Shown here piece after piece: positions 1 through 64,000 of a stretch of DNA of 64,000 nt (position 1 is its first letter; every line of letters starts with the position of its first letter). The notes beneath the pieces were generated by a model. The model saw only the letters and a program-made list of their open reading frames with translations, was not told the DNA's origin and did not search any database. The position numbers and the translations under genes were made by a program. The stretch is from Sulfuriflexus mobilis (GTDB taxonomy: Bacteria; Pseudomonadota; Gammaproteobacteria; AKS1): positions 2,356,001 to 2,420,000 of the forward strand of contig NZ_AP018725.1 of assembly GCF_003967195.1 (NCBI RefSeq), written 5' to 3'.

Positions 1-860
1 GCACGCATTTTTTCATCAATCCGCATGGCCTGCGCCGAGTCCAGACCTCGTACGACATAGTGCAGGAACATGGCCTGTGAGTACTGTCCCTGATCCAGTA
101 ACTGCATGGCGGCCTCCGCATAGGCCTTGGCTGCTTGTTGCCACTTGGCCTGACCGTAATAAAGGTTACCCAACTCGCCCCAGGCATCTGTCGCCGTCGG
201 CTCGCGCTTGAGGAGTTCATGGTATAAATTCTCGGCCGCTGTCAGGTCACGCGCCCAGAAGGCCTGCCGGGCCTGTGCGAGGCTGGCCGTACGGATTCTA
301 TCCTGAGTCCCGGCCGCTGATGGAATAACGGCTACAGGCGCCATCGAGGCGGCATAGTCATTGTTAGTTACCGGCACGGCATCACCACCTGACGGCACTA
401 CCGGTGCGGAAGCCTCTTCGACCTGTGTTGATAAGGTCGGCGCAGGTCGAGGGGGGGCAGTCTTGGCCAACATGACCGGCACGTCTGCTTTAGCACCTTC
501 AGGCATTTGTTCTGCGGGTTTTTCCTCTGTGATCGCCGAAAGGACATAACCGGATGATTCCTGCTTAGTACTGGCCTGACCTGTCTCGATGCCGCGTGGT
601 CGTGGGGCCGCCATAGGGTCGCCCTGTTCCTGCGCCGGCATGAGCCCTGCCCACCACTGCTGCGCCTGTGGTAACCACATCGACTGGTAATACCAGGCGG
701 CCACCGCGGTACCGATCAAAATCGCAACCAGCAACAAGCCCCCAAGATAGCTGCCTTGTTTTTTCGCTGCCCGCTGCTCAGTGACCTGTTCCATCACCGC
801 AGCATCATTGGCAACACCGCTGTCCTCGGTAGGCTTGGTATTCTGCTTGTCTTTACTCAT
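1..860 (-). CDS. Membrane-anchored TPR-repeat protein (3' end beyond window)
   Basis: The reading frame opens at an ATG whose first base is 860 and stays open to the window edge, giving about 286 residues without a stop. A GGGGAAG ribosome site lies just upstream. The N-terminus is a short charged cytoplasmic stretch rich in Lys, Gln and Glu. One membrane segment follows at about residues 38-55 (YLGGLLLVAILIGTAVAAW). Next comes a long Pro/Ala-rich linker, and then TPR-like helices with alternating Trp, Gly, Leu, Tyr and Ala (for example DAWGELGNLYYGQAKWQQAA). The Arg/Lys-rich N-terminal flank predicts that the TPR part is periplasmic. It starts 18 nt after the ParA-type gene and is probably co-transcribed with it. 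The role is unknown; a scaffold or tether is inferred from the TPR architecture only. Confidence 0.8.
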   Translation of the reverse strand, partial: MSKDKQNTKPTEDSGVANDAAVMEQVTEQRAAKKQGSYLGGLLLVAILIGTAVAAWYYQSMWLPQAQQWWAGLMPAQEQGDPMAAPRPRGIETGQASTKQESSGYVLSAITEEKPAEQMPEGAKADVPVMLAKTAPPRPAPTLSTQVEEASAPVVPSGGDAVPVTNNDYAASMAPVAVIPSAAGTQDRIRTASLAQARQAFWARDLTAAENLYHELLKREPTATDAWGELGNLYYGQAKWQQAAKAYAEAAMQLLDQGQYSQAMFLHYVVRGLDSAQAMRIDEKMR

Positions 861-878
861 TGTTCATTCTTCCCCAGA

Positions 879-1502
879 TTATTGATAGAGGGCACTGGCC
901 AAGGCCTCGAATTCATCGGCGCCCTTACTGCCACGCCATAATTCAAACACTGCCATGCCTTCACTCATGGAACGACGATACAACGTCCGCTGGTACAATC
1001 GCAGTGGTAACACTGTTATCCCCGGCAATTGCTGCAGTGCCGCCTCGGTATCATCAGACTCACGTACGGCATGGTGCGTATCGGCACGATTCACAAACGC
1101 AATAATCTCCAGTGTCTTTTCCGTGCCATTACGCGCATCGGCAACGATCTTCAAAAAACGTTGCGTTGCCCAAACATCCGGTTGACTCGGTGGCACCGGC
1201 ACGATCACGCGGTCGGCATGGCGGATGGCCTCGCGCATGCCTTCCAGATTTGCCGCGCCGACATCGATAATCACCTCTACCTGCGCTGCGTGATCGAAAC
1301 TTGGCCTGTCTACAGCGGCTACCTGCAAGGCGGGGACAATTCCATCTTCCTTGCGCACCTGTGCCACATCCGACAAGGTTCGCTGCGGGTCAAGGTCAAA
1401 GGCCTTCACTTCTCGTCCCTGCCCAACCAACCAGGCCAGCAGATTGAAGCTCACCGTACTCTTGCCCGAACCACCCTTCAGGTTTGCCACCACTGTAATC
1501 AT
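879..1502 (-). CDS. Orphan ParA/MinD-type ATPase
   Basis: A 207-residue protein with a deviant Walker A motif KGGSGKST at residues 9-16, including the signature lysine of ParA/MinD ATPases. FDLDPQ follows at about 35-40 and a Walker B-like VIIDVGAANLEG in the middle. Families with this fold (ParA, MipZ, McdA) position cargo such as plasmids, chemoreceptor arrays or carboxysomes. No ParB or centromere-like gene is adjacent, so the cargo is not plasmid DNA by context. It lies between a small secreted Gly/Tyr/Trp-rich protein gene (3-nt gap) and the membrane TPR gene (18-nt gap), which suggests one transcript. The family call is firm; the cargo is unknown. Confidence 0.85.
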   Translation of the reverse strand: MITVVANLKGGSGKSTVSFNLLAWLVGQGREVKAFDLDPQRTLSDVAQVRKEDGIVPALQVAAVDRPSFDHAAQVEVIIDVGAANLEGMREAIRHADRVIVPVPPSQPDVWATQRFLKIVADARNGTEKTLEIIAFVNRADTHHAVRESDDTEAALQQLPGITVLPLRLYQRTLYRRSMSEGMAVFELWRGSKGADEFEALASALYQ

Positions 1503-1505
1503 ATC

Positions 1506-1844
1506 TTATCGCCAACCATAACCATAAAAAGCGGGAGGTGGCCGCCGGTAAGCATTGTAGCCAGGATGCCAGTCATTCCCACCCAAAAAATTGTTATTTA
1601 TGTTGCCGTGATACTCGATCACGACATGCATATCACCCCATTCCGTCATGTAACCACGCATGTTCCAGTCGGGGCCACCATAACCCCAGCGGTGAACGCC
1701 ATTGCGGTAACCACCCGGCTGCGAGTACTGCCCCGGCCAGGCATTTGGCCAGTACCCGCCATAGGGCATCCCCCCCCATGCCTGTGCATGGCCGGCCACC
1801 GTCAGCAACAAAAGCGCCAGACTGGTTGATAAAACTCGTATCAA
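1506..1844 (-). CDS. Small secreted Gly/Tyr/Trp-rich protein, possible sulfur-globule-associated
   Basis: A 112-residue protein starting at TTG (1842-1844). A strong GGGAGGG ribosome site sits about 5 nt upstream, and the start overlaps the TGA stop of the preceding gene, so translation is probably coupled. A clear signal peptide ends in HAQA at about residue 22. The mature chain starts WGGMPYGGYW and is rich in Gly, Tyr, Trp, Pro and Asn throughout. The AQA-W cleavage site and composition resemble the sulfur-globule-like protein encoded 0.9 kb upstream. I recognise no domain. A structural role in or on periplasmic sulfur globules is an inference from composition and neighbours. Confidence 0.7.
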   Translation of the reverse strand: MIRVLSTSLALLLLTVAGHAQAWGGMPYGGYWPNAWPGQYSQPGGYRNGVHRWGYGGPDWNMRGYMTEWGDMHVVIEYHGNINNNFLGGNDWHPGYNAYRRPPPAFYGYGWR

Positions 1845-2626
1845 GGTTTCCCTCCCTCTACTGGCGCCGGCGGCCCGGGTGGTGGCAGTTGTGGCGGTTG
1901 TGCACGGCGCACATAGCCCTTCGGTACACTGAACAGGCCCTTGCCTTGTTTACCCACCTTGATGTCACGCAATTCGCGGACATAACCATCATTGTGCTCT
2001 TCACGTACGACAATCTTTATCTCCGGGTCATACCACTGTAAAAATTGTTCACGCTGGCCACTCGCGGCCATGATCTGCATGCGCCACTTCTCTGTCTTGC
2101 GCCCATTCAGGGTTTCATCCTCAAGCAGGGTCATCTCGATGGCCGTGCCATCGGCGAAAAACTCGCGCACCGGCAGGCGGCGCTGGCTGTCTATCCAGTG
2201 CAGGCTATGCACAGGGCGACCCTTTTCAACACGACTGAATTCCCACTTCTCGGTTTCCAGCCCATTTATCTGCTCCTTGCCCAGCATCCGGCACAAGGTA
2301 CCGGGGAATTTTGCGCAAGGCGTATCATTATTCGTTACACGCCGATCCGGAAAGGCCGGTGCATGTTGTTCCACAAAGACCTTCTCTGCCGGAAATAACA
2401 AGGTACGCTTGTTTGTCTCCGCGTCGATGATCTCGATCATCTTGTGACCGTTTTGCTCGTACTCGTTACGAATAGCCTTATCACTGATATACACACGTGT
2501 CTGGATCGCGCCCTGCGGGGTCAGTTGCACGGCCGTCGCGGAAAAAGGCTCAGCCTTTTCCCCTGCAGAGACAGGCATTGTCACCATCATCAACGATGCC
2601 AGTATAAATGGTGCGTAACGGGCCAT
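1841..2626 (-). CDS. Periplasmic protein with proline-rich C-terminus, DUF4412/LolA-like
   Basis: A 261-residue protein with signal peptide MARYAPFILASLMMVTMPVSAG and a good AAGGAGA ribosome site. The body reads as alternating beta strands (for example TRVYISDKAIRNEY, TEKWEF, KTEKWRMQIMA, PVREFFADGTAIEMTL). This recalls the curved-sheet lipid-binding folds of LolA/LolB and DUF4412 proteins, which often carry similar phrases about a residue change upon metal or lipid binding. Two Cys flank a short loop (CAKFPGTLC). The last 25 residues are Pro-rich (QPPQLPPPGPPAPV). No lipobox was seen, so it is probably soluble periplasmic. It lies 69 nt downstream of the sulfur-globule-like gene. The exact role is unknown. 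Confidence 0.7.
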   Translation of the reverse strand: MARYAPFILASLMMVTMPVSAGEKAEPFSATAVQLTPQGAIQTRVYISDKAIRNEYEQNGHKMIEIIDAETNKRTLLFPAEKVFVEQHAPAFPDRRVTNNDTPCAKFPGTLCRMLGKEQINGLETEKWEFSRVEKGRPVHSLHWIDSQRRLPVREFFADGTAIEMTLLEDETLNGRKTEKWRMQIMAASGQREQFLQWYDPEIKIVVREEHNDGYVRELRDIKVGKQGKGLFSVPKGYVRRAQPPQLPPPGPPAPVEGGKP

Positions 2627-2656
2627 TCGGATTCTCCTTGTTGTTATTTAATAACC

Positions 2657-2688
2657 GGTACACGCCCTGCCTCTGCAGGACGTGTACC
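2657..2688 (-). terminator. Long hairpin after the sulfur-globule-like gene
   Basis: A 14-bp near-perfect stem (GGTACACGCCCTGC at 2657-2670 pairing with 2675-2688, one G-T mismatch) with a 4-nt loop lies 7 nt after the stop of the sulfur-globule-like gene. The following minus-strand bases are GGTTATTAAATAAC, without a real U-run. It could be a weak terminator, or a 3' stabiliser that keeps the upstream message abundant while letting some transcription continue. Confidence 0.6.
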
Positions 2689-2695
2689 GACAGTC

Positions 2696-3178
2696 TTACT
2701 TGGCCGGTGCCGCCGGTGCCGCCGGCGCAGCTTGTGGCGCATAGCCATATGGGGCATAGCCATATGGGGCTGGTGCAGGAGGTGGTGCATAACCACCGCC
2801 ATATGGGGCACCATAACCTGGGCCATAACCACCGCCATACGGGGCACCATAACCTGGGCCATAGCCGCCATAACCTGGGCCATAACCACCGTAGTACGGA
2901 TTGTTATAACCATAACCACGACCGTAGCCGCTACCATAACCGTCACCACGACCATAGACATTACTGCTACCACGGCCACCCATGTTGAAGGACATGTTAC
3001 CGTCACCCCAGCCACTGCCATCACCCCAGCCGCTACCTCTGTTGTTGTTGCCCCAACCGCTGTTGTTGCCCCAACCATCGTTATTCCAAGGTCCCCACCA
3101 TGCCTGCGCAGTAGAGAAAGGTACGGCAGCGGCACCAACAATAATGGCAGCAGCCAACATCTTGCTTACTTTCTTCAT
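2696..3178 (-). CDS. Sulfur-globule envelope-like protein
   Basis: A 160-residue protein with a textbook signal peptide (MKKVSKMLAAAIIVGAAAVPFSTAQA) and a mature chain starting WWGPWNNDGWG. After cleavage it is low-complexity: first Trp/Asn/Gly-rich, then repeated YGPGYG and APYGGGYG units, ending in Pro/Ala. Proteins of this composition (SgpA/B/C of Allochromatium-type purple sulfur bacteria) coat periplasmic sulfur globules made during sulfide or thiosulfate oxidation. The ribosome site AGGAGAG is strong, as fits an abundant structural protein. A 120-nt spacer separates it from the next gene upstream and a strong hairpin follows it. The assignment rests on composition and secretion, not on a conserved catalytic motif. 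Confidence 0.78.
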   Translation of the reverse strand: MKKVSKMLAAAIIVGAAAVPFSTAQAWWGPWNNDGWGNNSGWGNNNRGSGWGDGSGWGDGNMSFNMGGRGSSNVYGRGDGYGSGYGRGYGYNNPYYGGYGPGYGGYGPGYGAPYGGGYGPGYGAPYGGGYAPPPAPAPYGYAPYGYAPQAAPAAPAAPAK

Positions 3179-3299
3179 GACACTCTCCTAACTAAATTAC
3201 ACATCACACCTAAACGAAAAGAATGCGACCTGCTCTCCCCACGATAATGCAGACGATAAGTGCGGGAAGTAACACTCACCATCTGTTCCAGAAACACTG

Positions 3300-3692
3300 T
3301 TACCAAAGACCATTTGACCCACCGTTGTCTATTGCCCAGGGCCCGTAGGGCACGGCGACCGGGTCGGCCCACCAGGGGATCCCGCCATTACCGTAATAGG
3401 GGTTCACCTGTTGTATATAGTTTCGATACTCATATTGCCGCGCATGAATCGGATGTAACGGCACCGCATAAGCCGGTGTATAACCCTGCTGCTGTACCGC
3501 AGCAGTCCGTTGCTTGTACCGACCTCCCCACTGCCGGGGTACCGGACGCCACGGGTTGTACTGCCGGTGTTGCGACGCGCCCATGGATGCCATCGCCGTT
3601 GCCCCATAACCGTCATGCGCCCGGGCAGGCAGGCTGACACCTGACAGGCCGGCCAGAAGCAGAACCGGCAAGGCCCTGCACAGGACTCTCAT
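3300..3692 (-). CDS. Small secreted aromatic/Gly-rich protein
   Basis: The start is set at 3692 because it gives a clean signal peptide (MRVLCRALPVLLLAGLSGVSLPARA) and an ATGA overlap with the stop of the upstream repeat protein. A longer upstream opening to 3845 is only a shadow of that gene. The mature part is about 105 residues, rich in Tyr, Trp, Gly, Pro and Gln (NPYYGNGGIPWWADPVAVPYG, ending NGGSNGLW). No known domain was recognised. Its overlap with the repeat protein and its position before the sulfur-globule-like gene suggest a shared extracytoplasmic structural role. Confidence 0.65.
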   Translation of the reverse strand: MRVLCRALPVLLLAGLSGVSLPARAHDGYGATAMASMGASQHRQYNPWRPVPRQWGGRYKQRTAAVQQQGYTPAYAVPLHPIHARQYEYRNYIQQVNPYYGNGGIPWWADPVAVPYGPWAIDNGGSNGLW

Positions 3693-4441
3693 CGAGGCCA
3701 CCCATAGGGACCTGGTCCATAAGGGCCCGGGCCATAAGGACCGTATGCCGGTGGCATCGGCGGATAGGGTTGCGCCCAGGCCGGTTGCTGCGGGGCCTGT
3801 TGCACCCAGGCCGGGGGCTGCGGGCGTTCCGGTTGTTGAGCCCATTCCGGGCGTGCCGGCGGCTGCGACATAGCCTCACGTTGTTGCTGCACCCACTCTG
3901 GCGGCTGCGGACGCTCCGGGTGCTGTTGCGGCTGGGCCCAGTCCGGACGTGCCGGCGGCTGCGACATAGCCTCACGTTGTTGTTGCACCCACTCTGGTGG
4001 CTGCGGACGTTCCGGGCGCTGTTGCGGCTGGGCCCAGTCCGGGCGTGCCGGCGGCTGCGACATAGCCTCACGTTGTTGTTGCACCCACTCTGGTGGCTGC
4101 GGACGTTCCGGGCGCTGTTGCGGCTGGGCCCATTCCGGGCGTGCCGGCGGCTGTGACATGTTCTCACGTTGTTGCTGCACCCACTCTGGCGGCTGCGGAC
4201 GTTCCGGGCGCTGTTGCGGCTGGACCCAGTCCGGGCGTGCCGGTGGCTGTGACATAGCCTCACGTTGTTGCTGCACCCACGCCGGTGGCCGCGGACGCTC
4301 CGGCATCTGTGAACGGTAAGGTCCCGGCGGTGGCGGTACAAAGGCCTGCGCGTTTTGTTCCGTCTCGGCCATTGCCGGTGCTACCGACATCAGGCTGGCG
4401 AACACCGCGGATGCTATCAGAGTAAATGTCTTGGTCTTCAT
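3689..4441 (-). CDS. Secreted protein built of 32-residue Pro/Gln/Trp repeats
   Basis: A 250-residue protein with signal peptide MKTKTFTLIASAVFASLMSVAPAMA. Residues about 46-202 are five tandem copies of a 32-residue unit, core WVQQQREAMSQPPARPDW followed by AQPQQ and RPERPQPPE. A degenerate sixth unit follows, then a YGPGPYGPGPYGWPR tail like the sulfur-globule-type tails nearby. The start at 4441 has a GGGGA ribosome site. An alternative ATG at 4471 overlaps the pump gene's TGA and would add 10 residues before the signal peptide; it has no ribosome site. I know no family with this repeat. An extended, polyproline-rich periplasmic or surface structure is likely. Confidence 0.75.
   Translation of the reverse strand: MKTKTFTLIASAVFASLMSVAPAMAETEQNAQAFVPPPPGPYRSQMPERPRPPAWVQQQREAMSQPPARPDWVQPQQRPERPQPPEWVQQQRENMSQPPARPEWAQPQQRPERPQPPEWVQQQREAMSQPPARPDWAQPQQRPERPQPPEWVQQQREAMSQPPARPDWAQPQQHPERPQPPEWVQQQREAMSQPPARPEWAQQPERPQPPAWVQQAPQQPAWAQPYPPMPPAYGPYGPGPYGPGPYGWPR
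3836..4306 (-). repeat. Tandem 96-bp coding repeat, five units
   Basis: Five direct repeats of 96 bp (the last shortened to 29 codons) inside the secreted repeat protein. Each encodes the 32-residue WVQQQRE...PPARP(D/E)W unit. Adjacent copies are nearly identical at DNA level, with changes mostly in third positions or at Asp/Glu and Ala/Asn sites, so copy number could vary by slippage or recombination. Confidence 0.85.
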
Positions 4442-4467
4442 AGTTCGTCCCCGTTTCAGTAATACAT

Positions 4468-7400
4468 TCATTCGTCAAAATTCTGTTTTAAGCGAATACC
4501 ACGCCGTTCTGTCTTGGCCCTGGCCTTTTTCCTCACGGCAGCCTTTTTCTTAACAACAGCCTTCTTCGTTATCGCCTTTTTCGGCGCAACTTTTTTCCTG
4601 GCCGCCTTTTTCGTAATGACTTTCTTCGCCGCCGTTTTAGCGACCGGCACCGATGTCTCTTTAAGCTGCCCGCCCTTGGCCGTTACCGTTTCCGGTGATG
4701 GGGATGTCGGCGGGCTACCTGCAGGTGGCACACCACCCCCCTCATTCCCTGCCGAACCGCCGGGGCCACCACTTGATGGCGGGCTACCGCCACCATCGCC
4801 GCCCTTATTACCAAAGCGCGCCATCAGTGCCAGGAACAGCTTGTTCAGCCAGCGGACAAAGTTCTCGATCGCGATCGAACCCCGCAATAACAGGTTGCCG
4901 ATCCGCATCTCGCGTTCAAGACGTCGTGTATGACGGTCCTTGACTACCGGTTCGTTCAGTTCGCAGTTCGCATCCCCTTCTTCCGGGTTCACACCCGCCA
5001 TGCGATAAAACTGCCGTTGTGCACTGATACACCCCATGGGTATTACCACCAGGGTCAGCACCGTGGCCACACCGGTACCAAACAACAGGGCCGCTGCCAT
5101 GCCCTGGAAGATCGGGTCGGTGACAATTGCCCCGGCGCCCGCCATCAGGGTCAGTGCAGTAATAAAGATCGGCCGCATACGTGTCTGCCCGGCCGAAATC
5201 ACCGCCTCGCGGATCGGTGTACCGCGTTCCACCTCGTTATTGACAAACTCCACCAGCAGGATCGAGTTACGAACGATGATCCCGGCCAGGGCAATAAAGC
5301 CAATCATCGAGGTTGCAGTAAATTCTGCACCCAAAATCCAGTGCCCGGGTATGATCCCGATCAAGGTTAGGGGAATTGGGGCCATAATCAGGCCACCGAT
5401 GATGAAATTTCGAAACTCCCAGACGATCAGGCCGTAAATCAGCACCAGTGCGGCCATAAAGGCCAGCCCCATGTCACGGAAGGTCTCGTAGGTCACCGTC
5501 CATTCGCCGGTCCATTCGAAACCGGAGACATCATCACTGGCCGGTGGACCGAGCAGGCCGCCCGGCATGCCGCTGATCTTCACGCCATCCGGGGTCGTGT
5601 AGTTTTCCAGCAGGTCTTCGACACCGAACATACCGTAGATCGGCGCGCCGAGACGGCCTTCCATCTCGCCGGTGACATATTCCATTGCCCGCAGGTCTTT
5701 GTGGTAGATAATCCGTTCTTCGAGGTGACGCACAAAGCGACCCAGTTCAGCCAGCGGCACCGGCGTGCCATCACGGGCACGTACCGGCAGGTTACCCAAA
5801 CGTTGCAATTGCGCGCGCACGGCCAGCGGCACCTGCATGATGATCCAGGTCGGCTCGAGCACCGCGGCACGCTTCACGTCGCCCAGGCGGAAGTCACCCA
5901 TGGCCATGTCGAGGTTGCGGTTGATGTCGTCGACACTGATGCCGTGGCGGACGGCCTTTTCAACATCGACCTCGAAACGCCAGAACTCATAGTCACCGGT
6001 GACATAGTTATCGACATCAACGATGTTCTCGACCTGTTCGAACATGCGTGTCATATCACGTGCTACCTGGCGACGTGTCTCGGCATCCGGTCCATAGACC
6101 TCGGCGACCACAGTCTGCAACACGGGCGGACCCGGCGGCATCTCGACGACCTGGATTCTGACATCGAGATTATTTGCCTTGATGAAATCCCACAGGAGCT
6201 TACGAGCATCGACTGCGATCTTATGACTGCCATGTTCACGCTCTTCCTTGTCCAGCAGCATGACCTGGATATCGGCATGCCAGGGCTCCTTGCGCAGGAA
6301 GTAGTGACGGACCATGCCGTTAAAATTAAACGGTGACGAGGTCCCGGAATAAGTTTGCAGGGCGGTGACTTCCGGGATCTTGCGCAGTTCTTCGGCCAGT
6401 TGCGCGGTGACATTGGCCGTAACGGGCAGGGCCGTGCCCTCCGGCATGTTGATCACGACGTTGAATTCCGGCTTGTTATCAAACGGCAACATCTTCACCG
6501 TGGCCGCATTGGTATAAAACATCGAACAGGCCAGCAGGGTCAGCACAACCAAACCAATGAGGAAACCAATACTCAGGGGCCGGCTTGTGCACAGGCGCTG
6601 CATGAACGGCTGGTAGTAGCGGCCGATCCGTTCACGTGAACGGGCCTCACGTTTCTCCGCCGCCTCCAGGGCATGCAATTTCGGTCGCACGCGCATGGCC
6701 AGCCAGGGCGCAAAGACAAAGGCCGCGATCAACGAGAAGACCATGGCCGCGGCACCGAGCACCGGGATCGGCCGCATGTACGGCCCCATCAGGCCACTGA
6801 CAAAACCCATCGGCAGCATCGCAGAGACAATGGTCAGCGTGGCGAGGATAGTCGGGTTACCGACCTCACGCACGGCATCAATGGCGATCTCCACGGTTGT
6901 CTTGCCCGCCTCCAGCCAGCGCCGGAAGATGTTTTCCACCACCACGGTGGCATCATCGACGAGGATGCCGATCGAGAACACCAGTGCGAACAGGCTGACG
7001 CGGTCAATCGTGTAATCGAGGACCCAGGCCGCCCAGACGGTGACAAGGATGACGATCGGGATCACGGTGATCACGACCGAGGCGGCGCGAACACCGAGAC
7101 CAATCAGGCACAATACACTGACCGCGATCGCAGCCTCGAACAGGGCCAGGAGTAATTCATTAACCTTGTCGTCGGCGGTCTTGCCGTAATTACGGGTGAT
7201 GGTGACATTGACATTATTTGGGATCAGCGCGCCCTTCAGGGATTCCAGCTTATCGAGGATCGCCTCGGCAACCGTCACGCCGTTGGTGCCAACCTTTTTT
7301 GCCACGGCGATGGTCACGGCCGGGGCGCCGCTGACCACTGTGCCTTCGTGCGCGGCACCGGTGTAAAAGGTCACCAGTTGTGAGGAGTCGGCCGGGACCT

Positions 7401-8238
7401 GCTCCACCGAAGCGACATCGCGCACATACACCGGCGCATCGTCACGAATGCCGATCACCAGGTTGGCAACATCCCGGGCCGTGTTCAGAAACGCACCACT
7501 ATAAACGGTAAAAGAAAGACCGCGGGTCTCAATGCCACCGGCATCGAGTTCGGTGTTGGCGGTACGAATGGTTTGTGCCAGTTCATCGAGGGTAATGTCA
7601 TGACCACTCAGACGCTCCGGCGAGACCTCGATACGGATCTGTTCACGACGCCCACCGGTGACAAAACCGTTACCGGTGTTGGGCACCTGACTGAGTCGTT
7701 GCAGGACATCGAGACCGAGGGCACGCATACTGGCATCATCGACCTCTTCCGACCACAGGGTGGCGGTGACAATCGGTACATCATCAATGCCCACCGGCTT
7801 CACCAGCGGCATGGCCACGCCCGGCGGGATGCGATCGAGGTTCGACTGCACCTTGTCGTGGACCTTGACGATGGAGGCACCGAGTTCCTCACCGACCTTG
7901 AAGCGCACAGTGACGATCGCGGCACCGCGCATAGTCGCCGAGTAGACGTGTCGCACACCCGGGATCTCATCCATGATGCGTTCCAGCGGCTCGGTCACCA
8001 GCCGGCTGACCTGTTGCGCCGAGGCGCCCGGGTACTGCACGTAGATGTCGACCATGGGCACCGATATCTTCGGGTCTTCCTGGCGAGGGGTAAACATCAG
8101 CCCCAGCAGGCCAATGGCGAGGAAGGCGAACATCAACAGGGGGGTGACCGGCGAGTCAATAAACTGCGCGGCAATCCGCCCGGCCATGCCTGGGTCATTG
8201 GCCACAATCGTATCGGTAGAAGAGGGCTTATCTGTCAT
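4468..8238 (-). CDS. RND efflux pump, inner-membrane subunit, with Lys/Ala-rich C-terminal tail
   Basis: A 1256-residue protein of the AcrB/MdtB/CzcA superfamily, which uses the proton gradient to export substrates from the periplasm or inner membrane. The usual layout is seen: TM1, a periplasmic porter loop, TM2-7, a second loop, then TM8-12. The fourth-helix region holds the proton-relay signature GILVDDATVVVENIFRRW with the paired Asp. The second half has the conserved phrase GIIVRNSILLVEF. The core ends near residue 1140. About 115 further residues follow: a Gly/Pro/Ser linker, then a (A/K)KK-rich stretch like a histone H1 tail, which should be cytoplasmic. The adaptor gene is 39 nt upstream. 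Substrate unknown; no TolC-like gene is in view. Confidence 0.92.
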   Translation of the reverse strand: MTDKPSSTDTIVANDPGMAGRIAAQFIDSPVTPLLMFAFLAIGLLGLMFTPRQEDPKISVPMVDIYVQYPGASAQQVSRLVTEPLERIMDEIPGVRHVYSATMRGAAIVTVRFKVGEELGASIVKVHDKVQSNLDRIPPGVAMPLVKPVGIDDVPIVTATLWSEEVDDASMRALGLDVLQRLSQVPNTGNGFVTGGRREQIRIEVSPERLSGHDITLDELAQTIRTANTELDAGGIETRGLSFTVYSGAFLNTARDVANLVIGIRDDAPVYVRDVASVEQVPADSSQLVTFYTGAAHEGTVVSGAPAVTIAVAKKVGTNGVTVAEAILDKLESLKGALIPNNVNVTITRNYGKTADDKVNELLLALFEAAIAVSVLCLIGLGVRAASVVITVIPIVILVTVWAAWVLDYTIDRVSLFALVFSIGILVDDATVVVENIFRRWLEAGKTTVEIAIDAVREVGNPTILATLTIVSAMLPMGFVSGLMGPYMRPIPVLGAAAMVFSLIAAFVFAPWLAMRVRPKLHALEAAEKREARSRERIGRYYQPFMQRLCTSRPLSIGFLIGLVVLTLLACSMFYTNAATVKMLPFDNKPEFNVVINMPEGTALPVTANVTAQLAEELRKIPEVTALQTYSGTSSPFNFNGMVRHYFLRKEPWHADIQVMLLDKEEREHGSHKIAVDARKLLWDFIKANNLDVRIQVVEMPPGPPVLQTVVAEVYGPDAETRRQVARDMTRMFEQVENIVDVDNYVTGDYEFWRFEVDVEKAVRHGISVDDINRNLDMAMGDFRLGDVKRAAVLEPTWIIMQVPLAVRAQLQRLGNLPVRARDGTPVPLAELGRFVRHLEERIIYHKDLRAMEYVTGEMEGRLGAPIYGMFGVEDLLENYTTPDGVKISGMPGGLLGPPASDDVSGFEWTGEWTVTYETFRDMGLAFMAALVLIYGLIVWEFRNFIIGGLIMAPIPLTLIGIIPGHWILGAEFTATSMIGFIALAGIIVRNSILLVEFVNNEVERGTPIREAVISAGQTRMRPIFITALTLMAGAGAIVTDPIFQGMAAALLFGTGVATVLTLVVIPMGCISAQRQFYRMAGVNPEEGDANCELNEPVVKDRHTRRLEREMRIGNLLLRGSIAIENFVRWLNKLFLALMARFGNKGGDGGGSPPSSGGPGGSAGNEGGGVPPAGSPPTSPSPETVTAKGGQLKETSVPVAKTAAKKVITKKAARKKVAPKKAITKKAVVKKKAAVRKKARAKTERRGIRLKQNFDE

Positions 8239-8277
8239 GAAAGGTCTTTTTTTATGTTTAGGCTTTTTTTGCTGGCC

Positions 8278-9489
8278 TTAACGCGGCAGGCCACCGTTAC
8301 TGAAGGCATCCTGGCCGGCGCGGTGTCCCGGTCGCGGTGCGGCAAGGATATGTTCCCCGGGCTGCAGTCCCGAGAGCACCGGCACAAAACCGTTACCCAT
8401 TGGTTCACCCAGGCGCACCAGGCGTAACTGGGTCTTGCGATCCTGACCTATCACAAATACCGCCGGCAGGCTGCCGCGGCGTACCGCCGAGTATTCCGGG
8501 ATCACCGGCATCAGTTGCCCGCGCGAATCACCATCCGGCAACATCACCTCGGCATACAGACCCGGTCCGGCCGGGGTGCCCTCCGGCAGGTCAAGTTTCA
8601 CACTCACGGTATGGCGATTGGCATGCGCGGCCGGGTAGATCTGCGCCACCTGCACCTCGACCGGGCCGCCAACATCAAGACGCGCCGGCACAGACATACC
8701 GATTTGCAGGGCGCCGACGATACGCACCGGGACCTCAATCTGGATTTGCAAGCGACTGACGTCGGCAAAACTGATCAACGGCTCACCCGGCTGCACCGTG
8801 TCACCGACCTCGACAAACTTCTCTGTGATCACCCCGGCAAACGGCGCCACCGTGCGGGCATCGCGCAGTTTTGCCTCAACGGCATCGATACCGGAGTGGG
8901 CCTGTAACATCTGCGACTGGGCCTCGTGGATCCGACTGCCCTCGCCATACAGGTCGGCCTGCCGCTCCAGCCACGGGTTGCCCATACCAAAATTGCTACC
9001 CATGCCGCGGGTAAAAAACTGGTCAAACATTGATGGCAGGCCCATGCCGGGCGTACGCCCGATATCGCGGGAACGCGGCGCCCACAGCTCACGCGAATAT
9101 TGCACGCGGCTGTTACGTAACATGCTTTCCGCCGAGCCTAACTGGGCCAGGGCACGGCGACGCTCGGCCGCGAGGCCGTCGTCACTCAGGCCGATAATCA
9201 GTTGTTTGTCATCAAACCAGTCGCCCTCACGCCCGCCAAGAAACTCGACGCGACCCGGCAGTTGTGCGGTCAGGGTGACTTCACGGGTGGCGACGACACT
9301 GCCGCCCAGGATCATGTTGCTGCCCTGGGGCGCGGCCATGACCACATACACGCCATTGGCAGCATAACCCGTGGTCATGCCCGGGTAAGCGGGCTGGCCC
9401 GACATTGGCGGCATGGCCTGCAGCGCGGGCAGGGTCACGAGACAGGCCGCAGCGACCAGTATTTTGATTGATTTTTGCTTGATTTTCAT
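8278..9489 (-). CDS. RND periplasmic adaptor (membrane fusion protein)
   Basis: The start at 9489 gives a 403-residue protein with signal peptide MKIKQKSIKILVAAACLVTLPALQA; a longer frame to 9549 adds a non-signal-like leader. HlyD/AcrA-type order is seen: a first barrel-sandwich half (VVATREVTLTAQLPGRVEFLGG), a helical hairpin with an unusual Met/Gly/Phe-rich insert (TRGMGSNFGMGNPW), the second half (TVAPFAGVITEKFVEVGDTVQPGEPL), then beta-barrel and membrane-proximal parts. It would link the downstream RND pump to an outer-membrane channel. It is the first gene after the sigma-54 promoter at 9574-9589. Confidence 0.9.
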   Translation of the reverse strand: MKIKQKSIKILVAAACLVTLPALQAMPPMSGQPAYPGMTTGYAANGVYVVMAAPQGSNMILGGSVVATREVTLTAQLPGRVEFLGGREGDWFDDKQLIIGLSDDGLAAERRRALAQLGSAESMLRNSRVQYSRELWAPRSRDIGRTPGMGLPSMFDQFFTRGMGSNFGMGNPWLERQADLYGEGSRIHEAQSQMLQAHSGIDAVEAKLRDARTVAPFAGVITEKFVEVGDTVQPGEPLISFADVSRLQIQIEVPVRIVGALQIGMSVPARLDVGGPVEVQVAQIYPAAHANRHTVSVKLDLPEGTPAGPGLYAEVMLPDGDSRGQLMPVIPEYSAVRRGSLPAVFVIGQDRKTQLRLVRLGEPMGNGFVPVLSGLQPGEHILAAPRPGHRAGQDAFSNGGLPR

Positions 9490-9573
9490 TGTCTTACCCG
9501 AGTGATCCCTGTGTTTGTGACCGACTGGGCACCCCGCCCATTGAGCCACGTATTAACACTTATATAAATACAG

Positions 9574-9589
9574 TGCAGACATTGTGCCA
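9574..9589 (-). promoter_or_regulatory. Sigma-54 (-24/-12) promoter of the RND operon
   Basis: On the minus strand the bases read TGGCACAATGTCTGCA. This gives a perfect -24 TGGCAC, then the -12 CTGCA (consensus TTGCW), with exactly 10 bases between the invariant GG and GC. Transcription would start near 9563, about 75 nt before the adaptor start codon. The divergently encoded sigma-54 activator and the palindromes at 9630-9741 support it. Confidence 0.8.
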
Positions 9590-9629
9590 ATTAGTATCTT
9601 ATTGTTTTCAGAGGTTTTATTTTCATGAC

Positions 9630-9648
9630 GTTGCAGGTGGTCTGCAAC
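9630..9648. promoter_or_regulatory. Palindromic activator-site candidate 1
   Basis: GTTGCA, 7 bases, TGCAAC. The centre lies about 76 bp upstream of the predicted sigma-54 start, a usual distance for an enhancer site. The same arms and spacing recur at 9723-9741, 93 bp away, close to nine helical turns. Confidence 0.6.
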
Positions 9649-9713
9649 ACCGGTAAACCCCACTGGCACAGATAATGGCTAGTATCTCAGTCTATTAGCG
9701 AATACTTATTGTT

Positions 9714-9730
9714 GTTGCACCCGTTGCAAC
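9714..9730. promoter_or_regulatory. Palindromic activator-site candidate 2 (short spacer)
   Basis: GTTGCA, 5 bases, TGCAAC. It shares its right arm with site 3, so it may be a half-site cluster and not an independent operator. Confidence 0.4.
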
Positions 9731-9741
9731 GTCAGTGCAAC
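9723..9741. promoter_or_regulatory. Palindromic activator-site candidate 3
   Basis: GTTGCA, 7 bases, TGCAAC, identical in arms and spacing to site 1. It ends 39 bp before the activator's start codon, so it could also serve autoregulation of that gene. Confidence 0.6.
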
Positions 9742-9780
9742 ATGACTGTTAACTACTATTCACACTATTGGTTATATCAC

Positions 9781-11154
9781 ATGTCACAGCTGGATCAATT
9801 CGTCGCCGCCCTGGAATCCATTTTGCATCACGTCGAGGACGGGATCCTCATCGCCGATAACGAGCAGACCCTGCTCTATCACAACCAGCTGTTCCGCGAC
9901 CTGCTCGCGATCCCAGAGGACAAATCGCTGCTGCATATGCGCGACCTCGAGGGGTTAAACCTGAAAAAGGAATTACTGCGCGCGGCCATCGAGGCCGGGC
10001 AAACCGATGCCGCCAGCCGCCCCATCGACAGTTTTGTCGAGTTTGAGCATGTTCACGTAGCCGGGGAGTCGGCCCGCCACCTGCGCATTCGCAGTGGTGT
10101 GGTGCGTTCCCCCTGCACCACGGCACCGCTACGCCTACTCATCGTCCGTGACTACACCGAACAGCAGCAGCTGCGCGCCGTGCTCTCGCACGCCGATGAA
10201 AGCGGCATGGTCACCCATGACCCGCAAATGCTCGAGATCATCGCCCGCCTCGAGCAAATCGCCCCCAGCCCGGCCTTTGTCCTGCTGCAGGGCGAATCCG
10301 GCACCGGCAAGACCCAGCTGGCCCGCTATCTGCACAACAAGAGCGCCCGCCGTGATGGCCCCTACGTGGAGGTCAACTGCGCTGCCATCCCGCACAGCCT
10401 GATCGAGTCGGAGTTATTCGGTCATGTAAAAGGCGCCTATACCGGTGCCCATCAGCAACGCGCCGGACGCTTCCAGGCCGCCCATGGCGGCACCCTGTTT
10501 CTCGATGAGATCAGCGAGGTGCCCATCGAACTGCAGGCCAAGCTGTTACGCGCCGTGCAGGATCAGAAGTTTGAGATGGTCGGTTCGGATAAAACCATTA
10601 GTGTCGATGTCCGCGTGATCACGGCGAGCAACCGTAACCTGCGCGAGGCCGTTGATGATGGCAGCTTCCGCGCAGACCTTTACTATCGCCTCGCCGTGAT
10701 CCCCATCCACATCCCCGCCCTGCGCGAGCGCCCCGGCGATATCCCGACGCTGATCCAGCACTTCACGCAGCAACTCGCCGCGCGCGGCTACCCGAGCAAC
10801 ACCGAGTGGGACCAGGAGGCCATAAACCTGATGATGAATTACCCCTGGCCCGGCAACGTGCGTGAACTCTGCAATGCCGTCGAACACGGCATCATCTGTG
10901 CCGAGGCCGGGCGGGTCACCGCACACAGCCTGCCGCAAGACCTGCTCCACTACACCGGGCGAGGCATGGCAGCAAATAGCCACTACCTACAAGCCGAGCA
11001 AAATGAACTGCAACGCGAAGCGATCATGACGGCCCTTCGTGAGGCCAACGGCAACCGCGCCGAGGCCGCCGACAAACTCGGCATCAACCGCACCACCCTG
11101 TGGCGACGCATGCAAAAACTCGGCATCGATGAAGCCGCGGTGATGTCGCATTGA
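9781..11154 (+). CDS. Sigma-54-dependent activator (PAS-like sensor, AAA+, Fis-type HTH)
   Basis: A 457-residue bacterial enhancer-binding protein from the ATG at 9781. A further in-frame ATG at 9742 is possible; neither has a clear ribosome site, and earlier starts would overlap the palindromes. Residues about 10-130 look like a PAS sensor (EDGILIADNEQTLLYHNQLF). The AAA+ domain has Walker A GESGTGKT at 171-178, the sigma-54 contact loop as GAYTGA at 218-223 (a Phe to Tyr variant of GAFTGA), Walker B TLFLDE at 238-243 and an arginine-finger region FRADLYYRL. The C-terminus has a Fis-type helix-turn-helix (AADKLGINRTTLWRRM). It is divergent from the RND operon, whose sigma-54 promoter it probably activates. 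The signal is unknown. Confidence 0.92.
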   Translation: MSQLDQFVAALESILHHVEDGILIADNEQTLLYHNQLFRDLLAIPEDKSLLHMRDLEGLNLKKELLRAAIEAGQTDAASRPIDSFVEFEHVHVAGESARHLRIRSGVVRSPCTTAPLRLLIVRDYTEQQQLRAVLSHADESGMVTHDPQMLEIIARLEQIAPSPAFVLLQGESGTGKTQLARYLHNKSARRDGPYVEVNCAAIPHSLIESELFGHVKGAYTGAHQQRAGRFQAAHGGTLFLDEISEVPIELQAKLLRAVQDQKFEMVGSDKTISVDVRVITASNRNLREAVDDGSFRADLYYRLAVIPIHIPALRERPGDIPTLIQHFTQQLAARGYPSNTEWDQEAINLMMNYPWPGNVRELCNAVEHGIICAEAGRVTAHSLPQDLLHYTGRGMAANSHYLQAEQNELQREAIMTALREANGNRAEAADKLGINRTTLWRRMQKLGIDEAAVMSH

Positions 11155-11374
11155 GTTGTGGTATTGGTTTAAGGCTAAAATAATCGGATGGAGTCAAGAT
11201 AAGGTTCTGCTTACGACCCAAAGCGGACATTGGGAATATTGTTTTTTTAGCTTTGGTTGACGTTATCGACTCAGCAGAAGTAGAGTCAATTGAAGTGACT
11301 TCTTAAAAAGAAGAGTGATATCTCATTTTCATCAAAAGTGAGACATAACACACCTTAATTAATACGGAATATTG
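11155..11374. other. AT-rich intergenic stretch, no supported gene
   Basis: No start-to-stop frame of useful length was found. A short stop-bounded frame ending at the TAA near 11306 (ending VIDSAEVESIEVTS) lacks a start codon and may be a remnant of a coding region. Two small hairpins (around CTTCTTAAAAAGAAG and CTCATTTTCATCAAAAGTGAG) sit near 11300-11350. Base composition drops sharply in GC relative to the activator gene. Confidence 0.5.
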
Positions 11375-11620
11375 GTGGGTAAGAATATTAAAGCAAAGGA
11401 ATTGTTTCAAAGCATGATCCTAAAATCACAAAAATCTGGCGTGTTATGTGGCAGTAATGACATATATATAGTTATGTTTTTTTGAAGTGATAGGTTTCGA
11501 GTCATAGAGGACACTATTAGTCCTGCTGATGAAAAAAAGTTTAAAAAAGGAGTAGAAGCGCTAGGAGTTCAGTGCTCTATTATGCACGCTGGGGATACTA
11601 TAGATTTAAACGGTGAATAA
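11375..11620 (+). pseudogene. Decayed small cassette gene with in-frame TGA
   Basis: From a GTG at 11375 (or TTG at 11372) the frame reads 36 codons, meets TGA at 11483-11485, then continues in the same frame for 44 codons to TAA at 11618. The two parts read as one small protein: an N-terminal half ending SNDIYIVMFF and a C-terminal half SDRFRVIEDTISPADEKKF onward, ending DTIDLNGE. One base change from TGG (Trp) to TGA would explain the break. The attC site begins 2 nt after the final stop, as in an integron gene cassette. No family recognised. Confidence 0.5.
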
Positions 11621-11621
11621 C

Positions 11622-11681
11622 ACATAACAAGTCATCCAAACCGTCGCCAAAAAGCGGCGCGGCTTAATTCAACCGTTAGGC
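11622..11681 (+). repeat. attC site (integron cassette recombination site)
   Basis: A 60-bp imperfect palindrome. It starts with an R''-like ACATAAC, has inner arms (CCAAACCGTCGCC and GGCGCGGCTTAATTC) that pair with an offset, and ends with the core GTTAGGC at 11675-11681, matching the R' consensus GTTRRRY. The inner sequences closely follow the common attC pattern. It separates the decayed cassette from the next small gene. Confidence 0.8.
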
Positions 11682-11703
11682 AGGATACATAAGGAGTAAT
11701 TAT

Positions 11704-12042
11704 ATGAAATTAAGCTTGAAATATTTTGCATGCCTTAGCATGCTTCTATTCACGCCAGTTACTACATTTGCTAACTCAGGGTGGACAAATCACGTCCAAG
11801 TAACAGAGCTTACGCCAACTACCCATGAACGCTTCCTTGTTACATTAAATGTAACTAAAAACCCTAGTGGTTGTAAAAATAAGGAAATATTTTATCAAGA
11901 CTATAGCTCTTCTGGTTCTGAAAAAATGTTCCACACACTTTTGGAAGCAGTTGTTTCAGGTAAAAAAGTCCGTGTTTTTGTAACAGGTAAATGTGAACTT
12001 AATGGATACTCAGAGATATCGTCGGTTGGTATAACACTATAA
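11704..12042 (+). CDS. Small secreted cassette-type protein, unknown function
   Basis: A 112-residue protein with signal peptide MKLSLKYFACLSMLLFTPVTTFA and a perfect AAGGAG ribosome site 7 nt before the ATG. It begins 23 nt after the attC core, the usual place for a gene in an integron cassette. The mature part has two Cys that could form a disulfide (SGCKNKEIF and GKCELNGYSEI). The pattern is one of a small beta-rich periplasmic or exported protein. It is lower in GC than the flanking operons. I recognise the general style of small secreted cassette proteins but no named family. Confidence 0.75.
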   Translation: MKLSLKYFACLSMLLFTPVTTFANSGWTNHVQVTELTPTTHERFLVTLNVTKNPSGCKNKEIFYQDYSSSGSEKMFHTLLEAVVSGKKVRVFVTGKCELNGYSEISSVGITL

Positions 12043-12469
12043 AGCTGTTGTGTATACCGCCTAATAAGCGCATCAAGTTCGTTCCTGTGTGAGTAGCTGG
12101 GTGCGAAAAAAATCACGCGCCACTTATGTAAACGTTGAACTCACAATACTGTGTGGTCATTCGGTAAATTCGATTAATTGTGATTCAGGAGTTTCCGGCT
12201 GACATTACTATTTTATGTGAACGGATTGTTTTAATTGTGGCTTCTGAAAGCAGACGTTTTTAAGGAAACTCTCTACCACGGATCTGAGTCGCATAAACAA
12301 TATTAAGTATCTTATATGTTGCGCCATAGAATGAGTATAAGAGATGAAATAACCACTCAATAAAGTTACTGTGATAAAAAGCATTGACCTTTCTTTCCAC
12401 CGTGCAACATAAGTAAAAGCGAGTACGACGTATTGCTATATTGTTCCCAGGTGGTAATGGAGTAACCGC
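12043..12469. other. Intergenic region with possible degraded attC
   Basis: At 12059-12140 there is GCCTAAT, a short G/C-containing fold, then GTTGAAC, which fits the R' pattern GTTRRRY. The arms pair poorly, so this is at most a decayed attC closing the second cassette. The rest of the stretch holds no gene I can support. A possible promoter for the ABC operon lies at 12384-12413. Confidence 0.35.
12384..12413 (+). promoter_or_regulatory. Candidate sigma-70 promoter of the ABC exporter operon
   Basis: TTGACC, 18 bases, CATAAG, ending 56 nt before the first gene of the operon. The -35 is good (5/6). The -10 matches 4/6. Confidence 0.4.
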
Positions 12470-13213
12470 ATGCCCCAAGACAAGCTAACCAACCATGAGC
12501 CACTGAATGAGGGCGTGGTGTTTCATGTTCATGGTGTTACCAAGGCGTACCAGATGGGCGAGGTACAGGTGCATGCCCTGCGCGGAGTGGATTTGGACCT
12601 ATATAGTGGTGAATTTACGGTACTGTTGGGGGCCTCGGGTAGCGGCAAATCCACTCTATTGAATATCCTTGGCGGACTGGATACCCCAACTGAAGGGCAT
12701 GTGTTTTATGGCGAGCGCGATTTGACCCGTGCTACCGAGACTATGCTGACCGAATACCGTCGTTACCATGTCGGTTTTGTCTTCCAGTTTTACAATCTGA
12801 TCCCAAGTCTCACCGCGCGAGAAAATGTCTCGGTTGTTACCGAGATTGCACAGACTCCCATGCAGCCGGAAGAGGCCTTGCGACTGGTTAACCTAAGTGA
12901 TCGCATGGATCATTTTCCGGCACAGCTTTCCGGTGGCGAACAACAGCGGGTCGCCATTGCCCGCGCGATTGCGAAACAACCGGATGTATTGTTATGCGAT
13001 GAACCAACTGGTGCACTCGATTCCAAAACAGGCATCGTGGTACTGGAAGCCCTGCAACGGGTCAACCAGGAACTGGGCACCACCACGGCGGTGATTACTC
13101 ATAATGCGGGTATTGCCCAAATGGCGGATCGGGTAATTCATCTGGCCGACGGCCGTATTAGCCAGGTGTATGCCAATGAAACCAAACTCGCTCCCAGTGA
13201 ACTGAGTTGGTGA
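12470..13213 (+). CDS. ABC exporter ATP-binding subunit (LolD/MacB-like)
   Basis: A 247-residue ABC ATPase. Walker A is GASGSGKST at 54-62, the Q-loop Gln is at 106 (FVFQFYNL), the signature LSGGEQQR is at 153-160, Walker B is VLLCDEP at 173-179, and the switch His is in VITHNAG. The phrase [15 protein letters not shown] is typical of the MacB/LolD/DevA branch that works with FtsX-type permeases. Ribosome site GGAG is 7 nt before the ATG. The permease gene starts 4 nt after its stop, and a HlyD-like adaptor follows. It would power export or extraction of a lipid, peptide or small molecule; the substrate cannot be told. Confidence 0.93.
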
Positions 13214-13217
13214 AACG

Positions 13218-15581
13218 ATGAAGGCCATCGACAAAAAACTCTGGCGTGACCTTTGGCAATTGCGTGGTCAGGCCTTCGCCATCACGCTGGTGCTTGCCTG
13301 TGGTGTAGCGACATATGTTATGTTTTTAAGCACACTGGATTCGTTGAACCAGACAAGGTCAACGTTTTATCGTGACTACCGTTTTGCCGATGTGTTTGTC
13401 TCACTGGTACGGGCGCCGGAGTCAGTGCGGCAGAGAATCACCGAAATACCAGGTGTTGCTGATGTGGTTACCCGGGTTGGGGGAAGCGTTACGGTCGATC
13501 TTCCCGATTTCCCCGAACCTGTATCCGGATTTATCATTTCGGTACCGGATCAGGGGGAAATACATCTAAATGATATGTATCTACGTGAAGGTCGTAAAAT
13601 AGATAGTGGCAATAATGATGAAATTGTCATTAGTGAAGGATTTGCAAAAGCACACGGTCTTCATCCTGGTGATCGGCTCAGTGTTATTATTAAAGGGATT
13701 CGCAAAGAACTTCGCATTGTCGGCACCGGCATGTCACCGGAGTACCTTTCTTTGGTACCGCCAGGCAGCTTCTTCCCTGATCCGAAACGACAGATTTTTA
13801 TTTGGATGGCCCGTACGCCGCTTGGCCATGCCTTTGACATGCATGGCGCATTCAACAGTGTCGCGCTGCGGCTCGATGCCGGGGTGAAGGTGCAGGATGT
13901 GATCACGCATCTCGATGATCTACTGAAACCTTACGGGGGAGGGGGTGCGATATCCCGTGAAGATCAACCGTCGTACAAGTATCTATCACATGAAATCGAT
14001 CAATTTGACAACCTGTCTAATGTCTTTCCCGGAATTTTCCTGGGCGTCGCCGCATTTTTATTAAATGTGGTAATAACCCGTCTTGTAGCAACGCAGAGAG
14101 AACAGATCGCTGTCCTGAAAGCCTTTGGTTACAGCAATACCGACGTGACCCTGCATTATATACAGTTGGTATTGGTAATCGTAACCATTGGTACGGGCTT
14201 GGGAATAGTGCTTGGCTTATGGTTGGGGAACATGCTGGCGGAAATATACGTTGCATATTTTCGCTTGCCTTATCTGCAATTTGTCTTACAACCTGTGGTC
14301 ATCATCAAGGCGGTATTTGTAAGTATTGCTGCTGCAATGATTGGTGCCATATTTGCTGTGCATAGAGCAGCGCAGTTACGTCCGGCCGAGGCGATGCGCC
14401 CTGAAGCACCTGCAGTGTATCGGCAAAGTATATTGGAGTATACCTGGCTGAAGTCCAGGTTCTCCTCTCCGACCCGTATGATCCTCCGCCATATGGAACG
14501 ACACCTGATTAAATCGGCACTGTCAATTATCGGGATAGCCCTGGCATGTGGTGTTGTGATGTCAGGGCGTTTTACAGAAGATAGCGTGAGCTACATCATG
14601 GATGTGCAATTCAAATTTTCCCAACGCCAGGATTTGTTACTTTCCTTTATTGAGCCGACAGAATACCGGTCTTTATATGATTTATTAAATATGCCCGGCG
14701 TCGAGCATGGTGAGGTATTTCGTAGTGTACCGGTAAGGTTGCATCATGGACATCTCAATTTTCGAACAGCAATTACAGGACTGGAGCCGGGGGGGCATAT
14801 TATCCAATTCCTGAATGCTGATCTCAAACCCTTTCGGCTACCTGCATCGGGTATTGTCTTGTCGGATTATTTTGTGAATATCCTCGACGTAAAACCCGGC
14901 GACTGGATCACCGTTGAAATATTGGATGGCAAAGGCACCCGACGGCAAGTACAGGTTGTCGCACTCGGCAGGCAATATCTCGGCCTTACCGGCTATATGG
15001 CCATCCAATCCCTTAACCGCCTGTTACGAGAACCTCATGCAATCAATGGCGCACTACTGAGTGTTGATGAACGTGAAATGCCTGATATTTTAAAACGCCT
15101 GAAAAAAATACCACGAATAGCAGCGAGCAGCGTGCGGCAACAGGAGATTAAAAACTATCGTAAGACTATGGATCAGACCATGCTGTTTTACACGACGATA
15201 GCAAGCATTTTTGCAGTGGTGATTGCAGTGGGTATTGTTTATAACAGCGCGCGGATCATGCTCATCGAGCGTGGTCGCGAACTGGCCAGTTTGCGTGTGC
15301 TCGGACTGAAGCGCAGTGAAATTTCATATATTTTGCTGGGTGAACTAGCAATACTGACCCTGTTGGCGATTCCCTTGGGCTTTTTATTTGGTTACGGGCT
15401 TTGTGGTTACATCGCGAGCACTCTTCAGAACGAGATATTCCGTGTTCCATTGGTTCTGGAACCGGATACCTATGCTTTTGCCGCGCTGGTGGTTCTGGTT
15501 GCCGCAACGGCATCCGCTTTTATGGTACACCGTCAATTAGATAAACTGGATTTGATCGCCGTGCTGAAAACGAAGGAATAA
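13218..15581 (+). CDS. ABC exporter permease, two FtsX domains
   Basis: A 787-residue permease. It has an N-terminal membrane helix (FAITLVLACGVATYVMFL), then a large periplasmic domain, then three helices of a first FtsX domain (around residues 270-390 with ATQREQIAVLKAFGYSNTDV). A second N-terminal-type helix near 430, a second periplasmic domain and a second FtsX triplet (around 650-780 with ERGRELASLRVLGLKRSEI) follow. This duplicated layout is that of LolC/E-type or predicted antimicrobial-peptide exporters rather than single-unit MacB. It is coupled to the ATPase gene (4-nt gap) and the adaptor gene (6-nt gap). Confidence 0.9.
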   Translation: MKAIDKKLWRDLWQLRGQAFAITLVLACGVATYVMFLSTLDSLNQTRSTFYRDYRFADVFVSLVRAPESVRQRITEIPGVADVVTRVGGSVTVDLPDFPEPVSGFIISVPDQGEIHLNDMYLREGRKIDSGNNDEIVISEGFAKAHGLHPGDRLSVIIKGIRKELRIVGTGMSPEYLSLVPPGSFFPDPKRQIFIWMARTPLGHAFDMHGAFNSVALRLDAGVKVQDVITHLDDLLKPYGGGGAISREDQPSYKYLSHEIDQFDNLSNVFPGIFLGVAAFLLNVVITRLVATQREQIAVLKAFGYSNTDVTLHYIQLVLVIVTIGTGLGIVLGLWLGNMLAEIYVAYFRLPYLQFVLQPVVIIKAVFVSIAAAMIGAIFAVHRAAQLRPAEAMRPEAPAVYRQSILEYTWLKSRFSSPTRMILRHMERHLIKSALSIIGIALACGVVMSGRFTEDSVSYIMDVQFKFSQRQDLLLSFIEPTEYRSLYDLLNMPGVEHGEVFRSVPVRLHHGHLNFRTAITGLEPGGHIIQFLNADLKPFRLPASGIVLSDYFVNILDVKPGDWITVEILDGKGTRRQVQVVALGRQYLGLTGYMAIQSLNRLLREPHAINGALLSVDEREMPDILKRLKKIPRIAASSVRQQEIKNYRKTMDQTMLFYTTIASIFAVVIAVGIVYNSARIMLIERGRELASLRVLGLKRSEISYILLGELAILTLLAIPLGFLFGYGLCGYIASTLQNEIFRVPLVLEPDTYAFAALVVLVAATASAFMVHRQLDKLDLIAVLKTKE

Positions 15582-15587
15582 TCCATT

Positions 15588-16790
15588 ATGAAACTACCTC
15601 ATCACACCGGATTGATTGGGACAATCGTTGCCATCATCGTCGGTCTGGTTATTGGATTCTGGCCACAACCGAGTTGGGTGGAGGTGGCAAGGGTTTCACG
15701 CGCTCCACTGCTGGTGACGGTAGTCGAAGAGGGCAAGACCCGCGTGATCGACCGATACATAATTTCGGCACCGGTGACCGGTGTGGCCTGTCGTGTTGAC
15801 ATGAATGTTGGGGACAACGTGACGCAAGGCCAGGTATTACTGGGGCTTGACCCCATGCAATCGGAAGTGCTGGATCCACGACGTCGGGAGGAAGCAAAAG
15901 CAAGGGTGGCCGCAGCGGCTTCAGCCTTGCGCGCTGCTGAAGAAAATGCCCGCGCAGCCAAGGCAGATGCCGATTATGCCGCAACCGAGCTAACTCGAAT
16001 TAAAAAGCTGTTTGAGACAGGGCATGTTTCTCATGATGTCATGGACAAAGCGAACACAGCTGCGCACAGTACCAGTGCGGCCCAGCGTTCTACAAATTTT
16101 GCAGTGGACGTTGCCCGATATGATCTGGCGGCTGCCAAAACCGCCCTGAAATATTCAGCGGCACAGGAAATCGATGCTGCCGAAAAAGTCCCGATTCGAG
16201 CACCGGTTACCGGACAGATTTTGAAGATCCACCATGAATGCAAGGGTGTGGTGACGGCTGGTCAGCCGATCCTTGAGGTGGGTGATACAAGTCAACTGGA
16301 GGTGGAAATCGAGGTTTTATCTGAGGATGCAGTCAGTATTATACCCGGCATGCGCGTGTTGTTTCACCGATGGGGAAAAAACCAACAGCCACTAGAAGGC
16401 CGTGTCCGCACGATTGAGCCGGTCGGTTTCACCAAAGTATCGGCACTGGGTGTTGAAGAGCAGCGTGTGTTAATCATTGCCGATATTACTTCACCATATG
16501 AACAATGGTCACGGTTAGGAGATGGCTATCGCGTCGAGGCACAGTTCATTCTCTGGGAAGAAAAAAATGTCTTGCAGATCCCTGCCAGTGCACTGTTTCA
16601 TTATCAGGATGCCTGGGCCGTATTTGTACTGGAAAATGGCCGTGCCTACCGACGGGTAATTAAAATTGGCCAGCGTAACGGGCTGGTGGCCCAGGTGTTC
16701 GACGGATTGACCATGGAAGAAAAAGTTATTTTGTATCCCGATGATACGATCAGTAACGGTAAGCGAGTGAAGGTGCGTACGTATAACTAA
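15588..16790 (+). CDS. HlyD/MacA-like periplasmic adaptor of the ABC exporter
   Basis: A 400-residue membrane fusion protein with an N-terminal membrane anchor (TGLIGTIVAIIVGLVIGFW). The first barrel-sandwich half is SAPVTGVACRVDMNVGDNVTQGQVLLGLD and a long Ala-rich coiled-coil hairpin covers about residues 90-200. The second half (VPIRAPVTGQILKIHHE) and beta-barrel parts follow. The absence of a cleavable signal matches adaptors anchored in the inner membrane. It would join the ABC permease to an outer-membrane channel encoded elsewhere. Confidence 0.9.
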   Translation: MKLPHHTGLIGTIVAIIVGLVIGFWPQPSWVEVARVSRAPLLVTVVEEGKTRVIDRYIISAPVTGVACRVDMNVGDNVTQGQVLLGLDPMQSEVLDPRRREEAKARVAAAASALRAAEENARAAKADADYAATELTRIKKLFETGHVSHDVMDKANTAAHSTSAAQRSTNFAVDVARYDLAAAKTALKYSAAQEIDAAEKVPIRAPVTGQILKIHHECKGVVTAGQPILEVGDTSQLEVEIEVLSEDAVSIIPGMRVLFHRWGKNQQPLEGRVRTIEPVGFTKVSALGVEEQRVLIIADITSPYEQWSRLGDGYRVEAQFILWEEKNVLQIPASALFHYQDAWAVFVLENGRAYRRVIKIGQRNGLVAQVFDGLTMEEKVILYPDDTISNGKRVKVRTYN

Positions 16791-16827
16791 AAATATTTAA
16801 TCGGTAGCAAGTAGGGCAGGCACTGAA

Positions 16828-17895
16828 ATGAAAAAATTCTTAAAGTGGATTGGAATAACATTTGTTTCTCTGGTTATATTGAGCGGAATATTTTTAGTGA
16901 TAAGTTACTCCTACAACAAATACACAGTGCAACAGTGGCTGAAAGATCCATTCTCACGAGGAGAAATGATAGACATTGGCACCCACAAACTCTATGCCGC
17001 AGTTAAGGGGGAGGGTTCTCCAGCCGTTATTTTAATAGCGGGTGGAAATTCCTTCTCGTGGGGTTGGTGGGATATCCAGGATGAACTGGCCAAAACGACT
17101 AAAGTGCTTACCTATGATCGGGCAGGTTATGGATGGAGCGAGGTAAGTCCCGAGCCGTACTCAAGTAAACAGATCGTTACAGAGTTGCATACTTTATTGC
17201 AGAAGTTGGCCATTGATCCACCTTATATTGTTGTGGGCGCCTCCATGGGTGGTATCTATACAAAACACTTTGCAAAACTTTATCCCGATGAAATTAGTGG
17301 TGCCGTATTTGTTGATCCATCGGCCCGGGATGAGAAAAAATTGCGCGATCCAAAATACCAGCAGGGGGTATTGAGGCAAAGTAAAAAGATTTCGCGGAAC
17401 GAAATTTCCGCCAAACTGGGCCTGTTCAGATTTTACGCCGATTATTTACTTCGCATGCACAAGGTTCCCGAATTTCAAAGGGCCTTTGGTGTTGAAGCAC
17501 TTTCTAATCCTATTCAACATAAACAATTCTCGAAGCATTTTTCCTCACTTTACCGGATAGATGGCAACCACTATTTGAATGCTCCAACTGGTTTTCCGAA
17601 TGTGCCAGTAAAAGTAATTGTTCAGGATAATGAAGTGACAATTAAATACGCATATGAGGTTGATGAAATAAATAAAGGAAATCCAGAACAAAAAGTAAGA
17701 GCCTATTTAAAGGCCGCCAAGGAACGGCAACGACAAAATTACATGACGCTATCTAGTAATAGCGAGTGGGTGTTGGCAAAAGGAAGCGGGCATAATATTC
17801 AATTTGACCGTCCTGACTTGGTTATAAGCTCAGTTAACAAAATAATACGCGATATCAAGAATTCGAGCCAGGATATGTCTGACGGGAAAAACTAA
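16828..17895 (+). CDS. Membrane-anchored alpha/beta hydrolase
   Basis: A 355-residue protein with one N-terminal membrane helix (WIGITFVSLVILSGIFLVISYSY) and an alpha/beta hydrolase body. The oxyanion stretch is LIAGGNSFSWGWW, followed by TYDRAGYGWSE, the nucleophile elbow GASMGG with Ser, a catalytic Asp probably in VFVDPSARDE or later, and the His in GSGHNIQFDRPD. Members hydrolyse esters, amides or haloalkanes; the substrate cannot be told. It is 37 nt after the adaptor gene and may belong to that operon. Its base composition is more AT-rich than that of the ABC genes, so it could have joined later. Confidence 0.85.
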   Translation: MKKFLKWIGITFVSLVILSGIFLVISYSYNKYTVQQWLKDPFSRGEMIDIGTHKLYAAVKGEGSPAVILIAGGNSFSWGWWDIQDELAKTTKVLTYDRAGYGWSEVSPEPYSSKQIVTELHTLLQKLAIDPPYIVVGASMGGIYTKHFAKLYPDEISGAVFVDPSARDEKKLRDPKYQQGVLRQSKKISRNEISAKLGLFRFYADYLLRMHKVPEFQRAFGVEALSNPIQHKQFSKHFSSLYRIDGNHYLNAPTGFPNVPVKVIVQDNEVTIKYAYEVDEINKGNPEQKVRAYLKAAKERQRQNYMTLSSNSEWVLAKGSGHNIQFDRPDLVISSVNKIIRDIKNSSQDMSDGKN

Positions 17896-18220
17896 TATAC
17901 AGTTAAATTCATTTTGTGGTCGACCAACTGTCAACACAAAGTACTAAAAGAATAGCTAGGATAGTTAGTTTCAGCTAAATACAATTTATGTTCACAAAAG
18001 GCCAAAAATTTATGACCATGTGTAGGGGATGCATAAAGTTTTAATTTGGATAAGTCGATCTTTAACCTTGCACTACATAGGAAAAAATTGAATGACCGCT
18101 TTCGCTGAAAAACAGTCGTCCATGGTGACAACACGAGCGACCGCTTCTGGCCGGAAGTAGCCGTTTAAAACCTGCAGATTTCTGAACCCGTCAGTTTGAT
18201 CAAACCGAGACTACTGCTAC
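17896..18220. other. Convergent intergenic region, nothing recognised
   Basis: 325 bp between the 3' ends of the hydrolase gene and proB. I see no supported gene, RNA or clear rho-independent terminator for either side. Confidence 0.5.
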
Positions 18221-19342
18221 CTATGACAGCACCAGGTTATCGCGGTGAATCAGCTCTGGCTCACCGACATAACCGAGCAAGGCTTCAATACGCTCACTGG
18301 TCTGACCCATGATGCGGCGTGATTCTTCGGCGTTGTAATTAATCAGCCCGCGTGCAATCTCCCGACCCGCGGCATCAACACAACGCACCACCTCACCACG
18401 GGCAAACTCCCCCTCTACTGCCGTGACACCGACGGCCAGCAGGCTGCTGCCCGACTGGCTGAGTTTTGTCACCGCGCCGGCATCGATTTGCAGGCTGCCG
18501 CGCATCTTCAACTGCCCGGCCAGCCATTGCTTGCGTGCGGCGAGCACTTCACTCTCGGCGGTAAGGAAGCTGCCGACTTCATCACCGCCACGAATAGTTG
18601 ATAAGACCTGTTCGCTGCGACCGGAGGCGATCACGGTGGCAGTGCCGGAACGCGAGGCCAGCCGTGCGGCACGGATCTTGGTGAGCATGCCGCCACGGCC
18701 GAGTGCCGAGCCCTCACCGGCCATGGCCATGAGTGAATCGTCCTTGGCCTCGGCCTGGTGGATTAATTTTGCATCAGCGTTACTGCGTGGGTCGCTGTCG
18801 AACAGGCCCTGTTGATCGGTAAGGATCACGAGCAGGTCGGCCTCAACGAGGTTGGCGACCAGCGCGGCGAGGGTATCGTTATCACCAAAGCGGATCTCGT
18901 CGGTGACCACGGTATCGTTTTCATTGACGATCGGGATCACATTGACGCCATGCAGGGTACGCAGGGTACTGCGGGCATTGATGTAACGCTCACGACTGGA
19001 GAGGTCTTCGTGGGTCAGCAGGATCTGCGCGGTATGGATACCGTGTTTCTGAAAGGCCGACTCGTAACACTGCACCAGGCCCATTTGGCCAACGGCGGCG
19101 GCGGCCTGGAGTTTGTGAATTTCATGCGGACGTTTTTGCCAGCCGAGACGTTGCATGCCTTCGGCGACCGCACCGGAAGACACCAGTGTGATCTGCACGC
19201 CACTGTTACGCAGGGCGACGATTTGTTCGACCCAGGTATTAATGGCGGCGGTATCCAGACCGCGGCCGTCATTGGTCAACAGCGCGCTGCCGATCTTGAC
19301 GACCCAGTTTTTTGTCTTGGAGATGTCGGCGCGGATTTTCAT
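18221..19342 (-). CDS. proB: Glutamate 5-kinase
   Basis: A 373-residue enzyme that phosphorylates glutamate to gamma-glutamyl phosphate, the first step of proline synthesis. The amino-acid kinase domain starts [16 protein letters not shown]. It includes [30 protein letters not shown] and [14 protein letters not shown]-terminal PUA domain covers about residues 285-370. The start at 19342 removes a 19-residue extension that has no family match and keeps normal length (E. coli ProB is 367). It follows obgE in the common rplU-rpmA-obgE-proB order. Confidence 0.96.
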
Positions 19343-19425
19343 TATTCTCGATTCTAATAGAGGCCAGCGGCAGAGGCCAGTAGCATGAATTGGCAACACA
19401 GATTAGCGATATCTGAACGTAAAAC

Positions 19426-20517
<1,092 letters not shown>

Positions 20518-20530
20518 TTACATCTCGAGT

Positions 20531-20562
20531 AAAACGAAAAAAGCCCCGTCAGCAGACGGGGC
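20531..20562 (-). terminator. Rho-independent terminator after rpmA
   Basis: On the minus strand GCCCCGTC, TGCT, GACGGGGC is followed by TTTTTTCGTTTT. It lies between rpmA and obgE. Confidence 0.88.
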
Positions 20563-20588
20563 TTCTTGTTCTGGCCTAGGCCAGAAAT

Positions 20589-20846
20589 TTATGCCGCGAC
20601 AATGCTGACAAAGGTGCGCTTCTTCGGGCCCTTAACTTCAAAAAGTACCTTGCCGTCTGCCTTCGCAAACAGGGTGTGGTCACGACCACAACCTACGTTG
20701 CTACCAGGATTGAACTTGGTACCACGCTGACGAACCAGGATGTTACCGGCCAGGACTGCTTCACCACCGTAACGCTTCACGCCAAGTCGTTTCGACTCTG
20801 AATCGCGACCGTTACGTGTACTACCGCCTGCTTTTTTATGTGCCAT
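20589..20846 (-). CDS. rpmA: 50S ribosomal protein L27
   Basis: An 85-residue protein starting [19 protein letters not shown]. This is the typical L27 N-terminus that reaches the peptidyl-transferase centre, followed by [10 protein letters not shown] and [13 protein letters not shown]. It has the usual length and lies 28 nt after rplU, with a terminator downstream. Confidence 0.98.
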
Positions 20847-20874
20847 GAGTGCTGCTCCTCAATCTGTTCGGACT

Positions 20875-21186
20875 TCAGCCGGCGATGCCGGTGATTTCGA
20901 GTTCTGTATAGGACTGACGATGGCCCTGTGTCGTGCGCGAATGTTTACGACGACGGAACTTGATAATGCGAATCTTTTCGCCGCGACCGTGTGATTTCAC
21001 CGTGGCCGTTACCTTGCCGCCATCAATATAGGGCTTGCCAATCTTAACATCGTCGCCGTTCGCAACCATGAGTACCTTATCAATATCGAATGAGGCGCCT
21101 ACATCAGCGGTCAGCTTCTCGACCTTGAGGGTCTGGCCTTCCGTTACTCGATACTGTTTGCCACCGGTCGCAATTACCGCGTACAT
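20875..21186 (-). CDS. rplU: 50S ribosomal protein L21
   Basis: A 103-residue protein starting [14 protein letters not shown], exactly the length of E. coli L21. It includes [15 protein letters not shown], the conserved rRNA-binding segment. The start at 21186 is chosen over an upstream in-frame one because it gives the family N-terminus. It is preceded by a good promoter at 21244-21272. Confidence 0.98.
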
Positions 21187-21243
21187 ATTGTTTCTCCAAA
21201 AGGGCCCGCCCATGCGAACCACAGATAACCTGAAAGGGCGGAA

Positions 21244-21272
21244 ATTTTATACATATCGAGACCTTAGGTCAA
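21244..21272 (-). promoter_or_regulatory. Sigma-70 promoter of rplU-rpmA
   Basis: Minus strand TTGACC, 17 bases, TAAAAT. It is about 58 nt upstream of the rplU start and divergent from the ispB promoter. Confidence 0.75.
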
Positions 21273-21344
21273 TCCGCAATTTCATTCCCCCGATTACGCT
21301 TGCGCCATCATAAGTCATTGATTATTATATAAATCAATCATTAC

Positions 21345-21373
21345 TTGACCGATTCGGGCCACATCCCTAGCAT
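21345..21373 (+). promoter_or_regulatory. Sigma-70 promoter of ispB
   Basis: TTGACC, 17 bases, TAGCAT, about 28 nt before the ispB start codon. Confidence 0.65.
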
Positions 21374-21400
21374 GCAGCCTGCTTTAAAACGAGAATTATA

Positions 21401-22369
21401 ATGGATTTGAACGCTGTACAGGCCCTGATCGCCGAGGATATGCAGGCGGTCGACACGCTCATCAAGACCCGACTCCACTCTGAGGTGGCGCTGGTTAACC
21501 AGCTTGGTCATTATATTGTGCACAGTGGCGGCAAGCGCCTGCGACCCATGCTGCACCTGCTCTGTGCCCGTGCCGCCGGTTATGAGGGCCAGCACCACCA
21601 CGCGCTAGCGGCGATCATCGAGTTCATCCATACCGCCACCCTGCTCCACGATGACGTTGTAGATGGCTCCAGCCTGCGCCGTGGCCAGGACACCGCCAAC
21701 GCCCTGTTCGGCAATGAGGCCAGCGTGCTGGTCGGCGATTTCCTCTATTCACGCGCCTTCGAGATGATGGTCGAGATCGGCGAGATGCGGGTCATGGATA
21801 TCCTCTCGCACGCCACCAATACCATCGCCGAGGGCGAGGTCATGCAGCTGATGAATGTGCATGATGCCGACACCACAGAAGAAAATTATCTGAATGTCAT
21901 CCACTGCAAAACCGCCAAGCTGTTCGAGGCGGCCGGTCAATTAGGCGCCGTGATCCAGGGCGCCCCGGCCGAGCAGGAACAGGCCCTCTCCGACTACGGC
22001 ATGTACCTGGGTTCGGCCTTCCAGCTCATCGATGACGTGCTCGACTACAGCGCCAGCAGCGAGGATATCGGCAAGAACATTGGCGATGACCTGGCCGAGG
22101 GCAAACCCACCCTTCCCCTGATCTATACCATGCGTTACGGCACACCCGAACAGGCCGTGCTGGTGCGCACGGCCATTGAGAGCGGCGGCCTGGAACAAAT
22201 CGATGCGGTAATGGAAGCCGTTGAATCTACCGGGGCCATCCAATACACTGCCGATTCTGCACGGCAGGCGGCCGACAAGGCCATTGCCGCCCTGCAGGTC
22301 CTGCCGGATTCGAAATACCGCGAGGCCTTACAGACGCTCGCTGAATTCTCGGTGAACCGCAGTTTTTAA
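21401..22369 (+). CDS. ispB: Octaprenyl (long-chain polyprenyl) diphosphate synthase
   Basis: A 322-residue trans-prenyltransferase that builds the quinone side chain from isopentenyl diphosphate. Key sites are GGKRLRP at 43-49 (IPP binding), the first Asp-rich motif DDVVD at 84-88, and the second DDVLD near 211. The residues before the first motif are small (HTATLL), consistent with a long-chain product. It is divergent from rplU, as in E. coli, and is followed 6 nt later by tRNA-Pro, so the tRNA may be read through from this gene. Confidence 0.95.
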   Translation: MDLNAVQALIAEDMQAVDTLIKTRLHSEVALVNQLGHYIVHSGGKRLRPMLHLLCARAAGYEGQHHHALAAIIEFIHTATLLHDDVVDGSSLRRGQDTANALFGNEASVLVGDFLYSRAFEMMVEIGEMRVMDILSHATNTIAEGEVMQLMNVHDADTTEENYLNVIHCKTAKLFEAAGQLGAVIQGAPAEQEQALSDYGMYLGSAFQLIDDVLDYSASSEDIGKNIGDDLAEGKPTLPLIYTMRYGTPEQAVLVRTAIESGGLEQIDAVMEAVESTGAIQYTADSARQAADKAIAALQVLPDSKYREALQTLAEFSVNRSF

Positions 22370-22375
22370 ACTCTA

Positions 22376-22452
<77 letters not shown>

Positions 22453-23236
22453 TTTTATTTCTAAAAAGAACGTGTTCGGATTACATCACAGCATAGAACC
22501 CCTTCGGGTTTCATTATGCATACCCTAACCTTCTCCGAAGGTTCAGGGCATCTCACGCCGACCATTTTATTTCTAAAAAGAACGTGTTCGGATTACATCA
22601 CAGCATAGAACCCCTTCGGGTTTCATTATGCATACCCTAACCTTCTCCGAAGGTTCAGGGCATCTCACGCCGACCATTTTATTTCTAAAAAGAACGTGTT
22701 CGGATTACATCACAGCATAGAACCCCTTCGGGTTTCATTATGCATACCCTAACCTTCTCCGAAGGTTCAGGGCATCTCACGCCGACCATTTTATTTCTAA
22801 AAAGAACGTGTTCGGATTACATCACAGCATAGAACCCCTTCGGGTTTCATTATGCATACCCTAACCTTCTCCGAAGGTTCAGGGCATCTCACGCCGACCA
22901 TTTTATTTCTAAAAAGAACGTGTTCGGATTACATCACAGCATAGAACCCCTTCGGGTTTCATTATGCATACCCTAACCTTCTCCGAAGGTTCAGGGCATC
23001 TCACGCCGACCATTTTATTTCTAAAAAGAACGTGTTCGGATTACATCACAGCATAGAACCCCTTCGGGTTTCATTATGCATACCCTAACCTTCTCCGAAG
23101 GTTCAGGGCATCTCACGCCGACCATTTTATTTCTAAAAAGAACGTGTTCGGATTACATCACAGCATAGAACCCCTTCGGGTTTTATTATGCATACCCTAG
23201 CCTTCTCCGAAGGTTCAGGGCATCTCACGCCGACCA
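22453..23236 (+). repeat. Seven tandem 112-bp units, each ending in the tRNA-Pro 3' end
   Basis: The array is seven head-to-tail copies of 112 bp (7 x 112 = 784). Copies 1-6 look identical. Copy 7 has at least two changes (C to T in GGGTTTCATT, A to G in CCCTAACC). Every unit ends TCTCACGCCGACCA, the tRNA acceptor end. The match to the tRNA extends back with mismatches through the T arm, 22 of 28 positions. Each unit also encodes hairpins: GAAC-GT-GTTC, AACCC-CTTC-GGGTT, and CCCTAACCTTC-TCC-GAAGGTTCAGGG. The layout parallels the 178-bp repeats after E. coli tyrT. Confidence 0.95.
22516..22608 (+). other. 30-codon ORF recurring in every repeat unit
   Basis: ATG at 22516 to TAG at 22606 encodes a 30-residue peptide beginning MHTLTFSEGSGHLTP. 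It spans the junction of two units and recurs every 112 bp. The final copy runs into unique sequence with a different C-terminus. No ribosome site precedes it, so translation is doubtful. The E. coli tyrT repeats also hold a small ORF (tpr). Confidence 0.2.
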
Positions 23237-23342
23237 ACATAAAAGACATTGATGATTTCGGAATGATGATTGATGAATAGATCGAATCATCCGTGTTTCC
23301 TACTTAGCGTACCTTCGCGTCCTTTGCGGTAAAGTTTTTTCC

Positions 23343-23377
23343 AAAAAAAAACGCCCAACTAAGCCGGGCGTTTTTTT
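23343..23377. terminator. Bidirectional terminator between the tRNA-Pro array and ssb
   Basis: ACGCCC (23351-23356) pairs with GGGCGT (23366-23371), flanked by an A-run before and a T-run after. It can end transcription of the array on the plus strand and of ssb on the minus strand. Confidence 0.85.
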
Positions 23378-23392
23378 ACTACTGCGAGACTC

Positions 23393-23884
23393 CTAGAACG
23401 GAATATCGTCATCAAAGTCATCAAAGCTGCCGCCACCGGAACTGCCGCCAGACGGTGCTGAGCCACCGGATGGCGCACCGCCGCCACTCGGCTGTCCACC
23501 ACCACTGTTGAAGTTACCGCCACCGCCAGCGCTTCCCCCGCCGCCACCTTTGCTGCCTAACATCTGCATCTCGTTGGCGACGATCTCGGTTGTGTAACGG
23601 TCCTGGCCACTCTTGTCCTGCCACTTGCGCGTCTGCAGGCGGCCTTCGACATAAATCTGTGAACCCTTTTTCAGGTATTCGCCGACGATCTCGGCAAGGC
23701 GGGCAAAAAACACGACGCGGTGCCATTCGGTCTTTTCCTGGTTTTCGCCACTTTGTTTATCTTTCCAGGATTCGGTGGTGGCCACGGTGACATTCGCCAC
23801 GGCGCCGCCGTTTGGCATGTAACGTACCTCCGGGTCTGCGCCCAGGTTGCCCACCAGAATTACCTTGTTTACTCCTCGAGCCAT
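23393..23884 (-). CDS. ssb: Single-stranded DNA-binding protein
   Basis: A 163-residue SSB. The OB fold is at about residues 1-112 ([49 protein letters not shown]). A Gly/Ser/Pro-rich disordered linker follows, then the acidic tip DFDDDIPF that recruits DNA repair and replication partners. The length is typical. The ssb-uvrA vicinity is common in gammaproteobacteria; here a GGDEF/EAL gene and a YajR-type gene lie between. Confidence 0.97.
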
Positions 23885-24039
23885 CTTCGTTTCTCCGTAT
23901 CGTTCATCGTATGATATTTAGCTTGTTTTTCCTGATCGGACGCTCACGTGGCCGACACAATCAAAGCCGTACTATTACAGCGTGCAAAAGGCCGTGCAAG
24001 CAAAAAATAAACCTGCTACAAAACAGGGAGATAAGCTAC

Positions 24040-26568
24040 TCAGGAGGCGAGCCGGGATTCGTATTCCTTGAGCCATACGGCCAGTTCATCGGCCGGGATC
24101 GGCCGCGACAGGAAGTAACCCTGGGCGACATCGCACTTCAGCTTGAGCAACTGCAACATGGTGGTCTGGCTTTCCACACCCTCGGCCACAACCTTGAGAC
24201 CGAGGTTATGTGCCAGCTCAATGGTGGAGTGAACAATAATGGCATCGTTCTCATCTTCGAGCATGTTGATGACAAACGACTTGTCGATCTTCAGTTCACC
24301 AACGGGCAGCATTTTCAGGTAGCCCAGCGAGGAAAAGCCAGTACCAAAATCATCCACGGATAACTCGATGCCCATGGCGTTCAGTTCGGACATGATCATC
24401 CTGGCCCGCACCGGGTCATTCATCATCGCACTCTCGGTGATCTCGAGGGTGATAGCGGCGGGTTTGACGCCGTATTCCGTCAGGGCCTTTTCGATATCCA
24501 TGGGCAACTGACTGTCCTGCAGATTGCGCGCCGACAGGTTCACCGACAGGCGAATACCGTAGCGGTTCAGGTAGCCGGCACAATCACGCAAGGCGGTATT
24601 CACCACCCAGCGCGTCAGGGTATCGATCTGCCCGGTGTGCTCGGCCATGTTGACAATATGCTCGGGGGAGATGTAACCCAGCTGTGGGTGTTCCCAGCGC
24701 AGCAGGGCCTCAATGGCGACAATTTCACGACTGACGATATCCACCTGCGGCTGGTAGTACAACTGCACCGCGCTGGCCACATCAAGCTCGTTATGTAGGT
24801 CACTGACCAGGGTCAGCTTGTCGACGCTGCCCTCGTCCTGTGACTGCTTATAGACGCTGTGACCAAGCTTGTTGCGCTTGGCGTGATACATGGCCACATC
24901 GGCATGCCGCACCAGGGTATCGGCATCATCACCATGCTGAGGGTACACGGCCACACCGATGCTCACCCCGACGTAGAGGTCCTGCCCCTCAATCGAGAAG
25001 GCCTCGTTGATGACACTGATGATCTTCTCGGCAAACTGGCTGGCCTGCACGGCAGTTGCATTCGGCGCGACGATGGCAAATTCGTCACCACCGAGTCGGG
25101 CCACCGTATCCGAGTCACGCAATACCCCCTTCAGGCGTTGCCCAACATGTTGCAACAATTGATCCCCAACCGGGTGCCCCAGCGCGTCATTGACCTCCTT
25201 GAAGCGGTCCAGGTCGAGTAGTAACAGCGCTATCGGCTGGGTGTTGCGACGCATGATGTGGATCGCCTGTTCAATACGGTCATTGAGCAGGGCCCGGTTG
25301 GGCAAACCGGTCAGGGCGTCATGCAGGGCCTGGTCTTCCAGGGCCATTTGCCGCTGATGGATCTGCTGACGCATGCGGTTAAAGGCCGACACCAGTTTAT
25401 TCACTTCCTGGCTGCTATAATCTTCGAGATGGTATTGACCCTTTTCGCCGTCTTCGGTGATCGCCTTCGAAATCCTTTCAATCGGCTTTAATACGGAACG
25501 CTCTATCATCAGGTAAATCAAGCCCAGGAAGAACAGTGCCAGGCCGGCCAGCCCCCATAAGATGTAACTAATCGTCGTCGCGGCCGCCTGGACAAGCTCA
25601 ACGTTCTTTTCCATCCATACATGAACACCGCTTTCCAGGGCGTTCAGCGCTTCATAGACCAGTTGCTGGTTGGGGCGAATCACATTACTCATGTATTCGA
25701 GGTCGGCACGCCACAACTTGGAACTGCGCAGTTGCTTGGCCGTCTCCCAGTTTTCCCGCCACGCGCGTGTGGCCTGCTGCATGGTTTCCAGTGCCTGCTC
25801 AGACTCGAAACCGAGTTCGCCGGCATTGTGCAACTGTTGCAATAAGGCGAGTTTCGCCACGATCGCGGTATGAAAACTCTCGATATTCGTTTCCTGCGAG
25901 ATCTCGTTGGTCGCATTCAGGCCGGCAAAACGGATGATCACGGCGCGAAAATCCAGGATCATTTTCCGCCACAGGTCACCGGCCTCATCAAACTGTCCGT
26001 ACAACTCGGAGGCATAGCTGCGTCCATCCAGTTCTGCAATCTCATTCAGGGCCTGCTGCACGGCAGTTTCAAAATTTTGATTCGGCTCCAGCAAGCGTTC
26101 AGTGATATAAGGCAGCAGTGGATAGACCCAGTTTGCGTCACGGCGTTTTTCCACCAGGTACTCAACTTTGTCCTGCAACAGGCTGAAGCTCACCTCGAGG
26201 GTCTTCAGGTCATCGCTCAAGCCCGTTACATGCAGGGCTGGTATCACATTCAAGGCTGATAATTTTCGCTGTGCGTGGTGCATGTTACGGGCGATGATCA
26301 GTTCATGCTCGGCCTCAGGGCTTAGCAGCATCGCGTTCAGCGCGCTGTCTGCCGCCCAGATGCCGTTGCGGATCTCGGCCATGAGTTCCTCGGCCTGGTT
26401 TTGCAGGCTCAGGCCACGGGTATTTTGCCGGGAGACATCATTCGCATACCAGTTGGCCAGTAACGCCCCCCCCAATAACAACACGGCCAGTATCCCGGCG
26501 ATGCTCAGGTAACGGCGTCGCAGGCTACACAGGCGTAGAGCGTCTTTGCATTCAGGATTTATCGGCAT
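24040..26568 (-). CDS. Membrane GGDEF/EAL cyclic-di-GMP protein
   Basis: An 842-residue protein from the ATG at 26568. A GTG at 26634 would add 22 residues; neither has a good ribosome site. Order: TM1 (about 20-41), a roughly 290-residue periplasmic helical sensor region, TM2 (about 336-358), HAMP, GGDEF with an intact LGGDEF active site, and EAL with intact EALLRW, plus NLSARNLQ, DDFGTG and EGVES motifs. Both the synthase and the phosphodiesterase sites look complete, so it could make or degrade c-di-GMP. The sensed signal is unknown. It is co-oriented with ssb and YajR but is not a standard member of that locus. Confidence 0.93.
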   Translation of the reverse strand: MPINPECKDALRLCSLRRRYLSIAGILAVLLLGGALLANWYANDVSRQNTRGLSLQNQAEELMAEIRNGIWAADSALNAMLLSPEAEHELIIARNMHHAQRKLSALNVIPALHVTGLSDDLKTLEVSFSLLQDKVEYLVEKRRDANWVYPLLPYITERLLEPNQNFETAVQQALNEIAELDGRSYASELYGQFDEAGDLWRKMILDFRAVIIRFAGLNATNEISQETNIESFHTAIVAKLALLQQLHNAGELGFESEQALETMQQATRAWRENWETAKQLRSSKLWRADLEYMSNVIRPNQQLVYEALNALESGVHVWMEKNVELVQAAATTISYILWGLAGLALFFLGLIYLMIERSVLKPIERISKAITEDGEKGQYHLEDYSSQEVNKLVSAFNRMRQQIHQRQMALEDQALHDALTGLPNRALLNDRIEQAIHIMRRNTQPIALLLLDLDRFKEVNDALGHPVGDQLLQHVGQRLKGVLRDSDTVARLGGDEFAIVAPNATAVQASQFAEKIISVINEAFSIEGQDLYVGVSIGVAVYPQHGDDADTLVRHADVAMYHAKRNKLGHSVYKQSQDEGSVDKLTLVSDLHNELDVASAVQLYYQPQVDIVSREIVAIEALLRWEHPQLGYISPEHIVNMAEHTGQIDTLTRWVVNTALRDCAGYLNRYGIRLSVNLSARNLQDSQLPMDIEKALTEYGVKPAAITLEITESAMMNDPVRARMIMSELNAMGIELSVDDFGTGFSSLGYLKMLPVGELKIDKSFVINMLEDENDAIIVHSTIELAHNLGLKVVAEGVESQTTMLQLLKLKCDVAQGYFLSRPIPADELAVWLKEYESRLAS

Positions 26569-26790
26569 TCTGCTAAATATTTCTTTAAACGTGGCAATCA
26601 ACCATGCCCAAACTGACCGCCTGACTCCTGTCACGCGGTTTGAGAGATATCTTTAATAATATATCGGCCAGGTGCGAGTCCGATTAAAGATCTTAATAAA
26701 GGTTATTACATAGAGTAAAACTACGTTTAAGCACCCGCAAGTAAAAACCGGCATCGACAGCGGCCATTTGACCAACTGTTTTTGTAGGGT

Positions 26791-28164
26791 TTATTCCCCG
26801 GCCAGACAGGTGTCCAGCGCTGCCTGGTCAAGCCGTTGGCTATCGACCTTGAGATAAACAGCGCGTTCTTCAGGCACGACCACAGCCTCCCTGACCCCGC
26901 CAATGGCGCGCAAGTCCCCGGCAAGCACCTCGGCTGAACGCCGTTCGTCCTCGGCGAGATGTCGCACCAGATTGGAGAGGTAACGCGGTGCCTGCATGCT
27001 CACCGCCAGCAACCACCACAGGCCGACCATGGCCGCACAGAAGATAAACACCCCACTGACCCCAAACTCGCCGTAGGCCCAGCCGCCGACCCCACCGCCG
27101 AGGAAGGCGCCAAAAAACTGCGAACTGGAGTAGATGCCCATCGCCGTGCCCTTCTTCTCGGCCGGCGCCGTCTTACTGACCAGTGAGGGCAGACTGGCCT
27201 CGAGGAAGTTAAAAGCGGTGAAGAACAGCCATAGAATGACTACAAAGGCCGACATATTTGTATACCACTGCGACAGGGCCAGCAGGCTCAGGCCCAGCAC
27301 ACTCACAGCACCGACAAAGATCGGCTTCATGCGTCGTTTGCGCTCGGCGACGATGATAAACGGCACCATGGCCACTGCCGAGAGCAGCAAAATGGGCAGG
27401 TACACCCAGCTGTGATGCGCGGCGGCGATGCCCAGTTCGTCGCGCAGTACCAGCGGCAGCACCACAAAGGTGGCGGTGAGGATCGTATGCAGGATCAGGA
27501 TCCCGGCATCGAGTCGCAACAACTGCTTGTCATGCAGCACGATGCCGGCCTGTCCGGGCAATAATTCCGCATCACGGTGCATGGAACACTGTTCTGGCTG
27601 GGGCACGCGTAACCAGAGCACTGCAATGCCGCCCAGGGCCAGCACGGCAGTCAGCCAAAAAATGCCCTTTACGCCAATCATTTCATTCAGCAGTGGCCCG
27701 GCCACCAGCGCCAGGGCAAAGGCCGAGCCAATGCTCATGCCGATCACGGCCATGGCCTTGGTACGCTGTTCCTCACGGGTCAGGTCGGCGGTCAGGGCCA
27801 TCACCGCGGCGGCCACGGCCCCGCAACCCTGCAGGGCGCGGCCCATAATGATGCCGGTCAGCGTGTCTGACATGGCCGCCACCACACTACCCGCGGCGAA
27901 CAATAACAGGCCGATAGTGATTACTCGCTTACGGCCAAAGTGATCGGAGGCCATACCAAAGGGGATCTGCAACAGGGCCTGGGTCAGGCCATAGGCACCA
28001 ATGGCCAGGCCTATCAGGAGCGGTGTGGCATCCGGCAGGTCCTGGGCATGAAGGGCAAAAACGGGCAGGATCATAAACAGACCCAACATACGGGTCGCCA
28101 TGATCGAGGCCAACGACAATGCCGCGCGTCGCTCGGTGGGGCTCATACCTGTAGATCGCTGCAT
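26791..28164 (-). CDS. YajR-type MFS transporter
   Basis: A 457-residue major-facilitator protein with 12 membrane helices. Motif A reads GMASDHFGRKRVI after TM2. After the last helix, about 65 residues (DERRSAEVLAGDLRAIGGVREAVVV) form the small cytoplasmic ferredoxin-like domain known from E. coli YajR (454 residues). It probably exports a small molecule by proton antiport; the substrate is unknown. It is divergent from uvrA, 71 nt apart. Confidence 0.88.
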   Translation of the reverse strand: MQRSTGMSPTERRAALSLASIMATRMLGLFMILPVFALHAQDLPDATPLLIGLAIGAYGLTQALLQIPFGMASDHFGRKRVITIGLLLFAAGSVVAAMSDTLTGIIMGRALQGCGAVAAAVMALTADLTREEQRTKAMAVIGMSIGSAFALALVAGPLLNEMIGVKGIFWLTAVLALGGIAVLWLRVPQPEQCSMHRDAELLPGQAGIVLHDKQLLRLDAGILILHTILTATFVVLPLVLRDELGIAAAHHSWVYLPILLLSAVAMVPFIIVAERKRRMKPIFVGAVSVLGLSLLALSQWYTNMSAFVVILWLFFTAFNFLEASLPSLVSKTAPAEKKGTAMGIYSSSQFFGAFLGGGVGGWAYGEFGVSGVFIFCAAMVGLWWLLAVSMQAPRYLSNLVRHLAEDERRSAEVLAGDLRAIGGVREAVVVPEERAVYLKVDSQRLDQAALDTCLAGE

Positions 28165-28235
28165 GGGTTATTCTACTTTGTGCCTTGGCTAAAAATCAGC
28201 GTATATTAGCAGGTTGATTTAGCGCTGGAAATTTA

Positions 28236-31061
28236 ATGGATACGATACACATTCGCGGTGCCCGCACCCACAACCTGAAAAACATCGATATTGACCTGCC
28301 CCGTGACAAACTTATTGTCATTACCGGCCTATCCGGTTCAGGCAAGTCCTCACTCGCCTTTGACACCATATATGCTGAGGGCCAGCGCCGCTACGTCGAA
28401 TCGCTGTCGGCCTATGCCCGCCAGTTCCTGTCGATCATGGAAAAACCCGATGTCGACCACATCGAGGGGCTGTCGCCGGCGATCTCGATCGAGCAGAAAT
28501 CGACCTCGCACAATCCGCGCTCGACGGTCGGTACGGTCACCGAGATCTACGACTACCTGCGTCTGTTGTTCGCCCGTGTCGGTGAGCCCCGTTGCCCCGA
28601 GCATGACATCGGCCTTGATGCGCAAACCATCAGCCAGATGGTCGACCACACCCTGGCGCTCGAGGAAGGTACCAAGCTCATGCTACTCGCCCCCGTGGTG
28701 TCGAACCGCAAGGGTGAACACGTGCAGTTACTGCAGGAGATGCACAGCCAGGGTTTTATCCGCGCCCGCATTGATGGCGAGGTTTGTGAACTCGACAAAC
28801 CACCGGCACTCGACCTGCGCCGCAAACACACCATCGAGATCGTTGTCGACCGCTTCAAGGTCCGTGATGACCTGCAACAACGCCTCGCCGAATCCTTCGA
28901 GACCGCCATTCACCTGACCGACGGCCTCGCCCGCATCGCCTGGATGGAGGGCGGCCACGACGACATCGACTTCTCGGCCAAGTTTGCCTGCCCGGAGTGC
29001 GGCTACAGTATCAGTGAGCTCGAACCTCGCATCTTCTCCTTCAACAACCCGGCCGGTGCCTGCCCGGAGTGTGACGGCATCGGCGTACAGCAGTATTTCG
29101 ACCCCGAGCGCGTGGTCCTGCACCCCGAGTTGAGCCTGGCCGGGGGTGCCGTGCGCGGCTGGGACCGCCGCAATGCCTATTACTTCCAGTTATTACAGGG
29201 CCTGTCAGCGCACTATGGCTTCGATATCGAGCAGCCCTTTAACAAACTACCCGAGACGGTCCAGAATGTGATCCTGCAAGGCAGTGGCGAAGAGGAAATC
29301 AGCTTTACCTATTTCAACGACAAGGGCCGGGGCACAAAACGCGAACACAGTTTCGAGGGCATCATCCCGAACATGAAACGCCGCTACCGCGAGACCGAAT
29401 CCAATGTCGTCCGCGAGGAACTGGCGAAATACATCAGCCACCAATCCTGCAGCAGTTGCCATGGCACCCGCCTGACCACGGCGGCACGGCATGTGTTTAT
29501 CGACAATAACACCCTGCCCGAGATCACCGCCCTGCCGGTGGGCCGGGCGCGGGACTTCTTCTCGACGCTGCAACTGCCGGGGCGACGCGGCGAGATCGCG
29601 GGCAAGATCCTCAAGGAGATCAACGAGCGCCTGACCTTTCTCGTCAACGTCGGCCTCGATTACCTGAGCCTGCAACGCAGTGCCGAGACCCTCTCCGGCG
29701 GCGAGATGCAACGTATCCGTCTCGCCAGCCAGATTGGTGCCGGCCTGGTCGGGGTCATGTACGTGCTCGATGAGCCCTCCATCGGTCTGCACCAGCGCGA
29801 CAACCAGCGTTTATTAGATACCCTGTTCTACCTGCGTGACCTCGGCAACACCGTCATCGTCGTTGAGCACGACGAGGATGCCATTCGTTGTGCCGATCAC
29901 GTCGTCGATATCGGTCCCGGTGCCGGCGTGCACGGTGGCCGGATTGTTGCCGAGGGCCGGGTGGAGGCGATCATGGCCAACCCCGATTCACTGACCGGTC
30001 AATTCCTCTCCGGTGTCGAGTCGATTGTCATACCGGCACAGCGCACACCGGTCGATACGACGCGCCTGATCGGCATCCGCGGGGCCACGGGCAATAACCT
30101 CAAGGATGTCGATGTCGATATCCCGGTGGGTCTGATGACCTGTGTCACCGGTGTCTCCGGCTCGGGCAAGTCGACACTGGTCAACGACACCCTCTATCGC
30201 GCCGCCCACCTGGCGATTAACCGCAGCGGTGATGACCCGGCCCCGCACGGCACCATCGAGGGGCTGGAGCATTTTGACAAGGTCGTCAATATTGACCAAA
30301 GCCCGATCGGCCGCACCCCACGTTCCAACCCGGCCACCTACACCGGCCTGTTCACGCCGATCCGTGAGCTGTTTGCGCAGACCCCCGAGGCCCGCTCACG
30401 CGGTTACACGCCGGGGCGCTTCAGTTTTAACGTCAAGGGTGGGCGCTGCGAGGCCTGCCAGGGTGATGGCGTGATCAAGGTCGAGATGCACTTCCTGCCG
30501 GATATTTATGTACCCTGCGATGTCTGCAAGAGCCAGCGCTACAACCGCGAGACGCTCGATATCCGCTACAAGGGCAAAAATATCCACGAGGTCCTCGACA
30601 TGACCGTCGAGGCGGCGCTGACCTTTTTCAGTAACGTGCCGGTCGTGGCCCGCAAGCTGCAAACCCTGCTCGATGTCGGCCTGACCTATATCCGCCTCGG
30701 CCAGAATGCCACCACGCTCTCCGGCGGTGAGGCGCAGCGAGTGAAGTTGTCACGCGAGCTTTCCAAGCGCGATACCGGTCGCACCCTGTATATCCTCGAT
30801 GAGCCGACCACCGGCCTGCACTTTCACGATATCCGTCAGTTGCTCGCCGTGCTGCATCGTCTTCGCGACCACGGCAACACCGTGGTCATCATCGAGCACA
30901 ATCTGGACGTCATCAAAACGGCCGACTGGCTGCTCGACCTGGGACCTGAAGGGGGCGATAAGGGAGGTGAGATCCTGATCACGGGTACACCGGAAACCGT
31001 TGCCGCACACCAACCTTCATATACCGGACAATATTTAAGTCCATTACTCAAAAAACCTTAA
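28236..31061 (+). CDS. uvrA: Excinuclease ABC subunit A
   Basis: A 941-residue damage-recognition ATPase of nucleotide excision repair. The first Walker A is GLSGSGKS at 31-38. A zinc finger (CPECG...CPECDG) is near 250-280 and the first signature LSGGEMQR follows. The second half has GVSGSGKST, a zinc finger [10 protein letters not shown]...[18 protein letters not shown] and [12 protein letters not shown]. Length and layout match E. coli UvrA (940). I found no good LexA box upstream. Confidence 0.98.
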
Positions 31062-31173
31062 AGTCTGCTAGGCTATTACCGATAAGAACTATTGTGGGTA
31101 GTAGCCAGACGTATAGCCATTCAGGCAACAGCTATCTGGCTTAGTATTTTGGCAGTTAAGAGGGGAAGCTGTT

Positions 31174-31887
31174 TTGCGCATCGCATTACTCGAAGATGAT
31201 GAACATATCGCCAAGCTCATCAGTCTATGGATAGAAGAGGAAGGTCACCACTGCACGATTTTTGCCAATGGGCGACAAATGTTGAATGCCCTCAAGGCAG
31301 ATTCTTATGACTTGCTCCTGCTCGACTGGATGGTCCCGGAAATCGATGGTGAGGGGGTACTGGTCTGGGTACGCGAGAACCTCAACTGGCGTATCCCCAT
31401 AGTCTTTTTAACCATGCGTGACAACGAGGAGGACATCGTCAAGATCCTTGACCTCGGTGCCGACGATTACATCACCAAACCGGTTCGCCAGAAGGAGATG
31501 ATGGCCCGCATCACGGCCCTGGCCCGTCGTGCCAACGTGCTCGACACGGAAAAGAGCCCGGGCAATGAACTCGACTACGGCCCGTATACCATCAACCTGA
31601 AAAACAATACCGTGACCCGCAATGGCAACTCTATCAAGCTGACCCAGAAGGAATTTGAGCTGGTGCTGTTCCTGTTCCGCAACCTCGGGCGTATCGTCTC
31701 ACGCGGCCATATGCTGGAGAGTGTCTGGGGGCATAGCCAGGACATCAACACCCGCACGGCCGACACTCACATCAGCCGCATCCGCAACAAACTTGGGCTG
31801 GTACCCGAGAATGGCTGGCGCATCAGTGCCATCTATCACCACGGCTATCGCCTCGAACAGGTCGAGGGCGACGAGGCCGTACACTAA
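31174..31887 (+). CDS. Orphan OmpR-type response regulator
   Basis: A 237-residue regulator starting at TTG, with ribosome site AGGGGA 7-8 nt upstream. Receiver: acidic pair D8/D9, phospho-acceptor D51 (LLLLDWMVPEIDG), T82 and K104 (YITKPVR). The winged helix at about 140-230 includes LTQKEFELVLFLFRNLGRIVSR. No histidine kinase gene is adjacent. Its stop overlaps by 4 nt the stop of the convergent XRE-type gene. Target genes unknown. Confidence 0.92.
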   Translation: MRIALLEDDEHIAKLISLWIEEEGHHCTIFANGRQMLNALKADSYDLLLLDWMVPEIDGEGVLVWVRENLNWRIPIVFLTMRDNEEDIVKILDLGADDYITKPVRQKEMMARITALARRANVLDTEKSPGNELDYGPYTINLKNNTVTRNGNSIKLTQKEFELVLFLFRNLGRIVSRGHMLESVWGHSQDINTRTADTHISRIRNKLGLVPENGWRISAIYHHGYRLEQVEGDEAVH

Positions 31888-32288
31888 CGGCTGGTCGTCA
31901 GCTCCTTAATCACTTTGCGTATCGCCAGCCGCTGGGATGGCGGCAGCCGCACCCACTCCGAGGCCACCTCAAAGGCCTCCTGGCTGAGGGCATCGGCATG
32001 ACGCTGCACCGCCGTCTCCGCCTCATCCAGACCAGCCTCAAACTCGATGCGCTTCTCACCTTGACCGGAAAACAACCAGTTCGAACGCACCTGTAATGCC
32101 GTGGCCAACTTGACCATCTTCGAGGTCGGCGGGAACTCCTCACCCTCGAGCCATTTCTTGGCCACGCGGTGGCTGATGCCCAACATCCTCACCAGGGTCG
32201 ACTGACGCCCCATGCCCTTCTGGGGTACCCCCGCATCATCAAGGGCCTCATTCAGGCGTGCCGAAAATTTCTGCTTTTCATTGTTCAT
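31884..32288 (-). CDS. XRE/Cro-type helix-turn-helix regulator
   Basis: A 134-residue protein starting MNNEKQKFSARLNEAL; a GTG/ATG extension to 32309 is less likely. A helix-turn-helix at about residues 22-65 (TLVRMLGISHRVAKKWLEGEEFPPTSKMVKLATAL) resembles short phage/CI-like repressors. A helical C-terminal part (about 75-134) may dimerise. It is convergent with, and overlaps, the response-regulator gene by 4 nt. Target unknown. Confidence 0.82.
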   Translation of the reverse strand: MNNEKQKFSARLNEALDDAGVPQKGMGRQSTLVRMLGISHRVAKKWLEGEEFPPTSKMVKLATALQVRSNWLFSGQGEKRIEFEAGLDEAETAVQRHADALSQEAFEVASEWVRLPPSQRLAIRKVIKELTTSR

Positions 32289-32390
32289 CCTGTGTCCACC
32301 GGCCTGCATGCCCTAACCTTTTCGTTTAAACACAATGATCACAATTTAACCGGATATTCACTACCATTGGCAAGGCCCAGTGGCGAGGTT

Positions 32391-33113
32391 TTAGAGGATG
32401 TCTACCGTGCCGCCCGGGATAATCCCCGGCAGACGGTCGGCACGGCCGCAATTGACCGCGATCTCGACCAGGCCATTGGCATTCTCGTACCAGAAGGCCT
32501 GCCCGACCCCGACATCGGCGAAGGTGCGCGCACGACTGAGCACCTGCGCACCAACCTGGATACGTGAGGAGGTCTCGACGCAGGAGACCCTCAGCCCCGT
32601 GATCGCGTTGCCAAAATGGTCGATATAGAGGATCTGGGCAAGGTCATCGGGCCAGAGCCCCACGGGGCGCGGCTCATCGATAGATTCGCCCTCTGGCGCC
32701 TCACCAAGGGCCAGACGCGCGGCGACGGGGGCAAACAGGTCACGACCATGGAAACTGGCTGAAAGACGCTCAGGGCGCCAGTCAATGCGCCAGAAACGCG
32801 CCTGACTGGCGCGCCGGGCGAGGATATGCAACACACCGTTACCGGGACCGACGAACCAACGGCCATCCAGGCGGGCGATGACAGGCAGGCGCTGTTCGCT
32901 GCCGACGCCCGGGTCAACCACCACCACAAAAACACTATCGAGGGGGAATTCATTGACAAAGGCCGGCAGCAGATAGGCCGCGGCGCGGATATCCCAACTC
33001 GGCAGGTCATCGAACAGACTGATGACCGGCACCCCCGACGCCTGCTGCTGCAAGACCGCCTGCATCTGCCCCGTATAGGGGCAGCGACCAAAATCCGTGC
33101 AGAGAATAATCAT
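32391..33113 (-). CDS. SAM hydroxide adenosyltransferase family protein
   Basis: A 240-residue protein of the S-adenosyl-L-methionine hydroxide adenosyltransferase (DUF62) family, related to fluorinases. It would split SAM into adenosine and methionine. Family phrases visible: MIILCTDFG at the start, VVVDPGVGSEQ, FVGPGNGVL, FHGRDLFAPVAARLA, IDHFGNAITG. The start at 33113 is chosen because it places TDFG at its usual N-terminal position. It lies downstream of the ribosomal block's terminator, in the same direction. Confidence 0.9.
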   Translation of the reverse strand: MIILCTDFGRCPYTGQMQAVLQQQASGVPVISLFDDLPSWDIRAAAYLLPAFVNEFPLDSVFVVVVDPGVGSEQRLPVIARLDGRWFVGPGNGVLHILARRASQARFWRIDWRPERLSASFHGRDLFAPVAARLALGEAPEGESIDEPRPVGLWPDDLAQILYIDHFGNAITGLRVSCVETSSRIQVGAQVLSRARTFADVGVGQAFWYENANGLVEIAVNCGRADRLPGIIPGGTVDIL

Positions 33114-33142
33114 AAACACAGCATACCCGGAATAGTGGGCAT

Positions 33143-33172
33143 AAAAAAAGCCGGGCACAGGCCCGGCTTTTT
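33143..33172 (-). terminator. Terminator after rplQ
   Basis: Minus strand GCCGGGC, CTGT, GCCCGGC, followed by seven T. It ends the long ribosomal transcription block. Confidence 0.9.
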
Positions 33173-33192
33173 ATGCAGCAAGGGGGGTGTGA

Positions 33193-33594
33193 TTAGGCCT
33201 CGGCGGTCTCAACCACCTCGGCATCCTCACCACCCGCCGGGCGATCCACCAGCTCGACATAGGCCATCTGGGCCTTGTCACCGGCACGCAAGCCACACTT
33301 GAGAATGCGCAGGTAGCCACCCGGACGCTCGTTATAGCGTGGACCCAGTTCATTGAACAGCTTGGTAACCAGAGCTCGGTCACGCAGGCGATCAAAGGCC
33401 AGACGACGGTTGGCAACAGTGTCTGTCTTCGCCAGGGTGATCAAGGGCTCAGCAACACGACGCAGCTCTTTGGCCTTGGGTAGTGTTGTCTTGATCAGTT
33501 CATGTTCGAACAGTGACGCAGACATGTTGCGAAACATGGCCTTACGGTGGCTGCTGTTACGGTTTAGTTGTCGACCTGATTTACGATGACGCAC
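33193..33594 (-). CDS. rplQ: 50S ribosomal protein L17
   Basis: A 133-residue protein starting [20 protein letters not shown], the L17 signature, with a short acidic C-terminal tail. It is last in the alpha operon, 35 nt after rpoA. Confidence 0.98.
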
Positions 33595-33629
33595 GTTTAT
33601 TACCTCAAAACTGGAACGGGTGTCGGCCC

Positions 33630-34631
33630 TTAGGCAGACTGCTTTTCTTTGTCCTGCAGGCTGGCGGGTGGCCAGTTCTCCAGACGCATGCCAAGCGACA
33701 GACTACGCTGTGCCAGCACTTCCTTAATCTCAGTCAGCGACTTCTTGCCCAGGTTAGGAGTCTTGAGCAACTCAACCTCGGTGCGCTGAATCAGATCACC
33801 AATATAGTAAATACTCTCTGCCTTCAGACAGTTAGCTGAACGAACGGTCAGTTCAAGATCATCAACCGGACGCAGCAGGATAGGATCAATTTCATCTTCC
33901 TTGGCCTCCGGTTCTGCCTCTTCCTTACCCTTCAGGTCAACGAAAGTAGACAGCTGTTCCTGCATAATGCTCGCGGCACGACGGATAGCCTCTTCCGGAT
34001 CAATCGTACCATCGGTCTCGATGTCGATGATCAGCTTGTCCAGGTCGGTGCGCTGCTCAACACGGGCACTGTCAACGGTGTAGTTAACACGGTGAACCGG
34101 ACTGAATGAGGCATCCAGAAGCAGGCGGCCGATAGGACGCTCTTCTTCTTCGAATGTCGCACGCTGTGCAGCCGGCTGGTAGCCGCGACCACGCTCAACC
34201 TTCATGGTCATGTTCAGGTCACCGGCCTTGGTCAGGTTGGCAATAACCAGATCAGGGTTAGTGATCTCGACGTCATGCGACAACTCGATATCCGCCGCGG
34301 TGACGATACCCGGGCCCTTCTTGCTCAGGCTCAAGGTGACTTCATCACGACCACCCAGCACAATAGCGAGGTTTTTCAGGTTAAGCAGGATATCGATAAC
34401 ATCTTCCTGCACACCTTCGATCGAGGTGTATTCATGTAATACACCATCAATTTCAACTTCTGTTACCGCGCAGCCTGGCATCGAAGACAGCAGAATACGA
34501 CGCAGTGCGTTACCCAGTGTATGACCAAAGCCACGTTCCAGCGGCTCAAGGACAACCTTGGCATGACGCTCGTTTTTAACCTGTACGTCTACAACGCGTG
34601 GTTTCAGGAATTCCGAAACTGAACCTTGCAT
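33630..34631 (-). CDS. rpoA: RNA polymerase alpha subunit
   Basis: A 333-residue subunit. The N-terminal assembly domain includes [27 protein letters not shown] flexible linker follows near 235-250, then the C-terminal DNA- and activator-binding domain [22 protein letters not shown]. Alpha-operon position between rpsD and rplQ. Confidence 0.98.
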
Positions 34632-34684
34632 ATAAAAGGTCCTCTCTCCAATGTAGCTAAATGAGTTAAGCCAAAATACCCGAA

Positions 34685-35311
34685 TTACTTCGAGTAAAGT
34701 TCGACCACAAGGTGTTCATTAATTTCTGCCGACAGGTCGCTGCGCTCAGGTGCACTCTTGAAGACACCACTGAGCTTGCTCAGGTCAACATCCAGCCAGT
34801 CCGGGATAGTACGCTGTTCAGAGAACTTGGCAGCATGCTTGGTGCGCAGTTGCTCCTTACCCTTATCAGAAACAGCAACCTTGTCACTGGCCTTTAACTG
34901 GTATGACGGAATAGTCACGCGTGTATCATTCACAGTAATGGCACCGTGACGAATCAGCTGACGTGCCTCGTTACGGGAGATACCAAAGCCCATGCGATAC
35001 ACTACATTGTCCAGACGCGACTCGAGCAGCTGTAACAAGTTGTCGCCGGTTGAACCCTTGCGACGGTCAGCTTCCTTGTAGTACATACGGAACTGCTTTT
35101 CGAGAATGCCATACATGCGACGCAGCTTCTGTTTTTCACGCAGCTGCGTAGCATAATCCGACAGACGTGTACGACGCTGACCATGCTGCCCCGGAGGGAA
35201 AGGACGGGTTTCAATTGCGCACTTGCTGGTGAAGCACTTCTCGCCCTTGAGGAACAATTTCTCGCCCTCACGACGGCACAAGCGACATTTAGGACCAATA
35301 TATCTAGCCAA
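34685..35311 (-). CDS. rpsD: 30S ribosomal protein S4
   Basis: A 208-residue primary 16S rRNA-binding protein with [16 protein letters not shown] and the S4 RNA-binding domain ([30 protein letters not shown]). The Cys pair near the N-terminus is retained. In E. coli S4 also represses the alpha operon. Confidence 0.98.
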
Positions 35312-35327
35312 GGTACTATCTCCTGCC

Positions 35328-35720
35328 TTAAACGCGGCGTTTTTTCGGTGGACGACAACCGTTATGCGGGATCGGCGTCACATCAGTAATGTTGGTAATC
35401 TTGAAGCCTTGTCCGTTAAAGGCGCGGACAGCGGACTCACGACCAGGACCCGGACCCTTGACGTTGACTTCCATATTCTTCATGCCCATGTCTTGCACCA
35501 TCTTGCCTACACGTTCGGCAGCAACCTGTGCAGCAAACGGGGTGCTCTTACGTGAGCCGCGGAAACCGGAACCGCCGGCGGTCGCCCAGGCCAGGGCGTT
35601 ACCCTGACGATCGGTAACCGTGATAATAGTGTTGTTGAAGGACGCATGAATGTGCGCAATCCCGTCAACGACGTTCTTCTTAATCTTCTTGCGAGGGGCC
35701 TTGGAAGCTGGCTTTGCCAT
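35328..35720 (-). CDS. rpsK: 30S ribosomal protein S11
   Basis: A 130-residue protein with the conserved [20 protein letters not shown] and C-terminal [12 protein letters not shown]. Standard order between rpsM and rpsD. Confidence 0.98.
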
Positions 35721-35747
35721 AACTGTAACCTGTTATCCTAAAAAATC

Positions 35748-36104
35748 TTATCGACGGATCGGCTTACGCGGACCCTTACGTGTACGGGCGTTGGTCTTGG
35801 TACGCTGGCCACGCAGTGGCAGACCACGACGATGACGCAAACCACGGTAGCAACCCAGATCCATCAGTCGCTTGATGTTCATTGACACTTCGCGGCGCAA
35901 ATCACCTTCCACGGCGGTCTTGCTCACTTCAGTACGCAGGGCTTCTACCTGGTCTTCGGTCAGGTCTCTGACCTTGATCTCAGGCGCTACACCGGCAGTG
36001 CTGCAGATATTACGTGCACGGGTGTTACCAATGCCGTAAATCGAAGTCAGCGCTATGACCGTGTGCTTCTGCGCTGGAATGTTAATTCCTGCTATTCGGG
36101 CCAT
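35748..36104 (-). CDS. rpsM: 30S ribosomal protein S13
   Basis: A 118-residue protein starting [19 protein letters not shown] and ending in the Lys/Arg tail GPRKPIRR. The start at 36104 gives the family N-terminus; the in-frame TTG two codons earlier is rejected. First gene after rpmJ. Confidence 0.98.
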
Positions 36105-36220
36105 TCTCAATACTCTCCAACAATCAATCGCTTAAACGGGCGATACAACCGGCCACAATGGCTGGCTGAAAAGCCCGCAAGTATACTGTTTTTACTTCCG
36201 AAACACCAACCCCGTCAAGG

Positions 36221-36334
36221 CTAACCCTGACGTTGTTTATGGCGAGCGTTCTTACAAATAACTCGCACAACACCCTTACGCCTAATAACACGGCAATTAC
36301 GGCACAACTTTTTAACGGAGGCACGCACTTTCAT
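36221..36334 (-). CDS. rpmJ: 50S ribosomal protein L36
   Basis: A 37-residue protein starting [20 protein letters not shown] and ending ARHKQRQG. It carries the zinc-ligand set Cys-X2-Cys...Cys...His. It lies between secY and rpsM, as in E. coli. Confidence 0.97.
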
Positions 36335-36389
36335 CGTCTTGCTCCAGCAATCTACTATTAAATCAAAAACTTACCACGCAAACCGGAGT

Positions 36390-37733
36390 TTAGCGCAACC
36401 CGCCACCCTTAAGGTTGGCCTTTTTCAGTAACCCCTCATACTGGTGTGACATGAGGTGAGACTGCATTTGTGCCATGAAATCCATCACGACAACCACAAT
36501 AATCAGCAGTGATGTACCACCAAAATAAAATGGCACCTGCCAGGTCAAAATCAAAAATTCGGGCAACAGACAGACGCCGGTAATGTAAATCGCACCCACC
36601 ATCGTCAGTCGCGATAGCACACCATCAATATACTTGGCTGTCTGCTCACCCGGACGTATACCCGGAATAAACGCCCCGGACTTCTTCAGGTTGTCCGCCG
36701 TGTCCTTGGAATTGAACACCAGCGCCGTGTAGAAGAAGCAGAAAAATATAATCGCTGCCGCGTAAAAGGCGACATACAGCGGCTGGCCCGGGCCAAGCTT
36801 GGCTGCAATATCCGCCAGCCATTCCATACCCTCTGACTGACTGAACCAGCTACCCAGGGTAGCCGGGAACAAAATAATACTCGAGGCAAAAATCGGTGGG
36901 ATCACACCGGCCATGTTCAGTTTCAGTGGCAGGTGTGAGGTCGTGCCACCGTACATCTTTCGGCCCTGCTGGCGCTTCGCATAATTCACCGTGATGCGAC
37001 GTTGGCCCCGTTCAACAAACACCACAAAGGCGATCACGGCGATAGCGAGGACAAACAGGAACAGGGTCAGGGCAGAGGGCAGCTGCCCGGTACGCGCTAA
37101 TTCCAGTGTGCCGCCAATCGCAGCGGGTAGACCGGCCGCAATGCCGGCAAAAATAATCATCGAGATACCGTTGCCGATACCCCGTTCCGTCACCTGCTCA
37201 CCCAGCCACATCAGGAACATGGTACCTGTCACCAGGGTCACAGCCGCGGTGAAGATAAAACCTGTTCCCGGGACAGGTACGACTGCACCACCGGCAATCG
37301 TCTGGTTTTGCAGGGCAACGGCAATACCAATGGCCTGAAAAGTCGCCAATACTACGGTACCGCGACGCGTGTACTGGGTAATCTTGCGCCGACCCGCTTC
37401 ACCTTCTTTCTTCAACTGTTCCAGCTTTGGCAATACCACCGTCAGCAGCTGCATAATAATCGATGCCGAAATATATGGCATGATACCGAGCGCAAACAGC
37501 GACATACGTTCCAGTGCACCACCGGAAAACATGTTAAACATGCCGAGGATGCTGTCGCGTTGCTGGTCAAATAGCGCGGCCATTGCAGTGGGGTCTACCC
37601 CGGGCACGGGGATAAATGTCCCGATGCGGAAGATCAGCAATGCGCCGAGCAGAAAAAACAGACGTTGTCTGACCTCGGTGAGGCGCCCGGCGCCACCGAG
37701 ACCTGCGGCCATTGTTGAACCAGAAGCTGACAT
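36390..37733 (-). CDS. secY: Preprotein translocase subunit SecY
   Basis: A 447-residue channel subunit of the Sec translocon. Ten hydrophobic helices and the phrases [36 protein letters not shown] and the late loop [15 protein letters not shown] are present. It works with SecE (encoded at 62.8 kb in this window) and SecA. It follows rplO directly with no gap. Confidence 0.98.
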
Positions 37734-38168
37734 TTATTCTTCGATCTTTCCGCCAGCGGCTTCGATGGCTTCACGGGCACCCTTGGTGCACTTGATACCC
37801 CGAACCGTTACTGCAGTAGCGATTTCGCCAGAGAAGATAATCTTTACCCGTTTGGTGTTGTTGCCAATGACATTGGCCTTTTTCAGGTTATCCATGTCAA
37901 CAATGCCACCTTCGCACTTGGCCAGCTCGTGCAGACGAATTTCACCCGTTGTCATGCCTACACGTGAGATAAAACCACGCTTGGGCAGGCGACGCTGAAT
38001 TGGCATCTGTCCACCTTCGAACCCGACCTTATGGAAACCACCCGAGCGGGAGTGCTGGCCTTTATGACCACGACCACAGGTCTTGCCCAGACCTGAGCCG
38101 ATACCACGGCCAACGCGCTTGGGGTCTTTCTTGCTGCCTGCGGCAGGCTTTAATGTATTCAGGCGCAT
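37734..38168 (-). CDS. rplO: 50S ribosomal protein L15
   Basis: A 144-residue protein starting [20 protein letters not shown], with the Gly/Arg-rich segment [19 protein letters not shown] typical of L15. Between rpmD and secY. Confidence 0.98.
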
Positions 38169-38170
38169 CT

Positions 38171-38356
38171 TTATGCTTCCTCTACCTTGAGCATGTATGC
38201 AACTTTGTTGATCATGCCACGATTCTCAGGCGTATCAATAACTTCTACAGTGTGGTGCATGCGACGCAGACCTAGACCAGCAACACAAGCCTTGTGCTTG
38301 GCAAGTCGCTTACAGGTGCTACGCACCAGTGTTACCTTGAGCATTTTATTGGCCAT
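38171..38356 (-). CDS. rpmD: 50S ribosomal protein L30
   Basis: A 61-residue protein with [20 protein letters not shown] and the L30 fold length. Two bases separate its stop from the rplO start. Confidence 0.97.
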
Positions 38357-38359
38357 AAC

Positions 38360-38869
38360 TTACCCCAGGATCTCATCAACTGTCTTGCCGCGCTTAGCAG
38401 CCATCTGAGCAGGTGAAACCATGCTCTTTAGACCGTTCATGGTTGCGCGAACAACATTAATCGGGTTGTTGGTACCAATGCACTTGGCCAGCACGTTGTG
38501 CACACCGACCACTTCAAATACTGCGCGCATTGCGCCACCGGCGATAATACCGGTACCGGCAGAAGCTGGCTGCATATGCACCTTGGCCGCCCCATGCTTG
38601 CCGAGGATGGTGTGTTGCAGAGTACCACCGTCTTTCAGGTCAACAGTTATCATGTTGCGACGGGCCGCTTCCATGGCCTTGGAAATAGCCGCAGGAACTT
38701 CACGCGCCTTGCCGTAACCAAAACCAATCTTGCCATTACCGTCACCGACCACAGTCAGTGCGGTAAAGCTAAAGATGCGACCACCCTTAACTACCTTGGC
38801 TACACGATTAACGTTAACCAGTTTTTCGATGTAGTCGTCTTGCTTCTGTGCATTATCAAACTTAGCCAT
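38360..38869 (-). CDS. rpsE: 30S ribosomal protein S5
   Basis: A 169-residue protein with the double-stranded-RNA-binding-like region [19 protein letters not shown] and the C-terminal [18 protein letters not shown]. Three bases before rpmD. Confidence 0.98.
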
Positions 38870-38881
38870 GACTTAACCCTG

Positions 38882-39235
38882 TTAAAACTGCAGACCATTT
38901 TCACGGGCTGCATCAGCCAGTGCTTTGATTCGACCGTGGTATTTGAACCCGGAACGGTCAAATGCCACTTCTGTGATGCCGGCCTTTTTGGCACGTTCAG
39001 CTATCACCTTACCCACTTCAGCAGCAGCAGCAACATTACCACTACCCTTGAGCGCCTTTTTAACTTCGGCATCAAGTGTTGAGGCACTGGCCAGCACTTC
39101 GCTGCCGTTAGGCGCGATTAACTGTACGTACATGTGACGCGGTGTGCGATGCACGCTCAGGCGATGTGCGCCCAATTCGCGAATTTTGCTGCGCGCACGC
39201 AGTGCACGACGTATACGAGAAGCTCTTTTATCCAT
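38882..39235 (-). CDS. rplR: 50S ribosomal protein L18
   Basis: A 117-residue 5S-rRNA-binding protein starting [20 protein letters not shown] and ending [21 protein letters not shown]. The start is trimmed from a long upstream frame that merely overlaps rplF. Confidence 0.97.
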
Positions 39236-39245
39236 TGTCGCCACC

Positions 39246-39779
39246 TTACTTCTTCTTCGCTTCCTTACGGACGATATGTTCACCCGCAAAGCGAATACCT
39301 TTACCCTTGTACGGCTCCGGCGGACGCCATGCACGGATTTCCGCACACACCTGACCGACGAGCTGCTTGTCGACACCCCTGACAAGTATTTCTGTCTGCG
39401 AGGGTGTTTCAATTGTGATCCCTTGCGGAATCGCATAGTTAACCGGGTGCGAAAGACCAAGCGTCAAGTCCAGGATCTGACCCTTGGCCTGGGCACGATA
39501 ACCCACACCAACCAGTTCCATCTTGCGCTCGAAGCCCTGGCTGACACCAGTAACCATGTTATTAACCAGTGCACGGGTTGTACCCGCAAGCGCATTCGCC
39601 TGCTTGTCTTTACTGCGTGCCGCAAAGGTCAGCACATTATCCGCCTGCGTGACTTCTACAGACTGATGAATGTCATGGGCCAATACGCCCTTGCCGCCTT
39701 TTACATTAATCTGCTGACCGTTCAGGGTGACTTCTACACCACTAGGCAGTTCAACAGGTTGGTTCGCTATTCTGGACAT
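39246..39779 (-). CDS. rplF: 50S ribosomal protein L6
   Basis: A 177-residue protein with two homologous halves, starting [17 protein letters not shown] and carrying the conserved [19 protein letters not shown]. Usual length. Confidence 0.98.
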
Positions 39780-39793
39780 TTGACTGACCTAAC

Positions 39794-40189
39794 TTATGCT
39801 ACGTAACAAAGAATCTCGCCACCGCAACCTTCCTTGCGTGCAGCGCGATCTGTCATCACACCCTTTGAGGTGGAGACAATGGCAATACCCATACCATTAA
39901 CAACTTTTGGTATCTCATCGGAGGCCTTATAAGTGCGCAGCCCTGGACGGCTAACGCGCTTGAGCATCTCGATCACAGGCTTTCCTTCATAGTACTTAAG
40001 GGTAATGCTCAGCTCAGGCTTGGCACCGTTTTCGGTGACAGCGTAACCTGAGATGAAACCCTCATCTTTCAGTACCTTGGCAATAGCAACCTTCTGTTTA
40101 GAGGAAGGCATGCTTACATCAACCTTTTTTGCCATCTGACCGTTACGAACACGGGTCAGCATATCGGCGATTGGGTCGTTCATACTCAT
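39794..40189 (-). CDS. rpsH: 30S ribosomal protein S8
   Basis: A 131-residue protein starting [18 protein letters not shown] and ending [12 protein letters not shown]. In E. coli S8 is the repressor of the spc operon. Confidence 0.98.
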
Positions 40190-40210
40190 GGGCTTATTCC
40201 TAAATCCTGA

Positions 40211-40516
40211 TTACCAGCTGGCCTTGACCAGACCTGGAACATCACCACGCATGGCAGCTTCACGAAGCTTGTTACGTGACAAACCAAACTTACGATAATA
40301 ACCGTGTGGACGACCGGTCAGATTACAGCGGTTGCGCTTGCGCACTACACTGGAATCACGTGGCAGAGAGTGAAACTGCTTGTAAGCCAGCTCATACTCT
40401 TCATCACTCAGGCTCGGGTCCTTGAGTTTGGCCTTAAGCTCAGCACGCTTAACAGCATACTTGCTAACAAGCTTTGCACGCTTGAGCTCACGGTTAATCA
40501 TCGATTTCTTTGCCAT
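40211..40516 (-). CDS. rpsN: 30S ribosomal protein S14
   Basis: A 101-residue long-form S14 starting [16 protein letters not shown], with [21 protein letters not shown]. It is the zinc-free type, lacking the Cys-X2-Cys pairs. Confidence 0.98.
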
Positions 40517-40528
40517 GCCAGTCTTTCC

Positions 40529-41068
40529 TCAGTTCTTGAACGGGAAGTTGAACGCCTTCAGTAGCGCACGACCTTCCTCATCACTCTTTGCAGTGGTAGT
40601 AATAGTAATATCCATACCACGCAGCGCATCAATCTTGTCGTAATCGATTTCTGCAAACATAATCTGTTCTTTGACACCCATACTGTAATTACCACGCCCA
40701 TCGAAGGATTTACCGTTCAAACCACGGAAATCTCGAATACGCGGAATCGCAACACTAATCAGGCGATCCATAAACTCATACATGCGTTTACTACGCAGGG
40801 TCACCTTGCAGCCAATTGGATACCCTTCACGGATCTTAAAGCCGGCAACTGACTTACGAGCCACTGTCACTACAGGCTTCTGACCGGATATCTGGGTCAT
40901 GTCACTAACAGCATGCTCCATAACCTTCTTGTCATCTATAGCTTCGCCGACACCCATGTTGAGTGTGATTTTTTCGATACGAGGCACTTCCATCACGCTC
41001 TTGTAGCTGAATTCATCCATCAGCTGCTTGACGATAGTGTCACGATACTTTTCTTGCAGTCTTGCCAT
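40529..41068 (-). CDS. rplE: 50S ribosomal protein L5
   Basis: A 179-residue 5S-rRNA-binding protein starting [20 protein letters not shown], the same length as E. coli L5. A GTG three codons upstream is rejected. Confidence 0.98.
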
Positions 41069-41082
41069 GCTCTGCACCCGAT

Positions 41083-41400
41083 TTACGCGTCAACAACTTC
41101 GTTGTTGGATTTGAAATAACGTACCTTGCGACCGTCGTCCAGGACTTTAAAGCCAATACGATCGGCTTTACCGGTTGCAGGGTTGTACAGGCCAACATTC
41201 GAAGCATGCAAAGGCATTTCTTTCTCAATGATGCCACCAGCAATACCCGCTTGCGGGTTTGCCTTAGTGTGACGCTTGGCCATATTAATGTTCTCAACCA
41301 GAACACGGTTGTCTTCCATAACGCGAATCACGTTACCGCGACGACCCTTGTCCTTGCCGGTCAGAACGATGACTTCATCACCTTTTTTGATTCTATTCAT
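41083..41400 (-). CDS. rplX: 50S ribosomal protein L24
   Basis: A 105-residue protein with a KOW motif near the start ([19 protein letters not shown]). It ends NNEVVDA. The upstream in-frame start at 41436 is rejected because it lies in the rplN spacer and breaks the family N-terminus. Confidence 0.98.
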
Positions 41401-41416
41401 AATTGAATCCCCAGGC

Positions 41417-41785
41417 TTAAAGCACTTCTGGCGCAAGAGAAATAATTTTCATAAATTTCTCTGTACGCAATTCACGAGTTACCGGGCCAAAGATACGAGT
41501 ACCAATTGGCTGGAGGTTAGCATTCAGCAGCACTGCTGCGTTACCGTCAAAACGGATCAAAGAACCGTCTGGACGACGAACACCTTTTCTTGTACGAACA
41601 ACAACGGCATTGTAGACGTCGCCCTTCTTAACCTTGCCACGAGGAATCGCTTCCTTGATGGTGACCTTAATAATGTCACCGACACGGGCGTAGCGACGAT
41701 GTGAGCCGCCGAGCACCTTGATGCACATGAGACGACGTGCGCCACTGTTGTCAGCCACATCAAGCATTGTTTGCATCTGAATCAT
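41417..41785 (-). CDS. rplN: 50S ribosomal protein L14
   Basis: A 122-residue protein starting [18 protein letters not shown], with the usual length and C-terminal IISLAPEVL. First gene of the classical spc order. Confidence 0.98.
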
Positions 41786-41806
41786 GGTCTTACTACCTTT
41801 TCGCCT

Positions 41807-42076
41807 TTACGCCTGATTCGCTTGTTCAACAACCTTAACCAGGGTCCATGACTTGCTCTTGGACAATGGACGGCATTGAGCGATTGTAACGATGTCACCC
41901 TGACGGCATTCGTTGTTCTCATCATGCGCATGCATTTTTGTAGAACGACGAATGTACTTTTTGTAAAGAGGATGCGGCACCTTGCGCTCTACGAGCACAG
42001 TAATACTCTTATCCATCTTGTCGCTTACCACACGGCCTGTAACCGTGCGTTGCAAGTCTTCCTGCTTTTCACTCAT
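41807..42076 (-). CDS. rpsQ: 30S ribosomal protein S17
   Basis: An 89-residue OB-fold protein with [33 protein letters not shown]. Its start overlaps the rpmC stop by one base. Confidence 0.98.
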
Positions 42077-42270
42077 TACGCGGCACCTGCTTTCTGGTTC
42101 AACACGGTCTTGACGCGCGCTATGTTGCGACGCACTTCTTTAAGCAGATGTGGCTTGGCCAGCTGACCGGTACCCTTCTGCATGCGCAGGTTGAACTGCT
42201 CACGTGCCAGCTCAAGCAGATCTTTGTTCAGATCTTCTACGCTCTTATCTTTCAATTCACTTGCCTTCAT
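42076..42270 (-). CDS. rpmC: 50S ribosomal protein L29
   Basis: A 64-residue helical protein starting [19 protein letters not shown], with [24 protein letters not shown]. The start ATG at 42270 overlaps the rplP TGA by one base. Confidence 0.97.
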
Positions 42271-42683
42271 CACATCACCGTCCGCGTCACAAAGGTGGTC
42301 TTAAGTGGAAGTTTGGCTGCCGCAAGACGAAACGCCTCACGCGCAATCGACTCATCGACACCTTCCATTTCGTAAAGCATGCGGCCTGGCTGAATCTGTG
42401 CTACCCAGTATTCAACATTACCCTTACCTTTACCCATACGTACTTCAAGTGGCTTCTTCGAAATTGGCTTGTCCGGGAACACACGGATCCAGATCTTACC
42501 ACCACGCTTGACGTAACGTGTCATTGCACGACGAGCCGCTTCAATCTGGCGCGCGGTAATGCGCCCACGATCAACAGCACGCAGGCCAAACTCGCCGAAG
42601 CTGACCTTGTTACCACTTTGTGCAAGACCGCGGTTGCGGCCCTTCATCTGTTTGCGGAATTTTGTTCGTTTTGGCTGCAGCAT
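42270..42683 (-). CDS. rplP: 50S ribosomal protein L16
   Basis: A 137-residue protein starting [19 protein letters not shown], with the [22 protein letters not shown] segment. Confidence 0.98.
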
Positions 42684-42698
42684 CTATCAATACCCCTA

Positions 42699-43376
42699 TC
42701 AGCTTGCCGCGGCCTTCTCAGGAGCAGCTTCTACGGCGTCTTGCTGACGACCGATAACTTCACCCTTGAAGATCCAGACTTTTACACCAATGATGCCGTA
42801 GGTTGTATTCGCTTCGGCAAAGCCATAATCGATATCAGCACGCAGTGTGTGAAGTGGTACACGACCTTCGCGATACCACTCGGTACGAGCGATTTCGGCA
42901 CCGTTCAAACGACCAGCGACATTAATACGAATCCCTTGTGCACCAAGACGCATGGTGTTGGTTACCGCGCGCTTCATGGCACGACGAAACATAATACGAC
43001 GCTCGAGCTGTTGGGCGATGTTCTCAGCCACCAAGTAGGCATCCAGTTCCGGTTTGCGAATCTCTTCGATACTGATGTGAACAGGCACACCCATCATCTT
43101 CGAAACGGACTGGCGCAGAACGTCGATATCTTCACCCTTCTTGCCGATAACGATACCCGGGCGCGCAGTGTGAATCGTAATGCGCGCATTGTTCGCAGGA
43201 CGCTCGATCTGGATGTGACTCACCGATGCGCCGGCAAGCTTCTTCTTCAAAAACTCGCGCACCTTCAGATCGGTGAACAGCATACCTGCGTAATCTTTGC
43301 TATCCGCGTACCACTTCGACGTCCAGTCTTTGACGATGCCGAGGCGAATACCAATTGGATGTACTTTCTGACCCAT
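42699..43376 (-). CDS. rpsC: 30S ribosomal protein S3
   Basis: A 225-residue protein starting [18 protein letters not shown], with the KH-type RNA-binding stretch [16 protein letters not shown]. The C-terminal ~15 residues are Ala/Glu-rich. Confidence 0.98.
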
Positions 43377-43383
43377 TACAACC

Positions 43384-43719
43384 TCACTTCTCGTCGGAAA
43401 CCGTCACAGTAATGTGACAGCTACGTTTCAGAATCTGATTGGCACGACCACGTGCGCGGGCACGCCAGCGCTTCATAGTCTTACCTTCATCAACAAAAAT
43501 TGTTGATACTTTTAACTCATCAATATCAGCACCTTCATTGTGCTCAGCATTTGAAATCGCTGACATCAATAGCTTCTTGACGATAGTAGCGGCCTTCTTC
43601 GGGCTAAAAGCCAGAATATCAATCGCTTTTTCTACGGACTTGCCGCGGATCTGGTCTGCAACGAGACGACACTTTTGCGCCGAAATACGTGCACCACTTA
43701 GTTTTGCGTTGACCTGCAT
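43384..43719 (-). CDS. rplV: 50S ribosomal protein L22
   Basis: A 111-residue protein starting [20 protein letters not shown]; its long hairpin ([20 protein letters not shown]) lines the exit tunnel. The start at 43719 avoids overlap with rpsS and gives the family length. Confidence 0.98.
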
Positions 43720-43732
43720 GCTCGTAATCTCC

Positions 43733-44005
43733 TTACCTGGACTTCTTGTCGGCCACGTGACCCTTAAAGGTACGTGTGCCAGCAAATTCACCCAGCTTGT
43801 GACCTACCATGTTCTCAGTGATAAGCACTGGCACATGCTGACGTCCGTTATGCACGGCAATGGTCAGACCGAGCATATCAGGCACGATCATGGAACGACG
43901 CGACCAGGTCTTGATTGGGCGCTTGTTGTTGGTCTCGACAGCCTCATTCACCTTCTTCGTCAGATGAAGGTCAACAAAAGGCCCTTTAGTAATGGAACGT
44001 GGCAC
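43733..44005 (-). CDS. rpsS: 30S ribosomal protein S19
   Basis: A 90-residue protein starting [19 protein letters not shown], with [20 protein letters not shown]. Confidence 0.98.
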
Positions 44006-44021
44006 GCTTCTATTCCTCTAT

Positions 44022-44849
44022 TTACTTAGCGCTACGACGGCGCACGATCATTTTATCGGTACGCTTGTTGCTGCGCGTCTTGTAACCCTTAGTGGGTACA
44101 CCCCAAGGTGAAACCGGGTGACGACCACCAGAGGTACGGCCTTCACCACCACCATGTGGATGGTCTACCGGGTTCATTACCACACCGCGAACGGTCGGAC
44201 GAACACCGCGCCAGCGCGTAGCACCGGCCTTACCCAGCTTGCGCAGGTTATGTTCTGACATACCGACTTCACCAATGGTGGCACGGCAGTCAATGTGAAT
44301 CTTGCGCATTTCACCGGAACGCAGTCGCAGGGTGGCGTATTGACCTTCACGCGCAACCAGCTGTGCAGAGGTGCCGGCACTTCGTGCAATCTGCGCACCC
44401 TTGCCTGGCTTCATCTCAATGCAATGAACCGTACTACCGACCGGGATGTTGCGCAGTGGCAGGCAATTGCCCGTCTTGATAGGCGCATCCGTACCAGATG
44501 CCAGCACGTCATCGGCCTTCACGCCCTTAGGCGCGATAATGTAGCGGCGTTCGCCATCCGTATACAGTAACAGGGCAATATGGGCCGTACGATTTGGATC
44601 GTACTCAATACGCTCTACCTTGGCATCAATACCATCTTTGTCGCGACGGAAGTCCATAATACGGTAATGCTGTTTATGACCACCACCACGATGGCGCACA
44701 GTGATGCGGCCATTGTTGTTGCGGCCCGCATTCTTTGACTTCTTCTCAAGCAGCGGTGCATGAGGTGCACCCTTGTGCAGATCCGGCGTCTTAATCTGGA
44801 CGACGAAACGGCGACCCGCTGAGGTTGGTTTTGCCTTTACTACTGCCAT
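44022..44849 (-). CDS. rplB: 50S ribosomal protein L2
   Basis: A 275-residue core protein with [21 protein letters not shown] and, near the peptidyl-transferase centre, [19 protein letters not shown] with the essential His. Ends MIVRRRSAK. Confidence 0.98.
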
Positions 44850-44867
44850 TGCCCTAACCCTTATTTA

Positions 44868-45158
44868 TCAGGCTGATACGAAATCGATGTCTTGACCCGG
44901 CTTCAGGCAAACAATCGCCTTTTTCCAGTTCGGACGTTTACCAGGGGTGCGCGTATATTTCATCTTGCCGCGCACGGTCATCGTTTTCACATCAGCAACT
45001 TCAACTTCAAACAGCTGTTCAACAGCGCTCTTGATCTCACGCTTGGTGGCATCAATCGCAACCTTAAAGATAAACTGACCAGCCTTGTCGGCCGACATAG
45101 TGCTCTTTTCAGAGATATGTGGCGCGACGATTACTTTCAGCAGGCGTTCCTGATTCAT
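44868..45158 (-). CDS. rplW: 50S ribosomal protein L23
   Basis: A 96-residue exit-site protein starting [19 protein letters not shown]. Its start overlaps the rplD stop by 4 nt (ATGA), so translation is coupled. Confidence 0.98.
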
Positions 45159-45778
45159 GCCAGGTTCTCCTCAATCTTCTTCAGTGCATCCACAGTCACC
45201 AGCACTTTATCAAAACGCACCAGGTCAAGCGGGTTCACACCGGAAACATCGATAACATCGACCTTCGGGATATTTCGTGCTGACAAATATAGGTTCTCAT
45301 CCATGGCTTCGGTAACAATCAGTACATTATCAACAATACCCAGCTTACCCAGCTTGTCAGTGACTTCCTTGGTCTTCGGTGCCTCGGTGTCGAACTTATC
45401 GACAACAACCAGACGTTCCTGACGAAGCAATTCCGACAGAATTGACTTGATTGCACCGCGATACATCTTGCGATTTACTTTCTGCGACCAGTCCTTGGGG
45501 ACGGCTGCAAAAGTTTTACCACCCGTACGCCAGATTGGGCCACGTGTTGTACCTGCACGGGCACGACCAGTACCTTTCTGTGCGAAAGGCTTGGCACCAC
45601 CGCCGCTAACTGCGCTGCGATTCTTATGCGCGCGAGTACCGGCACGGCCACCTGCCTGGTAGGCAGTTACAACCTGGTGCACGAGTGCCTCATTAAAATC
45701 ACGACCAAATACATCATCAGAGAGAGTAATACTCTTTGATGAAGCCTTGCCCGTTGCCGTTGTCAGTTTCAGATCCAC
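45155..45778 (-). CDS. rplD: 50S ribosomal protein L4
   Basis: A 207-residue protein with the tunnel loop region [23 protein letters not shown]. In E. coli L4 represses the S10 operon through a leader. Here only 5 nt separate tuf from rpsJ, so that leader is absent. Confidence 0.98.
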
Positions 45779-45788
45779 AACTATGTCC

Positions 45789-46433
45789 TCAACTACGTGC
45801 CTTAACGGCAGGTGTCACCATTACATCGCCGTTCTTGGAGCCTGGTACGGCACCCTTGATCAGCAGCAAGTTATTTTCAGCATCAACGCGAACCACTTCG
45901 AGAGTCTGCTGTGTTCTGCGTACGCTACCCATGTGTCCTGACATCTTTTTACCCTTGAACACACGACCCGGTGTCTGGTTTTGACCAATCGAACCATTTG
46001 AGCGGTGCGAAAGTGAGTTACCGTGTGTGGCGTCTTGCATACTAAAGTTATGACGCTTGATACCACCCTGGAAACCCTTACCAATACTGGTACCGGTAAC
46101 ATCAACTTTCTGACCTTCCTGGAAGATGTCGACCTTGATTTCGCCACCGGCGGCAAAGTCATCACCCTCACCGTCAGCCAGACGGAATTCCCAAACACCG
46201 CGACCTGCCTCAACACCCGCCTTGGCAAAATGACCTGCCTGGGCCTTGGTGACACGAGATGCGCGACGTGTGCCGGTAGTTACCTGTACTGCACGGTATC
46301 CATCGCTGTCGTCCGCCTTCATCTGCGTGATGCGGTTTGGTTCCACTTCAATCACTGTCACAGGAATAGAGGCACCTTCATCTGTAAAGATGCGTGTCAT
46401 TCCAACCTTGCGACCAATTACACCGATAGTCAT
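45789..46433 (-). CDS. rplC: 50S ribosomal protein L3
   Basis: A 214-residue protein starting [20 protein letters not shown], with the Gln-containing tip loop [21 protein letters not shown] near the peptidyl-transferase centre. Confidence 0.98.
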
Positions 46434-46461
46434 TGCTTTATCTCTCTCGGGCCTACAGCTG

Positions 46462-46788
46462 TTAATTCAGCTTGATTTGCACATCAACACCGGCTGCCAA
46501 GTCCAGCTTCATCAAAGCATCTACGGTCTTGTCTGTCGGGTCGACGATATCCATCAGGCGCTTGTGCGTACGAATTTCGTACTGGTCACGCGCATCCTTA
46601 TTGACATGTGGCGAAATCAGCACGGTAAAACGCTCTTTACGCGTAGGCAGTGGAATAGGACCACGAACCTGCGCACCAGTGCGACGTGCGGTTTCAACGA
46701 TTTCACGAGCAGACTGGTCGATCAGGCGATGATCGAAAGCCTTCAGGCGAATACGTATGCGTTGGTTTTCTGCAGCTGCCTTAGCCAT
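46462..46788 (-). CDS. rpsJ: 30S ribosomal protein S10 (NusE)
   Basis: A 108-residue protein with [20 protein letters not shown]; the MAKAAAE N-terminus is 5 residues longer than E. coli S10. It is also an antitermination partner of NusB and NusG. It starts 5 nt after the tuf stop, joining the str and S10 gene groups. Confidence 0.98.
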
Positions 46789-46793
46789 TCTAT

Positions 46794-47984
46794 TTACTCT
46801 ATAATCTTCGCGACGACGCCGGCACCCACGGTGCGGCCACCTTCACGAATTGCAAAACGAAGACCTTCTTCCATCGCAATCGGTGCGATTAGGGTCACGG
46901 TCATCTTAACGTTGTCACCCGGCATCACCATCTCGATACCTTCCGGCAGGTCACAGGCACCTGTGACGTCGGTGGTACGGAAGTAGAACTGCGGACGGTA
47001 GCCGTTGAAGAACGGGGTATGACGACCGCCTTCATCTTTGCTCAACACGTAGACTTCGGCTTCAAACTTGGTGTGCGGCTTGATGGAACCCGGCTTACAC
47101 AGTACCTGGCCACGTTCTACGTCTTCACGCTTGGTGCCTCGCAGCAAGATTCCAACGTTGTCACCGGCCTGACCCTGGTCAAGCAGCTTGCGGAACATTT
47201 CAACACCGGTACAGGTGGTGGTCACGGTATCTTTGATACCGACAATTTCAATTTCTTCACCCACCTTGACGATGCCGCGCTCGATACGACCGGTCACCAC
47301 GGTGCCACGTCCGGAGATGGAGAAGACGTCTTCCACCGGCATCAGGAAGTCACCGTCTACGGCGCGTTCCGGCAGTGGAAAGTATTCGTCCATGGCGGCG
47401 ACCAGCTTGAGGATGGACGGGGCACCAATTTCGGAGGTGTCGCCTTCCAGGGCCTTCAGCGCGGAACCGCGGATGATCGGGGTGTCGTCTCCCGGGAAGT
47501 CGTACATGTCGAGCAGTTCACGAATTTCCATTTCGACCAGTTCGATCAGTTCTTCGTCGTCGACCATGTCGGCCTTGTTCAGGAATACGACGATGTGCGG
47601 GACGCCAACCTGACGCGACAGCAGGATGTGCTCACGGGTCTGGGGCATGGGGCCATCGGCGGCACTACAGACGAGGATCGCACCGTCCATCTGCGCCGCA
47701 CCGGTGATCATGTTCTTTACGTAGTCAGCATGGCCCGGGCAGTCAACGTGGGCGTAGTGGCGGTTCTCAGATTCGTACTCAACGTGTGAGGTCGCAATCG
47801 TAATACCGCGCTCGCGTTCTTCCGGGGCGTTGTCGATTTCGTCAAACGCCTTGGCTGTTCCGCCCATCGCCTCTGCCATGACCTTGGTGATCGCCGCCGT
47901 CAGTGTCGTCTTACCATGGTCAACGTGACCAATCGTTCCCACATTTACATGCGGTTTCGTTCGTTCAAATTTTTCCTTGGACAC
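46794..47984 (-). CDS. tuf: Elongation factor Tu (first copy)
   Basis: A 396-residue GTPase that brings aminoacyl-tRNA to the ribosome. G1 is [15 protein letters not shown]3 [10 protein letters not shown]4 NKAD. Domains 2 and 3 follow ([23 protein letters not shown]). It is in the str position after fusA. Over the last 218 codons it differs from the second copy at 63344-64000 at only one base that I can see, a synonymous change in the Ile codon before the last Glu. Confidence 0.99.
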
Positions 47985-48037
47985 GCTGTTACCCTCTTTC
48001 TCGATTCAACTGTTACGTTTGTAATAAAAACCAATTA

Positions 48038-50140
48038 TCAAGAAGTCTTCCTAATCACCGCATCTGCGACTTTATTCGGAGCTTCACCATACTTCTCAAA
48101 TTCCATGCTGTAACTGGCGCGGCCCTGTGTGGCACTACGCAAGTCAGTGGCATAACCAAACATCTCACCTAACGGCACTTCAGCACGAATAATCTTGCCC
48201 GAAGGCGAATCATCCATGCCGGTTGGCAAACCGCGGCGGCGACTCAGGTCGCCCATGACGTCACCCATGTAATCTTCCGGGGTAACGACTTCAACCTTCA
48301 TAATCGGCTCAAGCAGGACCGGATCGGCCATCTTGACACCTTCCTTGACCCCCATCGAGCCGGCGATCTTAAACGCCATCTCGGAAGAGTCAACATCATG
48401 GTAGGACCCGTCAAACAGGGTGACCCTGATGTCTACCAACGGGAAGCCGGCGATAACGCCGTTTTCCAGCTGTTCCTTAATTCCTTTATCTACGGCACCG
48501 ATATATTCCTTCGGTACCACACCGCCAGCGATGTCGTTGACGAACTCGTAACCAGCACCTCGCTCCCGTGGTTCCAGCTTGAGAACCACATGGCCATACT
48601 GACCACGACCACCTGACTGGCGAATAAACTTGCCATCCACCTTGTCTACCACGCTGCGAATCGTTTCGCGGTAGGCCACTTGTGGTTTACCCACATTGGC
48701 CTCAACACCAAACTCACGCTTCATGCGGTCGACAATAATGTCGAGGTGCAACTCACCCATCCCGGCGATGATGGTCTGACCGGTCTCCTCATCCGTGTTA
48801 ACACGAAATGATGGGTCTTCCTGCGCCAGCTTCGACAGGGCAAGCCCCATCTTCTCCTGGTCAGCCAGGGTTCTGGGTTCCACGGCCACCGCAATCACCG
48901 GCTCCGGGAACTCCATGCGCTCTAAGGTAATCACGTTACCCTGATCGCAGAGGGTGTCACCCGTGGTGACATCCTTTAGTCCCACCGCAGCGGCAATATC
49001 ACCGGCACGGACTTCTTTAATCTCTTCTCGACTGTTGGAGTGCATCTGCAGGATGCGACCAACGCGCTCTTTCTTACCCTTTACCGGGTTGTACACCGTA
49101 TCACCCGACTTCAACACGCCGGAGTACACGCGGAAGAAGGTCAGCGTGCCGACAAACGGGTCGGTCGCGATCTTGAAGGCCAGCGCCGCAAAGGCCTCGT
49201 CATCCGAGCTTTTACGCGAACCTTCCGATTCTTCCTTATTATCAAGGATGCCGGTAATCGCCGGGACCTCGACCGGTGACGGCATAAACTTGATAACCGC
49301 ATCGAGCATGGCTTGCACGCCCTTATTCTTGAAGGCTGAGCCACACAGACAAGGAACAACCTCGTTCCTTAGTGTCTGCAGGCGTAAACCTTCAACAATA
49401 TCTTCTTCCGAGAGGTCACCTGTCTCCAGGTACTTCTCCATCAATTCTTCGTTGGCTTCGGCGGCTGACTCGACCATCTGCTCATGCAGTGTATTGGCCT
49501 TGTCCAGCAGCTCGGCCGGAATATCTCTGGCCTCATAGGTCACGCCCATATCGGCCTCATTCCAGTAGATAGCCTGCATGCGGATTAAATCAATCACGCC
49601 CTCAAAACCATCTTCTGCACCGATGTTCAGCTGAATCGGTACAGCATTCGAACCGAGGCGCTCTTTAATCTGCTTAACAACACGCAGAAAATCTGCCCCT
49701 GCACGGTCCATCTTGTTGACGAAGGCCATGCGCGGTACGTGGTACTTGTTTGCCTGTCGCCATACGGTTTCAGACTGTGGCTCTACACCACCGACAGCGC
49801 AAAATACTGCACAGGCGCCATCCAATACTCGCAGCGAACGCTCCACCTCAATCGTGAAGTCGACGTGCCCAGGCGTATCAATAATGTTGATACGGTGCTC
49901 CGGGTACTGCTTGTCCATCCCGGACCAGAAACAGGTTGTGGCAGCGGAGGTAATCGTAATTCCGCGCTCTTGCTCCTGCTCCATCCAGTCCATGGTGGCA
50001 GCACCATCGTGCACTTCACCAATCTTGTGCGAGACGCCTGTATAAAACAGAACGCGCTCGGTGGTCGTCGTCTTGCCGGCATCGATATGCGCCATAATGC
50101 CGACGTTTCGATAGCGTTCGATAGGTGTCTTGCGTGCCAC
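48038..50140 (-). CDS. fusA: Elongation factor G
   Basis: A 700-residue translocation GTPase. G1 is [19 protein letters not shown], followed by [32 protein letters not shown], and domains II-V ending [22 protein letters not shown]. Standard str order between rpsG and tuf. Confidence 0.99.
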
Positions 50141-50167
50141 GACGAACCGCCTCTATCGATCTAATCC

Positions 50168-50638
50168 TTACCAGCGATAGTGCGAGAAGGCCTTGTTCGC
50201 ATCAGCCATGCGATGTGTTTCTTCACGCTTCTTCACAGCCGAACCGCGCTGCTCAATGGCGTCCATGACTTCACCGGCCAGACGCATACCCATCGATTTT
50301 TCACCACGCTTGCGGGCGGCTTCTACCAGCCAGCGCATAGCGAGTGCGGTACGTCGATGAGGACGGACTTCGCAAGGCACCTGGTAGGTTGCACCACCCA
50401 CACGGCGAGACTTCACCTCAACCATTGGGCGGATGTTATCCAGCGCCTTGGTGAAACCCTCAAGGGCATCAGCCTTGGTACGCTCAGCAACCGTGCCCAG
50501 CGCGCCGTAAACGATGCGCTCAGCAACAGACTTCTTGCCACTTTCCATGACCACGTTAATAAATTTTGCCAGCATTTCGCTTCCGAATTTCGGATCCGGC
50601 AAAATAATGCGTTTCGGTACTTCTCTTCTTCTCGGCAT
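50168..50638 (-). CDS. rpsG: 30S ribosomal protein S7
   Basis: A 156-residue 16S-rRNA organiser starting [20 protein letters not shown], with [21 protein letters not shown]. In E. coli it represses the str operon. Confidence 0.98.
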
Positions 50639-50657
50639 CTCTAAAATCCCGACTCAA

Positions 50658-51032
50658 TTAGCTTTTAGGGCGCTTGGCGCCATACTTTGAACGACCCTGC
50701 CTACGCTCAGTAACACCGGAGGTATCCAGCGTGCCGCGCACGGTGTGGTAACGCACACCAGGCAAATCCTTTACACGACCACCACGAATCAGGACCACAG
50801 AGTGCTCCTGAAGGTTATGGCCCTCACCACCAATATAAGTAGTGACTTCCTGACCATTGGTCAGACGCACACGAGCAACCTTACGCATCGCTGAGTTCGG
50901 CTTTTTCGGTGTCGTTGTATATACACGGGTGCAAACGCCACGCTTTTGCGGGCATGCTTCCAGTGCAGGCACTGTACTTTTTTCAATCGGGCGCTTACGT
51001 GGCTTGCGCACCAGCTGATTAATCGTGGCCAT
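50658..51032 (-). CDS. rpsL: 30S ribosomal protein S12
   Basis: A 124-residue decoding-centre protein. TTPKKPNSA carries Lys43-44 and GRVKDLPG carries Lys88 (counting Met), the streptomycin-sensitive wild-type residues. The promoter at 51155-51183 lies about 110 nt upstream. Confidence 0.98.
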
Positions 51033-51154
51033 TAACTCTGTTCTCCAGCCCTAAAATAAACTAAGCGCCCAGCCCTGGCTGAACGCTTGCTATTAATATA
51101 TTTCGATTCTGACCGGTCGGGGTTATCTGCCCAGCTGGTCAATGAAGGCGCGTA

Positions 51155-51183
51155 ATTTTAGGGAGAGTTGCCCTCCCTGTCAA
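51155..51183 (-). promoter_or_regulatory. Strong sigma-70 promoter of the str-S10 block
   Basis: Minus strand TTGACA (perfect -35), 17 bases, TAAAAT (5/6). It lies between rpoC and rpsL. Confidence 0.85.
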
Positions 51184-51188
51184 GCCGT

Positions 51189-51212
51189 TTCGGGGGCCGA
51201 TTGGCCCCCGAA
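51189..51212 (-). terminator. GC-rich hairpin after rpoC
   Basis: TTCGGGGGCC, 4-nt loop, GGCCCCCGAA forms a 10-bp stem about 25 nt after the rpoC stop. It lacks a T-run, so termination may be partial; it overlaps nothing coding and sits just before the rpsL promoter. Confidence 0.6.
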
Positions 51213-51236
51213 CAACGCATTTGCTGGCCTTGAGGC

Positions 51237-54200
51237 TTATTCCGCTGCTGGCGGCACCGTCTCGTCAATAACAACCTCTAATTCCGGGGTTTCCGGGACA
51301 GAGAGTGCGATGGCGGCTTCCTCTACGCTCTCGCGCCTACGACGGCGCTCGGCATGGTAGGAAAGACCGGTACCGGCCGGGATCAGGCGGCCAACGATGA
51401 CATTTTCCTTCAATCCGCGCAGGTCGTCCTTCATACCGCGAACCGAGGCCTCGGTAAGGACACGGGTGGTCTCCTGGAAGGAGGCCGCAGAAATGAAGGA
51501 TTCGGTCGCCAGCGAGGCCTTGGTAATACCCAGCAGCATGCGTTCATATTTGGCCGGGTCTTTGCCAGCGGCAATGGCGGCCTCATTCTCATCCAGCAAA
51601 CGGGCATATTCGACCTGCTCACCCTTGAGGAACTTGGTATCCGCACCATCGGTCACTTCGGCCTTGCGCATCATCTGGCGGACAATGACTTCGATATGCT
51701 TATCGTTAATCTTCACACCCTGCAGGCGATACACCTCCTGCACCTCGTTAACGATGTAGTTGGCCAGTGTACTCACACCCTGCAGACGCAGGATATCGTG
51801 CGGAACCGGGGCGCCATCGACGAGGACTTCACCCTTTTCGACATGCTCACCCTCGAACACATTCAGGTGACGCCACTTATGAATGGCCTCGGTGTGTGGC
51901 TCGCTGCCATCAGACGGCGTGATCACCACGTTTTGCTTGGCCTTGGCCTCTTTACCCATACTAACAGTACCGGAAATCTCCGCCATCACGGCCGGGTCCT
52001 TTGGCTTACGGGCCTCGAACAGGTCGGCCACCCGAGGCAGACCCCCGGTAATATCACGGGTCTTGGAGGATTCCTGCGGGATACGGGCAATCACATCACC
52101 CACACCGACCTCGGCGCCATCCTCGATATTCACAATCGAGTTGGCCGGCAAGGCGTACATGGCCGGGATCGTCGTACCTACCAGATTCAGCGGCTCACCC
52201 TTGTCATCAAGCAGCTTCACCGTCGGCTTCAGGTCCTTACCGACTGTGCCACGTGTCTTCGGATCGGTGATGCTGAGACTGGACAGACCCGTCACCTCAT
52301 CGACGACCTTGTTCACGCTCACGCCATCGACGAAGTCGCTGAATTTCACGCGACCCGCCACTTCGGTAACAATGGGGTGGGTATGTGGGTCCCAATTGGC
52401 GATAATCTGGCCCGATTCGATACTGTCACCGTCATGGATGCTCAGCACCGAACCATAAACGACCTTGTAACGCTCACGGTCACGGCCCTGCTCATCAATA
52501 ACGATGATTTCACCGGAACGGGATACCGCCACCAGGTTGCCCTCTTTGTTTTCAACCGTCTTCAGGTTGTGCAGACGTACGCTACCCTTGGACTTGACCT
52601 GAATACTGTTCACCGAGGCGGCACGCGATGCCGCACCACCAATGTGGAAGGTACGCATGGTCAGCTGGGTACCCGGCTCACCAATAGATTGCGCGGCGAT
52701 AACACCAATCGCTTCACCCCGGTTAACGAGGTGGCCACGACCCAGGTCACGACCGTAACAGGCCGAACAGATACCGTGACGGGTTTCACAGGTGATCGGT
52801 GAGCGAACGACAATCTCGTCGATACCCATTTCATCCAGACGCAGCACCCAGCTTTCATCCAGCAGGGTACCGGCCTCAACACCGGTGCTACCGTCCCTGA
52901 GAACCACATCCTGCGCCACGACACGACCCAGTACACGTTCACTCAAAGGCTCAACCACGTCACCGCCTTCAATCAACGGCTGCATAACCAAACCTTCGCT
53001 GGTACCACAATCATCATCGGTGACGACCAGGTCCTGGGCGACGTCGACCAGGCGACGGGTCAGGTAACCGGAGTTAGCCGTCTTCAATGCGGTATCGGCC
53101 AGACCCTTACGGGCACCATGCGTCGATATGAAGTACTGAATAACGTTCAGGCCTTCACGGAAGTTGGCCGTGATCGGCGTCTCAATAATCGAGCCATCCG
53201 GCTTGGCCATCAGGCCACGCATACCGGCCAATTGACGAATCTGCGCGGCACTACCACGAGCTCCGGAGTCAGCCATCATGTAGACGGAGTTGAAGGAGTC
53301 CTGCATCACCATGTTGCCCTTGGAATCTTCAACTTCGTACTGACCGAGCTTGTCCATCATGGCCTTGGCAACCTGATCATTAGTATGTGACCAGATATCC
53401 ACAACCTTGTTGTAACGTTCACCATTGGTCACCAGACCGGAGGTGTACTGGTGCTGAATTTCACGCACTTCGGCCTCGGCACGACCCAGGATCTCTGCTT
53501 TGCTCTCCGGGATAACCATGTCATCAATACCGAAAGAAACGGAGGCTTTAGTTGCATAAGAGAAACCGGTGTACATGAGCTGGTCGGCGAAGATAACAGA
53601 TTCCTTCAGACCCACCTTGCGGTAACACTCGTTGATCAGCTGTGAAATGGCCTTTTTCTTCATGGCCTTGTTGATCAAGTCAAAGGACATACCTTCCGGC
53701 AACAGCTCAGACAGGATCGAACGACCGGCAGTCGTTTCTACGCGTCGGAAGGTTGTCTCTCTATCACCGTTTTCGGCGATAGTCGTTTCCTTGATGCGAA
53801 CACTGACCCGGGCGTGCAGGTCGACAACACCATTGTCATAGGCACGATGCACTTCGGCGACGTCTGTGAAGTACATGCCTTCACCCTTTGCGTTCACACG
53901 ATCACGCGTCATGTAGTACAGGCCCAGCACCACGTCCTGAGACGGTACGATGATAGGCTCACCGTTGGCTGGCGACAGCACGTTATTGGTCGACATCATC
54001 AGGGTACGCGCTTCCAGCTGTGCTTCAATAGACAGCGGAACGTGTACAGCCATCTGGTCACCGTCGAAGTCGGCGTTGTAGGCAGTACAGACCAGTGGGT
54101 GCAGCTGAATGGCCTTGCCTTCAATCAGGACTGGCTCAAAGGCCTGGATACCCAGACGATGCAAGGTTGGCGCACGGTTGAGCATGACCGGGTGTTCGCG

Positions 54201-55448
54201 GATAACCTCTTCAAGGATATCCCAGACTTCCGGACCTTCGCGCTCAACCAGCTTCTTCGCCGCTTTAATCGTGGTAGCGAGACCACGCAATTCCAGCTTG
54301 CCAAAGATGAACGGCTTGAACAGTTCCAGTGCCATTTTCTTCGGTAGACCACACTGGTGCAGCTTCAGGGTCGGGCCCACCACGATCACGGAACGACCGG
54401 AGTAATCGACGCGCTTACCGAGCAGGTTCTGACGGAAACGACCCTGCTTACCCTTGATCATGTCGGCCAGTGACTTCAGCGGACGCTTGTTGGTGCCGGT
54501 GATGGCCTTGCCGCGGCGTCCATTGTCCAGCAACGCGTCAACGGCTTCCTGCAACATACGCTTTTCATTGCGGGCGATGATGTCCGGGGCGTTCAGGTCC
54601 ATCAGGCGCTTGAGGCGATTGTTACGGTTAATCACACGGCGGTACAGATCATTCAGGTCGGAGGTGGCGAAACGACCACCATCGAGTGGTACCAGTGGGC
54701 GAAGTTCCGGCGGTAGAACCGGCAACACACTCATGATCATCCACTCCGGCTTGTTGCCGGACTCGATGAAGGCCTCCATCAGCTTGAGACGCTTGGTCCA
54801 CTTCTTGATTTTTGTTTCCGAACCGGTTGTCGGCAGGTCTTCACGAATCTGGGCAATTTCTGCCTCCAGGTCCAGGTCCTTCAACAGAATCAGGACAGCC
54901 TCGGCACCCATACGGGCATCAAACTCATCACCATTTTCTTCAATGGCGTTGAGGTAGGCCTCTTCTGACAGCAACTGCCGCTTTTCAAGGGTGGTCATGC
55001 CCGGGTCGACGACCACGAAGGCCTCGAAGTAGAGCACGCGTTCGATATCGCGCAGGGTCATGTCTAGCAACAGGCCCATGCGTGAAGGCAGAGACTTCAG
55101 GTACCAGATATGTGCAACCGGACTGGCCAGTTCAATGTGCCCCATACGCTCACGACGGACCTTGGCCAGGGTGACTTCAACGCCACACTTTTCACAGATC
55201 ACACCGCGATGCTTGAGGCGCTTGTACTTGCCACAAAGACACTCGTAGTCCTTGACCGGACCAAAGATCTTGGCACAGAACAGACCATCACGTTCTGGCT
55301 TAAAGGTACGGTAGTTAATGGTCTCCGGCTTTTTCACTTCGCCGAATGACCATGAACGAATTTTATCCGGTGAGGCCAGGCCGATGCGAATCGCATCAAA
55401 CTCTTCTGTCTGACCCTGTTGCTTAAGTAGATTTAACAGATCTTTCAT
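51237..55448 (-). CDS. rpoC: RNA polymerase beta' subunit
   Basis: A 1403-residue subunit. The N-terminal zinc site is [20 protein letters not shown], the active-site Mg motif is [12 protein letters not shown], and the bridge-helix/trigger-loop region follows ([16 protein letters not shown]). It ends with an acidic tail. 41 nt after rpoB. Confidence 0.99.
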
Positions 55449-55488
55449 GTTCTTTCCGCCTTACGAAAGATTGATCCAATACTGCGCA

Positions 55489-58400
55489 TTAGTCTTGTTC
55501 CAGCTCGATATCGATAGCCAGTGAACGAATTTCCTTCAGCAATACATTAAAGGACTCCGGCATACCCGCCACCATACGATGATCACCGTCAACAATGTTC
55601 TTGTACATCTTGGTACGACCCTGAACATCGTCCGATTTAACCGTCAGCATTTCCTGCAAAGTGTAGGAAGCACCGTAGGCCTCGAGTGCCCAGACTTCCA
55701 TTTCACCAAAGCGCTGACCACCGAACTGTGCCTTACCACCCAACGGCTGCTGGGTAACGAGACTGTATGGCCCGGTTGAACGAGCGTGCATCTTGTCATC
55801 AACAAGATGGTTCAGTTTCAGCATGTACATATAGCCGACCGTAACCGGACGCTCGAACTCGTCACCGGTGCGACCATCCTTGAGAAGGGTCTGGCCGGAA
55901 CGTGGCAAATTCGCCAGTTCAAGCATATGACGAATATCATCTTCCGAGGCACCATCGAAGACCGGTGTCGCCATCGGCACACCGCCACGCAGGTTCTTCG
56001 CCAATTCAGTGATCTCGTCATCGTTGAATGACTTCAAATCTTCCATCACACCACTGCTGTTGTAAACCTTGTCGAGGAACTTGCGCATCTCTTCGACCTT
56101 GCAGTGCTCGTCAAGCATGTCACCAATGCGGTGACCCAGGCCCTTCGCGGCCCAGCCAAGGTGGGTTTCCAGCACCTGCCCCACGTTCATACGCGAAGGC
56201 ACGCCGAGTGGGTTCAGCACCACGTCTACCGGGGTACCGTCATCACCGTATGGCATATCTTCAACCGGCACGATCATGGAGATCACACCCTTGTTACCGT
56301 GACGACCCGCCATCTTGTCACCCGGCTGGATACGACGCTTGACGGCAACGTAGACCTTGACCATCTTCAGCACGCCAGGGGCGAGGTCATCACCCTGAGT
56401 GATCTTGGTCTTCTTCTCATCGTAACGGGCATCGAAGTCCTTGCGCTGTTGCTTAAATTGACCGGCAAGGGCCTCAAGCTGACTCGCAGCGGCTTCGTTA
56501 TGCAGACGCACATCAAACCACTTGGAACGCTCCAGCTCGGTCAGGTAGGCCTTGGTGATCTTGTCACCAGACTTCAGTCCGTTCGGTCCACCGTCTGCCT
56601 GTTTGCCTGTTAACAGCTTCTCGGCGCGCGCGTAAAGGTCTTCTTCAAGGATACGCAGCTGATCGTTTAGGTCCTTCTTGACCTTGGCCAGTTCGCTTGC
56701 CTCGATTTCCAGGGCACGGGCATCTTTCTCGACACCGTCGCGGGTGAAGACCTGCACGTCGATAACCGTACCGGTCATGCCGGATGAAACGCGTAGCGAG
56801 TTATCCTTTACGTCCGAGGCCTTCTCACCAAAGATGGCACGCAGGAGCTTTTCTTCCGGTGTCAGCTGGGTTTCACCCTTCGGTGTTACCTTACCAACGA
56901 GGATATCACCCGGTTTGACCTCGGCACCGATGTAGACAATGCCTGACTCGTCGAGCTTGGCCAGTGCCGACTCACCGACGTTGGGGATATCACCGGTGAC
57001 TTCTTCCGGACCGAGCTTGGTGTCGCGTGAGACACAGGTCATTTCTTCGATATGAATGGTGGTGAAACGATCTTCCTTGACGAGACGTTCTGAAATCAGA
57101 ATCGAGTCCTCGAAGTTATAACCGTTCCAGGGCATGAAGGCGACCAGCATGTTCTGACCGAGGGCCAGTTCGCCCATGTCGGTAGAAGGGCCATCGGCCA
57201 TCACGTCACCACGGGTCACTGTGTCACCGTTTTTCACCAGCGGGCGCTGATTGATACAGGTGTTCTGGTTGGAACGCGTGTACTTGGTCAAGTTGTAGAT
57301 ATCGACACCTGGCTCACCGGCAACGGTTTCGTCATCGTTAACACGAACCACGATACGACCGGCGTCAACGGAGTCGACCACACCACCACGGTCGGCAACC
57401 ACGGTCACACCGGAGTCGATGGCAACGGTACGCTCTATACCAGTACCCACCAGCGGCTTTTCGCTACGCAGGGTCGGTACAGCCTGACGTTGCATGTTCG
57501 AACCCATGAGGGCGCGGTTGGCATCGTCGTGCTCGAGGAACGGGATCAGGGCCGCGGCCACGGATACGATCTGACGTGGTGAAACGTCGATGTAATTGAC
57601 GTTCTCTGGGGTAGACAGGGTAAATTCGTTCATGTGGCGGCAGGAAACCATTTCGTCCTGCAGCTTACCCTTGGCATCCACCTCGGCATTGGCCTGAGCG
57701 ATGACGTAACCACTTTCCTCGATCGCCGACAAGTACTCGATTTCGTCGGTAACCTTGCCATTCACCACCTTCTGGTAAGGAGTTTCGAGGAAGCCATAAT
57801 CATTGGTTCGTGCGTACACGGCCAGTGAGTTAATCAGACCGATGTTCGGGCCTTCAGGTGTTTCAATCGGACAAACACGACCGTAGTGAGTCGGATGCAC
57901 ATCTCGTACCTCAAAGCCGGCACGTTCGCGGGTCAAACCACCCGGGCCAAGCGCCGAGATGCGACGCTTGTGGGTCACTTCTGAGAGCGGATTGTTCTGG
58001 TCCATAAACTGCGACAGCTGTGAAGAACCAAAAAATTCCTTGATGACAGCTGAAACAGGCTTGGCGTTAATGAGTTCCTGCGGCATCAGGCCTTCGCTCT
58101 CGGCAATGCTCAAGCGTTCCTTGACGGCACGCTCGACACGCACCAGACCCACACGGAACTGGTTCTCGGCCATTTCACCGACACAACGTACACGGCGATT
58201 ACCGAGGTGGTCGATATCATCGACGACACCGTTACCGTTACGGATGTTAAGCAGCGTCTTGATAACATCAATAATGTCATCATTGGACAGGGTGCCTTCA
58301 CCGACAACTGCATCACGACCGACACGACGGTTGAACTTCATGCGACCGACAGCGGACAGGTCATAACGATCGGCATTGAAAAACAGGTTGTTGAACAGAT

Positions 58401-59562
58401 TCTCGGCGGCATCCTTGGTAGGCGGCTCACCCGGGCGCATCATACGGTAGATCTCGACCATGGCCTCGAGTGCATTGGTGCTTGCATCGATGCGCAGGGT
58501 CTCCGATATGAACGAACCTCTATCAAGATCGTTGGTGTAGAGTGTTTTGATCTCCGGGACACCGGCTTCAAGCAGGGCTTCAAGCAGCTCTTCGGTGATC
58601 TCAGCATTCGCCGCACAGACTAGTTCACCCGTTTCGGTGTTGACGATATCGTTGGCGATGACCTTACCCATCAGGTATTCATTAGACACCTTCAGGGAAG
58701 TCACTCCGGCCTTTTCGAGTTCGCGAATGTGGCGTGCAGTAATGCGGCGACCGGATTCGACGATTACCTTGCCCTTGGCCTTGATGTCGAAGCTGGCGGT
58801 TTCACCACGCAATCGCTCTGGCACGAGGTCGAGAACGATATCGTCCTTAACAAACTTCAGGGTGTCCGTTTCGAAGAACATCTCCAGCATCTGCTCATTG
58901 TTGTAACCGAGCGCACGCAACAGGATCGATACCGGCAGCTTGCGACGACGGTCGATACGAACAAAGACGTTATCCTTCGGGTCAAATTCAAAGTCCAGCC
59001 AGGAACCACGGTACGGAATCACACGGGCATTGAACAACAGCTTGCCGGATGAGTGGGTCTTGCCCTTGTCGTGGTCAAAGAACACGCCAGGTGAACGATG
59101 CAACTGGGAAACGATGACACGCTCGGTGCCATTGATAACAAAGGTACCGGTATCGGTCATGAGCGGCAGTTCGCCCATGTAGACTTCCTGTTCCTTAACT
59201 TCCTTGATGTCCTTGCCGCCGCTGGACTCCTTGTCATAAATCACAAGGCGCAGCTTGACGCGTAACGGTGCCGCATAGGTGACACCGCGCATTTGACATT
59301 CCTTGACATCAAATACCGGGGTTCCAAGACGGTAGCTGACATATTCCAGCGCAGCGGTTCCCGAATAACTTACAATTGGGAAAACCGAGCTAAACGCGGC
59401 ATGCAGCCCCTGCTCTTTGAGATTATCATCCGCAGCGCCAGCCTGGAGAAAACTCCGGTAGGAATCCACTTGAATGGCCAACATATATGGCACATCCAGA
59501 ATCCCCGGGCGCTTGCCGAAATTATTACGGATGCGTTTCTTTTCAGTAAACGAGTACGCCAT
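55489..59562 (-). CDS. rpoB: RNA polymerase beta subunit
   Basis: A 1357-residue subunit. The rifampicin pocket reads [20 protein letters not shown] then [10 protein letters not shown], with the wild-type Asp, His and Ser. [13 protein letters not shown] is near the active site. E. coli length is 1342. Confidence 0.99.
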
Positions 59563-59628
59563 CTCGAACCCTCAGCAAAAAATAGTAATTCTGTAATCGA
59601 TACCTGATAAAACCATCAAGCAACGACA

Positions 59629-59664
59629 AAAAGGCAGAGGGTTGGTGACTTTTGGTCACCAACC
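59629..59664 (-). terminator. rplL-rpoB attenuator
   Basis: Minus strand GGTTGGTGAC, CAAAA, GTCACCAACC, then CTCTGCCTTTTTG. The stem is 10 bp with a T-run a few bases on. A partial terminator at this place lowers rpoBC relative to the ribosomal genes in E. coli. Confidence 0.75.
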
Positions 59665-59705
59665 GCAAACTGCCAGGTGTTGTCTCGCAATACGCACAGA
59701 CGAGC

Positions 59706-60080
59706 TTATTTAAGCTCGACTGCGGCGCCTGCTTCTTCCAACTTTTTCTTAACGTCTTCAGCTTCATCCTTGGAAGCGGCTTCCTTAATAGTTGAAGGGG
59801 TGCCTTCAACCATGTCCTTGGCTTCCTTCAGACCGAGACCGGTGATAGCACGAACAACCTTAATGACAGAAACCTTATTGTCACCAAAACTGGTCATTAC
59901 TACATCAAACTCGTCCTTTTCGGCAGCGGCTTCACCAGCAGCAGCTGGAGCAGCTGCCATGGCAACCGGTGCGGCGGCGCTTACATTGAACTTCTCTTCC
60001 ATTGCTTCGATGAGATCAACAATCTCTACAACGGTCATGTTGGAAATAGTTTCCAGGATATCGTCTTTACTGACGGCCAT
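59706..60080 (-). CDS. rplL: 50S ribosomal protein L7/L12
   Basis: A 124-residue stalk protein. Dimerising N-domain, an Ala/Gly-rich hinge ([20 protein letters not shown]), and a C-domain with [22 protein letters not shown] that contacts elongation factors. Confidence 0.98.
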
Positions 60081-60147
60081 GATCTTACTCCTAAAATAAA
60101 ACCTAAAATCTACTCAGACCGCTAAGCGGCCAATTCGGTTAAAAGCC

Positions 60148-60669
60148 TTACGCTGCCTTGGTGTCGCGAACAGCACCCATCACACGGGCAAGCTTGTTGT
60201 TCGGTTCTGCCAACGTACGGACAAACTTGCTGATTGGTGCCTGTATAACGCCACACAACATGCCAAGGGCCTGATCGCGTGTCGGCATACTTGCCAGCGT
60301 TGCAAGTTGCGAGGCATCCATAAGTTTGCCGCCCAGTGCAATACTCCGCACCACCAGCTTGTTATGGTCTTTCGCAAAATCCTTGAAAATTCGAGCCGCT
60401 GCAGCCGGGTCTTCTTTTGAGAAGGCCAACATTAACGGACCGGTCAAGGTGTCCTGTAAGCAAGCGTAATCGGTGCCTTCCACTGCACGACGTGCCAACG
60501 TGTTCTTAACGACGCGAAGATAGACGTCTGCACCGCGCGCTTGTTTGCGCAGGGCGGTCATCTCGTCAACGGTCAGACCACGGTACTCAGCTGCAATTGC
60601 AGACTGGGCACTGGCCGCGACTTCAGCGACTTCAGCAACGATTGCCTTTTTTTCCTCAAGGTTCAGCAT
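60148..60669 (-). CDS. rplJ: 50S ribosomal protein L10
   Basis: A 173-residue stalk base starting [18 protein letters not shown]. The start at 60669 has GGAGGG nine bases upstream; the frame continuing to 60693 is rejected. It lies downstream of the L10 leader and binds it for feedback in other bacteria. Confidence 0.98.
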
Positions 60670-60758
60670 TGTGCCGTTCCCTCCAGGTTGCATTCGGAAA
60701 CACGATACTCAAACCAGCTATCGCCACGGACCCCTTGTCCGGTTTCCTTTGTCACACA

Positions 60759-60778
60759 GAATACCGCGTGCGGTATTC
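60759..60778 (-). promoter_or_regulatory. Perfect hairpin in the rplJ leader
   Basis: GAATACCGC, GT, GCGGTATTC: 9-bp stem between the L10-binding fold and the rplJ start. It has no T-run and may set ribosome-site access. Confidence 0.55.
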
Positions 60779-60805
60779 CACCCGTTGGTGACCTTCGCCA
60801 GTAAA

Positions 60806-60900
60806 AACTGTCTAGGGCTTCACCATCTGCGCAGGCCGGGATGCATCCCATTAAGCGCCATGCACCTCCTGTGCATGCCTCACCTGCGGTCTTTGACGCA
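60806..60900 (-). ncRNA. L10 leader (r-protein autoregulatory RNA)
   Basis: On the minus strand CCGCAGG (60883-60889) pairs with CCTGCG (60830-60835) around two hairpins: CATGCAC-AGGAG-GTGCATG and GGGATGCATCCC. This layout, with CAGATGGTG after the closing strand, matches the L10 leader family that binds the L10-L12 complex to repress rplJL. Confidence 0.75.
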
Positions 60901-60953
60901 CCTTCAGCTCATTAAATAACCGAAGGGGCCCAAAGCCTGTTGACCGGTCCCGA

Positions 60954-61649
60954 TTAGATCTCGAGACTGGCCTTATCTACCGGAACACCCGCACCCATGG
61001 TGGTGGAGAGGGTGATCTTCTTCATGAATATGCCCTTCGCTGAACTTGGCTTGGCCTTATTCAGGTCGGCGATCAGTGCGTCGAGATTTTCGCGCAGTGC
61101 CTTCGGTTCAAAATCAACCTTGCCGATGGTGGCGTGAATGATACCGCCCTTGTCAGCACGGTAACGGATCTGACCGGCCTTGGCATTCTTCACGGCCGTT
61201 TCAACATCAGGTGTCACCGTACCGACCTTCGGGTTAGGCATCAGGCCACGTGGGCCGAGGATCTGACCCAGTGTGCCGACAACGCGCATGGCATCCGGTG
61301 TCGCAATGACGACATCAAAGTCCATGACGCCACCCTTAATAGTTTCAGCCAGGTCTTCAAAACCAACGAGGTCTGCACCGGCTGCCTTGGCCTTGTCGGC
61401 GTTTTCGCCCTGGGCGAATACGGCAACACGGATGGTCTTGCCGGTACCGTTTGGCAGTACCGTCGCGCCACGCACGTTCTGGTCGGACTTACGTGGGTCA
61501 ATACCGAGGTTGATACTGACATCAACGGACTCGACAAACTTGGCCTTAGGAAATTCTTTCAACAGGTTCAGTGCGTCGTCGATAGCATAGGACTTGCCGG
61601 CTTCGACCTTCTCGCGGATGGCCTGTGTGCGTTTACTCAGCTTTGCCAT
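60954..61649 (-). CDS. rplA: 50S ribosomal protein L1
   Basis: A 231-residue two-domain rRNA-binding protein with [20 protein letters not shown] and the central [15 protein letters not shown]. Feedback regulator of rplKA in other bacteria. One base separates it from rplK. Confidence 0.98.
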
Positions 61650-61650
61650 C

Positions 61651-62085
61651 TTACTTTACCCCTTCTGTTTCAATGCCCATGCTGCGAGCACTACCGGCGA
61701 TAGTTCGCACAGCGGCATCCATGTCAGCAGCAGTCAGGTCTGGCATCTTGGTGTTCGCAATCTCTTCGAGTTGCGCACGGGTCACCTTGCCAACCTTGTC
61801 ACGATTAGGCACGGCACTACCACTTTTCAGACCAGCGGCCTTCTTCAGCAAGATAGCAGCCGGCGGCGTCTTCATGATGAAGGTGAAGCTCTTGTCACTG
61901 TAGACAGTAATAATGACCGGAACCGGCATGTTTGGTTCCAGATTCTGTGTCTGGGCGTTAAACGCCTTACAGAAATCCATGATGTTCAAACCATGCTGAC
62001 CCAGGGCTGGGCCGACTGGCGGACTAGGATTCGCCGCGCCTGCAGCAACCTGTAGCTTTACGTAGGCTTCAATCTTCTTTGCCAT
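61651..62085 (-). CDS. rplK: 50S ribosomal protein L11
   Basis: A 144-residue protein with [20 protein letters not shown] and the C-terminal rRNA-binding domain. GTPase-associated region of the 50S subunit. Confidence 0.98.
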
Positions 62086-62100
62086 GTTAGTACTCCTAAA

Positions 62101-62139
62101 GTGGGTACAAGCGCCTGATACTTACGGACCAGGCTCCCC
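62101..62139 (-). ncRNA. Candidate L1-binding leader upstream of rplK
   Basis: Minus strand GGGGAGCCTGG ... CAGGCGCTTGTACCC: a GCCTG/CAGGC helix with an asymmetric loop and flanking GGG/CCC, just before the rplK ribosome site. Such a fold mimics the L1 site of 23S rRNA. Confidence 0.45.
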
Positions 62140-62200
62140 TGTTAATACAATTGATAACGACCGAGGTAACTATCAATCTCGTTATCCCTTAATAACGGCA

Positions 62201-62234
62201 CAAAAACATAAGTTACTTCGTAACTGAGTTTTTG
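62201..62234 (-). terminator. Hairpin between nusG and rplK
   Basis: CAAAAAC outer arms and AGTTAC/GTAACT inner arms form a stem followed by TTTTTG on the minus strand. Likely partial terminator separating secE-nusG from rplKA. Confidence 0.55.
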
Positions 62235-62245
62235 CGCCTTCCTCG

Positions 62246-62272
62246 AAAAGGGTTAAAACAACGTTTTAACCC
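62246..62272 (-). terminator. Hairpin overlapping the nusG stop
   Basis: GGGTTAAAAC, 3-nt loop, GTTTTAACCC followed by TTTTC on the minus strand. The stem includes the nusG stop codon. Confidence 0.5.
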
Positions 62273-62799
62273 TTTTCGACCTGCCCGAATTCAAGTTCGA
62301 CCGGGGTAGAACGACCAAAGATCAGGACTGCTACACGCAGCTTGCTCTTCTCGTAGTTGACTTCCTCAACCACGCCGTTGAAATCATTAAATGGCCCATC
62401 GGTAACACGAACCACTTCGCCTGGCTCAAACAGCACCTTCGGCTTCGGCTTATCAACACCTTCCTGCACGCGATTAAGAATGGCATTGGCCTCTTTCTCG
62501 CTGATCGGTGCTGGGCGGTCACTGGTGCCGCCAATAAAGCCCATCACCTTCGGCACATCTTTCACCAGATGCCAGGTGTCGTCGTCCATTTCCATTTCCA
62601 CCAGTACATAACCGGGGAAAAACTTGCGTTCTGACTTGCGCTTCTGGCCCTCACGCATTTCCACAACTTCTTCAGTCGGCACCAGGATCTCGCCAAACTT
62701 ATCTTCCATGCCAGCGAGCTTGATGTGCTCGACAAGCGAACGCTTGACGGCATTTTCAAAACCCGAATAGGCATGTACTACGTACCAACGCTTAGCCAT
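62266..62799 (-). CDS. nusG: Transcription antitermination/elongation factor NusG
   Basis: A 177-residue protein with [19 protein letters not shown] (NGN domain) and a KOW domain ([24 protein letters not shown]). It links RNA polymerase with Rho or the ribosomal S10 protein. Confidence 0.98.
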
Positions 62800-62815
62800 G
62801 AAATATATTCCTGCC

Positions 62816-63154
62816 TTAACCGATCAGTTTTTGTACTAACCACGCCAGAAACGAGTCAAAGCCCCAGAGGATCAACGCCACTATAATCACCATGGCGATA
62901 ACCGTCAGGGTCATCTGTACTGTTTCCTTACGTGTCGGCCAGACAACCTTACGTACTTCGACGCGCGCATCCTGGATAAATGCCCAGGCATCGCGACCCG
63001 CAGTTGTCTGCAAAGCGACGACCATAGCCACAATTGCCATTACCAGAACACCAACGACACGCAATACCATCTGCTGGTCGGCGAAATAATAAAAGCCTGT
63101 TATGCCTGCACCCAGAATAAGCAGTGCGAAAAGCATTTTAATTTTGTCTGCCAT
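62816..63154 (-). CDS. secE: Preprotein translocase subunit SecE
   Basis: A 112-residue protein with three hydrophobic helices and the conserved cytoplasmic segment [16 protein letters not shown] before the last helix. It clamps SecY. 16 nt before nusG. Confidence 0.97.
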
Positions 63155-63192
63155 GCCTTACGTAACCTTGTTGCCGTCCGTTCAAACCATTC

Positions 63193-63268
63193 TGGCAGGC
63201 CAGGAGGGAATCGAACCCCCAACCCTCGGTTTTGGAGACCGATGCTCTGCCAATTGAGCTACTGGCCT
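63193..63268 (-). tRNA. tRNA-Trp (CCA)
   Basis: A 76-nt cloverleaf on the minus strand. Acceptor AGGCCAG/CTGGCCT, anticodon loop CTCCAAA with anticodon CCA, T loop TTCGATT, encoded CCA. It lies between tuf and secE, the usual gammaproteobacterial place. Confidence 0.97.
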
Positions 63269-63290
63269 ATTACCTTGTTGCTGGTGATGC

Positions 63291-63320
63291 ACAAAAGAGC
63301 GCTCGCGGCACGAGCGCTCT
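63291..63320 (-). terminator. Hairpin after the second tuf gene
   Basis: AGAGCGCTCG (63296-63305) pairs with CGAGCGCTCT (63311-63320), followed on the minus strand by TTTGT. It precedes tRNA-Trp, so readthrough or another promoter must serve the tRNA and secE. Confidence 0.7.
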
Positions 63321-63343
63321 TTATGCAATTTTAAAAACCAGCT

Positions 63344-64000
63344 TTACTCTATGATCTTCGCGACGACGCCGGCACCCACGGTGCGGCCACCTTCACGAAT
63401 TGCAAAACGAAGACCTTCTTCCATCGCAATCGGTGCGATTAGGGTCACGGTCATCTTAACGTTGTCACCCGGCATCACCATCTCGATACCTTCCGGCAGG
63501 TCACAGGCACCTGTGACGTCGGTGGTACGGAAGTAGAACTGCGGACGGTAGCCGTTGAAGAACGGGGTATGACGACCGCCTTCATCTTTGCTCAACACGT
63601 AGACTTCGGCTTCAAACTTGGTGTGCGGCTTGATGGAACCCGGCTTACACAGTACCTGGCCACGTTCTACGTCTTCACGCTTGGTGCCTCGCAGCAAGAT
63701 TCCAACGTTGTCACCGGCCTGACCCTGGTCAAGCAGCTTGCGGAACATTTCAACACCGGTACAGGTGGTGGTCACGGTATCTTTGATACCGACAATTTCA
63801 ATTTCTTCACCCACCTTGACGATGCCGCGCTCGATACGACCGGTCACCACGGTGCCACGTCCGGAGATGGAGAAGACGTCTTCCACCGGCATCAGGAAGT
63901 CACCGTCTACGGCGCGTTCCGGCAGTGGAAAGTATTCGTCCATGGCGGCGACCAGCTTGAGGATGGACGGGGCACCAATTTCGGAGGTGTCGCCTTCCAG
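63344..64000 (-). CDS. tuf: Elongation factor Tu (second copy, 5' end beyond window)
   Basis: The C-terminal 218 codons of EF-Tu are visible: part of domain 1 and all of domains 2-3, ending [20 protein letters not shown]. The open frame runs off the window. Compared with the copy at 46794-47984, I see only one base difference, in the Ile codon before the last Glu. Confidence 0.97.

Follow-up and report, generated by a model that had tools for sequence, protein, structure and literature searches.

The intergenic region between an RND operon and a divergent regulatory gene of Sulfuriflexus mobilis very probably contains a dedicated sigma-54 switch with a single target, in which the divergently encoded activator would work through a bipartite enhancer on an RND operon linked to sulfur oxidation. 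S. mobilis aks1 is a sulfur oxidiser with a genome of 3,111,340 bp (AP018725; PMC6397845). The window analysed here is a stretch of 64,000 nucleotides of this genome, and coordinates refer to it unless another locus is named.

The intergenic region and its flanking genes

The switch and the genes on both sides of it comprise the following features:

879–1502, minus strand: orphan ATPase of the ParA/McdA type, last gene of the operon (PF01656; NF041546 below cut-off)
1506–1844, minus strand: small exported protein; 4-bp overlap with the DUF4412-like gene
1841–2626, minus strand: exported DUF4412-like protein (PF14371, 21.5 bits, just under the cut-off)
2696–3178, minus strand: Gly-rich protein resembling sulfur globule proteins (PF17228, E = 6e-4, 21 bits against a cut-off of 26.7)
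3300–3665, minus strand: small exported protein, start approximate
3689–4471, minus strand: exported Pro/Gln-rich protein with a PPPGPY motif
4468–8238, minus strand: RND permease, HAE1-like (PF00873, E = 1.7e-138; closest solved chain 6vej, E = 4e-62)
8278–9489, minus strand: RND periplasmic adaptor (MFP), operon gene 1 (PF16576/PF13437; TIGR01730 above cut-off)
9574–9589, minus strand: predicted sigma-54 (-24/-12) promoter TGGCACAATGTCTGCA, facing the adaptor gene
9630–9648: predicted proximal enhancer site, GTTGCA-N7-TGCAAC GTTGCAGGTGGTCTGCAAC, with half-sites at about -70 and -80
9714–9741: predicted distal enhancer cluster of overlapping N5 and N7 palindromes, with half-sites at about -154, -162 and -174
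9781–11154, plus strand: one-component sigma-54 activator with a PAS-like N-terminal domain, AAA+ domain and Fis-type HTH; start codon set by the orthologs

The original prediction placed a -24/-12 element, TGGCAC-N5-CTGCA with exact GG-N10-GC spacing, in front of the RND adaptor gene, and the minus-strand sequence 9589–9574 indeed reads TGGCAC-AATGT-CTGCA. Its score is reached by 0.5% of dinucleotide shuffles of the region, and rpoN is present in the genome. From the position of this element, transcription is predicted to start at about 9563–9564; the predicted adaptor ATG, which is the likely start, lies at 9489. A second sigma-54 promoter directed toward the activator (TGGCACAGATAATGGC, 9664) was rejected because its -12 GC is absent, and no consensus sigma-70 promoter was found upstream of the activator gene. 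Genome G018 does have a good -24/-12 element directed at the activator, TGGCGCGGCTATTGCA (L035:11618, plus strand), which suggests sigma-54 autoactivation of the activator in that genome.

Two copies of GTTGCA-N7-TGCAAC lie 93 bp apart between the promoter and the activator gene, at 9630 and at 9723–9741 (GTTGCAACGTCAGTGCAAC), and the second is overlapped by an N5 variant at 9714–9730 (GTTGCACCCGTTGCAAC), all as originally described. By pattern search, GTTGCA-N5..8-TGCAAC occurs in only three places in the 3,111,340-bp genome, all inside 112 bp; by simple arithmetic, about 0.7 matches would be expected by chance in 3.1 Mb. A genome search for the N7 palindrome at other -24/-12 promoters, proposed with the original prediction, returned none besides this locus, and a wider S. 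mobilis regulon, sought genome-wide, yielded no further intact palindromes. N7 sites with one mismatch are found at 12 other positions, mostly inside long ORFs, and none of these is both intergenic and near a separate -24/-12 element. The region upstream of the FCSD gene of S. mobilis itself is free of clustered half-sites.

The divergent gene encodes the PAS/AAA+/Fis-HTH protein that had been anticipated. Its AAA+ domain (PF00158, E = 1.7e-68) carries the Walker A sequence GESGTGKT and a GAYTGA loop (GAFTGA in orthologs), its C-terminus is a Fis-type HTH (PF02954, E = 9.6e-14), and its N-terminus matches PAS_8 (PF13188) weakly; PF25601 is matched as well. The AAA+ domain with its Walker A and GAFTGA-type loop, the Fis HTH, the -24/-12 target and the presence of rpoN mark the protein as a predicted sigma-54 enhancer-binding protein. 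All NCBIfam activator models match it well below their cut-offs, so that it falls into no named equivalog family there. The match to the NorR equivalog (NF003451, E = 1e-99) scores 334 bits, short of the required 476, and starts after the sensor domain. The PAS domain carries a conserved stretch, DAAxxPSGxFVxF. AlphaFold, run on two sequences, gave a poor model (mean pLDDT 49) in which the N-terminus shows no more than a PAS-like order of strands and helices, while the HTH is predicted with higher confidence.

On the other side of the promoter, the genes from the adaptor to the ParA-type ATPase likely form a single operon, as suggested by their close same-strand spacing and by terminator-like sites that are no commoner in this stretch than in shuffles. 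The adaptor N-terminus is signal-peptide-like (MKIKQKSIKILVAAACLV). The permease C-terminus (window 4468–4900) is unusual, with a Gly/Pro-rich part and then a Lys/Ala-rich tail beyond the portion that aligns with drug pumps. The likeness of the 2696–3178 product to sulfur globule proteins (PF17228) is a resemblance only. The PPPGPY protein adjoins the RND gene in 12 tabulated loci, window included, and homologs of the DUF4412-like protein and of ParA occur in 8 and at least 7 other loci, respectively. The ParA/McdA-type ATPase closes the RND operon beside sulfur-globule-like proteins in the window and in L100, L103, L104, L106, L107, L112 and L132; this orphan ATPase might be a positioner of inclusions. 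Beyond the activator, consecutive genes at 12470–16790 encode an ABC ATPase, an FtsX-like permease and an HlyD-type adaptor, which make up a second export system next to the switch.

Conservation of the proposed switch and specificity of its motif

In two congeners (L033/L034; activator identity 64%), the -24/-12 element is kept in position and sequence and both palindrome positions are retained, while the intervening sequence has diverged. The arms of the proximal palindrome are invariant among three congeners. The distal palindrome of the congeners has an N6 spacer, with one mismatch in G003, which means that the spacer length is not fixed. The two palindromes are about 90 bp apart in the congeners, compared with 93 bp in the window.

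Across 369 gammaproteobacterial genomes, a profile search set orthologs of the activator (E ≤ 5e-164) apart from its paralogs (about 1e-110); a single truncated match, in G064, fell between the two groups. The ortholog set comprises 22 full-length activators from 12 gammaproteobacterial families, one of them added from a separate search; the truncated match was rejected as an ortholog, having neither sites nor a divergent RND operon. In 21 of the 22 orthologous loci, the activator and the same adaptor-RND pair are encoded divergently. The exception is G136, in which flavocytochrome c sulfide dehydrogenase (FccAB) takes the divergent position and no adaptor-RND pair is found there. In the intergenic regions of 23 activator loci (G064 included), the half-sites GTTGCA/TGCAAC number 88, where dinucleotide shuffles give 8.3 (maximum 19). 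Palindromes, one mismatch being allowed, number 23 against 0.24 in the shuffles (maximum 3), and facing -24/-12 elements are present in 17 of the 23 regions against 1.0 (maximum 4); the carriers are related, and these figures therefore overstate independence, as does the Fisher test given below. With a score of at least 15 and margins of 40 bp, a facing -24/-12 element is found in 21 of the 22 orthologs.

Measured from the predicted transcription start, 23 half-sites fall at -60 to -99 and 52 at -140 to -199, with a single one at -100 to -139 and few past -200. Proximal half-sites are present in 16 of 20 loci, distal ones likewise in 16 of 20, and both in 13 of 20, so that, under the strict 6-mer, four loci are left without a proximal and four without a distal half-site. 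The two clusters are accordingly read here as a predicted bipartite enhancer. Adjoining half-sites are most often 9–12 bp apart. Their spacers range from N5 to N8, which is unusual for a rigid dimer site and counts against the proposed switch. The distance of about nine helical turns noted at the outset holds for the 93 bp of the window; cluster centres lie 75–110 bp apart across the wider family, and this relation is thus not conserved.

The distal cluster ends only 40 bp ahead of the activator ATG, and autoregulation is common among divergent regulators of the NorR type. The cluster might then be mainly an autoregulatory operator of the activator, leaving the proximal palindrome alone to serve the RND promoter. 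This explanation is improbable, as the distal half-sites hold their position relative to the operon start across loci, and L100, L101 and L108 have distal sites only. Because the cluster keeps its place at -140 to -199, its first reading is as the far half of the putative bipartite enhancer. The autoregulation that had been suggested for this downstream site is no more than a possibility, given that the cluster follows the operon start and that no sigma-70 promoter could be placed for the activator; from the distance to the activator ATG, it might take the form of autorepression.

In many families, the first operon gene, ahead of adaptor-RND, encodes a protein of about 130 aa described here as SCP2-like (L103, oriented, 11917–12312; homologs in L036, L098, L099, L101, L102, L104–L106 and L115). 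The name is our own description: the protein has no NCBIfam match, and the L036 homolog has no Pfam match. In the loci of G153 and G358, the SCP2-like gene is found past the activator instead, next to a sulfide-quinone reductase (SQR) gene.

The motif is specific to this locus family, where half-sites reach a density of 13.8 per kb, compared with 0.8 per kb ahead of other sigma-54 activators (50 upstream regions). Half of these control half-sites traced to one gene in G225, whose activator scores in the paralog range. The same operon of adaptor, RND, Gly-rich and ParA genes lies beside it, together with a -24/-12 element and with half-sites near -92, -157 and -176; the half-site motif thus flagged G225 as a diverged member of the set before anything was known of the genes around it. 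The full-length activator matches in G223 and G337 are unrelated, with neither RND genes nor clustered sites.

NtrC enhancers are likewise inverted repeats with a TGCA core upstream of -24/-12 promoters, with the half-site TGCACC. Since the TGCA-containing repeats of S. mobilis look like NtrC-type sites, and the genome encodes at least eight other sigma-54 activators, the palindromes could belong to NtrC or to another activator, with the divergent gene a mere neighbour. This is very improbable. The S. mobilis half-site is GTTGCA, its spacing varies, and the palindromes occur at one locus and nowhere else in the genome, unlike the sites of a global regulator; moreover, the sites accompany this activator across 12 families, and few of them lie ahead of its paralogs. 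The predicted action of the divergent activator on the palindromes and on the RND/sulfur-globule-type operon is strongly supported by this conservation.

Association with sulfur oxidation

The gene dsrA is present in 17 of 22 carrier genomes (G064 included) and in 101 of the remaining 347 (p = 9e-6 by Fisher's test, uncorrected for relatedness). Among the five carriers without dsrA, two are incomplete (72% and 80%) and G136 has FccAB at the locus. In G153, which also lacks dsrA, the gene downstream of the activator is close to a solved SQR (E = 2e-190), and a gene very similar to it occupies the same place in G358. FccAB sits before the adaptor in G018 (L035) and replaces the RND genes in G136 (L111). 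The dsrA association and these neighbours support a sulfur-related role.

PAS domains sense many ligands, and the switch may be correctly described while its signal is something other than sulfur, such as a metal, the redox or oxygen state, or stress to the envelope or from hydrophobic compounds, with the RND system serving general efflux. Among RND proteins, the permease comes nearest to those of drug efflux, and the PAS domain conserves neither a cysteine nor a histidine across the 22 orthologs, residues that might have hinted at a sulfur ligand. Such a signal is unlikely, although it deserves more weight than the other alternatives: set against it are the association with dsrA genomes, FccAB in the controlled stretch of two loci, SQR adjoining the activator in G153, and the sulfur-globule-like protein in the operon, together with the RND-SQR operon of Azospira suillum, which is upregulated during H2S oxidation, even though its deletion left the oxidation rate unchanged (PMC5358917). 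A signal related to sulfur or sulfide oxidation is therefore still the one proposed. The original idea of an internal signal, in the cytoplasm, fits the PAS domain and the absence of a receiver domain.

Relation to known switches and proposed mechanism

The norVW genes of E. coli are controlled by NorR, a one-component activator with a cytoplasmic sensor and Fis HTH, encoded divergently from its single target, with several inverted-repeat enhancer sites. The S. mobilis activator shares the divergent one-component arrangement, the several intergenic inverted repeats, the Fis HTH and the AAA+/HTH match to NF003451. It differs in having PAS instead of the NO-sensing GAF domain, a score under the NorR cut-off, the half-site GTTGCA and another operon. 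FisR of Cupriavidus and Acinetobacter baumannii, compared by description, is also a sigma-54 activator encoded divergently from an adjoining sulfur-related operon, for which a sigma-54 promoter is predicted (PMC7315123). FisR controls PDO/SQR sulfide detoxification, whereas the present operon is of an RND/sulfur-globule-like type found mostly in dsr-type sulfur oxidisers; the genes divergent from the activator are adaptor-RND in 21 of the 22 loci and FccAB in one, and in none a PDO/SQR operon. No cysteine of the sensor domain is conserved across the 22 orthologs, and the sensor cysteines of Cupriavidus FisR are also absent from A. baumannii FisR (PMC7315123). The nearest likeness of the operon, again by description, is A. 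suillum Dsui_3440-3443, where an RND adaptor and permease share an operon with a sulfur-oxidation gene and are upregulated during sulfide oxidation (PMC5358917). There, SQR lies inside the operon, unlike at the S. mobilis locus, and genes for sulfur-globule-like proteins or ParA are not reported. The literature searched contained no account of the activator/RND-operon switch. The type of switch is known, the regulator family is uncharacterised and the operon unstudied.

For enhancer-binding proteins, signal-driven assembly into hexamers and remodelling of the sigma-54 polymerase by the AAA+ domain are established. In the mechanism proposed here, the activator would sit on, or be recruited to, GTTGCA/TGCAAC half-sites about one helical turn apart in a proximal (about -70 to -90) and a distal (about -150 to -190) cluster. 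A cytoplasmic signal, most likely tied to sulfide or sulfur oxidation, would reach the PAS domain and lead to hexamer assembly, after which the GAYTGA loop would remodel the sigma-54 polymerase waiting at the -24/-12 promoter. Transcription would then begin near 9563 and run through the operon for the adaptor, RND permease, exported protein, sulfur-globule-like, DUF4412-like and ParA products.

A further step would see in these activators a new sulfur-responsive family, spread over at least 12 gammaproteobacterial families, that drives sulfur storage, with the RND system pumping sulfur or polysulfide-related material, exported globule-coat-like proteins, and a ParA-type ATPase spacing the inclusions. 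This picture is speculative and rather doubtful as a whole.

What makes the locus interesting is the operon, widely conserved among sulfur oxidisers, and not the type of switch. An orphan RND pump, sulfur-globule-like proteins and a ParA ATPase are tied into one putatively regulated unit, and the GTTGCA motif finds the RND operon in other genomes. How sulfur genes are switched in dsr-type oxidisers is poorly known, and a candidate regulator, operator, promoter and operon can now be tested together in a cultured strain.
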